A stretch of DNA of 64,000 bases from NCBI RefSeq assembly GCF_017873855.1, contig NZ_JAGGKR010000002.1, forward strand, positions 124,001-188,000. Reading direction: 5' to 3'. Positions within the stretch are counted from its first letter, which is position 1; each line of letters starts with the position of its first letter. This document shows positions 1 to 64,000 of the stretch, in pieces. Made by a program: the position numbers and the translations under genes. The DNA is from Methanolinea mesophila (GTDB lineage Archaea > Halobacteriota > Methanomicrobia > Methanomicrobiales > Methanospirillaceae). Under the pieces are notes generated by a model. That model was not told the origin of the DNA and ran no database searches. It worked only from the letters and a program-made list of their open reading frames with translations.

Positions 1-2
1 AC

Positions 3-44
3 CACCTCGCCGGGCTGGAGAACGAGGGTAAGGATGAACTTTGA
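3..44 (+). CDS. C-terminal tail of a gene cut by the window edge
   Basis: A reading frame is open from the window edge to TGA at 42-44 and encodes HLAGLENEGKDEL. Its composition is protein-like, and it overlaps the start of mptE by 11 bases, as neighbouring genes in this window often do. It is probably the end of an upstream operon partner of mptE. Thirteen residues are too few to name a family, and a chance open frame cannot be excluded. Confidence 0.35.
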   Translation, partial: HLAGLENEGKDEL

Positions 45-654
45 GGAATGGGAGCCGCATTACCTGGAAATACTGGACTACTTCGGGTTCTCCCGCGAGG
101 ATGACGAGGACGCCGCGCGGGTCCTCGCCGGGCTCCTGACGAAGGACGATCTCCCGGTCCTCTCATCGATCTGCCGCGGGGGGGATATCACGGTCTGCGG
201 GAACGCTCCCACACTGAAACGTGAGGTCCCGGTAGTCCGGGGGAAGGTCTTTGCCGCCGATGCGGCAGCCGAAGTCCTCCTCGACCACGGGATCCGGCCT
301 GCGGCGGTCTTTACCGACCTCGATGGTGCGACCGACCGGTTCATTGAGATGAACCGGGAAGGGACCGTGATGGTGGTGCACGCCCATGGCGACAACATTC
401 CTCTTCTCCGCCACTGGGTGCCCCGCTTCCCGGGACCGCTGGTCGGGACCACCCAGAGCCGCCCGTTGCCGCACGTCCATAATTTCGGGGGCTTCACCGA
501 CGGGGACCGGGCGGTCTTCGCCGCGGATGCGCTCGGTGCCGCACGAATAAGGCTCGCGGGGTTCGACTGCGGCGACACCTCGGTCGACCCGGTGAAACGG
601 GGAAAGCTCTTCTGGGCACGAACCCTCCTGGGACTTCTTGGGTATGAATGCTGA
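34..654 (+). CDS. mptE: 6-hydroxymethyl-7,8-dihydropterin diphosphokinase (MptE/DUF115 family)
   Basis: The 206-residue protein matches the archaeal MptE family, which activates 6-hydroxymethyl-dihydropterin with ATP in tetrahydromethanopterin synthesis in the cytoplasm. Visible family blocks are GNAPTL (56-61), TDLDG (94-98), HAHGDN (116-121) and FGGFTDGDR (151-159); the acidic and histidine residues in these blocks are the likely metal and nucleotide ligands. The C-terminus ends soon after GFDCGD, the normal family length. The gene overlaps both the partial gene before it and the radical SAM gene after it by 11 bases, indicating co-transcription. The family call is strong; the exact substrate is inferred from characterised methanogen members. 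Confidence 0.85.
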   Translation: MNFEEWEPHYLEILDYFGFSREDDEDAARVLAGLLTKDDLPVLSSICRGGDITVCGNAPTLKREVPVVRGKVFAADAAAEVLLDHGIRPAAVFTDLDGATDRFIEMNREGTVMVVHAHGDNIPLLRHWVPRFPGPLVGTTQSRPLPHVHNFGGFTDGDRAVFAADALGAARIRLAGFDCGDTSVDPVKRGKLFWARTLLGLLGYEC

Positions 655-2293
655 GGCCCTGATACTGGACGGGTACGTCGACGAACCTGCCTGCCTGGGA
701 GTTCCTCCCTACATCTCCCCCTACATCCGGACCATTGCAGGGGTACTTGCCGGACTCGGCTACCAGCCCCGCTATCATACCATAGACCAGGTGAGAAAAG
801 ACCCTCTCCTCCTCTCCGCCTCCCGGAATGCCGTCGTCTCGGTGATGATCGCGGGTGTCACCGTGCCGGGGAAGTACCTCGGCGGGACCCCGGCGAGTCT
901 CACCGAGATCCAGCAGCTGGGCCGACAGCTGCCAGGAAAAAAGTTCGTCGGCGGGCCGATCGGGTTCGGGTATTCGGCCGGGGGTGGGCAGAAGGCAATC
1001 CGGCAGGCTATCTCGGGGTTCGACCACCTCCTTGAGGGCTCTCAGGAAGATGCCCTCTTTGCCTTTCTTTCCGGGGAGACCCCGCCAGCCGGTTCTTCGT
1101 ATGCCCGGTACGATTCCTGGGCGGTGGAGGGGGCGGGAATCATCCGGCAGCACCCGGGATTTCCCTGGGTCATGTGCGAGCTCGAGACCGCCAGGGGGTG
1201 TTCCCGGTCATATGCGGGAGGGTGCTCCTTCTGCACCGAACCGTTCTACGGCCCGCCCCGTTACCGGTCGGCGGAGGGCGTCGCCACCGAGGTCAGGGCG
1301 CTCTACGAGGCAGGCGCCCGGCATTTCCGTCTGGGAAGGCAGCCGGACCTTCTCACGTTCCAGGCAGGCACTGGTGAGTTCCCCCGCCCGAGACCCGATC
1401 GGCTGGAGGTGCTCTTCTCCGGGGTCCGGGAGGCCGCACCCGGGTTGCAGACCCTGCATATCGACAATGTGAACCCGGGGACCATCGCCCGGCACGGGGA
1501 TGCGGCACGGGACGCGTTGCGGGTGGTTGTCGCCTACCATACCCCCGGAGACGTCGCCGCCCTGGGGATGGAGACCGCCGATCCCCGGGTGGTGGAGGCG
1601 AACAACCTCAAGGCATCTCCCGGGGACGTGATGGAAGCGATCCGGGTGGTGAACCAGGTGGGGGGGCAGAGAAAGGACGGGATCCCGGAACTGCTTCCGG
1701 GGCTGAACTTTGTCACCGGGCTCGCGGGCGAGACTCCCCTCACATTCGACCTGAATGAACACTTCCTCAAAGAGGTCCTGGCATCGGGGTTGCTGGTCAG
1801 GAGGGTGAATATCCGGCAGCTGATGCCTTTCGAGGGTACGCGGGCCTATACCGACAACACCCTCGGGCTCCACCAGGCCCGTTTCCGGAAGTTCAAGGAG
1901 TTCGTGCGGGAAAAGTTCGACCATCCCATGCTGCAGCAGGTCTTTCCCGCCGGGACCCTGCTCCGTGACGTGGTGATCGAGGAGGAAGGGAATGTATCGT
2001 TCGGCAGGCAGATGGGTTCGTACCCCATACTGGTGGGAATCCCGCTCCCGATGACCGCAGGAGCCGTGATCGATGCGGCGGTGGTCGACTGGGGAAGCAG
2101 GTCGGTGACCGCTCTCCCGGTCCCGGTGAGAGTGAACGCGCTGCCCTCCCGGGCGCTCGCCTGGATACCCGGGATAGGGAAGAAGAAGGCGGGAACCCTG
2201 GCGGTGAAGCGTCCGTTCAGGGACCTCGATGCCTTCCGTGCCGTCGCAGGGGAGACCGTACTCGACCCGTTCCTCGACTTCACATCTCCTTGA
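644..2293 (+). CDS. Radical SAM protein of the COG1031 type with C-terminal helix-hairpin-helix
   Basis: The 549-residue protein has an N-terminal cobalamin-binding-like region (about 1-160), a radical SAM core with the cluster motif GCSRSYAGGCSFC (C186, C194, C197), and a C-terminal helix-hairpin-helix segment around 505-545 containing IPGIGKKKAGTL. The spacing C-x7-C-x2-C differs from the canonical C-x3-C-x2-C. It resembles archaeal COG1031 Fe-S oxidoreductases, whose reaction is unknown to me; the helix-hairpin-helix suggests a nucleic-acid substrate, perhaps RNA. I chose ATG at 644 rather than TTG at 638. It overlaps mptE by 11 bases and meets the convergent site-2 protease gene with a 14-base overlap of 3' ends. 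Confidence 0.75.
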   Translation: MNAEALILDGYVDEPACLGVPPYISPYIRTIAGVLAGLGYQPRYHTIDQVRKDPLLLSASRNAVVSVMIAGVTVPGKYLGGTPASLTEIQQLGRQLPGKKFVGGPIGFGYSAGGGQKAIRQAISGFDHLLEGSQEDALFAFLSGETPPAGSSYARYDSWAVEGAGIIRQHPGFPWVMCELETARGCSRSYAGGCSFCTEPFYGPPRYRSAEGVATEVRALYEAGARHFRLGRQPDLLTFQAGTGEFPRPRPDRLEVLFSGVREAAPGLQTLHIDNVNPGTIARHGDAARDALRVVVAYHTPGDVAALGMETADPRVVEANNLKASPGDVMEAIRVVNQVGGQRKDGIPELLPGLNFVTGLAGETPLTFDLNEHFLKEVLASGLLVRRVNIRQLMPFEGTRAYTDNTLGLHQARFRKFKEFVREKFDHPMLQQVFPAGTLLRDVVIEEEGNVSFGRQMGSYPILVGIPLPMTAGAVIDAAVVDWGSRSVTALPVPVRVNALPSRALAWIPGIGKKKAGTLAVKRPFRDLDAFRAVAGETVLDPFLDFTSP

Positions 2294-3458
2294 GCTCGAT
2301 CACCTTGATGATGTCGGTACGGGACACGATGCCTACCAGGTTTTCCCCTTCCATCACCGGGATCCGGCCGATATTTGAGACCGACATGATCCGGAGGGCG
2401 TCCATGACGGGGGCCCCGGGAGGAAGGGTGAGGACCTGACGGGTCATGATATCCTTCACCTGCATTGCTTCCCGGTCGAGCGGGGAAAGTTTATGGACGT
2501 CGGCAAGGGTCACCATCCCGACGACCCTGCCATGCTCGACCACAGGGAAGCCCAGGTGCTTGGTGGAGTACATCAGGCTCACCACATCTCTTACCGGCAT
2601 GGAAGGGGGGACCGTCGTCACCTCACGGGCCATGATGTCCTTCAGGTTCACGTCTTTTAAGAGGAAACTGTATTTTATCGCAGTGGACTCCTGGCTCGCC
2701 CCGATATAGATGAAGAACGCGATAAGGATCAGGATGGGGGAGAGGAGCAGGATCCCTACGAGTCCGAAGATCACCGCGAATACCTTGCCCACGTCCGCCG
2801 CGATCCTGGTCGCCCGGTGAAGCGGCATACTGCGGGCGAGGAATGCGCGGAGGACCCTGCCCCCGTCCATGGGGAATGCCGGGAGCAGGTTGAACGCGAA
2901 GAGGAAGATGTTCAGCAGCCCCAGGTAACCGAATGTAAAAATCAGCACCCCGGCGATCCCGGCATCGGTGATCAGGGTGGATACGAATGCGATGAACACG
3001 CTGATCAGGCCGACCGCCAGGCTGGTGAACGGGCCTGCGAGCGCCATAGGGAATTCGATGGCAGGGTCGGGCATCTCCTCTTCCATGGAGGAGATCCCCC
3101 CGAAGATGAGGAGGGTGATGCTGTTGATCTTGATCCCCTTCTTCTTGGCGACGACCGAATGAGCGATCTCGTGGATGAGAACCCCTATAAAGAGGCTTAT
3201 GGCGATGACCATTCCGAGAATGTAGGCATTATACCCCGCGGTGATCAGGTCAGTGTTTATCTGTATCTGGGGCACCGGCGGGCCCTGGAAAATAAAGCCG
3301 ATGTCGACGAACCACTGGAGGAACCCCTCGATCAGCTGGGTGGTGAGCGTGGCCTGACTGCCGATGAGCCATGCGAGAAGGGGAATGATGATAAGAAAAC
3401 TCCAGTGGAGAAGAATAGGTATCCCGAATATAGATCCGATTTTCAACGAACCGTTCAT
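2280..3458 (-). CDS. Site-2 protease (M50) membrane metallopeptidase with two CBS domains
   Basis: The 392-residue polytopic membrane protein carries the zinc motif HEIAH (96-100) within a transmembrane helix and the second motif NLLPAFPMDGGR (190-201) supplying the aspartate ligand (D198). About six membrane segments occupy residues 10-255. A pair of CBS domains follows (about 275-390) and would sense adenine nucleotides or another small ligand. Members of this family cut transmembrane substrates such as anti-sigma factors in bacteria; the archaeal substrate is unknown. A TATA-like box at 3486-3494 lies about 30 bases before the ATG, so the message may be leaderless. The gene converges on the radical SAM gene. 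Confidence 0.9.
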   Translation of the reverse strand: MNGSLKIGSIFGIPILLHWSFLIIIPLLAWLIGSQATLTTQLIEGFLQWFVDIGFIFQGPPVPQIQINTDLITAGYNAYILGMVIAISLFIGVLIHEIAHSVVAKKKGIKINSITLLIFGGISSMEEEMPDPAIEFPMALAGPFTSLAVGLISVFIAFVSTLITDAGIAGVLIFTFGYLGLLNIFLFAFNLLPAFPMDGGRVLRAFLARSMPLHRATRIAADVGKVFAVIFGLVGILLLSPILILIAFFIYIGASQESTAIKYSFLLKDVNLKDIMAREVTTVPPSMPVRDVVSLMYSTKHLGFPVVEHGRVVGMVTLADVHKLSPLDREAMQVKDIMTRQVLTLPPGAPVMDALRIMSVSNIGRIPVMEGENLVGIVSRTDIIKVIELKEM

Positions 3459-3485
3459 TGAAAGGTATCTTTTTTAACTGTTCTA

Positions 3486-3494
3486 GTATATATC
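3486..3494 (-). promoter_or_regulatory. TATA box for the site-2 protease gene
   Basis: GTATATATC is nearly palindromic and sits 28-36 bases upstream of the protease ATG on the minus strand, the distance expected for a leaderless archaeal transcript. It also lies just 5 bases before the plus-strand PRC-barrel ATG, too close to serve that start codon. Confidence 0.45.
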
Positions 3495-3498
3495 TTCC

Positions 3499-3774
3499 AT
3501 GATTAAGATGAGAACCCAGATTACAGAGTTATTCGGGCTCGCCATCTACACCGAGAAGAGCGTCTTCGTGGGAGAGGTAGAGGACGTGCTGATCGATGTG
3601 GACAGCAAAAAGATGGAATCCCTCGTGGTAGGAAAACTGAACCAGGAACTGGTCGATATCAAGAACTACAAGGGGCTCAAGATTCCCTTCAGGATAATCC
3701 GGGCCATCGGGGATATCGTCCTCATCCGCCACCTTCCCGGTGCGTTCAAGTCCGGCAACTTCGACGAGGTATAA
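3499..3774 (+). CDS. PRC-barrel domain protein
   Basis: This 91-residue protein is a stand-alone PRC-barrel, a small beta-barrel related to the RimM C-terminal domain and the photosynthetic reaction-centre H subunit. Visible features are the strand-turn pattern around FVGEVEDVLIDVDSKK (about 24-39) and GLKIPFRIIRAIGDIVLI (57-74). Such small proteins are very common in Euryarchaeota and are thought to act as adaptors in RNA processing, division or membrane assemblies; the role of this copy is not known. ATG at 3508 is an alternative start. It is divergent from the protease gene and 43 bases before the Thg1 gene. Confidence 0.8.
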   Translation: MIKMRTQITELFGLAIYTEKSVFVGEVEDVLIDVDSKKMESLVVGKLNQELVDIKNYKGLKIPFRIIRAIGDIVLIRHLPGAFKSGNFDEV

Positions 3775-3817
3775 TCCGGAACCCTGATATTTCCCGGGTT
3801 TTTCACTCCGCGTTATC

Positions 3818-4549
3818 ATGAAAGAACGGGAACTGTTCGCAAATCTCATCACCATACCCCCTGTTTTTGTCAGGCTCGACGGCCGGACCTTCCACAGTGT
3901 TGCCGAACACCTCGGGCTCGCGAAACCCTTTGACCCGGCGTTTTCCGGTGCCATGGAGCAGGTGTGCATCAGGTTCCTCAGGGAGAGCGGGCTTTCCCCC
4001 GACCTGGCGTATACGTTCTCCGACGAGATCAGTCTTTATTTCTCGTTCCTTCCGTTCGGGGGAAGAGTGGAGAAGATCGATTCGATAAGTGCATCTTTTG
4101 CGGCCAGCGCCCTGACCCTCGAGCTGAATCTTACGGAACCTCTCTCTTTCGATGCCAGGATCATCCAGGTGACCCCCGAGATGGCGGTGGAGTACCTGAT
4201 TAACCGGCAGAGCGAGGCCTGGAGGAATCATCTCAATGCCTACTGCCAGAGCGCACTCGTCAGGGAAGGACTGTCCCGGAAGGACGCTGCGAAGAAACTG
4301 CGGGGGCTCCCTTCCCGCGAACTGCACGAGTTCATGTACTCCCGTGGGGTCAACCTCGCAAAAACCCCCGCGTGGGAGCGGCGGGGGGTGCTCGTGTACA
4401 AGCAGGTACGAAATGTCGAGGGGTTCAACCCGGTCAGCGGGGAGCTCGTGGAAAGCCTGCGGAGCGCGGTCGTCCCGGAGAGGAACCTTCCCGTATTCTC
4501 TTCCCCGGAAGGGAGGACGTTCCTCTCCGGCATCATCCGGAGCATGTGA
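3818..4549 (+). CDS. thg1: tRNA(His) guanylyltransferase / Thg1-like 3'-5' polymerase
   Basis: The 243-residue protein has the Thg1 palm-domain signatures: RLDGRTFH (19-26) with metal-binding D21, TFSDEISLYF (66-75) with the second acidic pair, and RVEKIDSISASFAA (83-96). Family enzymes add nucleotides in the 3'-5' direction to tRNA 5' ends, either G-1 on tRNA(His) or repair of 5'-truncated tRNAs. Archaeal members (TLPs) usually act template-dependently, so repair is an alternative role. Length fits the archaeal form. The next gene, ileS, is on the opposite strand and converges on it; the 145-base gap shows no other gene. Confidence 0.88.
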   Translation: MKERELFANLITIPPVFVRLDGRTFHSVAEHLGLAKPFDPAFSGAMEQVCIRFLRESGLSPDLAYTFSDEISLYFSFLPFGGRVEKIDSISASFAASALTLELNLTEPLSFDARIIQVTPEMAVEYLINRQSEAWRNHLNAYCQSALVREGLSRKDAAKKLRGLPSRELHEFMYSRGVNLAKTPAWERRGVLVYKQVRNVEGFNPVSGELVESLRSAVVPERNLPVFSSPEGRTFLSGIIRSM

Positions 4550-4694
4550 GAAGGCTGCGGGCCCCGGGAACAGACCTCTTTTCCAATAATCCCGGTATGA
4601 TAATTCAAAAAAACTTCCCAGGTCGCCCCGAATGGCGGAGCGGGAGGAAATCAATAAAGTAAAAATAAATGCAAAAAATAGCAGGAACCCGGTG

Positions 4695-7600
4695 TTATTC
4701 CGGTGCCCGGAGGAGTGCGAGGGTTACCGTGACCCCCTCTATGTCCCATTCCTTCTCCATGGTGAAGGCGAGACCGGGCCGGGGTTCGTCTTTTACCCTA
4801 ATGGAGAGCGTTCTCGCCCTCACCTCGCCCATGATCCCCTCTCCCCACGTGGAGAGGAGGTCGGCCATCCGCTGGTCCTCCACCTCGCAGTCCGCTTCGA
4901 TGAAGTCCTCCACCCTGAGATCCGACTGGCGGCGCATCTCCTGGAACCTCCTGATCACTTCGCGGGAGTAGCCTTCCGCCTCGAGGTCGGGGGTCAGGTT
5001 CACGTCCACGTAGACCGCAGCCTCCTGCATAGGTGCGGAATAGATTCCCTCGGGGAGATGCTCGAAGAACGTCACCATCGAGGGGAGGATCTCACGCTCT
5101 GCCTCGGCATCGACAAGAAGCACCGGGGATCCCTCGTCGAACGAGGCTTTCATTGCGTTGGCATCGGCGGAGAGAATCAGGTCCCTGACCTTCGGGGCGT
5201 CCTTTCCGAACTTCGGGCCGAGCGCCTTCATCACCGGTTCTGCCCTCCACCCGATCCGGTCCCAGCGGCCAGTAATGACCCGCACATCGCGGGCATTTGC
5301 CCGGTCCCTGCAGATGTGACCGAGGGTCCGTACCGCCTCCGCCACCTGGTCCGATCCGGTGATTACTACACATTCGCCTACCGGCCAGCGGAGTTTCCTC
5401 TTCCCCGCCTGCCGGGCATTTGCCTGTGCTTCGTCGAATGACCGGACGACGTCCATGGCCTTCTCGAGCCCGGCGTCGAGGAGCAGGGGATCCCCCGCCG
5501 TCCAGTCAAGCATATGCACGCTCACCGGGTCGTTCTCCAGCCTGAGGTTCCCGTAAATCTCTTCGGTGAGGTGGGGGATGAATGGGGCGAGCAGGGCGTC
5601 GAGCGTCCGCATCACGTAGTAGATCGTCTCGTACGCCCTGACCTTCTCGATTGATTCCCCTTCGAGCCACATCCTCGGGCGGACAAGCTGCACGTACCAA
5701 CGGGACAGGTCCTCGAGGATGAACGAGATCAGGGCACGGGTCGCCCGGTGGAGCTGGCATCCCTTCATCTCCTCGTCGACGAGCATTGCGAGGGAATTTA
5801 CCCGGGAGATGATCCAACGGTCCTCGGGGCTCATCGAGGCAAAATTTACCCGGATGTACGAGGAGTCCCAGACCTGTCCTGAATTCGCCGGGACGAATCC
5901 GTCGAGGATCATGTAGGGGAGCGGGAACCTGTACACGTTCCAGAGGATGTTGATTGCACGGCTGACCGTGCGGACCCCTTCCCAGTTGAACTTCAGGTCG
6001 TCCCAGGGTGCGCTTGAAGAGAGGACGTAGAGCCGGAGCACGTCCACTCCCTGCTCTTTTACGACCTCTTCGGGAGTGACCACATTGCCCAGGCTCTTGC
6101 TCATCTTCCTCCCCTCGGCGTCGAGGGCGAACCCGTGCATCAGCACGCTCCTGTACGGGGCTTTCCCGAGCGCGATAGTACTCGCCCCGAGCTGGGAGTA
6201 AAACCATCCGCGGGTCTGGTCCTGGCCCTCGGTGATGAAGTCCGCAGGCCAGAGCCGGTCGAACTCATCGGTCTTTCCCGGATAGTGGAGCGTCGCCCAT
6301 GAGGCCACCGCAGAGTCGAACCATACGTCGAAGATATCTTCCACGCGGTGCATCCTGCCCCCGCAGGAACAGGGGAAGACGATCCGGTCGACGAACGGGC
6401 GATGGGGGTCGGGGAGTTTCTGGCCGGAAGCGTCTTCGAGCTCTTTTATGGTGCCGAACACCTTCCTCGTCCCGCAGGTGCGGCATTCCCAGATGGGAAT
6501 GGGGATTCCCCAGTACCGCTGACGGGAGATGCACCAGTCTCTTGCTTCCTTGATCCAGTCGTAGAACCGGGCGCTTCCTGCCCACTCGGGGTACCAGGTG
6601 ACCTTCTCCACTTCGGCGAGCATCCGTTCCTTGAGGTCAGAAGCCTTGAGGAACCACTGCTCCGTCGCACGAAAGATGATGGGGGTCTTGCACCTCCAGC
6701 AATGGCCGTACCGGTGGGTCACCGCCTCCTCGGCAAGAAGGTGGTGCTCAAGCTGTTCGAGGACGACCGGGTTGGCGTCCCGTACGTATTTGCCCGAGAG
6801 GCTTCCTGCTTCCTCGGTGAAAGTCCCGGTGGCGTCTACCGGGCAGACGATGGCGAGGCCCTCTTTGCACCCCAGCACGTAGTCGTCCCATCCGTGCCCG
6901 GGAGCGATATGCACCATGCCGGTGTTCTCCAGGGTGACGAAGTCCGCGGTGACCACTTTATGGGAGATGGCGTTCTGGAGGGGGACCTCGCCTGCCAGCG
7001 GTGAACGGTAAATGAGTCCGGAAAGCTCGGTCCCCGGGAGCTTCGAGAGGGTAGTGTAGCTCTTGTACCGTGCCTTCCTGAGCACCGGTTCGACCAGGTC
7101 CTCCGCGATCCAGAGGACCTCCTTCTTCCCGTCTTTTTCACCCTCCACCCGTGCATAAACGATGTCGGGATGGACGGCGACGGCCACGTTTGCGGGGAGG
7201 GTCCAGGGGGTGGTGGTCCAGATGACCAGGTATTCGTGCTCCTTTCCTTCCAGGGGGAACTTCACGTAGATGGAGGGGTCGGTCTCGTCCCAGTACTCGA
7301 CTTCGGCATCGGCTATCGCGGTGGCGCAGCGGGGGCACCAGTTCACCACCCGATATCCCCGCTCGAGCATCTTCTCCTCGTCGGCCCGCTTTATCGCCCA
7401 CCATGCGGCCTCGATGTACCCGGGAGTGATCGTCTGATAGGGGTCGTCGAAGTCCATCCATACCCCGAGGCTCTCGAACTGCCTGCTCATCACTTCAAGG
7501 TTCGCGATGGCAAAAGCCCTGCACTTATCGATGAACGCGTCTATCCCATAACGCTCGATGTCTTTTTTGTCGGAGAACCCCAGCTGCTGCTCCACCCTTA

Positions 7601-7877
7601 CCTCGATAGGGAGCCCGTGCATGTCGTACCCCGCCCGGGCGATCACGTTCCTGCCCGTCATGCGCTGGTAACGGAGCACACTGTCTTTGATGATCTTGTT
7701 CCACGCGGTCCCTAGGTGGATATGCCCTGTGGTATAGGGGGGGCCGTCCACGAAGAAGAAGTCCTTCCCTCCGCTCCGAAGCGCGAGCGTCTTTTCAAAG
7801 ATACGGTCCCTCTCCCAGAACTCCTGGATCTGGTTCTCGATCTCGTTTGCGTGGTAGCTGCTGGTGACTTCCTTCAC
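4695..7877 (-). CDS. ileS: Isoleucyl-tRNA synthetase
   Basis: This 1060-residue class I synthetase charges tRNA(Ile) with isoleucine. The HIGH-type motif is GHIHLG (51-56), the KMSKS motif appears as RKMSKSLGN near residue 595, and the editing CP1 domain between them includes WTTTPWTLPAN. CxxC pairs (CPRC, CWRC, CRTC) and a C-terminal anticodon-binding region with an additional archaeal/eukaryotic-type extension are present. Full length is normal for archaeal IleS. It is divergently transcribed from the aldehyde dehydrogenase gene; a 155-base shared upstream region separates them. Nothing in the sequence suggests a T-box or other leader. Confidence 0.97.
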   Translation of the reverse strand: MKEVTSSYHANEIENQIQEFWERDRIFEKTLALRSGGKDFFFVDGPPYTTGHIHLGTAWNKIIKDSVLRYQRMTGRNVIARAGYDMHGLPIEVRVEQQLGFSDKKDIERYGIDAFIDKCRAFAIANLEVMSRQFESLGVWMDFDDPYQTITPGYIEAAWWAIKRADEEKMLERGYRVVNWCPRCATAIADAEVEYWDETDPSIYVKFPLEGKEHEYLVIWTTTPWTLPANVAVAVHPDIVYARVEGEKDGKKEVLWIAEDLVEPVLRKARYKSYTTLSKLPGTELSGLIYRSPLAGEVPLQNAISHKVVTADFVTLENTGMVHIAPGHGWDDYVLGCKEGLAIVCPVDATGTFTEEAGSLSGKYVRDANPVVLEQLEHHLLAEEAVTHRYGHCWRCKTPIIFRATEQWFLKASDLKERMLAEVEKVTWYPEWAGSARFYDWIKEARDWCISRQRYWGIPIPIWECRTCGTRKVFGTIKELEDASGQKLPDPHRPFVDRIVFPCSCGGRMHRVEDIFDVWFDSAVASWATLHYPGKTDEFDRLWPADFITEGQDQTRGWFYSQLGASTIALGKAPYRSVLMHGFALDAEGRKMSKSLGNVVTPEEVVKEQGVDVLRLYVLSSSAPWDDLKFNWEGVRTVSRAINILWNVYRFPLPYMILDGFVPANSGQVWDSSYIRVNFASMSPEDRWIISRVNSLAMLVDEEMKGCQLHRATRALISFILEDLSRWYVQLVRPRMWLEGESIEKVRAYETIYYVMRTLDALLAPFIPHLTEEIYGNLRLENDPVSVHMLDWTAGDPLLLDAGLEKAMDVVRSFDEAQANARQAGKRKLRWPVGECVVITGSDQVAEAVRTLGHICRDRANARDVRVITGRWDRIGWRAEPVMKALGPKFGKDAPKVRDLILSADANAMKASFDEGSPVLLVDAEAEREILPSMVTFFEHLPEGIYSAPMQEAAVYVDVNLTPDLEAEGYSREVIRRFQEMRRQSDLRVEDFIEADCEVEDQRMADLLSTWGEGIMGEVRARTLSIRVKDEPRPGLAFTMEKEWDIEGVTVTLALLRAPE

Positions 7878-8032
7878 CCTAATCCCCCGGTATCGGGCCC
7901 CGGGGTGTCCCGGGCCTTCAATTCCAAAGATATTGGGGCTTGTTGCTCAAAGTAGTTTTCACTCCGTTCACGCCGTGAGCGATCGTGTAAAATGGCTGGA
8001 ACGTGTACAATGGTTCTGACAAGGTGATCGCA

Positions 8033-9466
8033 ATGAAAGAATACCAGGTGCTGGTGGGGGGAGAATGGAAGGAGAGCGGGGAGATCGCCGATGTGAGGTT
8101 TCCCTACTCGGGAGAGACGGTGGCGCGGGTCGCTCTCGCATCGGAGGCGCAGCTGGAAGCGACTCTTTCGGCCGCAAAACGAAGTTTTTCAGTGATGAAG
8201 ACCCTTCCCGCCCGGAAGCGGTACGATATCCTCAACGCCCTTGCGGACCTTATCGAGCGTCGGATCAGGGATTTTACCGAGATGATCGTGCTCGAAGGTG
8301 GAAAGACCAGATCTGCTGCTGCGGTGGAAGCCGGGAGAGCGGCCGAGACCATCAGGATCTCGGCAGAGGAGTCCCGGAGGATCAACGGGGAGGTCCTGCC
8401 GCTTGACTGGACCACCGATACCGAGGGAAGGCTCGGCATCACCCGGCGGTTTCCGGTCGGGCCGGTGCTCGCGATCACCGCCTTCAATTTCCCCCTCAAC
8501 CTCGCCTGCCACAAGCTCGGCCCGGCGATTGCTGCCGGCAACCCGGTCATCTTAAAGCCCGCTTCGGCAACCCCGGTATGCTCGCTTATGCTCGGGGAAC
8601 TCGCCCTGGAGGCGGGACTGCCGGAGGAGGCGATAAGCGTGGTCCCCTGCCCGGGGGAGAGGGCGGAGATACTCGCAAAAGACCCCCGTGTTGCTTTCAT
8701 TTCGTTTACAGGGAGCCCCGAGGTCGGGTGGCACCTTAAGGAGATCGCAGGACGGAAACGGGTCTGCCTCGAGCTCGGGGGGAACGGGCCGGTGATTGTG
8801 CACGAGGATGCCCCCCTCGAGTACGCGGTCGGACGGGTGGTGACCGGAGGGTTCGCGAGCGCCGGACAGGTGTGCATCGCGGTTCAGAGGGTGTATGTCC
8901 ATCGTAAGATCTACGCTACATTCATGGACATGCTTCTCCCCCGGGTCAGGCGGCTGAACGTAGGTGACCCCCGGGACGATGCCACCGATGTGGGGCCGAT
9001 GATAAGCCCGGGGGCGGCAGCGAACGCGTGGGGGAAGGTCGGCGAGGCGGTGGCAGGAGGAGCGACGCTCCTCTGCGGAAAGCCCCCGGAAGGTCCGCTT
9101 TTCTCTCCGGCAGTTCTCACCGGGACAACCCCCGCGATGAGGGTAAACCGGGAGGAGGCGTTCGCACCCTTCATCACGGTCACCCCCTACGACCAATTCG
9201 ATGAGGCGGCAGGACTTGCCACAGGAACGGAATACGGACTCCAGATGGGAGTATTTACCCGTGACATCGCCAGGGTCTTCTCGGTATTCGAAAAGAGCGA
9301 GATGGGAGGGGTCATAATCAACGATATCCCCTCGTTCCGGGCCGATCCTATGCCCTACGGGGGAACGAGACTCTCCGGAACCGGGAGAGAAGGTCCCCGT
9401 TACGCCATCGAGGAGATGACCGAACTCCGGACGATGGTGATCAACCGGAACGCGCCCGGGGCATAA
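8033..9466 (+). CDS. NAD(P)-dependent aldehyde dehydrogenase (CofA/GapN-like)
   Basis: The 477-residue protein is an aldehyde dehydrogenase superfamily member. Key residues are visible: FNFP (151-154) in the cofactor pocket, FTGSPEVG (225-232), the general base E247 in LELGGN, and the nucleophile C281 in GQVCIAVQR. Methanogen homologues include the lactaldehyde dehydrogenase proposed for coenzyme F420 synthesis (CofA) and non-phosphorylating glyceraldehyde-3-phosphate dehydrogenases, so the substrate is uncertain. I chose ATG at 8033, preceded by AGGTGATC, over an upstream in-frame codon at 8003, because the residues MKEYQVLVGGEW begin the typical family N-terminus. Confidence 0.85.
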   Translation: MKEYQVLVGGEWKESGEIADVRFPYSGETVARVALASEAQLEATLSAAKRSFSVMKTLPARKRYDILNALADLIERRIRDFTEMIVLEGGKTRSAAAVEAGRAAETIRISAEESRRINGEVLPLDWTTDTEGRLGITRRFPVGPVLAITAFNFPLNLACHKLGPAIAAGNPVILKPASATPVCSLMLGELALEAGLPEEAISVVPCPGERAEILAKDPRVAFISFTGSPEVGWHLKEIAGRKRVCLELGGNGPVIVHEDAPLEYAVGRVVTGGFASAGQVCIAVQRVYVHRKIYATFMDMLLPRVRRLNVGDPRDDATDVGPMISPGAAANAWGKVGEAVAGGATLLCGKPPEGPLFSPAVLTGTTPAMRVNREEAFAPFITVTPYDQFDEAAGLATGTEYGLQMGVFTRDIARVFSVFEKSEMGGVIINDIPSFRADPMPYGGTRLSGTGREGPRYAIEEMTELRTMVINRNAPGA

Positions 9467-9605
9467 GTATGAAGGATCATGCGGGAACACCGGGACACGG
9501 AGGGAATCCGGAAGGGTGCCGGTCTTCCACGGAAAAAGGAACGGAGAAGATCGGGGAAGACAGGCGAAACCTCCCGGCAGGAGGCTGGGCGGGGAGGATT
9601 AAGGA

Positions 9606-10082
9606 ATGAGCGTTCAGATCGGGGTGATAGGACCCGGAGACTGTTCTATGGAGGAGCGCCGAGCCGCGGAAAAAGTCGGGCGGCAGATCGCACGGGGCGG
9701 GGGGATCCTCTGTTGCGGCGGGCTCTCCGGTGTCATGGAGGCGGCCAGCAGAGGGGCGAAAGAGGAGGGGGGGATCACCGTGGGGATCATTCCCGGTACC
9801 GGCGGAGAGAACGACTATCTCGACGTAGTGATCAGGACGGGGCTCTCACACGCCAGGAACGTGGTGCTGGTCCAGAGCAGCGACGCCCTGGTGGCGGTAG
9901 GGGGGGCCTACGGGACCCTCTCGGAGATCGCAGTCGCGCTGAAGACGGAAAAGCCGGTGTTCGGGGTCTCCACCTGGGAGATCCCCGGGGTGGTGCAGTG
10001 CAATTCCCCGGAAGAGGCCGCTAACGCGGCACTCTATGCAGCGTCCCGGTCAGGCGGGTGTCGTAGCCCCCGAGCCCGGTGA
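9606..10082 (+). CDS. TIGR00725 family / LOG-like Rossmann protein
   Basis: The 158-residue protein has the nucleotide-binding-like pattern of TIGR00725 and the lysine-decarboxylase-like (LOG) superfamily: GGGILCCGGLSGVMEAASRG (about 32-51), PGTGGENDY (63-71) and GGAYGTLSEIA (98-108). LOG enzymes release nucleobases from nucleoside monophosphates, but TIGR00725 members have no proven reaction. A GGGGAGGATTAAGGA ribosome-binding region precedes ATG 9606. Its last 20 or so codons overlap the 3' end of the convergent moeA gene by 62 bases, which is unusual for this window. The 139 bases between it and the aldehyde dehydrogenase gene show no gene. Confidence 0.8.
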   Translation: MSVQIGVIGPGDCSMEERRAAEKVGRQIARGGGILCCGGLSGVMEAASRGAKEEGGITVGIIPGTGGENDYLDVVIRTGLSHARNVVLVQSSDALVAVGGAYGTLSEIAVALKTEKPVFGVSTWEIPGVVQCNSPEEAANAALYAASRSGGCRSPRAR

Positions 10083-11880
10083 GCACAGTCCTGAACCGGT
10101 CGGAACGTACCGCATCCAGCAGGGTTGCGATACGCGGGTCGTCGAGCTCCTCCTCCCGGATCGCGAGTTCGTAACGTTCGCTCGCAACCGGCACGAACGG
10201 AAGGCCGTATGCCTTCGCCGCGCTGTAAACGCACATCCCGGCATCGACCTCGCCGGACCGGACCGCGAGGGCCACGGCGGTATGGGTTGTCACTTCACGG
10301 TCGTACCCCTGAATCGCTGCGGGATCGATGCCCCTCTTCTGCAGTTCATAGTCGAGCAGGATTCTCGTCCCGGAGCCTTTCTGCCGGTTGACGAACGAAT
10401 GGCCGGGGAGGTCTTCGAGGGAGAGCCCGTCCCGGGATACGATCCCCTGCTCGCGGTCTGCAATGGTGACCAGCGCGATATCCTCCCCGGGGAGATACCG
10501 CTGGATGAAGGGAACGTTGTACTCCCCGGCAGGAGAGAGGAGATGCATCGGGGCCGCGTGGCAGTCGTTCCGCTTCAGTGCGAGGACCCCTCCCATGCTC
10601 CCTGCATGAGTGGAATGGACAACCACTCCCCCGGGCCGGATCATGTCGGCGAGGTGGTCGAGGGCCGGGTCGTGGCTTCCCGTGACCAGGAGTGCGGCTT
10701 CCGCAACAGAAGGGGGCACCATGAGGTTCACCCGCACCATTTCCCCGGACTCGAAGCCTTCCGTCCGGTTCGGTATGCGGAGGTAGGCGTTGGACCGGAC
10801 CCCGCTCATCTGGACCCCTGATCCCCGCGACTGCGGGGAGGCGACCCATTCGCCGCGGATCTTCCCGACGGAGAGGAGCACGAATTCGTCGGTTCCCACA
10901 TCCGAATGGAGAGTCTGGGTGAGACGTGCCGTGAGGACCACCGGGTCGGGCGGGGTAAGTCCGTAATGCGCGAGCAGGGGGGTGGCGATCTCCCGGAGCA
11001 CCGTGACCGCGGAGAGAGGATACCCGGGCATCCCCATCACTGGTTTTCCACCGATATTTCCCACAATGACCGGTTTTCCCGGTTTGATGGACACGCCGTG
11101 GAGGAGCACCTCGCCGAGCGACGCGATCACGTCCACCGTGTAATCCTTCGTCCCTGCCGATGATCCGGCGGAGACCACGACCATATCCTGTTCCTCGGCC
11201 GCCAGGGTGATCACCCGGCGGATCTCATCCGGGTCATCGGGGGTGATGGGGTAGCGGGTGCACCGGGCCCCGAGCGAGGAGAGCCAGGCTGACGCCATAA
11301 GGGTGTTGCTCTCCACCACCTGGCCCGGTGCCGGCCGGGTCCCGGGAGCGACGAGTTCGCTCCCCGTGGGGATTATCCCCACCCTGAGGGTGAGCACCGG
11401 AATGCGGGTGACCCCGTACGTCGCGAGCGCCCCGGTGTCGTGCGGCCGTATCCGGTGAAAGGAAGGGATTATCATCTCCGTCTCGGCGATATCCTCCCCT
11501 GCAGGGCGGATATGCTGCCACGGTGCCACCGGCTTCCGGATTATCCAGCACCCCTCCTCCTCCCAGACATCTTCGATCATGATCACCGCGTCATAGCCCC
11601 GGGGGACGACGTTCCCGGTATTAACCCGCAAGGCGTCCGAAAGGGCGACCGGGTTCTGTTCGCTCGCTCCCCGCGTGTCCCTGCTCGATACCGCGATACC
11701 GTCCATGGCGGAGAGGAAGACCTCGGGGACCGAGTAGGAGGCGAACACCGCCCCTGCGCTGATTCGTCCCACCGAGTCCTCCACCGCGACCGTCTCGGAG
11801 AACCTCATTGGAGGGAACGCTTCCCGTATTATCAGGAGCGCCTCTTCGAGTGTGGCGAGCTTCAGGTAACGTTTCACCAT
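10021..11880 (-). CDS. moeA: MoeA-type molybdopterin molybdenumtransferase fused to a PBP-like domain
   Basis: The first 400 or so of 619 residues are a full MoeA: the N-terminal domains, then the MoCF domain with VVSAGSSAGTKDYT (about 235-248), KPGKPVIVGNIGGKPVMGMPG, and domain IV. MoeA inserts molybdenum or tungsten into molybdopterin, as needed by formylmethanofuran and formate dehydrogenases. The remaining residues (about 410-610) form a LysR/periplasmic-binding-like domain (for example GGVVVHSTHAGSMGGVLALK), as in archaeal MoeA-PBP proteins; it may sense molybdate or tungstate or a cofactor. The gene lies 121 bases downstream of a second moeA on the same strand, and its 3' end overlaps the convergent TIGR00725 gene. 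Confidence 0.9.
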   Translation of the reverse strand: MVKRYLKLATLEEALLIIREAFPPMRFSETVAVEDSVGRISAGAVFASYSVPEVFLSAMDGIAVSSRDTRGASEQNPVALSDALRVNTGNVVPRGYDAVIMIEDVWEEEGCWIIRKPVAPWQHIRPAGEDIAETEMIIPSFHRIRPHDTGALATYGVTRIPVLTLRVGIIPTGSELVAPGTRPAPGQVVESNTLMASAWLSSLGARCTRYPITPDDPDEIRRVITLAAEEQDMVVVSAGSSAGTKDYTVDVIASLGEVLLHGVSIKPGKPVIVGNIGGKPVMGMPGYPLSAVTVLREIATPLLAHYGLTPPDPVVLTARLTQTLHSDVGTDEFVLLSVGKIRGEWVASPQSRGSGVQMSGVRSNAYLRIPNRTEGFESGEMVRVNLMVPPSVAEAALLVTGSHDPALDHLADMIRPGGVVVHSTHAGSMGGVLALKRNDCHAAPMHLLSPAGEYNVPFIQRYLPGEDIALVTIADREQGIVSRDGLSLEDLPGHSFVNRQKGSGTRILLDYELQKRGIDPAAIQGYDREVTTHTAVALAVRSGEVDAGMCVYSAAKAYGLPFVPVASERYELAIREEELDDPRIATLLDAVRSDRFRTVLTGLGGYDTRLTGTLHRVPR

Positions 11881-12001
11881 GAGACCGCCACCTCCGGGTT
11901 CACTGCGGGGAACTCCTCACAGGGTCCGCCACGGAATGATCCGCCCGGCGTTATCATGGGAGGTGTCGCTTCCGCTTCCCGATACACCACTAAATGCGGG
12001 T

Positions 12002-13207
12002 TTACCACAGGATCACCTCCACCTCCTCGTTGACCTCGAGGCCTTCCCTTCCTGCCGGGATCCTCACAATTCCGTCGCTCTTCACCAGCGTATTCAGCAG
12101 CCCTGATTTTCCGAATACCGGGTCCGCCACACCCTCCTTTACCGTCACTCTCACGTAGTCCTCCCTGCCCTTCGCGGAGGGGATATTCCGTGCCAGTTTC
12201 GCCCGGACCATGCACGGCCGGCTTTCCTCTTCTCCGAGCAGCCCCCGGATTACCACTCCGCCTATGATCATGAGGACGATGAATGCAGATGCCGGATGCC
12301 CGGGAAGTCCGATTACCGGTTTGCCCCCCGAACGTCCGAGGATCGTCGGTTTTCCGGGCGCGATCGCGATCCCGTGCGCCAGGACTTCGCCGATCTCCCG
12401 GATCAGGTCGGCGGACATGTCCCGGTCGTCCTTGGAACTCCCCCCCGAGATGAAGACGGCATCGCACTCGTGCACCGCTATCCCGAGCACCGCCCGGAGG
12501 GACTCCCGATCGTCCTTCGTAATTCCATATGCCCGGGGAGTACATCCCAGGGATGCGATGTACGATGAACAAAGATACGTGTTCACGTCCCGCACCTGCC
12601 CGGGTCCGGGCTCCGATTTCACGGGGACAAGTTCATTCCCGGTCGATATGACCCCGACGACGGGTTTTTTCCTCACCGGCACGGTTACGCATCCCACCGC
12701 GGCAAGGACCCCGGTGTCCCGCGGAGAAAGGCACCTCCCGGCTTCCAGTACTGTGACCCCTGCGGTGAAGTCCTCTCCCCTCATTACCACGTTCTCGCCC
12801 GGAGCGACCGGGCGTTTTACCAGCACCTGGTCCCCGAGCGATTCACTGTATTCCACCATGGCGACCGCATCGGCCCCTTCAGGGAGGGCTCCTCCGGTAG
12901 GGACGTACACACACCCGCCCGCAACCACCGGTTTCGCGTCCAGTGTCCCCATCGAGACCCTGCCTGAGAGGGCGAGCATCGCAGGGATCGCATCGCTGGA
13001 TCCGACGGTATCTGCTGCACGGACCGCGTAGCCGTCCACTACCGAGCGCGGGAACCCGGGGATATCGTCGTCGGATGATATCTCCGAAGCCAGGACCCGT
13101 CCCGCAGCCGTTTCGAGGGGGACTTCCTCGGTCCCTACCGGGGACGCGATCTCCCTGGCGATCCGGAGCGCTTCATCCACCGATATTGTCCGGAAAAAAA
13201 GACTCAT
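12002..13207 (-). CDS. moeA: MoeA-type molybdopterin molybdenumtransferase (single-domain form)
   Basis: This 401-residue protein is a stand-alone MoeA with the usual four domains. Visible blocks are VVDGYAVRA near 60, the MoCF motif FISGGSSKDDRDM (near 235) and APGKPTILGRSGGKPVIGLPG. It lacks the PBP-like extension of its neighbour; methanogens often hold two MoeA copies, possibly one for molybdenum and one for tungsten. I chose ATG at 13207 because the residues MSLFFRTISVDEAL begin the family N-terminus; upstream in-frame sequence to 13513 is the shadow of the small gene that precedes it. The start overlaps that gene's stop by ATGA, so translation is probably coupled. Confidence 0.92.
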   Translation of the reverse strand: MSLFFRTISVDEALRIAREIASPVGTEEVPLETAAGRVLASEISSDDDIPGFPRSVVDGYAVRAADTVGSSDAIPAMLALSGRVSMGTLDAKPVVAGGCVYVPTGGALPEGADAVAMVEYSESLGDQVLVKRPVAPGENVVMRGEDFTAGVTVLEAGRCLSPRDTGVLAAVGCVTVPVRKKPVVGVISTGNELVPVKSEPGPGQVRDVNTYLCSSYIASLGCTPRAYGITKDDRESLRAVLGIAVHECDAVFISGGSSKDDRDMSADLIREIGEVLAHGIAIAPGKPTILGRSGGKPVIGLPGHPASAFIVLMIIGGVVIRGLLGEEESRPCMVRAKLARNIPSAKGREDYVRVTVKEGVADPVFGKSGLLNTLVKSDGIVRIPAGREGLEVNEEVEVILW

Positions 13208-13380
13208 TTGAAGCAGCCGAGCTGACAGGCCCGGATCTTCACCCCGTGCGTGTTGCAGTAGCGGGAAATGTCCATCTTGGAGATTCCATACTTTTCCGCG
13301 ATGGCGAACGCCTCGGGACACTTGATCTCCTTGTCGATGCCTTCCTTCTCGAAGGCCTGCCTGATGAGTTCTACGTCCAT
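13204..13380 (-). CDS. Small conserved-looking cysteine-containing protein coupled to moeA
   Basis: A 58-codon frame runs from ATG at 13380 to TGA at 13204 and overlaps the moeA start by ATGA. The product begins MDVELIRQAFEKEGIDKEIK and ends CNTHGVKIRACQLGCFK. Its middle (AFAIAEKYGISKMDISRYC) reads like a helix-turn-helix, and four cysteines (C21, C42, C51, C55) could bind a metal or cluster. A TATA-like box lies 18-25 bases upstream, giving a leaderless message. Codon use and amino-acid pattern look real. I do not know its function; the fixed position before moeA suggests a role in molybdenum/tungsten cofactor work or its control. Confidence 0.75.
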   Translation of the reverse strand: MDVELIRQAFEKEGIDKEIKCPEAFAIAEKYGISKMDISRYCNTHGVKIRACQLGCFK

Positions 13381-13397
13381 AATAACAATAGTGGAGA

Positions 13398-13405
13398 GAT
13401 AAAAA
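13398..13405 (-). promoter_or_regulatory. TATA box for the small protein-moeA operon
   Basis: Read on the minus strand the sequence is TTTTTATC, 18-25 bases before the ATG at 13380 in an AT-rich stretch. The distance fits a leaderless archaeal transcript. Confidence 0.45.
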
Positions 13406-13457
13406 CATAGTGTTTACCATATCTGCCACATCATCCCGGCAGGAGAGAAGAACATCC

Positions 13458-14774
13458 ATGAAAATTGCCCTGATAAGTTCCCTCAGGGACCCCGGGGGGA
13501 CGACCATCCACAACTGTCTCGACGACCTGACGGCGGGCGAGCCCGCGTCCGCATTCCCGCTCTACAGACACGAGGTCGTCTCGCACAGGGTCGGAGAACG
13601 TCTAATCTACCAGGACTTCATCGACCGGGACATGGACGCCGACCTGATTATCTTCCTCTCCCGGCACTCGAGCGTAAACCCCGTACCGGTGCTCACGGTC
13701 CACGTGACCGGAAACATATCCGCCGCGGACTTCGGCGGTCTGCCCGGGTCGCTCCCGCCCGCCGCTCCCGCGTGGATGCAGGCGGTCCTGCGTAACCTCG
13801 CCTTACGGGCTCCTCCCGGGTACCGGGTTGCATACGAGGTCACCCATCACGGCCCGAGCGAACTCTCCACGCCCTCCTTCTTCGTGGAGGTGGGGAGCAC
13901 GGAGAAAGAATGGAGGGACACGACCGCCGGATACGCAGTCGCCGGGAGTGTGCTCCATGCGGAACCGGGAGATGCCGTCCCCCTCATCGGGTTTGGAGGT
14001 ACCCACTATGCCACCCGGCAGACCGAGATCGCGATAACGTCCCGGGGTGCCTTCGGTCACATCGCCCATTCCCGGGAGGTCGGCGGGATATCAGACGACA
14101 CGGTCAGGAGGATGGCGGAACAGACCGGGGCCGTCGCGGCCTACATCGATAAAAAAGCCCTGTCGTCCGGGGAAATCTCGCGGCTGGATATGATATTTGC
14201 GGCGATACCGCTCATCCGGCTCAGCGAGACGGAACTGATCAACATGGGTGACCTTTCATTCCCCCATTATCTCGGAATGCGCGAAATTGCCGCCGGGTTC
14301 TCACCCGATGCACGCCTCCATCTGCACCGTTTCGGGGAAGACGGCTCCCCTGTGATCGTAACCATCCCCGAGCAGCTCCTCTTCGAGGCGATGAAGACCG
14401 GAGGGAAGGAGTGGGCCTCGGCCATGGATGCCCTGCCCCTCGCCCACATCTCCACACCCAAAAAACCTGTATTGCCGTCCTTCATCACTACGGAGAGAAA
14501 TTACGCCAGAGTATTGCATGATTTAATAAGCTTATGCGTAGCAACCATTAGTAAGGACCAGGAGCTTGCAGTTGATGGGGAGGATCTTCTCATCCGCAGG
14601 CGCAGACTGGACCCCAGGAAAGCGCGCGAACTGGGGATCCCGCAGGGGCCGATGCTCGGGGAACTGATGAAAGGGAGACCGGTGACAATCGGGTCGACCC
14701 TCATCACCCCCGGGATGGTCACCACCTGCGAGGAGAAGAAAATCCACATCCCGGGACTGAGGAACTACCTATGA
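13458..14774 (+). CDS. dtdA: D-aminoacyl-tRNA deacylase, archaeal DtdA type
   Basis: The 438-residue protein fits the archaeal/plant DtdA (GEK1) family, zinc-dependent hydrolases that free D-amino acids from mischarged tRNA. The family blocks [14 protein letters not shown] (about 181-194) and the adjacent [12 protein letters not shown] are present, as is the N-terminal [15 protein letters not shown]-terminal region of about 170 residues is typical of longer methanogen members. I chose ATG at 13458, preceded by AGGAGAGAAG, over the in-frame codon at 13410, because MKIALISS is the natural first strand. The stop overlaps the ftsZ start by ATGA, so the gene opens a dtdA-ftsZ-secE-spt5 operon. Confidence 0.88.
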
Positions 14775-15862
14775 GATCTATTGTCGAAGAGGCACTCACG
14801 AAGGTGAGGGACGAGCCGTTTGATGTCTCCAAGAACAATGAGGATCTGGACCAGATTCTCAAGGAGCTCCGGACCGAGATCGTCGTGATCGGGTGCGGCG
14901 GAAGCGGATCCAATACCATAACCCGCATGAAAGAGGAGGGGATCCACGGGGCACGGCTAATCGCTATCAATACCGATGCCCAGCACCTCATCAGAACGCT
15001 TGCGGACGAACGGCTCCTTGTAGGGCGACAGAGGACACGAGGGCTCGGGGCAGGATCGATCCCCCAGATCGGGGAAGAGGCCGCCCTTGAGAACGAGCAG
15101 GACATCAAGAGGACGGTCACCGGCGCCGATATGGTCTTCATCACGGTCGGCCTCGGCGGGGGGACCGGGACCGGGACGGCGCCCATAGTCGCCAAGGCGG
15201 CACGTGATGAGGGGGCGCTCACCATCGCCATCGTCACCCTCCCGTTCACCGCGGAAGGCGCAATCCGGATGGAGAACGCCGAAGCGGGGCTGGAACGGCT
15301 GAGAGACGTGGCCGACACCGTCATCGTCGTGCCGAACGACCGGCTGCTCGAGGTTGTGCCCAAGCTCCCCCTGTATGCGGCGTTCAAGGTCGCCGACGAG
15401 GTACTCATGCGGGCGGTCAAGGGGATCACCGAGCTGATCACCATGCCCGGGCTGGTGAACCTGGACTTTGCCGACGTGCGGACGGTCATGGAACGCGGCG
15501 GCGTGGCCATGATCGGGGTCGGGGAGAGTGACAGCGAGGACAAGGCCGCGGACTCCGTAAAGAAGGCCATCCGGTCGCCCCTGCTCGACGTGGATATCTC
15601 GGGCGCCACCGCCGCGCTGGTGAACGTGGTGGGCGGCCCGGACATGACCATGGCAGAGGCGGAAGGTGTGGTCCAGGAAGTTTACAACCGCATAGACCCC
15701 AACGCACGGATTATCTGGGGCGCACAGGTCGATCCCGAGATGCAGGCGAAGATGCGTACCATGCTTGTCGTGACCGGTGTCCGGTCGCCACAAATATATG
15801 GGAGGAACGAAAAAATTGTCCCCAAAGTTCAGAAGCAGTTCGAGATCGATTTTCTGAAGTGA
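14771..15862 (+). CDS. ftsZ: Cell division GTPase FtsZ
   Basis: The 363-residue protein carries the tubulin/FtsZ signature [12 protein letters not shown] (127-138), the N-terminal GCGGSGSNT nucleotide loop (41-49), and the T7 loop [10 protein letters not shown] that completes the GTPase site of the next subunit. It polymerises at mid-cell to drive archaeal cytokinesis. An N-terminal extension of about 35 residues is common in archaeal FtsZ1. It starts within the stop of dtdA (ATGA) and is followed after 6 bases by secE, so the four genes are probably one transcript. Confidence 0.97.
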
Positions 15863-15868
15863 TACAAT

Positions 15869-16066
15869 ATGGTAGAGATCGCAAAACCCGAGATAAAGTT
15901 CAATGTAGGGGAGGAGCTGTTCAGGAAGTACTGGCGGGTGCTCAAGTTAGCCCGCCGCCCCAAGCGTGATGAGTTCCAGAAGATCGCTCTGGTCGCAGCA
16001 GCCGGTATTCTGATCGTAGGCCTTATCGGCTTCATAATCTACGAGCTGATGCTGCTCCTGCCCTGA
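15869..16066 (+). CDS. secE: Preprotein translocase subunit SecE (Sec61 gamma)
   Basis: The 65-residue protein has an amphipathic N-terminal helix followed by one C-terminal membrane helix (about 43-63, ALVAAAGILIVGLIGFIIYE in part). This is the archaeal SecE/Sec61-gamma plan: the amphipathic helix lies on the membrane face and the helix clamps SecY. The motif KYWRVLKLARRPKRDEF is typical of the family. It sits directly before spt5, a gene order conserved across archaea and equivalent to bacterial secE-nusG. Confidence 0.95.
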   Translation: MVEIAKPEIKFNVGEELFRKYWRVLKLARRPKRDEFQKIALVAAAGILIVGLIGFIIYELMLLLP

Positions 16067-16071
16067 ATACC

Positions 16072-16554
16072 ATGGAAGAGACCCTGGAGTCCAGTAACAA
16101 CAGGATATTCGCCATCAAGACCACTTCCAAGCAGGAACGGACGGTGGCGGACAACATCAAGAAGGCCATCGAGAGCGGGGCCACCGACGTGAAGGTGACC
16201 GCGATCATCGTCCCCGACGAGCTGAAAGGCTACGTACTAGTGGAGACCCCCGAGTCGCTTCCCCGGATCGAGCAGCTCGTGGAGAAGGTCGCCCATGCGC
16301 GCACCGTGGTGAAGGGTGCCACCAGCCTCGCGGAAGTTGGCCATTTCCTCACCCCGAAACCGGTGGTAAGCGGTATCTCCGAGGGCACCATCGTGGAACT
16401 CATCGCCGGCCCCTTCAAGGGGGAGAAGGCGGTGGTGAAACGGATCGATACCGGTAAGGAAGAGATCACCGTCGAGCTCTACGAGAGCGTGCTCCCTATC
16501 CCCATCACCGTCCGCGGAGATGCGGTGCGGGTGGTGGATAAGGGCGAAAAATAG
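16072..16554 (+). CDS. spt5: Transcription elongation factor Spt5 (NusG homologue)
   Basis: The 160-residue protein has the NGN domain (about 8-95, beginning IFAIKTTSKQERTVADNI) and a C-terminal KOW domain with GTIVELIAGPFKGEKAVVKR (about 104-123). With Spt4 it clamps RNA polymerase and raises processivity; the KOW domain can contact ribosomal protein S10. It is the last gene of the dtdA-ftsZ-secE group: a run of eight T residues follows 10 bases after the stop and a separate TATA box serves the ribosomal operon. Confidence 0.96.
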   Translation: MEETLESSNNRIFAIKTTSKQERTVADNIKKAIESGATDVKVTAIIVPDELKGYVLVETPESLPRIEQLVEKVAHARTVVKGATSLAEVGHFLTPKPVVSGISEGTIVELIAGPFKGEKAVVKRIDTGKEEITVELYESVLPIPITVRGDAVRVVDKGEK

Positions 16555-16563
16555 TTTTAATCC

Positions 16564-16571
16564 TTTTTTTT
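16564..16571 (+). terminator. Oligo-T terminator after spt5
   Basis: Eight T residues in a row begin 10 bases after the spt5 stop, the usual archaeal intrinsic termination signal, just before the promoter of the next operon. Confidence 0.5.
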
Positions 16572-16584
16572 ACCGTCCTCCGGG

Positions 16585-16596
16585 TATACATTTAAG
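16585..16596 (+). promoter_or_regulatory. TATA box of the L11-L1-L10-L12 operon
   Basis: TATACATTTAAG lies about 65-75 bases before the L11 ATG. Initiation 25 bases downstream would give a leader of about 40 bases that contains a small hairpin (16631-16644). Confidence 0.5.
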
Positions 16597-16630
16597 TCTG
16601 TCCCTGTCAACCTTAGTAAACCCACGCGGA

Positions 16631-16644
16631 GTACCGTAAGGTAC
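16631..16644 (+). promoter_or_regulatory. Leader hairpin before the L11 gene
   Basis: GTACCGTAAGGTAC forms a perfect 5-bp stem with a 4-base loop in the predicted L11 leader, 15 bases before the ATG and just before the ribosome-binding sequence GGTGAT. A role in translational autoregulation by L1 or L10 is conceivable but not shown. Confidence 0.35.
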
Positions 16645-16658
16645 AGCATGGTGATACT

Positions 16659-17135
16659 ATGGCAGAAGTGGTCGAGGTTTTAGTACCAGGAGGCAAGGCA
16701 ACTGCAGGTCCGCCGCTCGGACCGGCTCTTGGACCACTCGGCATTAACGTGAAGGCTGTTGTTGACGAGATCAACAAGCAGACCGCGACGTTCAACGGTA
16801 TGCAGGTACCGGTGAAGGTAGTGGTCGACGAAAAGAAGGCCTTCACAGTGACCGTAGGGATACCACCTACCACGGCCTTGATCAAGAAAGAGGTCAAGAT
16901 CGAGAAGGGGTCCCCGGAACCCAACATGCAGATTGTTGGCGACTTGCCTATCGAGGCTGCAGTCAGAATCGCCCGTATGAAGCAGAACGACATGCTCTCC
17001 TATGACCTGCGGAACGCGGTCAAGGAGGTCGTGGGCACCTGCGTGAGTATGGGGGTCAACGTCGACGGAAAGAGGCCCAAAGAGGCCCTTGCCGCGATCG
17101 ACGCTGGCGAGTATGACAAAGTCCTCGCAGAATAG
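16659..17135 (+). CDS. rpl11: Large ribosomal subunit protein uL11
   Basis: The 158-residue protein shows the L11 N-terminal domain ([20 protein letters not shown], about 9-28) and the RNA-binding C-terminal domain with [22 protein letters not shown]11 binds the GTPase-associated centre of 23S rRNA and supports the stalk of L10 and L12 encoded downstream. Length is normal for archaea. It is the first gene of the classical L11-L1-L10-L12 operon, preceded by its own TATA box and leader hairpin. Confidence 0.97.
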
Positions 17136-17191
17136 ATGTGTAACCAACCCATAGAAGATCGTTTCCGGTCGCATAACTATGGAGGAATCAG

Positions 17192-17836
17192 ATGGTAGAA
17201 AGGGCCAAGATTATTGAGGCCGTGAAAACGGCCATTGAGAAAGCGCCTCCGCGTAAATTCTCTGAGAGTGTAGATATTACCATCAATCTCAAGAATATCG
17301 ACATGGCGCAGCCCAAAAATCGTATTGACGAGACGATTCTTCTCCCCAACGGCACCGGGAAAAAGGTGGGTATTGCGGTCCTTGGCAAGGGTGACATCAC
17401 CACCCAGGCAAAGGAATCGGGTGTGGACCTCATCATCGGCCCCGAAGAGATCGAGCGGCTGGGAGGCGAACCCCGTGAAGCAAGGACCATGGCAAACAGT
17501 TATCGATTCTTCCTCGCGGACACCAGTGTCATGCCTGCAGTAGGCCGTTTCCTCGGCCCCAGGCTCGGTCCCAGGGGAAGGATGCCCATGCCCATCCCGA
17601 GCGGCACTGACATCAGGCCGATCGTGGAACGCCTTCGCAACTCGGTGAAGATCAGGACCAAGGACAAAAAAGTCTTCCACGTCAAAGTGGGGTCCACCGA
17701 GATGCCCCCGGAGCAGATCGCAGAGAACATCGACGTAGTACTGAAGCGTGTCGAATCGGTGCTCGAACAGGGAGCCTTAAATGTCCGGTCGGTCTACGTG
17801 AAGACCACCATGGGACACCCCGAGAGGGTGGTCTGA
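17192..17836 (+). CDS. rpl1: Large ribosomal subunit protein uL1
   Basis: The 214-residue protein has L1 features: PPRKFSESVDITINLKNID near the N-terminus, the second domain with FLGPRLGPRGRMPMP (about 123-137), and the C-terminal KRVESVLEQGALNVRSVYVK in part. L1 forms the mobile stalk near the E site and in methanogens can repress its own operon by binding mRNA. ATG 17192 is preceded by GGAGGAATCAG. The 56-base gap from L11 is short and has no visible promoter; the stop is followed 2 bases later by the L10 start. Confidence 0.97.
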   Translation: MVERAKIIEAVKTAIEKAPPRKFSESVDITINLKNIDMAQPKNRIDETILLPNGTGKKVGIAVLGKGDITTQAKESGVDLIIGPEEIERLGGEPREARTMANSYRFFLADTSVMPAVGRFLGPRLGPRGRMPMPIPSGTDIRPIVERLRNSVKIRTKDKKVFHVKVGSTEMPPEQIAENIDVVLKRVESVLEQGALNVRSVYVKTTMGHPERVV

Positions 17837-17838
17837 TC

Positions 17839-18696
17839 ATGGCGCTCTATACGCACCACCTCCCCGCCTGGAAGCGGAAGGAAGTCGAAGAGATCAAGGA
17901 AAGTGCCGGGAAATTCGCCCTGGTCGGCCTTGTCGACATGTACGGCATCCCGGCCAGTCAGCTCCAGCAGATCCGCCGCAGCCTCAAGGGCACGGCCGAG
18001 ATCCGGATGACCCGGAACACCCTGATCGAGCATGCCTTCCAGGAGAAGGGAGGCGACATGGCTAAGGTCGCAGAACACCTTTCAGGCCATTCGGCCCTGA
18101 TCTTCTCGAACGTGAACCCGTTCCGGCTGTTCAAGATGCTCGAGAAGACCAAGACCAAGATGGCGGCGAAGCCCGGGGAGATCGCACCCGAAGATATCGT
18201 GGTGGCGAAAGGACCGACCTCGTTCAAGCCCGGACCCATCGTGGGCGAGCTTCAGCAGGCCGGCATCCCCGCAGCCATCGAGGCCGGGAAGGTGAAGATC
18301 AAGGACACCAAGACGGTGGTCAGGAAAGGAGAGGCAATCTCCGCGAAACTTGCGGACGTGCTCTCCAAGCTGGACGTCAAGCCCATGGATGTGGGCCTCG
18401 CCCTCCAGGTCGCGTATTACGATGGTGACCTGTACCAGCCGTCGGTCCTCGCAATCGATGAAGAGGCAATCCTTGCCCAGATCTCGCTCGCCGCAAGCCA
18501 GGCGTTCAACCTGTCGGTCAACGCGGTCATCCCGACCACCGAGACCATCGGAGTGATCATCACCAAGGCGGCGTCCGAGGCAAGAGGTCTTGCAATCGAG
18601 GCGGACATCTACGAGAAAGACGTCATTGATGCGATTATTGGAAAAGCCCAGAGACAATCAAAAGCCCTCCAGGGAATGGTTGAGGGCAAATACTGA
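17839..18696 (+). CDS. rpl10: Large ribosomal subunit protein uL10 (P0)
   Basis: The 285-residue protein anchors L12 dimers to the GTPase centre. Archaeal P0 features are present: the N-terminal rRNA-binding domain (LVGLVDMYGIPASQLQQIRR region, about 30-50), the inserted domain with TSFKPGPIVGELQQAGIPA, and C-terminal helices for L12 binding. The protein stops at QGMVEGKY and lacks the acidic tail ending in GLGALFG that many archaeal P0 proteins share with L12. This may be a lineage trait. No frameshift is apparent, since the next gene starts normally 19 bases later. Confidence 0.95.
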   Translation: MALYTHHLPAWKRKEVEEIKESAGKFALVGLVDMYGIPASQLQQIRRSLKGTAEIRMTRNTLIEHAFQEKGGDMAKVAEHLSGHSALIFSNVNPFRLFKMLEKTKTKMAAKPGEIAPEDIVVAKGPTSFKPGPIVGELQQAGIPAAIEAGKVKIKDTKTVVRKGEAISAKLADVLSKLDVKPMDVGLALQVAYYDGDLYQPSVLAIDEEAILAQISLAASQAFNLSVNAVIPTTETIGVIITKAASEARGLAIEADIYEKDVIDAIIGKAQRQSKALQGMVEGKY

Positions 18697-18715
18697 GATA
18701 GTTGAGGTGTAAGAG

Positions 18716-19030
18716 ATGGAATATATCTATGCAGCCCTTCTCCTGCACAAGGCAGGAAAGGAGATCAAAGAAGACAACCTTAAGGCAGTCCTTACTGCTG
18801 CCGGTATCGCCGTAGACGAAGCCCGGGTAAAGGCACTCGTTGCCGCCCTCGAAGGCGTGAACATCGAGGACGCCATCAGCAAGGCAGCCGCAGCACCCGT
18901 TGCGGTCGCAGCAGCCGCCCCGGCAGCCGCAGCCGCAGCACCCGCTGCAGCGGCAGCCGAGGAACCCGAAGAGAACAAGAAGGAAGAGGAAGAGAGCGGC
19001 ATGGCAGGGCTCGGTGCCCTGTTCGGCTGA
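18716..19030 (+). CDS. rpl12: Large ribosomal subunit protein P1/L12 (archaeal type)
   Basis: The 104-residue acidic stalk protein has the N-terminal dimerisation domain ([17 protein letters not shown]), an Ala-rich hinge (about 58-84) and the conserved acidic tail ending [11 protein letters not shown], which binds elongation factors. It closes the L11-L1-L10-L12 operon and is followed 7 bases after the stop by a run of seven T residues. Confidence 0.97.
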
Positions 19031-19037
19031 ACTCAAC

Positions 19038-19044
19038 TTTTTTT
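19038..19044 (+). terminator. Oligo-T terminator of the ribosomal operon
   Basis: Seven T residues followed by CTCTCTT start 8 bases after the L12 stop; this matches archaeal intrinsic termination. Confidence 0.5.
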
Positions 19045-19192
19045 CTCTCTTATAAATAAGAATTCGCTGATTTTCTGTTTTCTCCCCCAGGCAAAATTTG
19101 AATATTTTGTCTTGAGTTGTTAGGTGTCCAATTCAGAATTTGGTTTGATATCTGAAAAAAAGGGGCCACTGCCCCATGCCCCTGACGGGACT

Positions 19193-19333
19193 ATTCCGCC
19201 GCCCCCGGAGGGCGCTTCGGCGCCGGCTCCGGAATTTAGACCGGGTAAATGAATCATTCAACTCTCAAGGTATATTCCATGGATATCCTGTGCCGGGGTC
19301 ACCACGCGGCGGGTGCGAAGCCCCGGGAGCACC
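19193..19333 (+). repeat. GC-rich paired hairpin element, copy 1
   Basis: The left half (19193-19235) folds as a hairpin closed by ATTCCG/CGGAAT with an inner GGGCGC-TTCG-GCGCC stem. After a 47-base AT-richer spacer the right half (19283-19333) begins ATATCCTG and continues with a GC-rich block that includes GCGAAGCCCCGGGAGCACC. The two halves share sequence with copies at 22314-22489 and 34967-35092. The element fills most of the 441-base gap between the L12 gene and the secreted-protein gene; I see no gene in that gap. Confidence 0.6.
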
Positions 19334-19472
19334 TAAAAAAAGCATTGTCAAATTTTTTATATATTTCATCAAATTCCGGAATTCCCATATTATACCCCTC
19401 ATCTCTGCAAACAAACTGCAGCTATCAACTGATCATTTATAGGAGAAATCATCACCCGGTTAGTGGTTCCAT

Positions 19473-19907
19473 ATGCAATCCATCGGAAAGGCATTCATCC
19501 TCTTCACGGCGGTGATCCTCCTGGTCACGGTTGCCCAGGCAGCACCGTTCGGGCTCCCGGCAGGGTCCATCCACTCCTCGCTCGAGAGCAGGCTCCATAC
19601 AGGCACATCCTTTTCCGCCCCGCCGGTATCGCTCTCCGACAGTGTTCTCGGCCGGTACGGTATCGGTGACGGGATTCCGACCGCCCCGTCCGCTCCTTCG
19701 ACTTCACTCCAGGGCGCGTATGCCCAATACCCGGGGGATTCGCAGGGAATTGCCACCGGGGCACTTTCACCCGGTATTTCCCCCACTGCAGAATCGATAA
19801 TGATACAGGCAGGCGGAGGTCTGGATCCTGTGGTGATCCTCCAGCTCTCATCCGGCGGGAAGGTGGGGTTCGGAAGCGGTGGTTTTATCGGGTACTGGTC
19901 TTCCTGA
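19473..19907 (+). CDS. Secreted protein of unknown function
   Basis: The 144-residue protein starts with a clear signal peptide (MQSIGKAFILFTAVILLVTV, cleavage likely after AQA near residue 23). The mature part is rich in Ser, Pro, Gly and Ala, has few charges, and ends with a Gly-rich tail (SSGGKVGFGSGGFIGYWSS). I recognise no domain. It could be a cell-surface or exported protein. It stands alone between a repeat element and a minus-strand membrane protein. Codon use resembles the host genome, which supports a real gene. Confidence 0.7.
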   Translation: MQSIGKAFILFTAVILLVTVAQAAPFGLPAGSIHSSLESRLHTGTSFSAPPVSLSDSVLGRYGIGDGIPTAPSAPSTSLQGAYAQYPGDSQGIATGALSPGISPTAESIMIQAGGGLDPVVILQLSSGGKVGFGSGGFIGYWSS

Positions 19908-19959
19908 AGAGCAGAGATTCCGGCTTACCGGGATTCTTTTTTCTTTTCTGTCACAACCA

Positions 19960-20274
19960 TCATGGCCATTCCATTCTTGTAGTGAACAGATAGTCCTCCA
20001 ACTCTTCAGGCATCGTGGCAAGGTATTCCGGACAAACCTTCTGATAAAATTCACCGACAGTAATGTCAGATCCCCACATTTCGTTGGCGATTTTAATCTG
20101 GGATTCGTTCAATTCAAATGTCCATCCCGTCCCTCGCTCAGGGCGGTTCGCACTATCAATGTAGGAAGGACCGTAGAGTATGGAAAATAGGAAAAGAGCC
20201 AGGATTATTGCCCCTATTATAATCTTACCCGAGGCTCTCACTGAAACACAGGCAACAATTGGGCTCACGTTCAT
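19960..20274 (-). CDS. Small single-span membrane protein of unknown function
   Basis: This frame encodes up to 104 residues: one strong membrane helix near the N-terminus (KIIIGAIILALFLFSILYG, about 17-35), then an outside-type domain with GTGWTFELNESQIKIANEMW and a charged C-terminal part. A TTTTATAT box overlaps the first ATG on the minus strand, so the true start may be the internal GTG at 20241, giving 93 residues and a leaderless message. Base composition is more AT-rich than neighbours, which may mean recent acquisition. No family recognised. Confidence 0.55.
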   Translation of the reverse strand: MNVSPIVACVSVRASGKIIIGAIILALFLFSILYGPSYIDSANRPERGTGWTFELNESQIKIANEMWGSDITVGEFYQKVCPEYLATMPEELEDYLFTTRMEWP

Positions 20275-20635
20275 ATAAAATTCATGGAAACGCGGGACCC
20301 TCTCAAAGGTAAAGGAACCGGGTAAACGGTCAGACCTGGCAAACGTGCCACTTTCCCCGGCACGTGCGGGTCATGATGACTATTATTTGAGATACGGGTG
20401 ATCTGGGAAAGGAGTCCCGGAAAAGATGTATGCCCCACGGTTCAAAAGGTATAGAAGCAGGGACAGTACCGCTGCAGGACTCTATCATGAAGAACATCAT
20501 CCGGGATATTTCCCACATAATTTCCGGCAAAAATACATTATCCATGGATTTCCCGGCAGTGTGTTTCCGGGATGGCACTTCATTCCTTCCGGGAATACAC
20601 CGGAACGCCGTAGTATGGACCGGAGGTGAACGGAC
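20275..20635. other. Intergenic stretch without a convincing gene
   Basis: The 361 bases between the small membrane protein and the ABC ATPase contain only short open frames on either strand. The best candidate is a plus-strand frame from 20430 (or ATG 20487) to 20645 that would overlap the ABC gene's start; its product has no recognisable pattern. I leave it uncalled. Confidence 0.4.
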
Positions 20636-21568
20636 CTGCCCGTAATTGAAGTATCAGGGCTGAAACGGGAATTTTCCGGCCGGATGGTCCTTGACGGGCT
20701 GACATTCTCGGTCGATAAGGGGGAGATATTCGGGTACCTCGGGCCGAACGGTGCGGGGAAGACCACCACCATGAGGGTGCTTTTAGGACTGCTCCGCCCC
20801 ACGTCCGGCAGCGCGACCGTGCTGGATTCGGATCTCTCGAAGGCCGACGAGATCCGGAAGAGGGTAGGGGTCCTCATGGAGAACAACGGCCTCTACGACC
20901 GGCTTACTGCCCGGGAGAACCTGGAGTATTATGCAAGGTTGTATGATGTTACCGGGCCCGTGGAACGGGTGGCCGAACTCCTCGACTTCGTGGGCCTGGG
21001 GGACCGGGGGAACGAGCTGGTGGGAAATTTCTCCACCGGGATGAAGCGGAAGATGGGGATCGCCCGGGCGATCCTGCACAAACCCGAGATCGTCTTTTTC
21101 GACGAGCCCACATCCGGGCTCGACCCCGAGGCCCAGCACATGGTGAGGGAGCTGATCCTCAGGCTCTCGCACGAAGGGTCCATGACTGTGTTCCTCAACT
21201 CCCATAATCTCGACGAGGTGCAGCGGATCTGTTCCCGGGTGGCGATCCTTTACCAGGGACGCATCAAGGCGCTGGACAGCGTCCAGCACCTCACCACGGC
21301 CGGGAAAAAGACCTCGTTCTCCATCACGCTCGCAAGTCCCGGACAGGCGGATGAGGCCGAAGGAGTCATCGCGGGGCTCGCCGGGGTCGGGGAGATTACC
21401 CGTACCGATAACCGGCTGGAGATGACGCTCCTGACCGCACCCTCCCACGAGATTGTCGCGGCCCTGGTGAAGCACGGGGTCCAGGTTGAGGAAGCCAGGA
21501 TCCAGAAGAGATCCCTCGAGGAGATCTATCTCGACGTGATGCGGCAGGCCGAAGGGGGTGTCGCATGA
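20636..21568 (+). CDS. ABC transporter ATP-binding protein (exporter type)
   Basis: The ATPase has Walker A GPNGAGKTTT, signature FSTGMKRKMGIARA, and Walker B VFFDEPTSGLD, followed by an H-loop in LNSHNLDE and a C-terminal extension of about 80 residues, as in ABC-2 drug or multi-substrate exporters. The first ATG is at 20684, but the residues LPVIEVSGLKREFSGRMVL read upstream of it are a typical ABC N-terminal strand. The frame is closed by a stop at 20627, and GGAGGTGA lies 7 bases before CTG 20636, so I place the start at CTG (310 residues). It overlaps the permease gene by ATGA. Confidence 0.88.
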   Translation: MPVIEVSGLKREFSGRMVLDGLTFSVDKGEIFGYLGPNGAGKTTTMRVLLGLLRPTSGSATVLDSDLSKADEIRKRVGVLMENNGLYDRLTARENLEYYARLYDVTGPVERVAELLDFVGLGDRGNELVGNFSTGMKRKMGIARAILHKPEIVFFDEPTSGLDPEAQHMVRELILRLSHEGSMTVFLNSHNLDEVQRICSRVAILYQGRIKALDSVQHLTTAGKKTSFSITLASPGQADEAEGVIAGLAGVGEITRTDNRLEMTLLTAPSHEIVAALVKHGVQVEEARIQKRSLEEIYLDVMRQAEGGVA

Positions 21569-22269
21569 GCCGGGTCATGGTTGTGGCCAGAAAAGAGGTC
21601 ATGCAACTGGTGAAATCACGCAACGTCATGCTTTCCGCCTTCCTCTTCGTGGTGGTGTTCGGGATCTTCACCGGACCCGCAGTGATCTCGAGTACCGGAG
21701 GACCCGAACAGGTGATGGATACCCTCGGCTTCTACCTGGTGCTGACTCTTGGCATATTCATGGGGTATCTCTTCACCGCACAGGTGTTCCTCCGTGAGAA
21801 GCAGGAAGGCGTGATCGAGACGCTGCTCTGTTCACCCCTCTCCCTCCGGGAACTCTGGCTTGGAAAGGTGGTGGGAGTAACCATCCCCGGGGCGGTTCTG
21901 ACCTATATCTCTGCCGTCATCATCATGATCGCGGGCTCGGTCTTCACAGGCTTTACCCTTATTCCGTCGGTCCCGGTTCTTTTCCACATTATCGTGGTGG
22001 TCCCGGCATTCATCGCCGCGGCGAGCGGCCTTATGGGGCTGGTCCAGTTCATCCTGGGGATGAGGGAGAACCAGATCCTCAATTTCATCATCATCTTCGG
22101 GATTATCTTCCTGATCTCGTTTACCCGGGAGTTCATCGGGCCGTCCTTCTCGGTGACCTGGGCGGTGGTGGGCGCAGCCCTGGGGCTGGCGCTGCTGATC
22201 CTCCTTGCGTCCTCGTGGATGACGCGGTTCCTGTCACGGGAAAGGATCGTAACAACCTTGCCGGAGTGA
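21565..22269 (+). CDS. ABC-2 type transporter permease
   Basis: The 234-residue protein has six hydrophobic segments in the ABC-2 permease arrangement: a first helix after MVVARKEVMQLVKSRNVML, then helices near 60-80, 105-130, 140-160, 170-190 and 200-225. The cytoplasmic linker EKQEGVIETLLCSPLSLREL is the typical coupling-helix region of this family. With the overlapping ATPase gene it would form an exporter; substrate unknown. The start overlaps the ATPase stop by ATGA. A paired GC-rich repeat follows 44 bases after the stop. Confidence 0.9.
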   Translation: MSRVMVVARKEVMQLVKSRNVMLSAFLFVVVFGIFTGPAVISSTGGPEQVMDTLGFYLVLTLGIFMGYLFTAQVFLREKQEGVIETLLCSPLSLRELWLGKVVGVTIPGAVLTYISAVIIMIAGSVFTGFTLIPSVPVLFHIIVVVPAFIAAASGLMGLVQFILGMRENQILNFIIIFGIIFLISFTREFIGPSFSVTWAVVGAALGLALLILLASSWMTRFLSRERIVTTLPE

Positions 22270-22313
22270 AATGTAAAGAAAATTCGGCTTTGTTGAAATC
22301 CTTACCACGTGAC

Positions 22314-22489
22314 GTTCTTGGGGGCTTCGCCCCGCCACTGCGGCAGCCCCCGGCGCGATATCTCCGGAAATAGTTTAACCCCGGCTGATATCGCTCAATA
22401 TCGAATAAACAAAAAGATCCTTGACCTACGACAGGTGAGGCATATCCTGTTGGGGCGCCGCAGCGGCGGGGCGCAGCCCCAGGAGCGTC
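22314..22489 (+). repeat. GC-rich paired hairpin element, copy 2
   Basis: The left half (22314-22356) and the right half (22442-22489) are inverted copies of each other: the complement of the left half aligns along most of its length with the right half (shared core GCCGCAG-GGCGGGGCG-AGCCCC). Each half can fold on itself, and the pair could fold together around an 85-base AT-richer middle. The right half starts ATATCCTG as in the other copies. Confidence 0.65.
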
Positions 22490-22540
22490 ATATACCTCAG
22501 ACTCGCGTTCTCAAATTACCCCTGGCAAGGCCTTGAGAGT

Positions 22541-22693
22541 ATGATCTTAAATGAAGAGATCGAGGATGTCAACAGAGCCGAAAATTCCATTCTTTTTCAC
22601 ATGAATATCCTTAAATTTGTCCGAAGCAGCCACCCGGATTACGGTTTAATAATTCTCGTGAGAAAGCCTGTTTTTTTGATGAACTGTCTGTGA
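22541..22693 (+). CDS. Possible small protein upstream of the YgiT gene
   Basis: A 50-codon frame (MILNEEIEDVNRAENSILFH at its start) has a balanced amino-acid composition and reads like the beginning of a helical protein, but I recognise no family and see no good ribosome-binding site. It could be a remnant of a toxin partner for the YgiT-like protein 134 bases downstream, or chance. The base composition is AT-rich compared with its surroundings. The rest of the gap to 22827 shows no gene. Confidence 0.25.
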   Translation: MILNEEIEDVNRAENSILFHMNILKFVRSSHPDYGLIILVRKPVFLMNCL

Positions 22694-22827
22694 ATGCCGG
22701 GATTTTTTCTGGATACCCTGGCATGCCCGTCACCCCCATGCATAGTATAATAAAGAGGGAATGATAACTGGCATTCCCTGTACGAAGGGGATCAAAAACC
22801 CGGGGAGAAGATCACGGGGTGAACACC

Positions 22828-23067
22828 ATGAAGTGCATCGTGTGTCAGGACGGGGAGACCAGGGCGGGAGCTACGACCGTCACCCTTGCACGGAAAGGGC
22901 ACATGGTGGTGATTAAGGACGTACCCGCAGAGATCTGCGAGCACTGCGGAGAAGATTACGTTGACCCGCATATTATCCAGGATATCGTCGCGTCGATCGA
23001 CAAGATGCCCGAGAATGATATCCTGGTTGATGTCCGCCACTACGTGCCCGGACCGGCGACCTGCTGA
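22828..23067 (+). CDS. YgiT-type zinc finger protein
   Basis: The 79-residue protein has two CxxC pairs (CIVC near 3-6 and CEHC near 37-40) spaced as in the YgiT/MqsA N-terminal zinc-binding domain, with VPAEICEHCGEDYVD as the family block. Such proteins are often antitoxins beside a DUF4258 or MqsR-type toxin. Here no helix-turn-helix domain follows and no toxin gene is recognisable on either side, so it may be an orphan. ATG 22828 is preceded by GGGGTGA and is a better start than GTG 22819. Confidence 0.8.
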   Translation: MKCIVCQDGETRAGATTVTLARKGHMVVIKDVPAEICEHCGEDYVDPHIIQDIVASIDKMPENDILVDVRHYVPGPATC

Positions 23068-23202
23068 AGCCAGGGTTCGCGGTATCCGGAAAAGAAGTCC
23101 TGCCGGTGACCGGCGGTGACCGCGAACCGATGAATAAGCGGTGCCTCTGGTCCGGCACCATTCCACTATTTTTATCCCTCCGATACCCGATTTAATAGGT
23201 GA

Positions 23203-23739
23203 ATGGAAATTCTCGTCCTCTGGGACCACAGTGCCCCCCAGGGCCTCCAGCTCCCCTTCACCCGGGCACTCTCGGGGGTGCTCGGCCTGGAGGTGCGGGT
23301 GGTGGATAACTCTATCCCTGTCAACGGGTATGTCGGCGCACGGAGGCAGGTCGACGCGGGGCAGACCCTCGACAGCCTTGACATATACCGCCACAGGTCG
23401 GGAATATCTTCACCGGTCCTGCTGGTCGTTTCACGGGACCTCTTCTGCAAAGGCCAGGAGTTCGTATTCGGTCTCGCCCGCCCCGACGTCGGAGTAGCGA
23501 TCCTCTCGACCTTCCGGCTGGAGAACGAGTATTACGGTCTTCCCCACGACGACGACGCGCTCCTCGACCGGATGGTGAAGGAAGCGGCACACGAGATCGG
23601 TCACCTCGTTTCGCTCCATCACTGCCTGGAGGAAGAATGCATCATGCACAATCCGCTTACCCTGGAGGATCTGGACAGAAAGAGACGTCATTTTTGCAGC
23701 CTGTGCGAGGAGAAACTGAATTCGGGGAAGTTCCGATAA
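23203..23739 (+). CDS. Archaemetzincin-like zinc protease
   Basis: The 178-residue protein has the archaemetzincin layout: catalytic HEIGHLVSLHHC (zinc ligands first, fifth and eleventh residue, catalytic Glu second), then EEECIMHNP and the second metal site ending CSLCEEKL. Archaemetzincins are small archaeal metallopeptidases with an extra four-cysteine zinc site and unknown physiological substrates. One oddity: the family motif HExxHxxGxxH has Ser in place of Gly here. The ATG at 23203 follows TTTAATAGGTGA. It is preceded by the YgiT gene on the same strand with a 135-base gap. Confidence 0.85.
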   Translation: MEILVLWDHSAPQGLQLPFTRALSGVLGLEVRVVDNSIPVNGYVGARRQVDAGQTLDSLDIYRHRSGISSPVLLVVSRDLFCKGQEFVFGLARPDVGVAILSTFRLENEYYGLPHDDDALLDRMVKEAAHEIGHLVSLHHCLEEECIMHNPLTLEDLDRKRRHFCSLCEEKLNSGKFR

Positions 23740-23832
23740 CAACGTGCTGTGGCGAATCGAATTTCCGGTTATGGAAGTAAATTCATCACAGACGAGCTCT
23801 TCTAAAACCTCATTGCGGTTGGAGGCGAACCT

Positions 23833-24255
23833 GTGAACATGTCAACCCCCCGCCAGACCGAACAGGAGATCGGCCGCTATATCGCGGGCCGTTACCGTGA
23901 TGTGGCCGAGGTCGGGGTGGGGAACAATTTCGAAGCCGCCCTTGTGATCAGGGAAGCGGGGGTAACAATCCTCTGTACCGATATCCGGGACCAGGACGCT
24001 CCTCCGGGAATCCGGTTTGTCCGTGACGATGTCACCCGGCCCGATACGAGTCTCTACCGGGGAAAGGATTGCATATACGCTATCAGACCCGGCGAGGAGA
24101 TGATGCGCCCCCTTATCGCCCTGGCGGAGGAGGTAGGGGCAGACCTGCTGGTCTACCACCTCGGGTTCGAGATCTACGCGGATGGGGGGGAGATAATCCC
24201 TGCCGGGAAGGTTCTACTCCACCGGTATGTCCGGGGGACGCGGGGTAGTCCGTGA
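23833..24255 (+). CDS. UPF0146 family protein
   Basis: The 140-residue protein matches the small archaeal UPF0146 family, a Rossmann-like fold that looks like a stripped-down methyltransferase. Blocks visible are VAEVGVGNNFEAAL (24-37), TDIRDQDAP and YAIRPGEEM. Members lie in many Euryarchaeota and have no proven activity. GTG 23833 follows TTGGAGGCGAACCT and is preferred to ATG 23839. The next gene, rfcL, converges on it; the 174-base gap holds no gene. Confidence 0.8.
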   Translation: MNMSTPRQTEQEIGRYIAGRYRDVAEVGVGNNFEAALVIREAGVTILCTDIRDQDAPPGIRFVRDDVTRPDTSLYRGKDCIYAIRPGEEMMRPLIALAEEVGADLLVYHLGFEIYADGGEIIPAGKVLLHRYVRGTRGSP

Positions 24256-24429
24256 GTAACCCACGGATCCTGTCCATTTTTTCCCATCCTGCTAAATAAC
24301 AATAGGAAAAAAATCCAGGGTTTACCATGAGTGGCACTCATCCGTGAGAGAACTACACAATCAAAATTTTTGAAAAAACAATTACTACCCAACAATATCC
24401 GATAACAGGGACGTGAAATCACTGAACAT

Positions 24430-25887
24430 TCAGGAGAAGAACCCGTCCAATGTCTTCTGGGTCTTCTTTTCCTTCTTTTCCGGTTCTTCGGGAATCTCTC
24501 CTGCAGGGGGTTCCGCGACGTCCGGTTGCGGTTCCGCCTCGGGGTGTATCTGCCCCTTCTTCTTTTCTGCGGCAATCCGTTTCTTCTCTTCAGCCTTCTC
24601 CTTCTTCTCCCGCTCCTTCTCCCTCTCTTTCTCTTCTTTCTCCCGCTCTTTCGCCTCGGCGGCAAGGGTCTTCACGACCGCCTGGGTCCGCGCCTTGTCG
24701 TGGATGAACATGTTCAGCTGGTCCGCGTCGAAGGAGAATTCCCGGGCGAACGGCAGCGGCTCCTGGTCGATCATCGCGGTCAGGAGGGTGAAATACTCCT
24801 CTTTTAGGCTCGCCTGGGACATATGCAGCCCGTCCGCGACCTTTCCCAGCGCTTCCTGCCGGATTCCCTTCTGCTTCCGCGAGGAACTCATCCGGCGCCA
24901 GCGGTCGGGGGGCATTATCCGGGCGTGGATCCCCTTCCCCCCCGATGACGCGGATACCCCCAGGATCATCAACGCGCTCGCATACCGCCAGAGGGTGTAA
25001 TACTGCTGCCGATAGGTGTTTCCGATGTACTCGTCGGCCCGGGAGAGGCAGCGGTACGCCTCCGCGATCGATTTCTGGTCCTCCAGAGAGAAAACGTTCG
25101 ATTCGATCCACTGTTCGATGGTGTCAGGGGGTTCGTTGACATCGTAAGAGATCTTCATCAGCTCTTCTCCCTCCGGCCTCCCGAACACCGCGCTCACCAG
25201 GTCGAAGATGGTGGAACGCTCGTCTTTCCGGGACGTCTTCACGGCGGCCTCGTCGACCTTCTCTCTGCCGATGGCGGCGGCATAGAGCATGTTGATCGCC
25301 GCCCGGATGTCCCCGTTCGCGTCCTCGGAGATATCCCGCAATGCGTCGGGGTCGCACTCGATCTTTTCTGCAGCGCAGATATAGCGCAGGCGGGGGACGA
25401 TGGAGCGTGCCTGGAGCGCCCTGAACTGCACCGGCTCGCAACGGGATCGGAGCTCCGAGGCTAGGCCGTAGAGGTCGTTTGCAATGAGGATGATGGGCTG
25501 CCGGGAGTCCCTGATCACGTCGATGATCGCCCGGGCCCCTCCACGGTCCGCGGTCCCCTGCAGGTTGTCGGCCTCGTCGAGCAGGATGAGTTTCCGCTTC
25601 GCCCCGGTCAGGCTCGCGGTATTGCTGCTGCTCCCCGCCACCCGCTCGATCACCGCCTTGGTCCTCTGGTCGCTTGCGTTGAGCTCCACCACTTCCCATC
25701 CCATGTCGTGCGCCAGGGCATGGGCGCTGGAGGTCTTCCCCGTACCGGGTTTTCCGTAAAGAATCAGGGGCTTGGCTTCCCGGGTCCAGTTCTGTGCCCA
25801 CTCGAGCATCTGGCGGATTGACGGGCCGTTCCCAACCACTTCGTCCAGGTGTCGGGGCCTGTATTTCTCCGCCCAGTCCATATCCAC
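24430..25887 (-). CDS. rfcL: Replication factor C large subunit
   Basis: The 485-residue clamp-loader subunit has Walker [10 protein letters not shown] (45-53), Walker B LILLDEAD, sensor 1 region [10 protein letters not shown], and an RFC-type C-terminal collar. A long Lys/Glu coiled-coil (about 405-450) leads to the C-terminal tail QKTLDGFFS, which is a PCNA-interacting peptide. It loads PCNA with the small subunit during replication. The start ATG at 25887 fits the family beginning [20 protein letters not shown]. It is divergent from the methanogenesis marker 2 gene with a 67-base gap. Confidence 0.96.
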
Positions 25888-25954
25888 ACTTCAGCCTTGT
25901 ATCAAATAAATTATGTCTGATGATGCTGAAGTAATCAGATAGAATAGAGGTCAC

Positions 25955-26968
25955 ATGGCAGAAAACAGCTGTTCCACCGCCAAAATCGCCCTTGTAGTGA
26001 GGGAGTACGAAGGGGTGAAGAGAAAGCGGGCCATAGGGGAGATGGTGAGAGCGATTCGTACGGATTCACCCGGCGTGATCGCCTCCTTTGGCGAGGATGC
26101 TGCCGTGATCGAGCACGGGGACGAGGCCCTGCTGCTCGCGGCGGACGGGATCTGGAGCAGACTGATGGAGGCCGACCCCTATTGGGCGGGATATTGCTCA
26201 GTGCTGGTCAATATCCACGACATCGCCGCGATGGGAGGCCGCCCGATCGCCATGGTCGATGTGTTCTCTATCTCGGATACGGGCATCCAGAAGAAGGTGA
26301 TCGCGGGGATGCATGATGCCTCGCTCCAGTTCGGAGTGCCCATAGTGGGCGGACACCTCCATCCCGACACCCCCTACAGTGTCATCGACGTGGCTATCCT
26401 GGGCACCGTGGGGAAGAAGGATGTGATCTTCTCTCATACGGCGCAGGCGGGGGACCACGTCGTGGTAGCGGTGGACCTTACCGGCAGGGTCCACCCGTCG
26501 TGCCTGCTCAACTGGGACTCCGTCACCATGAAGACCGCGGAACAGGTCCGGGCGCAGATAAAAGTCCTGGAGGACCTGGGACGCGCCCACCTGGTCACCG
26601 CGGGAAAGGATATCAGCAACCCGGGGGTAATAGGGACGCTCGGCATGCTGCTCGAGGTAAGCGGCAAAGGTGCATGCATCGACCTCGATGCCATACCCCG
26701 GCCGGACCTCAAGGCCAACCACATGACGTTCGAGCAGTGGGTCCGTATCTACCCTGGGATGGGATTCGTGCTCACGGTTACGGACGACAACCTGGAGGAA
26801 GTCGTCGAACGCTTCCGTAAAGTGGGAATGATTGCACGGAGCATCGGCACGGTCAATACCACCCGCGAGCTCGCGATCACATATCATGACGAACACTCGA
26901 GCGTCTTCGACTTCTCTCACAACGGCATCATGCACCTCACCTCCGAAGATGAATCATGCAGGCCGTGA
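25955..26968 (+). CDS. Methanogenesis marker protein 2 (AIR synthase-related)
   Basis: The 337-residue protein belongs to the PurM/AIR-synthase-like superfamily: FGEDAAVIEHGDEALLLAAD (about 49-68) corresponds to the ATP-binding N-terminal strand and GGHLHPDTPYSV to the active-site loop. The methanogen-specific subgroup (marker 2) occurs only in methanogens and has no proven reaction; SelD/PurM relatives transfer a phosphate. It overlaps the marker 4 gene by 13 bases, so both are co-expressed. The gene strongly supports a methanogen host. Confidence 0.88.
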   Translation: MAENSCSTAKIALVVREYEGVKRKRAIGEMVRAIRTDSPGVIASFGEDAAVIEHGDEALLLAADGIWSRLMEADPYWAGYCSVLVNIHDIAAMGGRPIAMVDVFSISDTGIQKKVIAGMHDASLQFGVPIVGGHLHPDTPYSVIDVAILGTVGKKDVIFSHTAQAGDHVVVAVDLTGRVHPSCLLNWDSVTMKTAEQVRAQIKVLEDLGRAHLVTAGKDISNPGVIGTLGMLLEVSGKGACIDLDAIPRPDLKANHMTFEQWVRIYPGMGFVLTVTDDNLEEVVERFRKVGMIARSIGTVNTTRELAITYHDEHSSVFDFSHNGIMHLTSEDESCRP

Positions 26969-27711
26969 CGATCGGGATCGGGGCCGGCGAGGAGCCGGAA
27001 AAGGTGCTGGCAAGCGTGAGGGCTCTTGACATCCGAAGCAGGGTGGTCATCTACTGCCGGCCTGGGACATTTCCGGAAGGGACCGGGAACATCGTTACGT
27101 CAGAATCCGAACATCCCGAACACCACCTGGTAGACGACCTCTTTTCCGGCAGGATCCAGGCGGCGCTCCGGGGGAGCCTTCCCGCAAATGCAACGCTTTC
27201 GGCATTGAAGAAGGCCGCGGGTGTCGGGAGTCTTGAACGGGCGGCTCTTCTGGAGACCGCCTCGGGGCATCTTTTTTTCCTTGCCCCGGTCGGCGTCGAC
27301 GAAGGGTGGACGGTACAGGAGAAAGTGGCCATGATCGGAAAGGTCCGGAGACTGGCGGAGAATTTCGGGTTGTCCCCCAGGGTCGCGATACTGTCCGGAG
27401 GGCGGTTCGGAGACGTGGGACGCCATCCTCAGGTTGACCGGACGCTTGCCGATGCGGAACTGGTTGCACGGCTGACCGGGGAGACGCATTTCGAGATCCT
27501 CATTGAGGAGGCCATCCATGAAGCCGGGGTCATCATCGCTCCCGACGGGATCTCGGGAAATTTGATCTTCCGTACACTCACCTTTCTTGGATCCGGTCAA
27601 GGACATGGCGCACCGGTGTTAAATATCGATAAAATATTCGTGGATACCTCGCGCGCCTCCCCAGATTATGCAAATGCGATACGGCTCGCAGAATCCATGT
27701 TAAAGTCATAA
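26956..27711 (+). CDS. Methanogenesis marker protein 4 (MtxX family)
   Basis: The 251-residue protein fits the marker 4 / MtxX family, related to phosphotransacetylase-like folds. Blocks visible include GRIQAALRGSLPAN (about 64-77), ILSGGRFGDVGRHPQVDRT (about 143-161) and the C-terminal GQGHGAPVLN. Older annotations call it a methyltransferase, but no activity is established. It begins inside the marker 2 gene. The AT-rich sequence after its stop at 27711 is a transition to the histone promoter. Confidence 0.85.
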   Translation: MQAVTIGIGAGEEPEKVLASVRALDIRSRVVIYCRPGTFPEGTGNIVTSESEHPEHHLVDDLFSGRIQAALRGSLPANATLSALKKAAGVGSLERAALLETASGHLFFLAPVGVDEGWTVQEKVAMIGKVRRLAENFGLSPRVAILSGGRFGDVGRHPQVDRTLADAELVARLTGETHFEILIEEAIHEAGVIIAPDGISGNLIFRTLTFLGSGQGHGAPVLNIDKIFVDTSRASPDYANAIRLAESMLKS

Positions 27712-27862
27712 ATTAGCTCGTATATTAAATATTTTTAAAAATTAACGAATTCTTTGGATTATTTTATAATTGTTATATAAACATTGTTACTCCCGGGCTG
27801 AAGTGAAAGAAGATGTTCTGTTTACGTCATTTGGGCATGTTCTGGACGGGAATCACGAAACG

Positions 27863-27870
27863 TTTAAATA
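27863..27870 (+). promoter_or_regulatory. TATA box of the histone gene
   Basis: TTTAAATA preceded by CGAAACG (a plausible BRE) lies about 35-42 bases before the histone ATG in a strongly AT-rich region, as expected for a highly expressed gene. The ribosome-binding sequence GAGGT precedes the ATG. Confidence 0.6.
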
Positions 27871-27904
27871 TTTCCTGATACACTTTTGATTTGAGGTAAA
27901 ATTA

Positions 27905-28111
27905 ATGGCAGATTTACCTATTGCTGCAGTTGTGCGAATTGCCAAGAAGAATGGTGCTGAGAGAGTCGGCAGCGACGCTGCCGCGGCACTCGTTGCGAAG
28001 GCTGAAGATTACATCGCGAACCTTACCAAGGAAGCAAACAGGCTCGCACTTCACGCCGGGCGTAAGACGATCAAGGAAGAAGATGTAGAGCTTGCGGCAA
28101 AGTCCGCATAA
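27905..28111 (+). CDS. Archaeal histone (HMf type)
   Basis: The 68-residue protein is a single histone fold: helix 1 (PIAAVVRIAKKNGAERVG), a long central helix (SDAAAALVAKAEDYIANLTK) and helix 3 (IKEEDVELAAKSA). It dimerises and wraps DNA. There is no N- or C-terminal tail, the usual archaeal HMf layout. Its own promoter is AT-rich. The 264-base gap after it holds a promoter region for the next gene but no other gene I can support. Confidence 0.97.
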   Translation: MADLPIAAVVRIAKKNGAERVGSDAAAALVAKAEDYIANLTKEANRLALHAGRKTIKEEDVELAAKSA

Positions 28112-28375
28112 AACCTCCTTCCTATCCAAATTCCGAAAGCAGCAACAGGGAAACAATCAAGGTGGCATCACATCTCTATTCCGGGATCATTCCCGTAGCG
28201 TAGTTTCTCCCTGCTGCTAACCCTATTATTCTGTCCTGTGTTCCCGTGGATATCCGGGCGGACATCCTGGGAAAGTACTATATATACATATGCAAGGCAT
28301 AAGCGAATGGCGCATTAATTTTAATCTCTACAAAATATCGTATATTGCCCTATTTAGAGGGCATGGGGGGGGTTG

Positions 28376-28786
28376 ATGACCGGACAGGTGTCGGTGCAGA
28401 GAGAAAAAACCAGGCCTGACATAGTTCATTCTATACAGGATCTGGCCAGTATTGGCCATCCTGCAATAGAATATCTCACCCTTGCGCTCCGGGAGGAGGA
28501 CAAAAGGGTGAGAATCGAAGCAGTAAAGGCACTGGGCGAGATTGCTGATCCCTGCTGCTGTGGTCATCTGGCAGCACTGCTCCAGGACGGGGACAGGGAT
28601 ATCAGGCTCGCTGCGGTAGTTGCGCTGGGAAAATTGGGAGATATAAAGGCATGCAACTCCCTTTTCCAGGCTAGTACGGACGAAAATTGTTTCGTCAGAG
28701 TTGCAGCGCGTGAAGCGCTTGCCCGCATCCTGAAGAAAGAATCGGGAGCGGATGTATCCTGTATGGCAGGGCCTGACCGCCTGTGA
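28376..28786 (+). CDS. HEAT-repeat protein
   Basis: The 136-residue protein consists of about three HEAT/PBS-lyase-like repeats, such as VRIEAVKALGEIADPCCCGHLAALLQ and IRLAAVVALGKLGDIKAC (each quoted in part). These alpha-solenoid repeats bind other proteins; in archaea many are fused to other domains, but here they stand alone. I chose ATG at 28376, preceded by a GGGGGGGG run, over TTG at 28373. A row of cysteines (CCC) within repeat 1 is unusual. It converges on hisB. Confidence 0.8.
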   Translation: MTGQVSVQREKTRPDIVHSIQDLASIGHPAIEYLTLALREEDKRVRIEAVKALGEIADPCCCGHLAALLQDGDRDIRLAAVVALGKLGDIKACNSLFQASTDENCFVRVAAREALARILKKESGADVSCMAGPDRL

Positions 28787-28807
28787 CCATCAGGACACAG
28801 TCACCTT

Positions 28808-29392
28808 TCATCGAAGAGTCCCTTTTGTGCTGGGAATGTCTTTTTCGGAACCCGTGATCCTCGTAGCCTCGCCGAGTGCGATACCGAACGCCTTGAACGC
28901 GGCCTCGCACTGGTGATGATCGTTCTTTCCGTGGAAGAGGAGGTGAACGTTGATCCCTGCCCTGGTACAGAGACTGTAGAAGAAATGTTCGAAGAGGTCG
29001 GCTTCGATACCCCCTACTGCAAGGTTATAGAATGAGCCTTCATACACAAGGCATCCCCTGCCGCTGCAGTCCATCGCCACCGTGGCCAGGGACTCGTCCA
29101 TCGGCACGATGGCGTGGGCAAACCTCCGTATGCCTCTTCCCTCGCCTATCGCCTCGCGTATTGTGTCACCTATAACGATCCCGGTATCCTCCACTGTGTG
29201 GTGGGCGTCGACCTTCAGGTCGCCGACTGCCTGCACCGAGAGGTCGATCCGCCCGTGCCGGCCCATGGAGTGGAGCATGTGGTCGAGGAACGGGATACCG
29301 GTATTGATGTCGCATTCCCCCGTTCCGTCGAGATCGAGGTGTACGGTAATATTGGTCTCCCTGGTCTTTCGCGTGATATCAGCTGTTCTCAT
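28808..29392 (-). CDS. hisB: Imidazoleglycerol-phosphate dehydratase
   Basis: The 194-residue enzyme removes water from imidazoleglycerol phosphate in histidine synthesis. The diagnostic metal-binding blocks are present: [30 protein letters not shown] and the C-terminal [17 protein letters not shown] chose ATG 29392 because [13 protein letters not shown] is the normal family start; it overlaps the hisA 3' end by 14 bases. It is the last gene of metK-hisG-hisA-hisB on the minus strand and converges on the HEAT-repeat gene. Confidence 0.96.
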
Positions 29393-30098
29393 TAGAAGCC
29401 TCCAGGGCGTCATGCAGCCTTATTTTCCCGCTATAAAGTGCAGAACCCAGTACTACACCATATGCGCCAGCCCTTTTTAATCCTTTGACGTCTCCTGGAG
29501 AGGATACGCCCCCTGCAACGGTCACCGGCAGGCCGGTATGCCGGATAAGCATCTCAACGGGATCCAGGAGGACCCCCTGCTGAAGTCCTTCCACGTCGAC
29601 GTTGGTATAGAGCAGGGAACCCGCACCCTTCTCCTCGAATACCGTGGCCCAGGCGAGGTAGTTGCCTCCGCTCTTCTCCCAGCCCTCGATGGCGATCTCG
29701 CCTCCCTTTGCGTCGACACCGGCCATGATCCTGTGCTTCCCGTAGGTATCGGAGAGCAGGGTAAGGATATCGGGGTCCCTGGTCGCCGCCGTACCGAGGA
29801 TGACCCGCTCCACCCCGATATCGAGCCATGACCCCGCATCCCCGGAGGTCCGGATCCCGCCTCCCAGCTGGATCTCCACCCCGAGCTCGCGGATAAGGTC
29901 GCGGATGAGTGCCGCATTCTTCCCTGCATGGCCGAACGCCCCGTCAAGGTTGACCACGTGGAGGGCATCCGCTCCCTCGCCGAGCCACCTGACGGCGCAT
30001 TCGAGGGGTGTCCCGAACACCGTCCTGGTCTCCCGCTTACCCTGGACGAGCTGGACACATTGCCCGTCGAGCACGTCAACCGCAGGAAAAACTCTCAT
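29379..30098 (-). CDS. hisA: Phosphoribosylformimino-AICAR-P isomerase HisA
   Basis: The 239-residue TIM-barrel protein begins [20 protein letters not shown], with the catalytic Asp at position 8, and has the second acid in VNLDGAFGH (near 50-58) and the phosphate-binding GGGIR and [10 protein letters not shown] loops. It isomerises ProFAR in histidine synthesis. The start lies 1 base after the hisG stop and its end overlaps the hisB start, so expression is coupled. Confidence 0.95.
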
Positions 30099-30099
30099 G

Positions 30100-31002
30100 T
30101 TACCGGATCATGCGCTGGATGGACATCACCAGGATGTCCCGGGCCCCGGCCCGTTTCAGCTGGCTGATCAGCCGGTACACCCGTTCTTCGCTCACCACCG
30201 CATGTACTGCCACCAGGTCCTCCTTCGAGGCCACTTCCATCACAGTCGGTCCAGAGAGGCCGGGGAGCACGGACTTGACTTCTTCGAGGCAGGAGCGGTG
30301 GACGTTCATCATGAGATAGCATTGTCCGCCGGCCCTGAGCACGCTCTCGAAGGCGAGGACGATCTCGTCGATCTTCTCCCGCTTCTCTGCACGTGCCGCT
30401 TTATTGGCGATGAGAACCGTGGTGCTCGCAAGAACCTCTGCGATCGGTACCAGGTGATTCTGGCGGAGCGTGGTCCCTGAACTCACCAGGTCGACGATCG
30501 CGTCCGAGATCCCCAGGTACGGGGTGGCTTCGCAGGCGCCTCCCACCGGAACGATGGTGACCCTGACCCCGAGTGTCCTGAAATATTCCCGGGTGATCGC
30601 GGGGAACTCGGTGGCGACCCGCGCTCCCGCGAGATCCTCCGGGGAGGAATAACGGGAATCCTCCGAGACTGCGAGCACGAGCCTCGCAGACCCCATCTGG
30701 AGGTCGAGCAGTTCCTCGACGTCGGAGCCCCTCTCCCGGACCATGTCCCTCCCGGTGATGCCCAGGTCTGCGGCACCGTTCGCCACGTACTCGGGGATAT
30801 CGATCGGCCGGGCGAAGAGCACCTCGATATGGGGATCGGGGGTGCGGGAGATGAGCCTCCGCTCGCCCGAGTCCAGGAGGTGGAGCCCGCTCTTCTCCAT
30901 CAGCTCCATGATGGGGACTGCGATCCTCCCCTTGTTGGGAACGGCAAGCCTGACTACGGGTGAATTGCTCCGGTCCGGCGTGGATTGTTCGGGAACGGTC
31001 AT
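30100..31002 (-). CDS. hisG: ATP phosphoribosyltransferase, long form
   Basis: The 300-residue enzyme performs the first step of histidine synthesis. The catalytic core has RLAVPNKGRI, LGITGRDMV and the PRPP loop DLVSSGTTLRQNHL; a C-terminal ACT-like domain of about 75 residues makes it the long form, which is inhibited by histidine and needs no HisZ. I chose ATG at 31002 rather than 31026, since it avoids overlapping metK and begins a family-like N-terminus. It lies 4 bases after the metK stop. Confidence 0.94.
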   Translation of the reverse strand: MTVPEQSTPDRSNSPVVRLAVPNKGRIAVPIMELMEKSGLHLLDSGERRLISRTPDPHIEVLFARPIDIPEYVANGAADLGITGRDMVRERGSDVEELLDLQMGSARLVLAVSEDSRYSSPEDLAGARVATEFPAITREYFRTLGVRVTIVPVGGACEATPYLGISDAIVDLVSSGTTLRQNHLVPIAEVLASTTVLIANKAARAEKREKIDEIVLAFESVLRAGGQCYLMMNVHRSCLEEVKSVLPGLSGPTVMEVASKEDLVAVHAVVSEERVYRLISQLKRAGARDILVMSIQRMIR

Positions 31003-31006
31003 ACGA

Positions 31007-32209
31007 TCAGAAGGTGCGTACCTCACCCATGATGATCTTTTCCGTGATGCAGGTCACGTTCGCGAGCCCTTCATCGATGATGGCATCGATGTCGCCCTGA
31101 ATACGGCGGAGCTCGACGTCGGGGCTCGGCAGTACCTGGACGCTCGCCACGAGCGGCCGGTCGATCGGTTTTCCGATCTGAGAGAGGAGGCGGATATAGA
31201 TCTCGTCGATCCCTTCGACCTTCTTCACGCACTCCTGGGCGAGCTGGGTGGAGAGGATATTGTAGATCTTCCCGATATGGTTGATCGGGTTCTTCCCGCT
31301 GGTGGCCTCCATGCTCATGGGCCGGTTGGGGGTGATAAGCCCGTTGCACCGGTTGCCCCTGCCCACGGACCCGTCGTCGCCCATCTCGGCAGAGGTCCCG
31401 GTCACCGTGAGGAAGACGCTCCCGGTATCGATATCGTCTGCGGTGTTCACGTCGACGACTACCTTCCGGTTGGTGAACTTCCTGGCGATCTGTTCGGCTT
31501 CTTCCTTGAGCAGGTCCTTGGTCTCGCAGTACTGGGCTAGTCCGGAGAGGTAACGGTCCACCATGGCACAGGCCACGGTGAGGGTGATAGTATCGCCGTC
31601 ACGGAGGCCCATGATCTTGATGTCCTGCCCTATGGCCGGGTGGCGGGGCCGAAGCACGTCGTCGATGTAGTCCGAGAGCGCGAGAGTGATGCTCTCGACC
31701 TCCGAGAACGGAGCGTGACCTACGCCGAACGAAGTATCGTTTGCCCGGGGGATGCTGTCCTGGCAGGGCTTGAATACATCGCGGAGATCCGTGGAACCCG
31801 TGCCCAGCCGGCAGTCGATGATGATGTCCCGGTCGAGGTTCAGGTTGGTCAGGGTCTTTTTCAGGTAGTGCCGGGCGGCTTCCAGCGCGATGGAATCGGT
31901 AGGGATATTCACCCCGTCGAACTGCTTGGTCGCCCTGCCGTCGAGGAGCATGTAGATGGGCCTGGTAACTTTTCCGCCGCCGTAATGGGGCATGGATTCG
32001 CCGGCCACGATCTCCCCCTGATCGGTATTGTGGTGGAGAATCGCGCCGAATTCTTCCAGGTAGGCCATCGAAAGGGCCCGGCTGATCGACTCGGCCACCC
32101 CGTCCGCAAGACTGTCAGGATGCCCGATACACTTCCGCTCTACCAGCTCTATCTCCTGCTGCTCGAGCGGTACCTGGGAAAGCGCCTCTATTTTGATGTT
32201 CCTCTTCAT
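31007..32209 (-). CDS. metK: S-adenosylmethionine synthetase, archaeal type
   Basis: The 400-residue protein is of the archaeal MAT family, distinct from bacterial MetK in sequence. Visible blocks are [17 protein letters not shown] (29-45), the ATP/metal site [19 protein letters not shown] and [18 protein letters not shown]. It makes AdoMet from methionine and ATP. A TATA-like box lies about 30-40 bases upstream, so the message has little or no leader. It heads the metK-hisGAB group, an unusual mix of AdoMet and histidine genes. Confidence 0.96.
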
Positions 32210-32238
32210 GAGATACCTCGATGTATGGATGGTTGATT

Positions 32239-32248
32239 ATAATAAATC
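32239..32248 (-). promoter_or_regulatory. TATA box of the metK-hisGAB operon
   Basis: Read on the minus strand the AT-rich TTTATTATAA lies about 30-39 bases before the metK ATG, which gives a leader of only a few bases. Confidence 0.5.
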
Positions 32249-32423
32249 AGCATGTAACTGACTTAATTATTCCTTTCAGGTTGTCCGCTACCGGATACCG
32301 AATATCGTGGGAAGCGATTCGCGATGAAGTCAGGTCATGGATGCAGGGCATTCCGGGGCAGAAAAAAATACGCAAATATTATATCACGGAACGGTCTCAT
32401 GGCGGATCTTGTTGTATCCCGGA

Positions 32424-33599
32424 ATGAAACGGACCGCACTTTTTATGCCCGGAGGGGAGAACCTCGCATTCACGATTCTTATGAGACAAGGCAGACAGTC
32501 CCGGAGAGAAGACTCTTCGCCCGCCGACAGCGCCGCTTCGCGTGGGGACCGGGTGCCGGGAGACGAACTCTGGAATGAACCGCCGATCCCTCCGGGGCCG
32601 TTCTTCTCACTGGTCGACACCGGGATGCACGGGGTAATGATCATATCCGCGATCAGGGCCGGCATAGAAACCGGAGTGTTCCGCGAACTGGAGCAGCCCC
32701 GGGCTCTTCCCGATCTTTCCCGTGCCACGGGCATCCGCGAAGAATTCCTGGTCCCCTACTGCGCAGTGCTGAGTACATTAGGCCTTCTCCGGGAAGAAGA
32801 GGGCCTTTATCAGAATTCCCCTCTTGCATCGACCTATCTCTTCGAAGGTTCGCCGTACTCCCAGATAAGCTACCTGGAGAAGACCTCCCGGATGGTAGAA
32901 GACCTCTGGGAGGGCCTGCCCGGGATCCTTCGCGACGGTCCGGTCTCCTACATGAGGGAAGATTTCTACGACCGGCTCATCCTCCCCTCGATGGCGGAGA
33001 ATTCGCTCACCGGGAGGCTGCAAAGGACGGTCCGTGCAATAGCGGCCCTTCCCGGGTTCTCTTCCTTTCGGAAGATGATCGATCTCGGGGGCGGGCACGG
33101 GCTCTACGCAATTGCCCTCGCACGTGAAAATCCCTTCCTTGAAGCGATAATTTTCGACCTTCCCGGGGTAACCCCGCTCGCGGATGAATATATCCGGTGT
33201 TACCATGCCGCACGTGTAAGGACGGTATCGGGAGACTTCTTCAAGGATGAAATCGGGGAGGGGTACGACCTGATATTTTCTTCTTCAAACCCCAGCGGGA
33301 AGAGCATCGGGATTTTGGACAAGATTCGCTCCGCACTGAACGAGGGCGGCTACTTCGTGAACGTCCAGTCGGACGATGAAGGACACCGGGACGCGTATTC
33401 CGCCCTCGAGTGGCAGCTCTGGACCATAGGCAACCGCCCGAAGGGAAAAGGAACTTTTACCAAGGAACAGCCGTTCCTTACCCCGGAATACCGCGACGCA
33501 CTCGCCTCGCACGGGCTGGACATAATCTCCGAGCAGAAGGTCCGCGACGATTATCACCCGCACGCGACCGTCACCCTGATAATCGCGCAGAAAGTGTGA
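32424..33599 (+). CDS. Class I SAM-dependent methyltransferase of the O-methyltransferase type
   Basis: The 391-residue protein has an N-terminal winged-helix dimerisation domain (about 60-145, ALPDLSRATGIREEFLVPYC in part) and a SAM domain with motif I IDLGGGHGLYAIALA (near 225-239), followed by FDLPGVTPLADEY and VSGDFFKDEI. This is the Methyltransf_2 plan of plant and fungal O-methyltransferases and of methanogen relatives. The substrate is unknown. I chose ATG 32424 with GGAGG-poor upstream context, since earlier codons give no family match; the first 50 residues are poorly conserved-looking and the true start could be later. Confidence 0.75.
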   Translation: MKRTALFMPGGENLAFTILMRQGRQSRREDSSPADSAASRGDRVPGDELWNEPPIPPGPFFSLVDTGMHGVMIISAIRAGIETGVFRELEQPRALPDLSRATGIREEFLVPYCAVLSTLGLLREEEGLYQNSPLASTYLFEGSPYSQISYLEKTSRMVEDLWEGLPGILRDGPVSYMREDFYDRLILPSMAENSLTGRLQRTVRAIAALPGFSSFRKMIDLGGGHGLYAIALARENPFLEAIIFDLPGVTPLADEYIRCYHAARVRTVSGDFFKDEIGEGYDLIFSSSNPSGKSIGILDKIRSALNEGGYFVNVQSDDEGHRDAYSALEWQLWTIGNRPKGKGTFTKEQPFLTPEYRDALASHGLDIISEQKVRDDYHPHATVTLIIAQKV

Positions 33600-33846
33600 G
33601 GCGAGCGTATCGTTCTTTTACATTTACCGAGACCTGACAGGTCATCCGCGAATTAATTCACGGGCAGGAATTCACACAAATTGCGATCCGGAATTCGATG
33701 AACTATGAAAGGGACTTCATTATTACAGGGGCTGGAATTCAATAATTCAATTGGAGAATGGTAAAAAATTCAGTTAACTGACCCTCCCCAAATCCGAATT
33801 CCTGTCGGCACACCGGGTGAAACCGGGAAAAACAACAGGGGGATTA

Positions 33847-34707
33847 TTACCGCCTGAAGAATCCTTTCTTCTTCTGCTGCGTCTTTTCCGGCTCCGGGGC
33901 AGGCGGGGGGGATTTTACGGGAGCCGCGGGGGTGGGATCCTGAGTTTTCGGTGCAGGGGCGGATTGTATGTTATTCTGCCCTGTATGGAGCATCCTGGTT
34001 CCGCAGTACGGACAGAAGTTCGCATTCGGGGGGATTCGCTTTCCGCAGTGGTGGCAGAAGAGGATCTGCGTCTGGCTCGGCGGGGAGGGAGCCTGGTAGT
34101 TTCGTGGTGCTGCAGGCGGGACCGGGGATGGGGTCTGCCGGACCGGGGGTTCTGGCGGGGCATTCCTTTCAGGCTCCCGCTGCGGAGCAGCAGGCTCATC
34201 CCTGGGCTGTGCGGGCGGGGTCCAGATCGGCGACACGATGATGGTCTCCGAGAGACTTCGCGCTTCCGGTGCGGTGGCCGGTGCCGCGGATTTTGGTCCG
34301 CCGGTCGTCCCCGTCTGCGGATGATGCTGGATAAGGTGGACCCACTCCTCGACCTGCGTGTTCCGGTCCTCTCCCGTGTGCACGAAAGTCATCTTCATGG
34401 TCCGGACATCGTCATCCGATGTACGAATGGAGAGCACGAGGACCGGTTCGCGGGCGGGTGAGATCTCCAGGTACCCGTCGATTATCGAATCCACAGGGAT
34501 CTCCTTTGCGGTAACCCCGGGTTTGGCGTCGCTCTGATCTACGAGAAAAAGTCGTCGATCGGTAAGGTACGCCTCAAACCTGAATTTTTTTATCTGGATA
34601 TCGGGGGTCCAGATCAGGAGTTCCTCTCCTGGCTGGAGATAGCGTTCCGGGCCGGTCAGTTCTTCTTCCGGATCAGGGTCTCCGGTGCGGTGTTCGGATC
34701 CGTTCAT
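33847..34707 (-). CDS. PH-like domain plus zinc-ribbon protein with Pro-rich linkers
   Basis: The 286-residue protein has an N-terminal PH-like domain (about 20-130, EELLIWTPDIQIKKFRFEAY in part, typical of bacterial/archaeal PH domains), a long Pro/Ala-rich linker (about 135-212), a C4 zinc ribbon CHHCGKRIPPNANFCPYCG (about 218-236), another Pro-rich stretch, and a basic end KKKGFFRR. The mix suggests a scaffold protein. No membrane segment is seen. The basic end could bind nucleic acid or membrane. It stands alone on the minus strand, and no partner is obvious. Confidence 0.7.
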   Translation of the reverse strand: MNGSEHRTGDPDPEEELTGPERYLQPGEELLIWTPDIQIKKFRFEAYLTDRRLFLVDQSDAKPGVTAKEIPVDSIIDGYLEISPAREPVLVLSIRTSDDDVRTMKMTFVHTGEDRNTQVEEWVHLIQHHPQTGTTGGPKSAAPATAPEARSLSETIIVSPIWTPPAQPRDEPAAPQREPERNAPPEPPVRQTPSPVPPAAPRNYQAPSPPSQTQILFCHHCGKRIPPNANFCPYCGTRMLHTGQNNIQSAPAPKTQDPTPAAPVKSPPPAPEPEKTQQKKKGFFRR

Positions 34708-34966
34708 AATACCGTCCTTAGTATGTTACAATTTCTCCGGCACTGTTTATATTGTTTCCAGGTTGGCCGGGTTCGGGAATTTAACCGGGAGGTGTGCCGG
34801 GTCGGGGTTCCGGATGGACCGGTATCCGGGCACCGGATTTTTTAAAATCCCACTCCCCCTGCCCTTTCCACATCAGGGGCGAACAAGTTTCCCTCCGTCA
34901 GACTAAACCTCCCTTGCCGGGATTCACTTTTCAGGAAGACGTTTGATGGAGGACAGGGTGCCTTAA

Positions 34967-35092
34967 CCCCCGGAGGGTGCCCCGGCAGGGGATCTGTAAC
35001 GATTCGAGGCGGTCTCGTCCTCAACAATCCAGTCATTTCCACGGAATATCCTGTGCAGGCGCCGCAGAGGGGGGCAGCGGCCCGGGAGCTCC
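34967..35092 (+). repeat. GC-rich paired hairpin element, copy 3
   Basis: The left part (34967-34991) shares CCCCCGGAGGG with copy 1 at 19202-19212 and continues TGCCCCGGCAGGGG. The right part (35046-35092) starts ATATCCTG and continues GTGCAGGCGCCGCAGAGG, as in copies 1 and 2, and ends CCCGGGAGCTCC. The element lies in a 418-base gap between the zinc-ribbon gene and sucD that otherwise holds no gene. Confidence 0.5.
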
Positions 35093-35107
35093 TTTCCTGG
35101 CGGACAC

Positions 35108-35113
35108 AAAAAA
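35108..35113 (-). terminator. Oligo-T terminator of the fum-kor-suc operon
   Basis: On the minus strand six T residues lie 13 bases after the sucD stop, fitting archaeal termination. Confidence 0.45.
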
Positions 35114-35125
35114 GGGAGGAATTCT

Positions 35126-35992
35126 TCAGATCAATTCCTTGATCAGCCTCGGGATCTCCGAGGGCCGGGTTGCGACCGGGACGCCTCTCTTCTTCAGGCG
35201 CTCGATCTTCGATCGGGCATCGCCTTCGCCGCCCTCGATAATTGCTCCTGCATGACCCATGCGTTTCTCCGGCGGGGCGGAAACCCCCGCGATATAGGCC
35301 GCGATGGGGAGGTCCGTTGACGCGGCCCCCTCTTCCTCGAGGTTTCCACCCACCTCGCCGACGATGACGACCGCCTTGGTCATGGGGTCCTGCTCGAACC
35401 GTTCCAGCACGTCCACGAAGGTCTGGCCGATCACCGGGTCTCCCCCGATGCCCACCACCGTGCTCTGGCCGAGCCCGGCACGGGTGAGCTCGTCGACGAT
35501 CTCGTAGGTGAGTGTCCCGCTCCGGGAAATTACCCCGATGTTCCCCCGGGAGAAGAGCCCCGAGGGCATGATGCCCATCTTGACCTCTCCGGGGGAGAGG
35601 AGGCCGGGGCAGTTCGGCCCGATCACCGCACACCCGTTCAGGGTGGCGAAGGAGATGGCCTTCATGGTGTCGTGGACCGGGATGTGCTCGGTGATTGCCA
35701 CCACCAGTTCGAGTCCCGCGTTCGCCGCTTCCATGATGGAATCCATGGCCCCTCCTGCGGGTACGAACAGGACGCTCGCGGTTGCATCGTGCTCGCGGAG
35801 TGCCTCCCTGATGCTGTTATACACCGGGACGCCGTCGACCTCCTTTCCTCCCTTCCCCGGAGTTACTCCGGCGACAATACCCCTTCCTCCCACCGAGCGG
35901 GCATACTCATTCATCAGGGGAATGTGGAATGCTCCCTGCTTGCCGGTGGCGCCGGTGACAATCACCCCGGTCTTTTTGTCTCCGTAGATCAT
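35126..35992 (-). CDS. sucD: Succinate-CoA ligase subunit alpha
   Basis: The 288-residue protein has the CoA-binding Rossmann domain ([16 protein letters not shown] near 12-27) and the catalytic phosphohistidine region with [14 protein letters not shown], where the His is the phosphate carrier. It converts succinate to succinyl-CoA with SucC. I chose ATG at 35992, since upstream residues are the shadow of sucC; it overlaps the sucC stop by ATGA. It is the last gene of the fum-kor-suc operon, in which the step feeds 2-oxoglutarate synthase. Confidence 0.96.
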
Positions 35993-37074
35993 TTCACCGC
36001 CTCCACGGCCGCCTTGACGACCTGGTCCATGGTGTCGAGCATCCTGTATCCCTTTCCGTCGAGCAGCCTCCTGCCTTCCTGCTCGTTCGTTCCTGCGAGC
36101 CTCACGATGACGGGCTGTTTCACGTCTGCCTGGATGATCCCTCTCGCGACCTCGTCGCACCGGGTGATCCCCCCGAGGAGGTTCACCACGATCACCTTCA
36201 CCGTCGGGACGCCTGCGACCAGTTTTACGGCCCGCATTACCCTCTCCTGCTCGGCACCGCCGCCCACGTCGAGGAAGTTCGCCGCCTGGCCCCCGTAGAA
36301 CTCGATAAGGTCCAGGGTCGCCATGGTGAGCCCCGCACCGTTTCCGATGACGCCTATCGAACCGCCGAGTTCCACATAAGAAAACCCGTGCTGTTCCGCC
36401 TCCCGCTCCCGCTCGGAGAGGTCCCGGTTGGCAGTTATCCCCTGTCTCCCCAGGGCATTGTCATCAACGATCAGTTTGGCGTCCGCGGCGAACACCCCGG
36501 ACGGGGTGGTGACCAGGGGGTTGATCTCGGCAAGAATGGCGTCTTTTTCAGAGAACACCCGGTAAAGCATATTTATAACCGGACCGATCTCCTTCGGGGC
36601 CTTCCCGAGGAGGTCCCGGATCATGAACGGGGGAAGGTCGTGCATGAGCAGGGGGATCGAGACCCTCCTCACCGCATCCGGGCTGTTCTTTGCCAGGGAC
36701 TCGATGTCCACTCCTCCCGCGTCGGCGAAAAGGACGAGTGCCTCTTTCGTCGACCGGTCGACCGCGACGGAGAGGTAGTACTCCTGCTGGATGGGAAGAC
36801 GCTCCTCTGCGAGGATCTCGCGGACCGGGAGACCCTTGATGGTCTTCCCGAAGAGCTCTTTCGCCGTCGCGATACCGTTCGCCTGGTCCGCCATCAGAAT
36901 TCCGCCGGCCTTGCCCCGGCCGCCCACGTCTACCTGTGCCTTGAGCACGAAGCCCGGTCCGAGCGATTCCATCTTCCCGGCCAGTTCCTCCGGGGAGCGT
37001 ATCAGCACGTTCTTCGGGACCGGGATGCCGTACTCCGAAAAAATCCTCTTTGCCTCGTATTCCAGAAATTTCAT
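35989..37074 (-). CDS. sucC: Succinate-CoA ligase subunit beta
   Basis: The 361-residue subunit has the ATP-grasp fold with VLKAQVDVGGRGKAGGI (about 38-54) and the C-terminal succinate/CoA region with DVGGGAEQERVMRAV and RLAGTNEQEGRRLL. Cooperates with SucD downstream. The start is typical: MKFLEYEAKRIFSEYGIPVP. It lies 2 bases after the korC stop. Nucleotide preference (ADP or GDP) cannot be read from the sequence. Confidence 0.95.
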   Translation of the reverse strand: MKFLEYEAKRIFSEYGIPVPKNVLIRSPEELAGKMESLGPGFVLKAQVDVGGRGKAGGILMADQANGIATAKELFGKTIKGLPVREILAEERLPIQQEYYLSVAVDRSTKEALVLFADAGGVDIESLAKNSPDAVRRVSIPLLMHDLPPFMIRDLLGKAPKEIGPVINMLYRVFSEKDAILAEINPLVTTPSGVFAADAKLIVDDNALGRQGITANRDLSEREREAEQHGFSYVELGGSIGVIGNGAGLTMATLDLIEFYGGQAANFLDVGGGAEQERVMRAVKLVAGVPTVKVIVVNLLGGITRCDEVARGIIQADVKQPVIVRLAGTNEQEGRRLLDGKGYRMLDTMDQVVKAAVEAVK

Positions 37075-37076
37075 TG

Positions 37077-37610
37077 CTATTCAGCCCCTTTTGCAAGATC
37101 GAACCCCAGGCGCATCGCCTTGAGGTTGAGCGACTCGGTCCCTTTCGGCACCGAGTCGAGGATCGCTTTCTCGATGGCGGTCTCTCCCACCACCTTCGTC
37201 ACTTCGACCAGCGCCCCGAGCATGATGATGTTCGCCACGATGTCCCTGCCGAGCTTCTCCTTGGCCTCCCGTGTCGCGGGGATCTCCACGTACCGACACT
37301 TCGGACGGGACTGCACCAGGCTCGAGTCGAGGACCATGACCGCGTCCTCGGTCGCCAGGGCGCCGTATTTCAGGAAGCCCTCCTGCGACATGATGACGAA
37401 GATGTCCGGGGTGGTGACCTTGGGATAGAGGATGGGCGTGTCATCGATGATCACCTGGCTCATTGACGCCCCGCCCCGTGCCTCGGGCCCGTAGACCTGC
37501 GTCTGGACCGCGAATTTCTGGTCGTACATCACCGCGGCCCTCCCAAGAATGACGGCGGAGAGGATGATTCCCTGTCCCCCGAATCCAGAAAACCGTATCT
37601 CGTGCCTCAT
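37077..37610 (-). CDS. korC: 2-oxoacid:ferredoxin oxidoreductase subunit gamma (KorC)
   Basis: The 177-residue subunit starts MRHEIRFSGFGGQGIILSAV, the classical gamma-subunit strand, and has the QVYGPEARGGASMSQVIID block. With alpha, beta and delta it forms 2-oxoglutarate synthase, which carboxylates succinyl-CoA reductively with ferredoxin. ATG 37610 overlaps the korB stop by ATGA. A long same-frame extension upstream is the shadow of korB. Confidence 0.94.
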   Translation of the reverse strand: MRHEIRFSGFGGQGIILSAVILGRAAVMYDQKFAVQTQVYGPEARGGASMSQVIIDDTPILYPKVTTPDIFVIMSQEGFLKYGALATEDAVMVLDSSLVQSRPKCRYVEIPATREAKEKLGRDIVANIIMLGALVEVTKVVGETAIEKAILDSVPKGTESLNLKAMRLGFDLAKGAE

Positions 37611-38395
37611 GGGCGCACCCCCAGGGCCGGCCGGTTCCTCCGGGCGAACTCTCCCACAAGGATCGTGTCCGCCGGGACCGGCTCTCCCTGTTCTTCGAGG
37701 CGGTGCGCCTTCTGGAGGAGCATCGCGTGGGTCCGCATGTACTCGACCTGGTCCATCACCTGCCGGAACTTGTTCCGCCTCCCGTAATTCGTCGGGCACT
37801 GGACCAGGGCCTCGATGAACGAGAGCCCGGGAGTCTCCAGCCCGGCGAGCACCGCCCTGGTGAGCTCCTTCACGTGGTAGGAGGTCCAGCGGGACACGTA
37901 GTTCGCCCCGGCAGCCATGGCCAGCTCGCACAGGTCGAAGGGAGGTTCGGAAGACCCGTAAGGCGTGGTGGTGGAGATCGCCCCCGACGGCGTAGTGGGG
38001 CTTCCCTGCCCCCCGGTCATCCCGTATATCTGGTTGTTCATGCAGACCACGGTGATATCGATGTTTCTCCGGCATGCGTGGATGAAATGGTTCCCACCTA
38101 TTGCCGCCAGGTCTCCGTCGCCGGTGAAGACCACCACGTGAAGGTCCTTGTTGGCCATCCTGACCCCGGTGGCGAATGCAAGCGCCCTCCCGTGGGTGGT
38201 GTGGAGCGAATCGGTGAGGATATATCCCGGTGCACGTGACGAGCACCCGATCCCGGAGACGAACACGGTATCTTCCCTCTTCCAGCCTATCTGGTCTACG
38301 GCGGAGAGGGTGCAGTTGATGACCGTCCCGTTCCCGCATCCCACGCAGTAGATGTGAGGGAGACGGTCCTCCCGGAACCAGTCCTCGTAGCTCAT
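37607..38395 (-). CDS. korB: 2-oxoacid:ferredoxin oxidoreductase subunit beta (KorB)
   Basis: The 262-residue subunit binds thiamine diphosphate: GIGCSSRAPGYI (about 49-60), the Mg/TPP motif GDGDLAAIGGNHFIHACRRN and VVCMNNQIYGMTGGQ. CVGCGNGTV near residue 18 is a cluster-adjacent block in these subunits. It overlaps korA (ATGA at 38392-38395) and korC. The set of korD-A-B-C is more similar in order to 2-oxoglutarate synthase than to pyruvate synthase, which matches the flanking fum and suc genes. Confidence 0.94.
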   Translation of the reverse strand: MSYEDWFREDRLPHIYCVGCGNGTVINCTLSAVDQIGWKREDTVFVSGIGCSSRAPGYILTDSLHTTHGRALAFATGVRMANKDLHVVVFTGDGDLAAIGGNHFIHACRRNIDITVVCMNNQIYGMTGGQGSPTTPSGAISTTTPYGSSEPPFDLCELAMAAGANYVSRWTSYHVKELTRAVLAGLETPGLSFIEALVQCPTNYGRRNKFRQVMDQVEYMRTHAMLLQKAHRLEEQGEPVPADTILVGEFARRNRPALGVRP

Positions 38396-39492
38396 CGGCC
38401 TGCCTCCAGGTACGATTCCAGTTCCTCCGGGGTGTGGAGCGCACCTCCAAGTTTCGGGATTGGAACGACCTCGCAGTCCGTGTGCCGTTCGATCTCCCGC
38501 GCTATCTGACCCATATTCTGCTCGGGTACCAGGAAACGGCGTGCGTTCCGGAATTTTTTGAGGGCCGATTCGGGGAACGGCCAGACGACCTTAAGCCTGA
38601 GATGGCCGACATCGCTTTCTTTCCGGTCGTGGATAACCTGCTGGACGGTTCTCGCGGGAGACCCGTAGGTAACGAAGACCTGCCCGGCGTCGGGGTTTAC
38701 CACTTCGTAGTCCGCGATCTCGTCCCGGGCCGTCTCCACCTTCGCGACCAGCCTCATCACCAGCTCCTCGTGGACGCTCGGGCTGGTGGCGCAGGGGTAT
38801 CCCCGTTCGTCGTGGGTGAGCCCGGTTACGTGCACCCCGAACCCCTTCCCAAACTGGGGAAATCCGGGAACAAGGCCGGGTCCCGCCTTAAAGGGGAGCT
38901 CTCCCGGTGCCAGGGGCCTCCGCTCCCACCGCTCCACCTGGTCAGGGATCTCGATCCGTTCCCTCATGTGCCCCACGATCTCGTCCCCCATCAGAAAGAC
39001 GGGGACCCTGTAACGGTCGGCGAGGTTGAAGGCCTTGACGGTGAGCTCGAACATCTCCTGGACGCTCGCAGGGCAGAGCGCGATGACGCTGTAGTCGCCG
39101 TGCGAGCCGAACCTGCACTGCATCATGTCTCCCTGCCCCGACATAGTGGGCTGGCCGGTACTCGGCCCGCCCCGCTGGATATTGACCACCACGCAGGGGG
39201 TCTCGGTCATCACCGCAAACCCGATATTCTCCATCATCAGGGAGAATCCCGGCCCGCTCGTGGCGGTCATGGCACGGGCCCCGGTCCACGAAGCGCCGAT
39301 GATGGACGCCATGCTGGCGATCTCGTCTTCCATCTGGATGAACACCCCTCCGAGCTTGGGGAGCTTAATCGCCATATGCTCGGCGACCTCGGTGGAGGGA
39401 GTGATGGGATAACCCCCGAAGAACCGGCATCCCGCGGCGAGTGCACCCTCGGCACAGGCCGTGTTCCCCTGCATGAACTCAATCCTGGTCAA
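38392..39492 (-). CDS. korA: 2-oxoacid:ferredoxin oxidoreductase subunit alpha (KorA)
   Basis: The 366-residue subunit begins TTG-initiated MTRIEFMQGNTACAEGAL and has GCRFFGGYPITPSTEVAEHM (about 20-39), the alpha-subunit motif around the 2-oxoacid site, and GPGFSLMMENIGFAV. I chose the TTG at 39492 because it overlaps the korD stop (TTGA) and is preceded by GGTGATCGAGT; the next in-frame ATG, at residue 7, would cut the first strand. The upstream in-frame extension is the shadow of korD. Confidence 0.93.
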   Translation of the reverse strand: MTRIEFMQGNTACAEGALAAGCRFFGGYPITPSTEVAEHMAIKLPKLGGVFIQMEDEIASMASIIGASWTGARAMTATSGPGFSLMMENIGFAVMTETPCVVVNIQRGGPSTGQPTMSGQGDMMQCRFGSHGDYSVIALCPASVQEMFELTVKAFNLADRYRVPVFLMGDEIVGHMRERIEIPDQVERWERRPLAPGELPFKAGPGLVPGFPQFGKGFGVHVTGLTHDERGYPCATSPSVHEELVMRLVAKVETARDEIADYEVVNPDAGQVFVTYGSPARTVQQVIHDRKESDVGHLRLKVVWPFPESALKKFRNARRFLVPEQNMGQIAREIERHTDCEVVPIPKLGGALHTPEELESYLEAGR

Positions 39493-39761
39493 AACTCGAT
39501 CACCACCTTCTTCTTCTCCTCCGGTTTCTCCTCTTCCCAGCGGATCGCCTGGTCGGGACAGATCATCTGGCACATCCCGCAGAGCTTCCTGCCATAGAGC
39601 TTCTGGAGCCGGCAGTTGGCGCATCGCTCCGGCCGGTCGAGTTCGGGGGTGTATACTCCCCGCTCGTTCGGTTTCTTCCCGGGCTTGAAGATCTTGTAGG
39701 GGCACACCAGGGTGCAGAGGTTGCATCCCTTGCACCTGCGTTCATCGATTACCAGTTTCAT
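39489..39761 (-). CDS. korD: 2-oxoacid:ferredoxin oxidoreductase delta subunit, ferredoxin-like (KorD)
   Basis: The 90-residue protein holds two [4Fe-4S] motifs: CKGCNLCTLVCP (10-21) near the N-terminus, and a second set with CANCRLQKLYGRKLCGMCQMICP in part (about 47-69), where the first cysteine pair is separated from the rest by an insertion. It passes electrons from ferredoxin to the catalytic subunits. Four-subunit layout is the archaeal 2-oxoglutarate synthase type. It lies 12 bases after the fumarase beta stop and overlaps korA by TTGA. Confidence 0.92.
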   Translation of the reverse strand: MKLVIDERRCKGCNLCTLVCPYKIFKPGKKPNERGVYTPELDRPERCANCRLQKLYGRKLCGMCQMICPDQAIRWEEEKPEEKKKVVIEF

Positions 39762-39773
39762 GATCCGATTCCC

Positions 39774-40322
39774 TTATCGTGAAAATTCCCTGTCGAATGA
39801 CTCCCGGGCGGACTCTTCCACCTTCCCGAAGAGGTCGTTCCCGTGAGTGTCGATCCCCACCACCAGGGGCAGGTCGGTGAGCGAGATCTCCCAGATCGCC
39901 TCGGCCATACCGAGATCAGAGTAATAGACCCCCTCGAGCCGCATGCAGGAGGACGCGAGTGCGGCACATCCCCCCGTGAACGCGAAATATACGCCCCTGC
40001 CCTTAAGTTGTTCCACTACGCCCTTTCCCATGCCGCCTTTTCCGATCAGGCCTTTAACCCCGCGGTCGAGGAGGAACCCGGTGAGGGCGTTCATCCTCGC
40101 CGAAGTGGTGGGCCCGGCGGCGACGATCCGGTCTCCCTGGATCACGGGACCGCAGTGGTAGACGACCGCCCCGCAGGGGTCGAAGGGGATCCCCTCCTCC
40201 ATCATCCTGAGATGGGCCTCGTCCCTCGCGGTGTAGACTCTCCCTGAGAGGAGGACCCGGTCCCCTGCGTACAGGTCGGAGATCTCGTCTCCCAGGGGAG
40301 TGGCGAGCCGTACCGGCGTCAC
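39774..40322 (-). CDS. Fumarate hydratase class I, beta subunit
   Basis: The 182-residue subunit carries the swivelling domain of class I fumarases/tartrate dehydratases, with GDRVLLSGRVYTARDEAHLR (about 20-39), CGAVVYHCGPVI and GIGKGGM-like IGKGGMGKGV. With the alpha subunit it interconverts malate and fumarate. I chose GTG at 40322, which overlaps the alpha stop by GTGA; the earlier in-frame ATG lies in the alpha gene. The gene is followed by korD after 12 bases. Confidence 0.9.
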   Translation of the reverse strand: MTPVRLATPLGDEISDLYAGDRVLLSGRVYTARDEAHLRMMEEGIPFDPCGAVVYHCGPVIQGDRIVAAGPTTSARMNALTGFLLDRGVKGLIGKGGMGKGVVEQLKGRGVYFAFTGGCAALASSCMRLEGVYYSDLGMAEAIWEISLTDLPLVVGIDTHGNDLFGKVEESARESFDREFSR

Positions 40323-41155
40323 CGCCTGACCTCCACGGTGGCCCTGCGGCAGGCCCAGCACTGCACGTTCACTGCTACGGGGAGAGACGCAGTGTGGCAC
40401 CCCGCCATCTTCACCTTCACCGCGAGGGCGGTGTTCCTCCCGCCAAGCCCCATGGGGCCGATGCCCAGCCTGTTCACCGCGTCGCAGAGTTCCTGTTCGA
40501 ACGGTGTCATGCAGTCTATCGGCTCGAGCAGGGCCTCCTTGGCGAGCGCGGCGGCACCGTCGAAGGTCCCCCCGATACCTACGCCGAGGACCACCGGCGG
40601 GCAGGGCTTTCCGCCCGCGACGAGCATGGTCTCGGCCACGAACCGGGGTATCTGCTCTTTCTGGGAGGGGAGCAGCATGACGATGCGGGACATATTCTCC
40701 GCCCCCGCTCCCTTGGGGAGCACGGTAACGGTGAACCGTTCGCCGGGAGAGACGTGGATGGCAGGCATCCCGGGCCCGGTGTTGTCTCCCGTATTCTCCC
40801 GCGTGAGCGGATCGACGACATTCGGGCGGAGCGGGACTTCCTCCGTCGCCCTGCGGACCCCCTCCGCCACCCCTTCGTAGAGTTCGTCCGAGAGCGGGAC
40901 TCCGGGGGGGAGGCTGATATAGACGACCGGCACCCCGGTATCCTGGCAGATGGGAACTTCAAGTTCCTCGGCACGGGCGATGTTGGCCAATATGTTCTCC
41001 AGCTCGCCCCTGGCGATCTCGCCGGTCTCCTCTGCGGCAGCCCGTTTCAGCGCGGCAACCACGTCGCTCGGGAGGCGTTTCTCGGCCTCGTGGAATGCAT
41101 GTGCGGTAGCGTCAGCGACAGCGGCCCGCACGCGGAGTCCTGCAGAGGATGACAT
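40319..41155 (-). CDS. Fumarate hydratase class I, alpha subunit
   Basis: The 278-residue subunit has three cysteines expected to bind the [4Fe-4S] cluster of class I fumarase: one in PICQDTGVPVVYI (about 68-80), one in GGKPCPPVVLGVGIGGT and one in KMAGCHTASLPVAV. It dehydrates malate or hydrates fumarate. It opens the operon fumA-fumB-korDABC-sucCD; a TATA box at 41180-41187 gives a leaderless start at ATG 41155. The upstream ribosomal L10e gene ends 93 bases earlier and has its own oligo-T signal. Confidence 0.92.
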   Translation of the reverse strand: MSSSAGLRVRAAVADATAHAFHEAEKRLPSDVVAALKRAAAEETGEIARGELENILANIARAEELEVPICQDTGVPVVYISLPPGVPLSDELYEGVAEGVRRATEEVPLRPNVVDPLTRENTGDNTGPGMPAIHVSPGERFTVTVLPKGAGAENMSRIVMLLPSQKEQIPRFVAETMLVAGGKPCPPVVLGVGIGGTFDGAAALAKEALLEPIDCMTPFEQELCDAVNRLGIGPMGLGGRNTALAVKVKMAGCHTASLPVAVNVQCWACRRATVEVRR

Positions 41156-41179
41156 CGTTTATAATAGGGAGGGAAAAAG

Positions 41180-41187
41180 TATAATAA
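41180..41187 (-). promoter_or_regulatory. TATA box of the fum-kor-suc operon
   Basis: On the minus strand TTATTATA lies 25-32 bases before the fumA ATG within an AT-rich stretch, so the operon likely starts with a leaderless message. Confidence 0.5.
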
Positions 41188-41213
41188 TTTCTCGGATTTG
41201 TCAGGAGAACGAC

Positions 41214-41220
41214 AAAAAAA
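41214..41220 (-). terminator. Oligo-T terminator after the L10e gene
   Basis: Seven T residues on the minus strand lie 28-34 bases after the L10e stop and before the fumA promoter. Confidence 0.4.
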
Positions 41221-41247
41221 GGAGATATACGCACCCAGCAGGGGTGC

Positions 41248-41793
41248 TCACTCGGTGGCCGGGGCCTTCTCCGCCGGTACCTCGGTCACCGTCTTTTCGA
41301 CGACGGTGATATAGGTGGGGGAGGGGAGCTTGTAGCCCCCGTGGCGGAGTGCGTCCTTGGCCTTTTCAAGGTACTGGGGAGTGGTGAAGCAGGTGAAGAT
41401 CCGCTGGTCAGGTGCGACCCGTGCGGCGGTCCCGACGGCCTTGCCGAACGCGAGCCTCATTCCTTCCGAGACACGGTCCGCACCAGCCCCGGTTGCCTGC
41501 TTGTTCTCCCGCAGCACGTGGTGGGGGAAGGTGCGAAGCTTCAGATGGAAGTTCATCCTTCCCACGTCCTTGATCAGTTTCCTGTTGATGCTGATACGGG
41601 CGGCCTCGAGGGCGGTGTGCCGGATCTGGCATCCCTCGGTGACCACCAGGTTGATCTCAAGGGGGAACTCTCCGGAGAGATTCCCCATCTCGAACTGCAC
41701 AATCTTGCTGCCTGGCACCCCGCCCATATATTCCCTGCGGGTATATGCCTTTTTGGCCAGGCTCCTGTACATTTTTGCCGGTTTTCGAACCAT
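41248..41793 (-). CDS. rpl10e: Large ribosomal subunit protein uL16 (L10e)
   Basis: The 181-residue protein matches archaeal L10e: [20 protein letters not shown] at the start, then [20 protein letters not shown] (about 51-70) and [22 protein letters not shown]. It sits near the tRNA-binding face of the large subunit. The C-terminal tail ([17 protein letters not shown]) is longer and more acidic-polar than the usual end and may be flexible. The neighbouring ABC genes on the same strand are unrelated, and the 72-base gap separates them. Confidence 0.95.
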
Positions 41794-41865
41794 TTCCTGT
41801 TACTCCGGGTCCCTATTCGTGCTATATAAAAAGGAGATGCGGACTATTAAACCTTACTGGAAGGA

Positions 41866-42624
41866 TCACCGGTCTCTTCCCGGTTCGTCCATCAGATCCA
41901 GCACATGGCGCCGTATCCGGGCGAACTCCGTACTCGTCCGGTCCCGGGGACGGGGGATAGGGATCTCCATGACCTCGCGGACGGTCCCCGGCCTCCGGGT
42001 GAGCACCACGATCCGGTCGGACATGTACACCGCCTCGTCCACGCTGTGGGTCACGAAGATAATGGTCTTTTTGGTCTTCTCCCAGATCTCCAGGAGCTCC
42101 TTCTGCATCTTGTTCCGGGTCTGGGCGTCCAGGGCCCCGAAAGGCTCGTCCATGAGGAGCACCTCGGGTTCGACCGCGAGGGCCCGTGCGACCGCCACCC
42201 GCTGGCGCATCCCCCCTGAGAGCTCGTAGGGGTAACTCCGCGCAAAGCCGGAAAGCCCCACCATCTCCAGGTACGTGTGTGCGAGCGCGCTCCTCTTCTC
42301 CTTTTCAACCCCCCGGATCTCAAGCCCGAAGGTGACGTTGTCCAGCACGGTCCTCCAGGGGTACAGCGAGTATTCCTGGAAGATCATGGCAGTCCTCGGG
42401 TCGGGCCCGGTAATGGGCTGCCCGTCGAGGAGGGCGGTGCCCGAGGTCGCCTGGTCAAGGCCGCCGATGATGCGGAGCAGGGTGGTCTTCCCGCACCCGC
42501 TCGGGCCGAGCAGGCAGACGAACTCCTTGTCGACGATCTCCAGGTTGATATCCGAAAGCGCCTCGACCGTCTCGCCGGAGGCTGAGACAAATGTCCTTCC
42601 CAGGTGTTCTATCGAGAGCCTCAT
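41866..42624 (-). CDS. ABC transporter ATP-binding protein, nitrate/sulfonate/taurine-type importer
   Basis: The 252-residue ATPase has Walker A GPSGCGKTT (about 40-48), the signature SGGMRQRVAVARAL and Walker B VLLMDEPFGALDA, followed by THSVDEAVYMSDRI. The arrangement and lengths fit the SsuB/TauB/NrtD class. I chose ATG 42624, giving MRLSIEHLGRTF; longer upstream codons overlap the permease. The gene is the last of SBP-permease-ATPase on the minus strand. Substrate is not read from the ATPase. Confidence 0.93.
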   Translation of the reverse strand: MRLSIEHLGRTFVSASGETVEALSDINLEIVDKEFVCLLGPSGCGKTTLLRIIGGLDQATSGTALLDGQPITGPDPRTAMIFQEYSLYPWRTVLDNVTFGLEIRGVEKEKRSALAHTYLEMVGLSGFARSYPYELSGGMRQRVAVARALAVEPEVLLMDEPFGALDAQTRNKMQKELLEIWEKTKKTIIFVTHSVDEAVYMSDRIVVLTRRPGTVREVMEIPIPRPRDRTSTEFARIRRHVLDLMDEPGRDR

Positions 42625-42637
42625 CGCGGTGTCCTCC

Positions 42638-43399
42638 TCATCGCTCCTGCCCCTGCCAGGCAAAGCGTTTCTTCTCGACATTTCTGAGCAGTGTGTCCAC
42701 GAACAACCCGATCAGGCCGATCACCACCATCCCGGCGACGGTAACCTGAAGCTGCCCGAAGTTATACGAGTTGATGATGAGGTAGCCCAGGCCCGACGAG
42801 GTCCCGGGGAGCATCTCTGCAGCGACGACCGACATCCACGCGATCCCGAACCCTACCCGGAGCCCGGTCCAGATGGTGGGCATGGATGCCGGGAGGATGA
42901 CCTTGCCGAGCGTCTGCAGCTCGGTGGCCCCGAACATGGTGGATGCCTCAATCCAGGTACGGTTCACCCGCTTCACCCCGTCGATGGTGTTGAGCAGGAT
43001 GGGGAAAAGGGCCCCGATGAAGATGATGAACACGATCGAGGCGAACCCGATCTTAAACCAGGCGAGGGCGAGCGGGATCCACGCGATCGGCGGGATCGGG
43101 CGGAGGAGCTGAATGAGCGGGTCCACCACCTGGTCGAGCATGGAAAACCTGCCCATCATCACCCCTATCGGGATCGCCACGATGGCGCCAAGGAGAAAGC
43201 CTGTTGTTACGCGCCCAAGGCTTATCAGGGCGTTCTCCGCCAGGCTCCCGCTGCCCTGGATATCGACGAAGGGATGGACAAGGACCTCGAGGATAGACCC
43301 CACCCGGGGGAGAATAAACGCGTTATTTATCAGGATCGCCAGGATTTCCCAGACTACTACGAAAATAATGGGAGAAATTAGTTTTATATAGAATCTCAT
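42638..43399 (-). CDS. ABC transporter permease, nitrate/sulfonate/taurine type
   Basis: The 253-residue protein has about six membrane helices and the EAA coupling loop WIEASTMFGATELQTLGKVI (about 145-164) of binding-protein-dependent importers. Other blocks are PIPPIAWIPLALAWFKIG. Together with the ATPase and the binding protein it would import an anion or organosulfonate-like compound. Its start overlaps the end of the binding-protein gene by ATGA (43396-43399). Confidence 0.93.
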   Translation of the reverse strand: MRFYIKLISPIIFVVVWEILAILINNAFILPRVGSILEVLVHPFVDIQGSGSLAENALISLGRVTTGFLLGAIVAIPIGVMMGRFSMLDQVVDPLIQLLRPIPPIAWIPLALAWFKIGFASIVFIIFIGALFPILLNTIDGVKRVNRTWIEASTMFGATELQTLGKVILPASMPTIWTGLRVGFGIAWMSVVAAEMLPGTSSGLGYLIINSYNFGQLQVTVAGMVVIGLIGLFVDTLLRNVEKKRFAWQGQER

Positions 43400-44604
43400 T
43401 TAGCCTCTATCACCGTGACACCGCTCTGCTCCAGTGCGTATTTCAACTGCACGTCCTGGATCGAGCCCTTGGGTGCCACCGCGATCTTGACCGGGTTGGT
43501 CGCACTGGACTTCTCTTTGATCCAGGCGATGAAACTCTCCCAGCCGGTCACCGGTGCGTCCGAGGTGACGACCAGGCCCGAACCTTCTGTATGTACTGGG
43601 AAGAGGATCTTTATAGGCGTTCCTTTGTCAATGGACGATATGGTGGGCGGGGTTCCGGCAATGGCGAAGTCGATGGAGTTGGACGCCATGAGGGTCATCA
43701 GCTGTGCTCCGCCGTCTCCCTGGACGAGCTGCACATCGGCCACTTTCTTCCCTTCGACGAGGAGTTCCGCATTCTGCACCCTGCCGGTGGAATCGCCGAC
43801 CGGTTTGAGCGCAACACCGTAGGTATCGTTGAAATACTGCCACTCTTTCACGGCGACGAAGAGCGGGGCGTCGTGGTCGGAGAGGAGGTACCCGATAGAG
43901 ATTTTCTGGGACGGGCCTTCGGGAACGGGAATCGTCCCGGCCGCGAGCATCCCCTGGGCCTCTTCCAGCGGCCTGAAGTCGTAGAGCAGCGCCGTGGTCT
44001 CATCGGGGGTGGTGTTCGAGAGGGTCCCGGTGATGTAGCCGATGTTCTTCAGGGCGTCGATGAACAGGATGTTTGACTCCAGCCACTGGGGCGAGGGGTC
44101 GTTGGTGAACCGGATGGTGGGGATGGACGCCTTCTCCACGTCGACCGAACTTACGGTGACGTTCCCGAAGGTGAGGTTCGCCCCGCCGAAGATCCAGTCC
44201 GCGGAGATCTCTGCGGCGCGATCGGGATTGTCCCTGGTATAGTTGGTCGCAGCGATCAGTGCCGCGGAGAGCGCGTCGGTCAGCTCGGGGTTACCCTGCA
44301 CTACCGCATCCCTGCCGACAAGGCTGTCGCAGGAGTGGTCCGCCCAGATCTCCGGCGGCGGCAGGTCCTGGGAGTATGAGACGACCTTTGCGAGACCGGT
44401 GACCTCGCCGACCGCGACGAACGGCTGCCAGGACATGTACCCGTCGATCTGGTCCGTCGCGAGCAGCTGGGGCATCTGCCCCGGGTTGGTGTAGAGGATC
44501 ATTACCGTTGCATTCGAGCCGGTCGCAGGTGCCTGTGTGCACCCGGCGGCGAGCATCGCTGCAATCACGATTCCGACAATAGCGAGAAGTATCGCCTTCT
44601 TCAT
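43396..44604 (-). CDS. ABC transporter substrate-binding lipoprotein, apparently circularly permuted
   Basis: The 402-residue protein starts with a lipoprotein signal (lipobox LAAGC, Cys22). Residues 33-230 hold what is normally the second half of NitT/TauT binding proteins (QLLATDQIDGYMSWQPF; later NPDRAAEISADWIF). Residues 234-402 hold what is normally the first half (KISIGYLLSDHDAPLFVAVK, then GTPPTISSI, and ending IAVAPKGSIQDVQLKYALEQ plus nine residues). The frame is intact and the order is reversed, which looks like a circular permutation. Ligand unknown. The gene has its own TATA box and a divergent regulator gene. Confidence 0.85.
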   Translation of the reverse strand: MKKAILLAIVGIVIAAMLAAGCTQAPATGSNATVMILYTNPGQMPQLLATDQIDGYMSWQPFVAVGEVTGLAKVVSYSQDLPPPEIWADHSCDSLVGRDAVVQGNPELTDALSAALIAATNYTRDNPDRAAEISADWIFGGANLTFGNVTVSSVDVEKASIPTIRFTNDPSPQWLESNILFIDALKNIGYITGTLSNTTPDETTALLYDFRPLEEAQGMLAAGTIPVPEGPSQKISIGYLLSDHDAPLFVAVKEWQYFNDTYGVALKPVGDSTGRVQNAELLVEGKKVADVQLVQGDGGAQLMTLMASNSIDFAIAGTPPTISSIDKGTPIKILFPVHTEGSGLVVTSDAPVTGWESFIAWIKEKSSATNPVKIAVAPKGSIQDVQLKYALEQSGVTVIEAK

Positions 44605-44630
44605 GAGGTATTAGTTTCAGACCCATCCTA

Positions 44631-44638
44631 TATAAAAT
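44631..44638 (-). promoter_or_regulatory. TATA box of the ABC importer operon
   Basis: On the minus strand ATTTTATA lies 27-34 bases before the ATG of the binding-protein gene, so transcription should start within a few bases of the start codon. Confidence 0.55.
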
Positions 44639-44666
44639 CCCTCAAAAAGACGCAATAGGGTGTTAT

Positions 44667-44699
44667 ATTGTAATAATTTTTTAACATTTTTGTTACAAT
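44667..44699. promoter_or_regulatory. Inverted repeat 1, candidate operator
   Basis: ATTGTAA and TTACAAT are perfect inverted arms of 7 bases separated by 19 bases, in the middle of the divergent promoter region between the ABC importer and the helix-turn-helix gene. The site is 29 bases upstream of the importer TATA box. It is a plausible binding site for the adjacent regulator. Confidence 0.45.
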
Positions 44700-44718
44700 T
44701 ATAAAATTTTTGGGTATT

Positions 44719-44739
44719 ATTGTCCAATTTATTGACAAT
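44719..44739. promoter_or_regulatory. Inverted repeat 2, candidate operator
   Basis: ATTGTC and GACAAT are perfect inverted 6-base arms separated by 9 bases. The site lies 25 bases before the regulator's own TATA box and shares the ATTGT/ACAAT half-site with inverted repeat 1, so the same dimeric regulator could bind both. Confidence 0.45.
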
Positions 44740-44763
44740 GAGCAGTTCAATGATGACAAAAGT

Positions 44764-44771
44764 ATTATAAC
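44764..44771 (+). promoter_or_regulatory. TATA box of the regulator gene
   Basis: ATTATAAC lies 31-38 bases before ATG 44802, giving a leader of at most a few bases. Confidence 0.5.
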
Positions 44772-44801
44772 TTCACTAAATTATCTGGATTGTACCTAAA
44801 A

Positions 44802-45335
44802 ATGGTGCAACTTGACCCTGTCGACCGGCTGATGAGGGCAGCGCTCCTGTCAGACCAGGACTTTGTCCAGGTCCTGCACGAGATCATGAAGCGGGAGCTT
44901 CGTATCAGCGTACGTGAGCTCGCCGATTCGAGTGGCATCGCGCAGAGCTCGCTCTACAAGATCCTCCACGGAAAGCGGTCCCCGAATCTCTCCACCCTCC
45001 GGTCGATCGTTCATGCACTCCGTCACTACTACCAGGCAGGCGAGGGGGAATTCATCGGCCTCATCGCCGCCCGTCCGGTACTCGACACGGTCCAGGAGCG
45101 GGTCGCAGACATCGACGGGCACCGGATGAAGGTGCGTGAGTACCCCGTGCACACCATGGAAGACGCGATCGTCGCCGCGGTCCGTGCAGAGCGGGAAGGA
45201 GCGATCGCCATCGTGTGCGCCCCCATCGTCTCGAGCATCATCGAGCAGCTGGTGCATATCCCGGTTGCCACGATCATTCCCCGCGAGTCCGTGCAGCGGG
45301 CGATCGAGCTCGCCGCCCGTAAGGCGTGGCTTTAA
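44802..45335 (+). CDS. Helix-turn-helix transcriptional regulator
   Basis: The 177-residue protein has an N-terminal XRE/Cro-like helix-turn-helix (about 30-75: SVRELADSSGIAQSSLYKIL) and a C-terminal domain (about 90-177) with EYPVHTMEDAIVAAVRAERE that faintly resembles a ligand-sensing Rossmann-like domain. It is divergent from the ABC importer, with two ATTGT-type inverted repeats between them, so control of the importer and of itself is likely. I chose ATG at 44802, since the TTG at 44790 would extend past the expected transcription start. It is followed by argH after 41 bases. Confidence 0.8.
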   Translation: MVQLDPVDRLMRAALLSDQDFVQVLHEIMKRELRISVRELADSSGIAQSSLYKILHGKRSPNLSTLRSIVHALRHYYQAGEGEFIGLIAARPVLDTVQERVADIDGHRMKVREYPVHTMEDAIVAAVRAEREGAIAIVCAPIVSSIIEQLVHIPVATIIPRESVQRAIELAARKAWL

Positions 45336-45376
45336 TCCGATCCGCTCCCTTTGTTGTACAGGAGGATCGATTGATA

Positions 45377-46855
45377 ATGCAGGGAGACGTGGTGAGGCGC
45401 GGCCGTCTGACGGGAGAGCGGGCCGGTGATATGATGCACTTTCTCTCGTCCATGAAAGCGGACCGCTGCATCGCCGATGCCGATATCCTCGTGGATATCG
45501 CGCACGTGATGATGCTCAATAAACAGAAGATCCTGGGCGACGAACATGCCCGGGGGCTGCTCTCGGCGCTCCTTCAGATTTATGACGAAGGAGTCCCGGA
45601 GGCGGCGTTCGACGACCGGTACGAGGATATTCACGCAGGAATAGAGTCCACACTCATCGCCGCGGTGGGAGAGGAGGTCGGCGGCCGGCTGCACATCGGC
45701 AGGTCGAGGAACGATGAGGTCGTTACGTGCATGCGACTCCGCCTGCGGGAGGATATTCTTAAACAGCTCACGGCCCTGGTCAGGCTCCGGGAGGTGCTGC
45801 TGACCCTGGCGGAAGAGCACCACGGGACGGTGATGCCCGGTTTCACCCATTTCCAGCATGCCCAGCCTACCACTCTTGCCCACTGGATGCTCGCCTACGA
45901 ACAGGCGTTCGCCAGGGATTTCGACCGGTTATGGGAGGCTTATGACCGTGTGAACCGTTCGCCGCTCGGTGCGGCGGCGTTCGCCTCCACCACCTACCCG
46001 ATCAACCGGGAACTCACCGCCGGGATGCTCGGGTTTTCGGGCCTGGTGGAGAACACCATGGACGCGGTTGCATCCCGCGATTTCGCTCTCGAAGTGCTCG
46101 CCGACCTGACCATTATGATGGCCACCGCGAGCAGGCTCTGCGACGACCTTATCCTCTGGTCGTCGGGATTCATCGGGTTCGTCACCCTTGACGACGCCTT
46201 CTGCTCCACGAGTTCGATCATGCCCCAGAAGAAAAACCCCGATACCGCGGAGATCATGAGGGCCAAGGCGGCGTCCCTGCTGGGGTCGTTCACCGCGGCA
46301 TGCGCCACGACCAAGGGGCTGCCCATGAGTTACAACCGCGACCTCCAGGAACTGACCCCCAGCCTCTGGCGGGGGGTGTGGGATGCCAAGCACAGTTCCC
46401 GCCTTCTTGTTGATATGCTCGCCACCGCCAGGTTCCACCCCGACCGGATGGAGGCGGAGGCGGGGAAGGGGAACTCCACCGCCACGGATCTTGCGGACAT
46501 GCTGGTCCGTGACTACGGGCTCCCCTTCCGGACCGCACACACCATCGTGGGCCGGGCGGTGCAGAACGGAACCCTCGACCTGCCAACCCTTGATGAAGCG
46601 GCGAAGGAGGTCACCGGGACCGACCTCTCTTCCCGGGGGCTCACCGCGGAGAAGGTCCGCGACGCCCTCGACGTGCGGCAGAGCGTCGCACTCCGTAAGG
46701 CGAGAGGGGGGCCGGCTGAACTCTCGGTAAAAGTGGCCTGCCAGGAGCGGAAGGAGCACCTGCAAAAGGACCAGGACTCCCTCGATGAGCGGATGGCGGC
46801 CGTATCCGGCGCCCTGTCCCGGCTAATCCGGGACGCCAGGGGGCTGGTCCAGTGA
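45377..46855 (+). CDS. argH: Argininosuccinate lyase
   Basis: The 492-residue enzyme splits argininosuccinate into arginine and fumarate. The family motifs are HIGRSRNDEV (near residue 98), the TFTHFQHAQPTT-like block and the signature SSIMPQKKNPD (near 282-292) with the catalytic Ser. ATG 45377 follows GGAGGATCGATTGATA. The earlier in-frame ATG at 45326 would overlap the regulator gene. The stop overlaps the gatD start by GTGA, linking arginine synthesis with the tRNA amidotransferase. Confidence 0.96.
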   Translation: MQGDVVRRGRLTGERAGDMMHFLSSMKADRCIADADILVDIAHVMMLNKQKILGDEHARGLLSALLQIYDEGVPEAAFDDRYEDIHAGIESTLIAAVGEEVGGRLHIGRSRNDEVVTCMRLRLREDILKQLTALVRLREVLLTLAEEHHGTVMPGFTHFQHAQPTTLAHWMLAYEQAFARDFDRLWEAYDRVNRSPLGAAAFASTTYPINRELTAGMLGFSGLVENTMDAVASRDFALEVLADLTIMMATASRLCDDLILWSSGFIGFVTLDDAFCSTSSIMPQKKNPDTAEIMRAKAASLLGSFTAACATTKGLPMSYNRDLQELTPSLWRGVWDAKHSSRLLVDMLATARFHPDRMEAEAGKGNSTATDLADMLVRDYGLPFRTAHTIVGRAVQNGTLDLPTLDEAAKEVTGTDLSSRGLTAEKVRDALDVRQSVALRKARGGPAELSVKVACQERKEHLQKDQDSLDERMAAVSGALSRLIRDARGLVQ

Positions 46856-48084
46856 CCGGGGAGTTCTCCTCCGGCGACCGGGTGCGGTGCATGTTCGCGG
46901 GAAAGTCACTCGCAGGGACCTACATCACCGAACGGGATGGTATGGCGGTGATAAAACTCGACAGCGGGTACAACATGGGCGTCCCGTTCCCGGCCTGTAC
47001 CCTGGTGGAACACCTTCCGGCCGCCCCTGTAAAGGGGCCTGCAGTGGCCCAGGACCCGTCGCTTCCCCCGCTCTCCATCGTTTCCACCGGGGGGACGATC
47101 GCGAGCAGGATCGACTACCGTACCGGTGCCGTGACCAGCCAGTTCGATGCCGACGATATCCTCAGGGCGATTCCCGGTCTGGAGAAGATCGGGAACTTCT
47201 CCACCCGCGTACTCTATACCATCCTTTCGGAGAACATGACCCCGCAGATCTGGCAGGAGCTCGCCCGCTCGGTGTACGAGGAGATCCGTGGCGGAGCGAA
47301 AGGCGTGATCGTCACCCACGGGACCGATACCATGGCATATAGCGCCGCAGCCCTGTCGTTCATGCTGGACACCCCTGTCCCCGTGATCTTCGTAGGGTCG
47401 CAGCGGTCGGCGGACCGGCCGAGCAGCGATAACGTGATGAACGCCCTGTGCAGCGCGAGCGCCGCGGTGAGCCCGCTCGGAGAGGTCGCGGTAGTGATGC
47501 ACGAGAGTTCCAGCGACGACTTCTGTGTCATACACCGGGGCACGAGGGTCAGGAAGATGCACTCCTCCCGGAGGGACGCGTTCAGGAGCCTGGGGCTCCC
47601 CCCGATCGGCCGGGTGGAGTATCCCTCGCTCGGGATCACCCTCGCAGAGGACGCGGTCCGCCGCTGTGATACGGAGCCTGTCCTCCTCGATGCGCTGGAA
47701 CCGCGCTGCGGGCTGCTGTATTTCTATCCCGGGATGCCCGCCGGAGTCCTGGAAGCATTTTCCGGGATGGAGGGACTGGTGATCGCCGGCACCGGTCTCG
47801 GACACACGAGCACCGGGCTGATCCAGGGACTCCGCGATCTGATCGACGGGGGGACGACGGTGGTCATGACCACCCAGTGCCTCTTCGGGCGGGTCTGCGA
47901 CCGGGTCTACGATACCGGGCGGGACCTGCTGAAGGCCGGGGTCATCGAGGGAGAGGATATGCTCCCCGAAACGGCCCTGGTCAAGATGATGTGGGTGCTT
48001 GCGAACGAGCGCGACCGGGAGCGCGCCGGGGCCCTGATGCAGAAGGATTTGCGGGGAGAACTGTCCGGGAGGTCGGTATCGTGA
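46852..48084 (+). CDS. gatD: Glu-tRNA(Gln) amidotransferase subunit D
   Basis: The 410-residue subunit has an N-terminal beta domain (about 1-65) and an asparaginase-like domain with STGGTIASRIDYRTGAVTSQ (about 80-99, catalytic Thr) and VTHGTDTMAYSAAAL (second Thr and Asp). It releases ammonia from glutamine for GatE. Archaea use GatDE to make Gln-tRNA(Gln). The GTG start at 46852 overlaps argH; the stop overlaps gatE by GTGA. Confidence 0.96.
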   Translation: MTGEFSSGDRVRCMFAGKSLAGTYITERDGMAVIKLDSGYNMGVPFPACTLVEHLPAAPVKGPAVAQDPSLPPLSIVSTGGTIASRIDYRTGAVTSQFDADDILRAIPGLEKIGNFSTRVLYTILSENMTPQIWQELARSVYEEIRGGAKGVIVTHGTDTMAYSAAALSFMLDTPVPVIFVGSQRSADRPSSDNVMNALCSASAAVSPLGEVAVVMHESSSDDFCVIHRGTRVRKMHSSRRDAFRSLGLPPIGRVEYPSLGITLAEDAVRRCDTEPVLLDALEPRCGLLYFYPGMPAGVLEAFSGMEGLVIAGTGLGHTSTGLIQGLRDLIDGGTTVVMTTQCLFGRVCDRVYDTGRDLLKAGVIEGEDMLPETALVKMMWVLANERDRERAGALMQKDLRGELSGRSVS

Positions 48085-49928
48085 CCGACTATGAGTCCGT
48101 CGGCCTGAAGGCCGGGATCGAGATCCACCAGCAGCTGAATTCCCGGGAGAAATTGTTCTGCGGGTGCCCCACCGTACTCCGGAAGTTCGACGAGCGCTCG
48201 GGTGAATTCGCCCGGTACCTCCGGGCGACTGAGAGCGAGATGGGGGAGATCGACCGGGCCGCGAAGGAAGAGATGATGGTCCTCCGCAGGTTCTGCTATT
48301 ACGCCTACGACACCTGCTGCCTGGTCGAATACGATGAGGAGCCTCCCGGCCCCCTGAACCGTGAGGCGCTGGGGATCTGCCTCTCTATCGCGAAGACCCT
48401 GGGGATGACCCCCATCGAGCAGGTGCACACCATGAGGAAGCTGGTCATCGACGGGTCAAACACCAGCGGGTTCCAGCGCACCGCGCTGGTTGCCATGAAC
48501 GGGACGCTTCCCAACGGCGGGGCGATCGATACCATCTGTCTCGAGGAGGAAGCGGCCCAGCGGGTGGAGGGGGACATCTTCTCCCTCGACCGGCTGGGAA
48601 TCCCCCTGGTGGAGATCACTACCTCGCCCTGCATGCACACCCCCGAGGAAGTCTACCAGGTGGCGGAATACCTGGGCATGGTCCTCCGCTCGACCGGGAG
48701 GGTCAAGCGCGGCCTGGGCACGATCCGCCAGGACGTCAACATCTCCATCCGGGAAGGCGCCAGGGTGGAGATCAAGGGGGTGCAGGAACTGGACCTGATC
48801 GCCGAGGTGGTGAGGAGGGAGGTGGACCGGCAGCAGAACCTGGTCTGGATCAGGGAGGAGCTCCGGTCCCGTCGGGCCCGGGTCGACCCGGTCCCGGTCG
48901 ACGTCACCACGGTCTTCGCCGGCACGGCTTCGTCCATCCTGAAGAAGGCCAAAAAGATCCTTGCCGTCAGGCTTCCCGGGTTCGGGGGCCTGGTGGGGAG
49001 GGAGATCCAGCCGGGAAGAAGGCTCGGCAGCGAGATCTCGGACTATGCAAAAAAATGTGGGGTGGGGGGGATCTTCCACACCGATGAGCTTCCCGCGTAT
49101 GGGGTGACCGCGGAAGAGGTGGAGGCGCTCCGGCGGAACCTCGGGGCTGCGAGCGATGAATGCATCATCCTCGTGGCTGCGGGCGCAGACCGGGCGGTGT
49201 GTGCCGCAGACCAGGTGATATACCGCGCGAACCTTGCGCTGGAAGGTGTTCCGGAGGAGACCCGGAAGATGCTGGAAGGGGGCTCCACGGCGTACATGCG
49301 CCCGCTTCCGGGAGCGGCCCGCATGTACCCTGAAACCGACGTGCTTCCCGTCAGGATAGGAACGGAAGACTGGGATGCGGTAACGGTCCCCGAACTCCTC
49401 ACCATCCGGGCCGAACGGTTCGTCACGGAATTCGGGATGGATCCCGGCATCGCCCGGCAGGTGGCGTATTCGGAGTACCTCCCCCTCTTCCAGGCGGCCC
49501 TGGACCATGGCATCCCGCCCAGCCTCGCCCACCGCACTATCTTCGCCACCGCGAAGGAGGTCGGCAAGGAGACCGGAAAAGACACCTCCGGGCTGCTCGA
49601 CCCCGCCGTTCTCATACCGGTCCTCGAAGCTACCCAGAACGGGACTATCGCCAAGGAAGCAATTCCCCAGGTCTTCATGCTCGAACTTGAGGGGGTCCCG
49701 GTGAACGAGGCGATAGCCCGGTCGAAGCCCTCGGTCTCGACCTCGGATATCGAGGAGATCGTTTCGAAAATCGTGAACGAGAGAAAGGATTTCGTGAAGA
49801 GCAAGGGCATGGCGTCGCTCGGACCCCTCATGGGTGTGGTGATGGAGGAACTCCGGGGGGCGGCTGACGGCAAGGTGATCGCCGGGGTATTAAAGAAGGA
49901 GATCCAGGCGGCATTAAAGGAAGAATAA
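48081..49928 (+). CDS. gatE: Glu-tRNA(Gln) amidotransferase subunit E
   Basis: The 615-residue subunit has the GatB/E kinase domain (LKAGIEIHQQLNSREKLFCG, about 8-27), the block GTIRQDVNISIREGARVEIKG and GLVGREIQPGRRLGSEISDY, an AspRS-like insertion, and the C-terminal helical and YqeY-like domains that bind tRNA. It phosphorylates and amidates Glu-tRNA(Gln) using ammonia from GatD. I chose GTG at 48081, which overlaps the gatD stop. The intergenic 450 bases after it hold no gene I can support. Confidence 0.96.
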   Translation: MTDYESVGLKAGIEIHQQLNSREKLFCGCPTVLRKFDERSGEFARYLRATESEMGEIDRAAKEEMMVLRRFCYYAYDTCCLVEYDEEPPGPLNREALGICLSIAKTLGMTPIEQVHTMRKLVIDGSNTSGFQRTALVAMNGTLPNGGAIDTICLEEEAAQRVEGDIFSLDRLGIPLVEITTSPCMHTPEEVYQVAEYLGMVLRSTGRVKRGLGTIRQDVNISIREGARVEIKGVQELDLIAEVVRREVDRQQNLVWIREELRSRRARVDPVPVDVTTVFAGTASSILKKAKKILAVRLPGFGGLVGREIQPGRRLGSEISDYAKKCGVGGIFHTDELPAYGVTAEEVEALRRNLGAASDECIILVAAGADRAVCAADQVIYRANLALEGVPEETRKMLEGGSTAYMRPLPGAARMYPETDVLPVRIGTEDWDAVTVPELLTIRAERFVTEFGMDPGIARQVAYSEYLPLFQAALDHGIPPSLAHRTIFATAKEVGKETGKDTSGLLDPAVLIPVLEATQNGTIAKEAIPQVFMLELEGVPVNEAIARSKPSVSTSDIEEIVSKIVNERKDFVKSKGMASLGPLMGVVMEELRGAADGKVIAGVLKKEIQAALKEE

Positions 49929-50378
49929 CGATTTCCTTCACCTCCTCACCTGAATATTACCGTTGAGAATATGCAGGAATTCAAATTTTGGGGCAGGAAT
50001 TAATTTAATCAGCAGAAAAGCTTTCGGACCAGGCACAAAACTTGAGTAATTCCCTCCCGGCCGGACAGACGAGTGCTATATCACGGAGCGTACAATATGC
50101 AATTCCGATCGCTGGTGCAGGGGTATGTCCGGGGCGTCACCTTTCCGTTTCATCCTTACGGACCGTCCTGAACAGAGGGTTATTCGCACCCGATGAGTGA
50201 CGTGTCGGTAGTTCCGGGCATGCCGTGGGATCTGCACGGGACATCCTCCAGGCGCTGTCTTTTACCGTGCCGGATAGAGCCCCGCCCTGGAACCGGGAAG
50301 AGCCTTTTTTCCATAGAAATCGGGAATTATACGAACATTTATGAGACTCCCTCCCCAATTTATTCAGGAGTTATCGAT
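49929..50378. other. Intergenic region before the RGG-rich protein
   Basis: The 450-base gap has only short open frames without recognisable products. It includes the likely promoter of the next gene (an AT-rich CATTTATGAG near 50336) and an apparent ribosome-binding sequence (GGAGTT near 50367). The start near 49930 is oligo-T-poor. Confidence 0.4.
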
Positions 50379-50711
50379 ATGGGTAAAACAGGAACAGTAC
50401 AGTGGACCCAGGTCAAGGGTGTGAAAGGACAGATCCGACTGGTCCCCAAAGCAGAAGGCGAGACAAAAAAGCCGGGCCCGAACCAGCGTTTCAAAGCGGG
50501 AGCCTCGCTCCGTAAACTCGAGCAGTCGATGGGAGACCAGGGCGGCCGTGGCGGCAGAGGCGGTTCACGCGGCGGCCGTGGCGGTGCACGCGGAGGCCGC
50601 GGCGGACGGGGCAGAGGAGAACCCGGCCCCTCCGCAAACCCCATGGTCCGGCGTGCCATGCGGCGCTCGAAGGCGTCCATGATGGGTGCGAAGGCTAAAT
50701 CCGGCCGTTAA
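50379..50711 (+). CDS. RGG-rich small protein (DUF5350-like)
   Basis: The 110-residue protein has a conserved-looking N-terminal part (MGKTGTVQWTQVKGVKGQIR, then PGPNQRFKAGASLRKLEQSM), a central RGG/GGR repeat region (about 56-80) and a basic C-terminus with RRAMRRSKASMMGAKAK. RGG boxes bind RNA in other systems. The gene resembles a family limited to methanogens that I recall as DUF5350; that link is unverified. Function unknown. I chose ATG 50379 with GGAGTT upstream; the longer in-frame extension to 50193 has no family-like sequence. Confidence 0.75.
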   Translation: MGKTGTVQWTQVKGVKGQIRLVPKAEGETKKPGPNQRFKAGASLRKLEQSMGDQGGRGGRGGSRGGRGGARGGRGGRGRGEPGPSANPMVRRAMRRSKASMMGAKAKSGR

Positions 50712-50788
50712 ACCGGTAAATACCGTAATATCTCTTTTTCCCGCTTCAACGCGAAGTATTTTTTAACCGTCAGGTTGCCAGTGTGAGT

Positions 50789-51136
50789 ATGGATAAAAAG
50801 ACCGCAATCACCAGCTACCAGTTCGGAGAGCGTGCGAAGAGCGAGCTCATCATCTGCTCCCAGCTTGCGACGGCACTCGCAGGGTTCCCCGAACCGGAAC
50901 GCGAAGGGGGAAAACGAATGCTCGTGATGCTGATGGAGATCGTCCGCAGCGAGACGGAATTCGCCCAGAAGAGCACCGGGAGGGGTGAGTTCCGGAAGGC
51001 GGCCGACCTTACCAGCGAGGCCATCAGCAATGTAGAGAGCATGAACCTGGGAAATGCCGCCCTCAAGCTGGGAGAAGCGATAAGCGCAGTCACCACCGCG
51101 GCCCAGGAAGCGTGGACCGTCCTCGAGCAGCATTAA
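50789..51136 (+). CDS. Small all-helical protein of unknown function
   Basis: The 115-residue protein looks entirely helical, with blocks SYQFGERAKSELIICSQLAT and KAADLTSEAISNVESMNLGN. I recognise no family. It may be a helical-bundle adaptor. ATG 50789 is preceded by a weak ribosome-binding region; GTG 50783 is an alternative. It lies 77 bases after the RGG-rich gene and its stop overlaps the likely start of the nitroreductase gene by one base, so these three genes may be one transcript. Confidence 0.65.
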   Translation: MDKKTAITSYQFGERAKSELIICSQLATALAGFPEPEREGGKRMLVMLMEIVRSETEFAQKSTGRGEFRKAADLTSEAISNVESMNLGNAALKLGEAISAVTTAAQEAWTVLEQH

Positions 51137-51659
51137 CTCCTCTGATTTCTTCGGGTTCGTCTCCACCAGGTCGTCGGTGCGCAGCTATACGGGGCAGGAA
51201 CTCACCCCCGAAGAGGTCGAGTACCTCATGGACTGCGCATCCACCGCACCGAGCGCGGGGAACATGCAGGCCTGGGACGTGGTGCTGGTCACCGACGAGC
51301 AGCAAAAAGAGCGGTTATCCGCCGCGGCCCTGGAACAGCCGCATGTCAGGGCTGCGGCCGCGCTTCTGGTGGTGACCGCAAATTACGTCCGTTCCATGTC
51401 CCGGTACGGGGAACGCGGGATCCTCTACGCGATACAGGACGCCACTATCGCCTGCACCTACATGATGCTCGCCGCTCATGCGGCGGGCCTTGTGACCTGC
51501 TGGGTGGGAGCGTTCGAAGAAGAAGAGGTCAAACAGCTGCTCCGCCTCCCCGTGCATGTCCGCCCGGTCGCGATACTCTGCGTCGGGAAGGGGATCCCGC
51601 CCACGGTGCATACCGGGAGAATGTCTCCCGCGGAGCACATTCATGAGGACCGCTGGTGA
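51132..51659 (+). CDS. Nitroreductase-family FMN protein with a non-canonical start
   Basis: The 160- to 175-residue protein belongs to the nitroreductase fold. Family blocks include RSYTGQELTPEEVEYLMDCA, STAPSAGNMQAWDVVLV and the C-terminal VRPVAILCVGKGI. It should bind FMN and reduce quinones or nitro compounds with NAD(P)H. The GTG at 51177 would remove the residues DFFGFVSTRSSVRS that usually begin the family; those residues are open in frame back to 51084 with no ATG, GTG or TTG, so the start may be ATT at 51132, which overlaps the preceding stop TAA. Confidence 0.85.
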   Translation: MNSSDFFGFVSTRSSVRSYTGQELTPEEVEYLMDCASTAPSAGNMQAWDVVLVTDEQQKERLSAAALEQPHVRAAAALLVVTANYVRSMSRYGERGILYAIQDATIACTYMMLAAHAAGLVTCWVGAFEEEEVKQLLRLPVHVRPVAILCVGKGIPPTVHTGRMSPAEHIHEDRW

Positions 51660-51676
51660 AACGTTAGGAGAAGCAG

Positions 51677-52015
51677 ATGCCGGACTACCTCGTTACTCTC
51701 GAATCGGCCTGGATTATAAAGGACGCGAAGTCCCTGGAGGATGCGATCAGCATCGCCATCTCCGAGGCCGGAAAACGCCTGAACCCCTCGGCAAAATACG
51801 TGGAGGTGGAGGCCGGGATGCTGGCCTGCCCCTTCTGCGAGGGTGAACTGAACAGTGCCATAATCGTGGCGAAGACTGCGCTCATCGGGCTCTCGCTCGA
51901 GATGAAGGTCTTCCGCGCCGATTCGAAGGAGCACGCCGCCCGGATTGCAAAATCGGTGATCGGGAAGGCGTTGCGGGACGTACCCCTCGAAGTCAAGGAT
52001 GTGCAGGAGTTATGA
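51677..52015 (+). CDS. UPF0212/DUF555 family protein
   Basis: The 112-residue protein fits the archaeal UPF0212 family, beginning [20 protein letters not shown] and having the block [26 protein letters not shown], which includes a CxxC pair. The family is limited to Euryarchaeota and its job is unknown. It sits 17 bases after the nitroreductase and its stop overlaps the PfkB gene by ATGA, so the group is likely co-transcribed. Confidence 0.85.
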
Positions 52016-52893
52016 TCGCGGTCGTGGGGCATACCGCGATCGATCATATCTCCCGGGTGGTCTCTTTTCCGCCGCCCAACGGTTCCACCACCATCCTTGA
52101 CCGGAAAGTGTACTTCGGGGGGGGTGCGGCGAATATTGCTGCCGGTATCGCGACCCTGGGTGAGTCCTGCACCCTGGTGAGCGCGGTCGGTCCCGATTTC
52201 GAGGGGAGCGAGTATGACCGCTGGATGAAAGATCTCGGCATCGGCCAGCAGTTCTTCGTGGATCCTGGTGCGAACACCCCGACCGCGTTCATGTTCACCG
52301 ACCCCTCAGGGGACCAGATCACGTTCTTCGAATGGGGCGCCTCACGGCAGTTCGCAGGGTCTCCTGCCCCCTCCTTCCCCTTCGTCCATCTCGCCACCGC
52401 CGACCCGGGGTTCAACGTGCGGGTTGCGGAAAAGAGCGGGTTTACTTCGTTCGACCCGGGACAGGACCTGCACCGTTATACCGCGTCCGACCTGTATTCC
52501 ATCATTCGCCATACTTCACTCCTGTTTGCGAACGAGCACGAGGTGGAAGGAATGTGCAGGACCATGGACCTCTCACGGGACGCCCTTATCGGGATGGTCC
52601 CTATGGCGCTCTTTACCATGAGTTCCCGGGGGAGCACGCTCCATCACGAGGGGGAGTCGCATTTCGTCCCTGCGATCCCGGTCACCTGCGCAGACCCCAC
52701 CGGTGCGGGCGACTCCTACCGGGCGGGATTCCTCTCGGCATACCAGAGGGGGCTCCCCCCCGTCGAGTGCGCCCGGGTAGGAACGGTGACGGCCTCGTTC
52801 GTGGTCGAGAAGATCGGCTGCCAGACCAATCTCCCCCGCTGGGAGGACATGAAGGTACGATACGAGAACTATTTTGGGAGATTTGATTACTGA
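52012..52893 (+). CDS. PfkB/ribokinase-family sugar or nucleoside kinase
   Basis: The 293-residue kinase has the N-terminal [15 protein letters not shown] (about 38-52), the substrate loop region and the C-terminal PfkB signature [17 protein letters not shown] (about 223-239), with the catalytic base D230 and anion hole GAGD. Archaeal relatives phosphorylate nucleosides or hexoses; substrate here is not known. ATG 52012 overlaps the UPF0212 stop by ATGA. Confidence 0.9.
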
Positions 52894-53020
52894 CGTTATC
52901 CATAGGTAGTCATATGAGCCGGGCAGTCCCCACGAACGCTTCGTTACCTCCGGAAATGCACGGGGGCTTCCCGGCGGCAGTATTTCAGGCCGGATCCTTT
53001 CATGGCCGGGGAGGGATCGC

Positions 53021-54760
53021 ATGGCGGTAAAAGCAAGCGACGAGAGGATCGAGCGGCTGACAAAATACCTCTTCTCAGCTCCGTCCTGGCCAATGTCCCT
53101 GTTCATCGTGGTAGTTCTCGGGCTTGTCATCGACGGCGCCAGCCTGAGGCTCGGGCAGCAGGTCCAGTTTCTCGGCACACTGGGGTTCACGGTGCCCGCA
53201 GTTGCAGGCTTCCTCCTTACAAAGCCCCTGATCGACCTCCTTGGAAAGCAGATGACATGGAACCGGTCAGCCCTGCTTGCGACGGCGTGTACAGTATTCG
53301 GGGTGATCATCACCATCTCCGGGCTGGTCTTCTCGGTCTCGATGCTTCCCCTTTTTTACGCGGCAGGCCTGGGGTTTGTATTCGGCATACGGATCTTCGT
53401 GCTGGTCGCCATCTCCGACTACAGGGTCCACCGGATGATCATCCCTGCGGCAACCCAGAGCCTTGCAGGGGTGGCGATGGGCTGGTTCCTGTTCGCCCCG
53501 TCGTTCGTGCTCCTCGCACTGGTACTCCACGTCGTGTTCGGGGGAGGTTTCATCATCCTCATCTGGCTGATGGAACGGCCGTTCCGGAAGGCGTTCAACA
53601 TCAGGATGCTGAACTTCGTGAACACCTTCATCGCCCACCTGACGGACGGCTCAAAGACCATGGAAGACTTCTTCCGCGAAATGGGGGAGGAAGTCTTCGT
53701 ACCGGAGGTCAGTATCTTTTTCCGGAGAAAGGATAAACGGGGGCTGCTTTTCACCGTCCCCAATGTCCACCCGGGCCCCATCGGAGAGATCGGCGGGGGG
53801 AACCTGCCCCGCTTTTTCCAGAATGCCTTTGACGACATGGTGATGGTGAGCCACGGGGCGGCCACCCACGACTTCAACCTGGTCTCCGAAGACGAGATCA
53901 TCAAACTCATCACACCCGTCCGCGAGTCAGCCCGTAACGTGACCTATTCGGGAACCGGCAGCCTGTCGACACGCTACCAGGTGGGGTCCGTGAAGGTCCT
54001 GGCCCAGGTGTTCGGGGATACCCTCCTCCTGGTCGGCACGCGGTCTCCCGAGCGGACCGAGGACCTCGACTTCAACATCGGGATGGCGATCATGTCCGAG
54101 GGGCACAGGGCATTCCCCAACGTAGGGTTTGTCGACGCCCATAACTGCCTCACGGGGGATATCTCCTATGTCACACCGGCGAGCCTGGTGGCGAACGAAT
54201 ACTTCCGGGCCTGCAACCTTGCCTTCGACGAGACCCCTCACCTTCCCCGGTATCCTCTCCGGGTGGGGATATCACATGTCGCCGTTCCGTTCACCCGGGA
54301 TGAGGGGTTCGGTGACCTGGGGATCCAGGCGCTGGTCGTCCGGGTAGACGACCAGACCACCGCGTACGTTCTGTTCGACGGGAACAACATGCACGAGGGC
54401 GTCCGGGAAGTAATCCGGGACAGGGTGCTCACGTTCGTCGACGAAGCCGAGCTGATGACCACGGATTCCCACGTGGTCAACACGGTGACCGGGAAGAACC
54501 CGGTCGGCCTGCACGTGCCGGCGGAGAAGATCATCCCCTTCGTGGACCAGGCCGTACGGGAAGCCCTGGCAGACCTCACCCCTGCCGAGGCGGGGGGGAG
54601 CACCGCGTGGGGAGAACGGGTGGTGGTCTTCGGGTCCCAGAGGATCTCCCAGCTCGCAAGCACGGTAAGCACGATGCTGGTCTTTATTCCCGCACTCAGC
54701 GCGGCGATCCTCCTGCTCGCATTCCTCCTCTCCTTCATTGCCTACCTTGCCATAGGCTGA
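53021..54760 (+). CDS. DUF2070 family membrane protein
   Basis: The 579-residue protein matches DUF2070, a Euryarchaeal family. It has about six membrane helices in the first 195 residues, a large hydrophilic domain (about 200-545) that includes LFTVPNVHPGPIGEIGGGNL and FVDAHNCLTGD, and one or two membrane helices at the C-terminus. The blocks with His, Asp and Gly suggest a metal-dependent active site facing the cytoplasm or cell exterior; activity is unproven. ATG 53021 follows GGGGAGGGATCGC. The 744 bases after it hold no gene I can support. Confidence 0.88.
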   Translation: MAVKASDERIERLTKYLFSAPSWPMSLFIVVVLGLVIDGASLRLGQQVQFLGTLGFTVPAVAGFLLTKPLIDLLGKQMTWNRSALLATACTVFGVIITISGLVFSVSMLPLFYAAGLGFVFGIRIFVLVAISDYRVHRMIIPAATQSLAGVAMGWFLFAPSFVLLALVLHVVFGGGFIILIWLMERPFRKAFNIRMLNFVNTFIAHLTDGSKTMEDFFREMGEEVFVPEVSIFFRRKDKRGLLFTVPNVHPGPIGEIGGGNLPRFFQNAFDDMVMVSHGAATHDFNLVSEDEIIKLITPVRESARNVTYSGTGSLSTRYQVGSVKVLAQVFGDTLLLVGTRSPERTEDLDFNIGMAIMSEGHRAFPNVGFVDAHNCLTGDISYVTPASLVANEYFRACNLAFDETPHLPRYPLRVGISHVAVPFTRDEGFGDLGIQALVVRVDDQTTAYVLFDGNNMHEGVREVIRDRVLTFVDEAELMTTDSHVVNTVTGKNPVGLHVPAEKIIPFVDQAVREALADLTPAEAGGSTAWGERVVVFGSQRISQLASTVSTMLVFIPALSAAILLLAFLLSFIAYLAIG

Positions 54761-55505
54761 AACCGTTACCGATCGGGTGAGTTCGCAGGCCATCGGCATC
54801 ATGAAGGCGGAAGAGAGGTCGTTTTTCTACGTTACAGAGGTAAGAGGGATCTCGTCGCCTTTACTGGTCATATATACAGGAGGGGTACAGGGAGGACCAA
54901 GGGAATACTGCATGTGGGGCGGATGATGCATCACGGTGATGAGTAACCGGAACCCGGGGTAACACGTGGGAAATACGAAGGATATGGGAACATTGCAGGA
55001 TTCGGTTGGGTGCGACAGGATGAACGAGGAGTCGATACCCCTGAGTAAAGGATCGTGAACTGAAGAAGGACCAGCATGATCCAGGCAGGGCATATCAGTG
55101 ATGCTGAGAGTATCAGCCTTCGATTAATTCGAGTATCAGCATCATTTATGCAAATACCGGCACTGGACCATGATGGTTTCAATCTTCTTGTTGCACTGTA
55201 CTCCTTATAAATCTTTCCTAAAAAGTTCACGAATTCATTCGTATTTTTAAGATCCGGCGCGCAGAAAAGGGGGAGCGCTGACATTCCGCCGCCCCGCCCG
55301 GCCCCGGCCGATTGGGGTGCCGCAGGGATTCCGATGGGAAAAAACCTTGTAAGGGGGGTCCCGAATCCGGTTCCAAGGGAGGATCGGCATGGAAATTATG
55401 TCGAAGAATTTCGCTCGGATCTCAAAAATCTCTGAAATATGATGTCAGACGCCAGCTATACAAGGGGGGAGGATCTATTGATCGTGCAAGGTTTTAGGTG
55501 GAACC
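54761..55505. other. Largest intergenic region, 745 bases
   Basis: I see no convincing gene here. Open frames on the minus strand (54827-55093, 54931-55284) and a short plus-strand frame (54801-54926, 41 codons) have no recognisable sequence. A possible fragment of the GC-rich repeat family begins at 55283 (ATTCCGCCGCCCC, also found at the start of copy 1). The region may hold an untranslated RNA or promoter for the next genes. Confidence 0.4.
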
Positions 55506-55838
55506 ATGAGGCAGTCGGTATCCGTTCATTATACCCGTGCAGGGACCGCACGGCGCTCCGGAAGAGGCCTGGCGATGGAGATCGGGGGGGCGTCATTCTT
55601 CATCACCCCCGAGGAGCTCCCGGTGCTGCTCGGTGACCGCCCCGCGGAGGTCGTGAACCATCTGGGCGAGAAGGAAGGCACGGCATGGCTCTCCCCCCTC
55701 GCTTCGGTCAGGAAACAGGACCTTACCGCCCTGATCAGGGAAAACCTCTACGTGCTGACAATCCGCGACCTCCAGCGGATCATATCCGGGAGCATAAGGC
55801 GGGCCCAGGTGATGGAGTTTCACCCTCCCGCCAGGTGA
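55506..55838 (+). CDS. Small unknown protein before the caspase-like gene
   Basis: The 110-residue protein begins MRQSVSVHYTRAGTARRSGR and has a beta-strand-rich first half (AMEIGGASFFITPEELPVLL) and a helical second half ending with RRAQVMEFHPPAR. I recognise no family. It has good coding character. Only 6 bases separate its stop from the next ATG, and the next gene's ribosome-binding sequence AGGTGAT contains its stop, so the two are coupled. It could be a regulator or substrate of the next protein. Confidence 0.7.
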   Translation: MRQSVSVHYTRAGTARRSGRGLAMEIGGASFFITPEELPVLLGDRPAEVVNHLGEKEGTAWLSPLASVRKQDLTALIRENLYVLTIRDLQRIISGSIRRAQVMEFHPPAR

Positions 55839-55844
55839 TTCGCG

Positions 55845-56618
55845 ATGCCGAGCAGCAGGTCTCCGATGGCCCTCCTCATCCTGGAAGGGCCGTGGTGGAC
55901 TCCCGAACAAAAACCAAAGCGCCCCTCGGTCCTCTCCTTTTTCGAGGGCATGGAAAATTACCGGGGAGACTTCAACATCTACTACTCGAACTTCTATGAA
56001 AAGACGGGGTTCCGGAGGGCACTCGAGGACGACCTCCTCCATACAAGGGAGGACCGCCTGTTCCTCTACGTGGCGGCGCACGGGTACCCGCATATGTTCG
56101 GCGGAATGAAATCCACCCGGGGTATGCAGATCGGGACCCTTATGCGGGCGGTAAAACGCGCCGCGAACTATTCCCAGATCGAAGGGGTGGTGTTCGGATC
56201 CTGCAACATCGGGTCAAACGTCGAGGACTTCGTAAAGACCATCAAGAGCTCGCACATCGCCTGGATGTTCGGATATACCTGCGAGATAGACTGGATGACC
56301 AGTACCATGGTGGACGTCTCGGTTTTCGAGCAGATGATGAGCCTGAAACGGACCGACCTTCGGAGCATGGACGCGATCCTCACCGCCTGTGCCCGTGGTC
56401 TGCAGCGGTTCAACCCGGGGTTCCTGATCTGCCGCGAGGAGGGAGGGGAACGGGTCAGGCTCGCAGATGCGTTCACGCTGGTGGTGCAGCCGAGAGGACG
56501 GGGGAAGAAGCCCCTGGACGTCACACCCCGGCTGAGGCATATCCTTGGCTGGGACGTGCTCCCCGGCGACGCTTCCTCCCCGGGGGATGAAGAAACGATG
56601 CCCCTGATGCACTCATAG
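55845..56618 (+). CDS. Putative caspase/CHAT-like cysteine peptidase
   Basis: The 257-residue protein has a strand-His motif RLFLYVAAHGYP (71-82, H79) and a strand-Cys motif GVVFGSCNIGSN (114-125, C120), the order and context of the catalytic His-Cys dyad in caspase-like and CHAT peptidases. The rest (about 125-257) contains hydrophobic helices and a VVQPRG strand. No membrane segment or secretion signal is seen. Assignment rests on these two motifs and predicted order only. ATG 55845 follows AGGTGATTCGCG. The function is unknown; a signalling or defence protease is possible. Confidence 0.55.
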   Translation: MPSSRSPMALLILEGPWWTPEQKPKRPSVLSFFEGMENYRGDFNIYYSNFYEKTGFRRALEDDLLHTREDRLFLYVAAHGYPHMFGGMKSTRGMQIGTLMRAVKRAANYSQIEGVVFGSCNIGSNVEDFVKTIKSSHIAWMFGYTCEIDWMTSTMVDVSVFEQMMSLKRTDLRSMDAILTACARGLQRFNPGFLICREEGGERVRLADAFTLVVQPRGRGKKPLDVTPRLRHILGWDVLPGDASSPGDEETMPLMHS

Positions 56619-56707
56619 GCGTCACGCACTCCAGTCCGGGCATTCCCTGCCCCGGTTCCGAACACTTATTTTCCCGCACGACCATCTCCTGCGAGCGACG
56701 TGATGTG

Positions 56708-59536
56708 ATGGAGAGGATCTACAAATATTATCCCGGCGATTTCGGAGAACTGACCGTGAAGGTCCTTCACATGGACCTGGTGTTCAATATCCACGATGAC
56801 TTCACCCGGGTCGGTTCCAGGATGAAGATCCGTGTCCTGGACCGGCCGATTGCGAGCCTGGACCTGAACGCAAGGGGCCTTGAGATAGAGGAGGTGGCGG
56901 CGTCTTCCGGGGAGGTAACCTATAACTACGACCGCGATTCGGCCATCCTCAGGCTGAAATTCGCCCGGCCTCTTCCACCCGGCACGGAATGCGAACTCCA
57001 CACGGTCACGACCTGCCGGCCGAGCAGGAACGTACTTGAAGGTCTCTACTACGACCGCACGCCCCCCGGGGCCCCGCCCACGCAGATCACCCAGTGCCAG
57101 CAGTGGGGATTCCAGCGCCTGTTGCCCTGCATCGACGACATGACCGCGAAGTGCACCTATCGCACTACGCTCGAGGCGGACCGCCGGTATACCACTCTTA
57201 TTTCGAACGGTGACCAGGCGGGACCACGGAAGAGCGGCGGGGACGGGAGGGATTCGGTCACCTACGAGAACATGCTGACCCCCATGGCCCCCTACCTGTT
57301 CTTCGTCGGTGCGGGGACCTATGCCACCTTCTCCCGGGAGTGCGAGTACCCTGACGGGCACACCTTCAGCCTCGAACTTCTCGTCCCCCCCGGGTCAGAT
57401 CCGGTTGTCGCCCGACACGCGCTTGACGTGATGAACGACGCCATCATATGGGTGTACCTCTTCACCGGGCCGGAGATGTACCGGGACCTTTCCGCACGGA
57501 TGAGGATGTGGGACCTCTGCGCTGAACGGGACCGGAGCAAGGACGGGACGGGGAAGGCCGGGGACCTCCCGGGGATCCGGAAGGAACTCGCGGACCTGGC
57601 GGCAGGCATCACCCCCGGGTATGCCTATACCGGGGCGGTCTACCGGGAGATAGGTATGCAGAACTCCGATTTCGGGGGCATGGAGAACGTGGGGAACACC
57701 ACTATCGCCATGAACAGGATCATGCCCTATCCCCAGATGACCGATTCGTCGTTCGAGTATATGGTCACGGTGAAGGTGCACGAGTTCTACCATAACCTCA
57801 ACGGCTCCGAAGTCACGGGGAAAAGCCCCTTTGAGATATGGCTCAACGAAGCGGTTACCGTAGTGATGGAGCTCAAGAACCACGCGTTCCTCTTCGGAGA
57901 AGACTACGTCCGGCTCCAGACGGTGTTGACCCTTCTCTCACCGACAGGCGGAACCTTCGCCCTGGACCAGGGTGCGGCGGCGATGCCCATCGAGCCGGAC
58001 GGGTTCAACGACCCGAACGAACTGATCACCGGTGTGACCTATGTCAAGGCGCCTGAGTTCGTGCGCATGATCGAGACCCTTATGGGAAAAGAGGAGTTTG
58101 CCCGGGGACTCGCCCTGTATCACCGGCGATACCGGCACAGTAACGCGTCCCGCACCCAGTGGGTGGAGGCGATGGAGGAGATTTCGGGGCAGGAGTTTGC
58201 CGGGATGGCAGAAGCCTGGCTCAAGAAGACGGGGTTTCCGAGGGTGTCGGTCATTCCGGGATATGACGAGGACTCCCGCACATTTTCCATGGAGATCACC
58301 CAGGAGTCCTCCCAGGGAGACGATACGGTATTTTCGTTCCCCTTCCGTTTCGCTCTCGTCGACAGGGAGGGAAAGGATATCGCGGAACGCACGGTCCGGA
58401 TCGAAGGACGGGCGACGCGGGTGACGATACCAGATGTCGACCGGGCAGCCTTCCTCTCGCTGAACCGGGGGTATTCATACTACGGCCTCGTGGATTACGA
58501 TCCCGGGATTGACGCGCTGTACCTCCAGGTACGGAAGGATCCTGATCTCGTGAACCGGTATGTCGCATTTTCCCGGATCACCGAGCAGGAGATGATCCGC
58601 ATGTTGTCTGAACCCGGGGCGTTACCGGACAGGCGGTTCACCGACCTCTTCTTCGAACTGATCAGCGATGACGAACTGATGCGTAAAGCGGGAGGGTTGT
58701 TCCTCACAATCTTCGACTCGGTGGAGGACCCCCGGTGGTCGCACCGCTACCGGGATCTCTGGCATGCGAGGAGGGCGATTATCCGGGCCGTTGCGCAGAC
58801 GTACGAAGGCCCCATGAAAAAGATCTACCGGGAATACTCCCGTCCCGCGCCGGGGGATCGCTATCTTTCCCGCCAGATCCGGGGTATACGTGACCGGCAG
58901 GTAAAGAATGTCGCTCTTGCCGTGCTCGCCACCCTTGACACCCCGGAGGTCCGCCGGATCATCATGGACCAGTACGACCACCCGGCGGGTGCGACCGACC
59001 GGAGCATGGCAATGGGGCTCTACCTGGACAGTTCGGCCCCGGACCGGATGGAGTTTTTACAGAGGGCGGGCGAAGAAGCCGCCGCGAGCCCGGTCTCGTT
59101 CGAGGTGTTCCTTGCGACGGCTGCAGGGAACTCGAGCCCCGATGCGGTGAAGATCGTGAAGGCCGCTGAAGCGCTCCCCGAGTTCCGGCTCGAACAGGCG
59201 GATCACCAGAGGGCGCTGTTCGGCAGGTTCGCAATGAACCGGAAGGTATCCCTCGAGACACCGGAGGGGAGGGAATACCTGGCCGGATCGCTCCTCCGCC
59301 TCGCGAAGGTGAACGAGTACAGCACGGTGATGGCGCTTCAGGCGCTCTCAACCATTGACGGGATGGACCCCGGGTACCTGGCCCCGGTGGCAAAGATCCT
59401 CGCGGACCTCCTGGCCTCTACCGACCCGGGACATACCCCGAGCGTGTATAACACTACCCGTCGGCTTCTCAGGGGTTCCCCGAAAGCGCTTGCTGCGTAT
59501 GAGGCGGAGCACGGGCCGGTCCAAGGGCTGAAATAA
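56708..59536 (+). CDS. M1-family zinc aminopeptidase
   Basis: The 942-residue protein has the M1 hallmarks: GGMEN (323-327) for the N-terminal amino group of the substrate, and HEFYH (358-362) followed by 18 residues and E381 (the HExxH-x18-E zinc site). A PepN-like beta-rich N-terminal domain, the catalytic domain and a long helical C-terminal domain (about 540-942) are visible. It would cut N-terminal residues from peptides. No signal peptide is present. It lies 89 bases after the caspase-like gene on the same strand. I preferred ATG 56708 to GTG 56705. Confidence 0.92.
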   Translation: MERIYKYYPGDFGELTVKVLHMDLVFNIHDDFTRVGSRMKIRVLDRPIASLDLNARGLEIEEVAASSGEVTYNYDRDSAILRLKFARPLPPGTECELHTVTTCRPSRNVLEGLYYDRTPPGAPPTQITQCQQWGFQRLLPCIDDMTAKCTYRTTLEADRRYTTLISNGDQAGPRKSGGDGRDSVTYENMLTPMAPYLFFVGAGTYATFSRECEYPDGHTFSLELLVPPGSDPVVARHALDVMNDAIIWVYLFTGPEMYRDLSARMRMWDLCAERDRSKDGTGKAGDLPGIRKELADLAAGITPGYAYTGAVYREIGMQNSDFGGMENVGNTTIAMNRIMPYPQMTDSSFEYMVTVKVHEFYHNLNGSEVTGKSPFEIWLNEAVTVVMELKNHAFLFGEDYVRLQTVLTLLSPTGGTFALDQGAAAMPIEPDGFNDPNELITGVTYVKAPEFVRMIETLMGKEEFARGLALYHRRYRHSNASRTQWVEAMEEISGQEFAGMAEAWLKKTGFPRVSVIPGYDEDSRTFSMEITQESSQGDDTVFSFPFRFALVDREGKDIAERTVRIEGRATRVTIPDVDRAAFLSLNRGYSYYGLVDYDPGIDALYLQVRKDPDLVNRYVAFSRITEQEMIRMLSEPGALPDRRFTDLFFELISDDELMRKAGGLFLTIFDSVEDPRWSHRYRDLWHARRAIIRAVAQTYEGPMKKIYREYSRPAPGDRYLSRQIRGIRDRQVKNVALAVLATLDTPEVRRIIMDQYDHPAGATDRSMAMGLYLDSSAPDRMEFLQRAGEEAAASPVSFEVFLATAAGNSSPDAVKIVKAAEALPEFRLEQADHQRALFGRFAMNRKVSLETPEGREYLAGSLLRLAKVNEYSTVMALQALSTIDGMDPGYLAPVAKILADLLASTDPGHTPSVYNTTRRLLRGSPKALAAYEAEHGPVQGLK

Positions 59537-59627
59537 CTCCGCGAGGCGGCTGAAGAAAAAAAGGTGCAGTTTCAGGGGGAGGGATTTGATCCGGCAATGG
59601 TCCGGCAGAGTATCTCCCCTTGTAGAT

Positions 59628-59660
59628 GGGGGCCCAAGCCCTGTCCGCGAGGGCTTCCCC
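59628..59660 (+). promoter_or_regulatory. Strong hairpin before the sensor kinase gene
   Basis: The segment holds AAGCCCT and AGGGCTT as perfect 7-base arms around GTCCGCG, flanked by GGGGG and CCCC, so a long stem-loop can form. It lies 92-119 bases after the M1 stop and about 90 bases before the kinase ATG. It could be a terminator-like or mRNA-stability structure, although no T run follows it. Confidence 0.4.
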
Positions 59661-59747
59661 TGAAGGGTGAGGTAGATAAGATACCGGGGTACATAGGGGA
59701 ATGTGATCGAGGACACCACCCCCCAAAAGTCATCCCCCCGCCCGTCA

Positions 59748-61583
59748 ATGTCCAAATTCACCACCTCCGCTATAATTTCCGTGCTCATGGTGGACGATGA
59801 CCCCGCACTGCTCGATCTCGCGTGCCGGTTCCTGCGGAGCAGGGAAGACCTCCGGATCGACTCGTGTTTCACCGCTATCGATGCTATGGCAAAGATGGCC
59901 GAGAACGTGTATGATGTGATCGTCCTCGATTATGAGCTCCCGGGAATGGACGGTATCCAGTTCCTGCGGGAGGTGAAGGGCCGGGGGGACATGACCCCGG
60001 TGATCGTGTTCACCGGAAAAGGGAGGGAGGGCGTGGTGATCGAAGCCCTGAATGCGGGTGCCGATTTCTACCTCCAGAAGGGGGGGGACCCGAGGATGAG
60101 CTTCCTCGAGCTGCTCTACATGATCCGCGAGGCGGCCTCCCGTAACCGCTCCCGGATGGAACTCGAGGAGAGCGAACGGCGTTTCCGGGAGTCTCTCGAA
60201 CAGATCCCGCTTATCTCCTACCAGCTCGACCGGGAGGGGAAGATCACTTTCTGCAATGAACATTTCCTCGAGCTGACCGGGTGGACCCGCGAAGAGATGA
60301 CCGGGGAGAACTGGTTCGACCTGTTCATCCCCGTGCGGGACCGGACCCGGATGAAAAGGGGCTACCAGAAAGGGATACGTGAAGGGGTCGCGTCCGACCG
60401 GCATTTCACCCCGGTGATCACCCGGGACGGAGAGGTCCGCCATGTTCTGCTCTCCTCAATCGCAAACCGTTCCCGGGAAGGCGAGATAGAAGGGGTCACC
60501 TTTGTGGGCGAGGACGTGACCGAGCGCGAGCGGGCCACGGAGGAGATGCGGAGTTCCGAGGAGCGACTGAAAATCATCTTCGAATATGCCCCGGACGGGT
60601 TCTTCCTCAACGACCCCGCCGGGGTCTTCGTCGACGTAAACCGGGCCGCCGAGCAGATCATGGGCTATCGGAGGGAGGAATTGATCGGGAAGAATTTCCT
60701 GACGGTAGGGGTGATCACCCCGGAAGAGATCACCCGGGCCATCAGCCTGTTCACCCCGAATACCGGAGGGCAGTCCCAGGGGCCCGGCGAACTCACCCTG
60801 GTACGGAGGGACGGGAGCCGGGTGGTGGTGGAGATGCACACCTACCCGGTAATGTTCCGGGGGCGTGAACTGATCCTTGGTATCGCGAGGGATATCACGG
60901 AACGAAAACATGCAGAAGAGGCCCTCCGCAGGGTGAACGAGAAACTCCACCTCCTGAACAGCGTGACCCGCCACGACATCCTGAACACGCTGACCGCCCT
61001 CACGATGTACCTCGAACTCCTTGCCGAAGACGAAAAGGAGCCGGAGCTGAAGAAAACTGTTGACAAGGCTACCCAGGTCGCGGGCATCATCCGCCGGCAG
61101 ATCGATTTTGCGAGGACGTACCAGGATATCGGCATTCATTCTCCGGTCTGGCAGCCGGTGAGCCGGACTGCCCTCACGGCGCTGGAGGGAGCCGGGATCG
61201 CCGGAGTGGAGGCTCATGTGGATGCCGGGGACTTTGAGATCTATGCAGACCCTCTCCTTGAAAATGTATTCCACAACCTCCTCGACAATTCGGTTCGCCA
61301 CGGGGGAAAAGTCACCGGCGTATGGCTGACCGCCATGCAGGACGAGCGGGGACTGAAGCTGGTGTTCGAGGACAACGGGACCGGGATCCCCCGGGACGAA
61401 AAGGAGAAGATATTTTCCAGGGGTTTTGGGAAGAACACGGGGTTTGGGCTTTTCCTTACCCAGGAGATCCTCGCCATCACGGGGATTACCATCAAGGAGA
61501 CCGGAACCTTTGGAAAAGGGGCACGTTTCGAGATCAGGGTTCCTCCCGGGCTTTATCGCTCCGGTGCAGCGAAATTACAGTGA
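59748..61583 (+). CDS. Hybrid response-regulator/PAS sensor histidine kinase
   Basis: The 611-residue protein has a receiver domain (about 14-130; phosphoacceptor D61 in VIVLDYELPG, conserved Lys near 111 in FYLQKGGD), two PAS domains (about 145-260 and 270-385), a dimerisation helix with phosphoacceptor H409 in SVTRHDILNTL, and an ATPase domain with NLLDNSVRHGG, EDNGTGIP and FGLFLTQEIL. This is a common methanogen layout. No membrane helix is present, so it senses cytoplasmic cues. No cognate output gene is beside it. ATG 59748 is uncertain; GTG 59703 is in frame and would give 626 residues. Confidence 0.9.
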   Translation: MSKFTTSAIISVLMVDDDPALLDLACRFLRSREDLRIDSCFTAIDAMAKMAENVYDVIVLDYELPGMDGIQFLREVKGRGDMTPVIVFTGKGREGVVIEALNAGADFYLQKGGDPRMSFLELLYMIREAASRNRSRMELEESERRFRESLEQIPLISYQLDREGKITFCNEHFLELTGWTREEMTGENWFDLFIPVRDRTRMKRGYQKGIREGVASDRHFTPVITRDGEVRHVLLSSIANRSREGEIEGVTFVGEDVTERERATEEMRSSEERLKIIFEYAPDGFFLNDPAGVFVDVNRAAEQIMGYRREELIGKNFLTVGVITPEEITRAISLFTPNTGGQSQGPGELTLVRRDGSRVVVEMHTYPVMFRGRELILGIARDITERKHAEEALRRVNEKLHLLNSVTRHDILNTLTALTMYLELLAEDEKEPELKKTVDKATQVAGIIRRQIDFARTYQDIGIHSPVWQPVSRTALTALEGAGIAGVEAHVDAGDFEIYADPLLENVFHNLLDNSVRHGGKVTGVWLTAMQDERGLKLVFEDNGTGIPRDEKEKIFSRGFGKNTGFGLFLTQEILAITGITIKETGTFGKGARFEIRVPPGLYRSGAAKLQ

Positions 61584-61965
61584 ATGCAGCAGATTACTTT
61601 TACTCTTTCCCGGGTTTACCGCTGATACCGTCGACCAATGCGGGATAGCGATACTACCGGGAGGAATTCTATCCCCGGACGGCCACGTGGTCGCGTAAAG
61701 ACCGGACAGGCAGGAGGATCCGGCATTCCTGTTTCCGGTAGCCCGCGATATTCTCCACCGGCCTCAGCAACAGCATTGAGGGATGACAATCGCGACGATC
61801 AAGTGAACGGGGGGTATATCAGGATAATCTCAGCGAAGATCCCGGATCCTGTTATTCGTATCCTCTTGGCAGGTGGCGGCCATCTCAACACCCCCGATGA
61901 GCTGGTACGCCTTTCGGGCGTCACACATCCGCAGGATTTTATGCGAAGAAGGATGAATCCTGCCT
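61584..61965. other. Intergenic region before the DUF457 gene
   Basis: The 382-base gap shows only frames in other registers without recognisable products. It probably carries the promoter for the next gene; the ribosome-binding sequence GGATGAATCC precedes the GTG start. Confidence 0.4.
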
Positions 61966-62862
61966 GTGGACAGCGTAACCCATGCATTCTTTGTTGCTGC
62001 GGTCCTCGCGTATCTCGGGCACCCGGAACTTATCCTCTTCGGAGTGATGGGGGCAGTGCTGATGGATTCGGACATCCTCTATTCCAGGATATCGGACCAT
62101 TTCCCCTCCCTCTACGTATTCACCCACGGAGGGTTCACCCACTCTCTCGCCGGGGCACTGGTAACCGGCGGGGCGACCTCCGCGGGGATTTGCCTCACCG
62201 CGTCAACCGGGATGATCCCTGCACTGATCCTGTCCGAAATCCCGCCTGCTGCTTTCGCGGCGGTATTCCTGGGGAGTTTCACTCACGTGGCACTCGATCT
62301 TCTGGCATACCCGGGAATCCCGGTCTTCTATCCGGTGACCGACCGGAAATATACCCTGGGAGTGTTTGCCGGCCCAAGCCCGGTGATGATGGTAGTGAGC
62401 TGGGTCTACCTTATCCTCCTCATACTCGGGGTGGCCCCCCTCTCCGCTCTCCCGGTCTGGTCTGCGCTCTTCATCCTCGTGGTAGCGTTTTTTTCGGTGC
62501 TTAAAATCGCCATGGCGTTTCACCTGGAGGGAGAAAGTATCCCTACGTTCAATCCCCTCGTGTGGTACGAGATCCGGGAGACTGATGAAGCCTTCATATT
62601 CCGGTGCATTTCACTCCTCCGAGGAACCTGCGGGGAAAAGGAATTTGTAAAATCCCGGGACGTGCCCTCCCGCGATGTCGCCCTGTCCTCCGGGGACCCC
62701 GAGGTTAAAAGACTCCGCTATTATTCGTATTTCACGACGGCAGAGCGGGAAGGTGATGCCATTGTGATCCGTGACCCTCTCCGGGACGAAGGGATCATCT
62801 TCTACCCCCCGTCATACAAGAAGATCAGGATCGAGAAGAATGGCGGGAGGGATGAGTGGTGA
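61966..62862 (+). CDS. Membrane protein of the YdjM/DUF457 metal-dependent hydrolase type
   Basis: The 298-residue protein begins with GTG as MDSVTHAFFVAAVLAYLGHP and has the DUF457 layout: HAFF near residue 6, the DSDILYSR block (about 34-41) and GGFTHSLAGALVTGG (about 55-69), FLGSFTHVALDLLAYPG (about 100-116), then four or five membrane helices and a soluble C-terminus. Conserved His and Asp residues suggest a divalent-metal site, as in relatives; activity is not proven. Start at 61966 is supported by the family-like N-terminus. It has no operon partner. Confidence 0.85.
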   Translation: MDSVTHAFFVAAVLAYLGHPELILFGVMGAVLMDSDILYSRISDHFPSLYVFTHGGFTHSLAGALVTGGATSAGICLTASTGMIPALILSEIPPAAFAAVFLGSFTHVALDLLAYPGIPVFYPVTDRKYTLGVFAGPSPVMMVVSWVYLILLILGVAPLSALPVWSALFILVVAFFSVLKIAMAFHLEGESIPTFNPLVWYEIRETDEAFIFRCISLLRGTCGEKEFVKSRDVPSRDVALSSGDPEVKRLRYYSYFTTAEREGDAIVIRDPLRDEGIIFYPPSYKKIRIEKNGGRDEW

Positions 62863-62994
62863 CACCCTGAAAAATCGTCCCGGGTCCTCATGAGTGGACG
62901 GGCGGGTCAGGGCTTTTTTCCCATGACCCCCTGCACGATGCGCATGTGCTTGCGTTTCATCTCCCACAGAACCGTAACCGCCACCCCGGGTTAA

Positions 62995-63003
62995 CTATAA
63001 ATA
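62995..63003 (+). promoter_or_regulatory. TATA box of the large secreted-protein gene
   Basis: CTATAAATA lies about 62-70 bases before the ATG at 63065. Transcription 25 bases downstream would give a 40-base leader containing a hairpin. Confidence 0.5.
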
Positions 63004-63025
63004 CTACTTTTTTCAAGTCCCTTTA

Positions 63026-63040
63026 CCGGCATTTTGCCGG
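63026..63040 (+). promoter_or_regulatory. Leader hairpin of the secreted-protein gene
   Basis: CCGGCA and TGCCGG form a perfect 6-bp stem with a 3-base loop, at or near the 5' end of the expected transcript. Such structures often raise mRNA stability; the effect here is inferred. Confidence 0.35.
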
Positions 63041-63064
63041 CAAAAGCTAATATAGGGGGAATTC

Positions 63065-64000
63065 ATGAAAGTATCACTTCTCATCATTGTACTCTCATTA
63101 AGCATTTTTACCGGAATGGCATTGGCAGACAGCGCCGTTCCCCAAACGGAAGAGACCCAGGGCTTCCTCACGTCCACGATCATGCAGGCCGTGGGGACCG
63201 CGACCGAGACCGACAGCCTGTCATGGCAGATCACCAATGACGGGGTGAATGACTTCTTCGGCGGACTCAACCCGCCGCTGTTCGCATACGATGCGGCGAT
63301 TTATTCCCTGGCCTATAGCGAGGACACCATCGCGGACCAGGGTCTGGTCACCTACGCCAAGGAAGGGTCGGTGGACACCCAGGGGCAGGCTCTGGGGCAG
63401 TGGAACCTCGACATGGAGAAGGTGGTCGAGTTCGTAGGGCTCGATACCGGCCGGATGATCTCCGCTGAGGAGCAGACGCTCGACGGGGCAGGAACGCCCT
63501 TCTTCACTCCCGAGACCTTTATCTGTCCCTTTGCGGCGGAACAGACCCTGTTACTCCCAGCATTTTGCAACATCGTGCAGGAGGGAAGTTCGGTGGACCT
63601 TACGATAGGCTCACTCTCGACTCTCGCAGATACGCGGTTCGTTACGCCCCTGGCAAGCCATGCCGGACTCGATCTTATCGAGCTGCCGGGCTGGGATCTC
63701 CCCGTCTCGGATAACGGCGTGGAATCCGACTACCAGGTGAAACTTACCGGTTTCGGTGACATCCCTGCGATGGGATCCGCTGACGCGTACATCAATGTTC
63801 ACGTCCAGGAAGGAAGGGGCCTCGGCTTCGTTTTCGATGGTGCCGGTTTAGGAAACGAACTTGAACAAAATGGCTTCCACTTCTTTGATCCCAAGGCTGA
63901 AGATCTGACCTATTCGGAAGATTCCACCGCGTCAGGGGAGATCACCCTCTTCCAGAAGTCGATGAGTTACAACTCGAAACTTACAGGAGGAGCGGGATCG
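63065..64000 (+). CDS. Large secreted protein, 3' end beyond the window
   Basis: The frame is open from ATG 63065 to the window end (312 codons) and carries a signal peptide (MKVSLLIIVLSLSIFTGMAL; cleavage likely after ALA near residue 21). The exported part is beta-rich, acidic and low in cysteine, with EQTLDGAGTPFFTPETFICP and ASGEITLFQKSMSYNSKL. I recognise no domain. A GGGGGA ribosome-binding sequence precedes the ATG, and a TATA box and hairpin lie upstream, suggesting strong expression. Probably a cell-surface or extracellular protein. The C-terminus is missing, so anchoring cannot be judged. Confidence 0.8.
   Translation, partial: MKVSLLIIVLSLSIFTGMALADSAVPQTEETQGFLTSTIMQAVGTATETDSLSWQITNDGVNDFFGGLNPPLFAYDAAIYSLAYSEDTIADQGLVTYAKEGSVDTQGQALGQWNLDMEKVVEFVGLDTGRMISAEEQTLDGAGTPFFTPETFICPFAAEQTLLLPAFCNIVQEGSSVDLTIGSLSTLADTRFVTPLASHAGLDLIELPGWDLPVSDNGVESDYQVKLTGFGDIPAMGSADAYINVHVQEGRGLGFVFDGAGLGNELEQNGFHFFDPKAEDLTYSEDSTASGEITLFQKSMSYNSKLTGGAGS

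Follow-up and report, generated by a model that had tools for sequence, protein, structure and literature searches.

Two groups of described systems frame the protein reported here, namely the ABC importers of the TauA/SsuA type and a single naturally permuted binding protein. In E. coli TauA, domain I comprises residues 23–104 and 202–319 and domain II comprises residues 105–201, with the hinges at residues 103–106 and 200–202 (PMC6906117). Its sulfonate is held by Gly61, Gly79 and Thr132. MglB-2 (Tp0684) of Treponema pallidum is a circularly permuted glucose-binding protein, termed 'type Ic' (PMC4990184). Additionally, a coenzyme M-specific ssuA/ssuC transporter of Methanosarcina acetivorans is mentioned in PMC12068725, so that an importer of this kind is plausible in methanogens.

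The window analysed here is a stretch of 64,000 nucleotides from Methanolinea mesophila. A sequence-only reading of it had proposed that the substrate-binding protein encoded at 43396–44604 is circularly permuted relative to TauA, SsuA and other NMT1-type proteins. This open reading frame lies at exactly these coordinates on the minus strand and encodes 402 amino acids with the lipobox LAAGC, in which G21 and C22 are conserved in the alignment of permuted homologues, and all the peptides quoted in that reading are present in the order given there. The break and the hinges were mapped by aligning E. coli TauA to the family in restored order. The operon and the parts of the binding protein are as follows.

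41866–42681, minus strand: ABC ATPase of the TauB/SsuB type.
42638–43399, minus strand: ABC permease of the TauC/SsuC type, whose start codon overlaps the stop codon of the binding-protein gene (ATGA).
43396–44604, minus strand: NMT1/TauA-type substrate-binding lipoprotein, circularly permuted, 402 amino acids.
44539–44604, minus strand: signal peptide and lipobox LAAGC (residues 1–22, from the sequence), now ahead of the middle of lobe II.
44338–44508, minus strand: residues 33–89, predicted second part of lobe II (TauA about 150–201), canonically in mid-protein (TauA alignment, domain limits from PMC6906117).
43579–44337, minus strand: residues 90–342, predicted lobe I as a single continuous segment, with the canonical C-terminal part followed by the canonical N-terminal part (TauA alignment; order from the PF13379 and half-profile matches).
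43909–43947, minus strand: residues about 220–232, putative new linker from the canonical C-terminus to the canonical N-terminus (from the alignment ends).
43735–43800, minus strand: residues about 269–290, an insertion present in permuted proteins and not in canonical relatives (alignment).
43399–43578, minus strand: residues 343–402, predicted first beta-alpha part of lobe II (TauA about 105–148), now the C-terminus (TauA alignment).

In its native order the protein matches PF13379 (NMT1_2) in two separate pieces that are out of order. Specifically, the best native stretch aligns residues 231–397 to profile positions 4–149, whereas the second half of the profile (150–247) matches the first half of the protein (G000:C2:168206-168532), and a collinear full-length match is absent. 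The head-to-tail doubled copy, which the sequence-only reading had suggested aligning to an NMT1-type profile, produces one continuous match across the junction, in which residues 231–504 cover positions 4–247 of the 252 in PF13379 (E 2.7e-54). The protein lies above the Pfam curated cut-offs for PF13379 (90.5 against 24.7 bits) and PF09084 (NMT1; 28 against 20.5 bits), and it matches NMT1-type families only, not the type I (cluster B) sugar-binding family. Because its halves come in the reverse of the collinear order of N half then C half, we file it as a permuted variant and not as an ordinary NMT1_2, or class II, member. The N-terminal part of the protein is matched by the second half of each of the NCBIfam models SsuA_fam, SaoX and taurine_ABC_bnd. 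Its scores for TIGR01729 (TauA equivalog; 26.7 bits) and TIGR01728 (SsuA subfamily; 63.7 bits) stay below the curated cut-offs of 304.25 and 163.5 bits, and the permutation itself lowers them.

Against solved structures, the native-order profile finds two entries only, in scattered and out-of-order pieces, whereas the restored-order profile aligns in a single stretch to TauA, SsuA, NrtA and CmpC and also matches THI5 structures; since the restored profile includes canonical relatives, it is the doubled-copy match to PF13379 that constitutes the independent test of the window protein. The circular permutation of this open reading frame is real, and it explains why a match to an annotation profile covers just one half of the protein.

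The odd order itself, and nothing further, would speak for a rearrangement of an ordinary gene during assembly or sequencing. Full-length collinear homologues with 39–55% identity, however, lie on five independent metagenome-assembled contigs from other Methanomicrobiales. Matches were found in 102 of 199 sampled Methanomicrobiales genomes, covering 24 of 38 genera, and most are full length and free of stop codons; 99 of these genomes encode a member of the main or of the divergent permuted group, several of them being single-contig assemblies, and three more carry fragments only. On the fetched loci, a half-profile test returned the swapped order for 60 of 60 distinct permuted proteins and the usual order for 19 of 19 canonical ones, which bears out the expectation that homologues in other methanogens would share the arrangement. 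The half-profile matches in permuted proteins end close to the chain termini, which indicates a common breakpoint. The window genome additionally encodes a diverged second permuted copy (35% identical, G000:C1:1540059-1541207), also with a permease and an ATPase. With one breakpoint shared by the five contigs, the 99 genomes and the 60 sequences, an assembly or sequencing error, which the sequence-only reading had named as grounds for refutation, is excluded for practical purposes, and the permuted protein is a genuine and conserved variant within a known family. Elsewhere, in genome G172 (L094, 2966–4224, minus strand), a permuted paralogue is split between its halves into two overlapping reading frames (215 and 243 amino acids), an apparent frameshift or assembly error.

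Across a phylum-wide sample of 393 genomes, 46 Methanomicrobiales and one further genome, G336, give strong native-order matches. No relative turned up in viral contigs, and plasmids contained half matches only. Relatives with the canonical order also exist in other parts of the phylum and among other Methanomicrobiales, some of the 19 canonical proteins coming from other families of Methanomicrobiales. Both PF13379 members detected in the window genome are permuted, and at E 0.001 this genome yielded no canonical PF13379 protein. At a threshold of E 1e-15 across the phylum, the canonical form alone occurs in 15 Methanomicrobiales genomes, all in two families, and in no Methanomicrobiales genome among the matches listed do canonical and permuted relatives occur together. 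This apparent mutual exclusivity fits replacement of one form by the other, but it is clade-bound and depends on the threshold.

The sequence-only reading had placed the breakpoint in the hinge between the lobes, and this was wrong. The chain ends of the window protein map to TauA residues about 148–150, in the middle of domain II (105–201), and the TauA hinges correspond to residues 341–344 and 88–90 of the window protein, so the break falls within domain II and not in a hinge. From this alignment we infer that lobe I is continuous (residues 90–342), that lobe II is assembled from residues 33–89 and 343–402, and that the lipid anchor sits on lobe II, as opposed to lobe I in canonical proteins. 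An AlphaFold model built from six sequences reached a pLDDT of 45, too low for use at the level of the fold.

In a quick maximum-likelihood tree, which draws its canonical relatives from a single phylum and contains long branches, all 60 permuted proteins fall on one side of a branch with an SH-aLRT of 99. This branch, the common breakpoint and the common insertion together favour a single origin of the permutation. We propose that the old chain ends, located in lobe I, would have been joined by a short linker, and that the new ends would open a loop inside lobe II, with both termini building lobe II and lobe I running continuously. The chain may then fold into the usual two lobes; the hinge would still be crossed twice, allowing ligand closure as in TauA, and the membrane anchor would have moved from lobe I to lobe II. 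The same product might instead have arisen by fusion of two complementary half-proteins, a lobe II/C-terminal piece and an N-terminal piece, from different binding proteins. Sequence alone cannot separate one parent from two, a caution similar to that raised for MglB-2 (PMC4990184), and tandem permuted copies in some genomes (L098) indicate that tandem binding-protein genes do occur. Nevertheless, the two halves form one continuous match whose ends meet within a few residues, with hardly any overlap or gap, and in canonical relatives both halves align as one stretch; we therefore regard a two-parent fusion as unlikely, and its product would be a circular permutant either way. Two tandem permuted binding-protein genes each are found on G122:C61 (L098) and G138:C65, and tandem duplication is the kind of event able to yield a permutation.

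At nearly all permuted loci the permease lies directly downstream, often with overlapping start and stop codons, and the ATPase follows where the fetched DNA reaches. The window protein likewise belongs to an operon with its cognate permease and ATPase, and these neighbours make a role as the binding component of an ABC importer most likely. The expectation that the permuted protein is functional is very likely correct. It is conserved at full length across many genera. A few copies have no detected adjacent permease (for example, L103), as would suit a permuted protein with a non-transport role, for instance that of a ligand-binding lipoprotein serving a sensor or chemoreceptor, but the regular, often overlapping permease and then ATPase genes make such a role very improbable. 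Overall, we hold with considerable confidence that the gene encodes the binding lipoprotein of a TauABC/SsuABC-type (class II, NMT1_2) importer that was permuted, probably once, in an ancestor within Methanomicrobiales. The same ribosomal protein gene (uL16/L10e family) follows the importer operon in the window (41251–41793) and in L001 (4295–4801), and argH and an asparaginase/gatD-like gene lie near the operon in the window, L002, L004 and L005.

As for the ligand, SsuA_fam is the best NCBIfam match of the window protein, and in the alignment the TauA residues Gly61, Gly79 and Thr132 correspond to Gly299, Gly317 and Ser381. Additionally, in L095 (G336:C58, 216–6420, minus strand throughout), which contains the sole permuted copy found outside Methanomicrobiales in the phylum sample, the operon of binding protein, permease and ATPase adjoins comA for phosphosulfolactate synthase (ComA), a comB-like gene whose phosphatase product scores below its curated cut-off, and comDE, a fused gene for sulfopyruvate decarboxylase (ComDE). 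This linkage comes from a single contig of an incomplete metagenome-assembled genome. In the window, the neighbours of the operon are the ribosomal protein gene and argH, and a sulfonate gene is absent. A sulfonate, perhaps coenzyme M or a related compound, is the favoured ligand, at roughly even chances. Alternatives that concern the ligand alone, namely nitrate, bicarbonate, a thiamine pyrimidine precursor or riboflavin, are credible at somewhat short of even chances: NMT1-type proteins bind several such classes, and the restored profile matches NrtA, CmpC and THI5 structures. Rfam elements were absent from the window and from L001–L005, where neither a riboswitch nor another clue to the ligand appeared, whereas the SsuA_fam affinity, the Gly, Gly and Ser at the TauA positions and the com genes beside the L095 copy speak for a sulfonate. 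Among the 199 genomes, 107 score above the cut-off of the sulfopyruvate decarboxylase model, and none does so for ComA. These patterns are mixed and run along clades, so we did not adopt the view that the importer makes up for a loss of coenzyme M synthesis. The fuller scenario, in which a clade-wide class II permutant of single origin, its anchor moved to lobe II, replaced the canonical sulfonate or coenzyme M protein in several Methanomicrobiales families, we put forward only tentatively.

The presence of the rearranged form in about half of the sampled genomes of the order speaks for a real, old and apparently working design, and a conserved TauA/SsuA-type permutant, with canonical relatives in the same order, suggests that importers can accommodate a tether on the opposite lobe. 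A natural permutant can here be compared directly with a canonical protein in binding, closing and docking, and it offers a natural guide for permuted biosensor scaffolds.

Compared with TauA and SsuA, the window protein shares the sequence family, export and operon partners of the TauC/SsuC and TauB/SsuB types, and it has Gly, Gly and Ser where TauA holds its sulfonate. It differs from them in that its halves are swapped, with the break in lobe II, a predicted continuous lobe I and an insertion of about 22 residues, and in that its lipid anchor probably sits on lobe II. The likeness to the methanogen ssuA/ssuC system of M. acetivorans (PMC12068725) lies in a sulfonate-type importer, its link to the permuted family being a functional guess. 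The open-access literature searched described engineered permutants as well as MglB-2, but a natural circular permutant of class II was not among them, so that natural permutation in substrate-binding proteins has one described precedent there, in a different fold type; the earlier description of the architecture as rare thus stands for the class as documented, but not for the many Methanomicrobiales in which it is the usual form. With MglB-2 the window protein shares the natural circular permutation of a binding lipoprotein that is conserved in its clade. MglB-2, however, has the type I (cluster B) fold and a sugar ligand, with the break in its N lobe and a fourth crossover gained (PMC4990184), whereas the window protein belongs to class II, with two predicted crossings and the break in lobe II.
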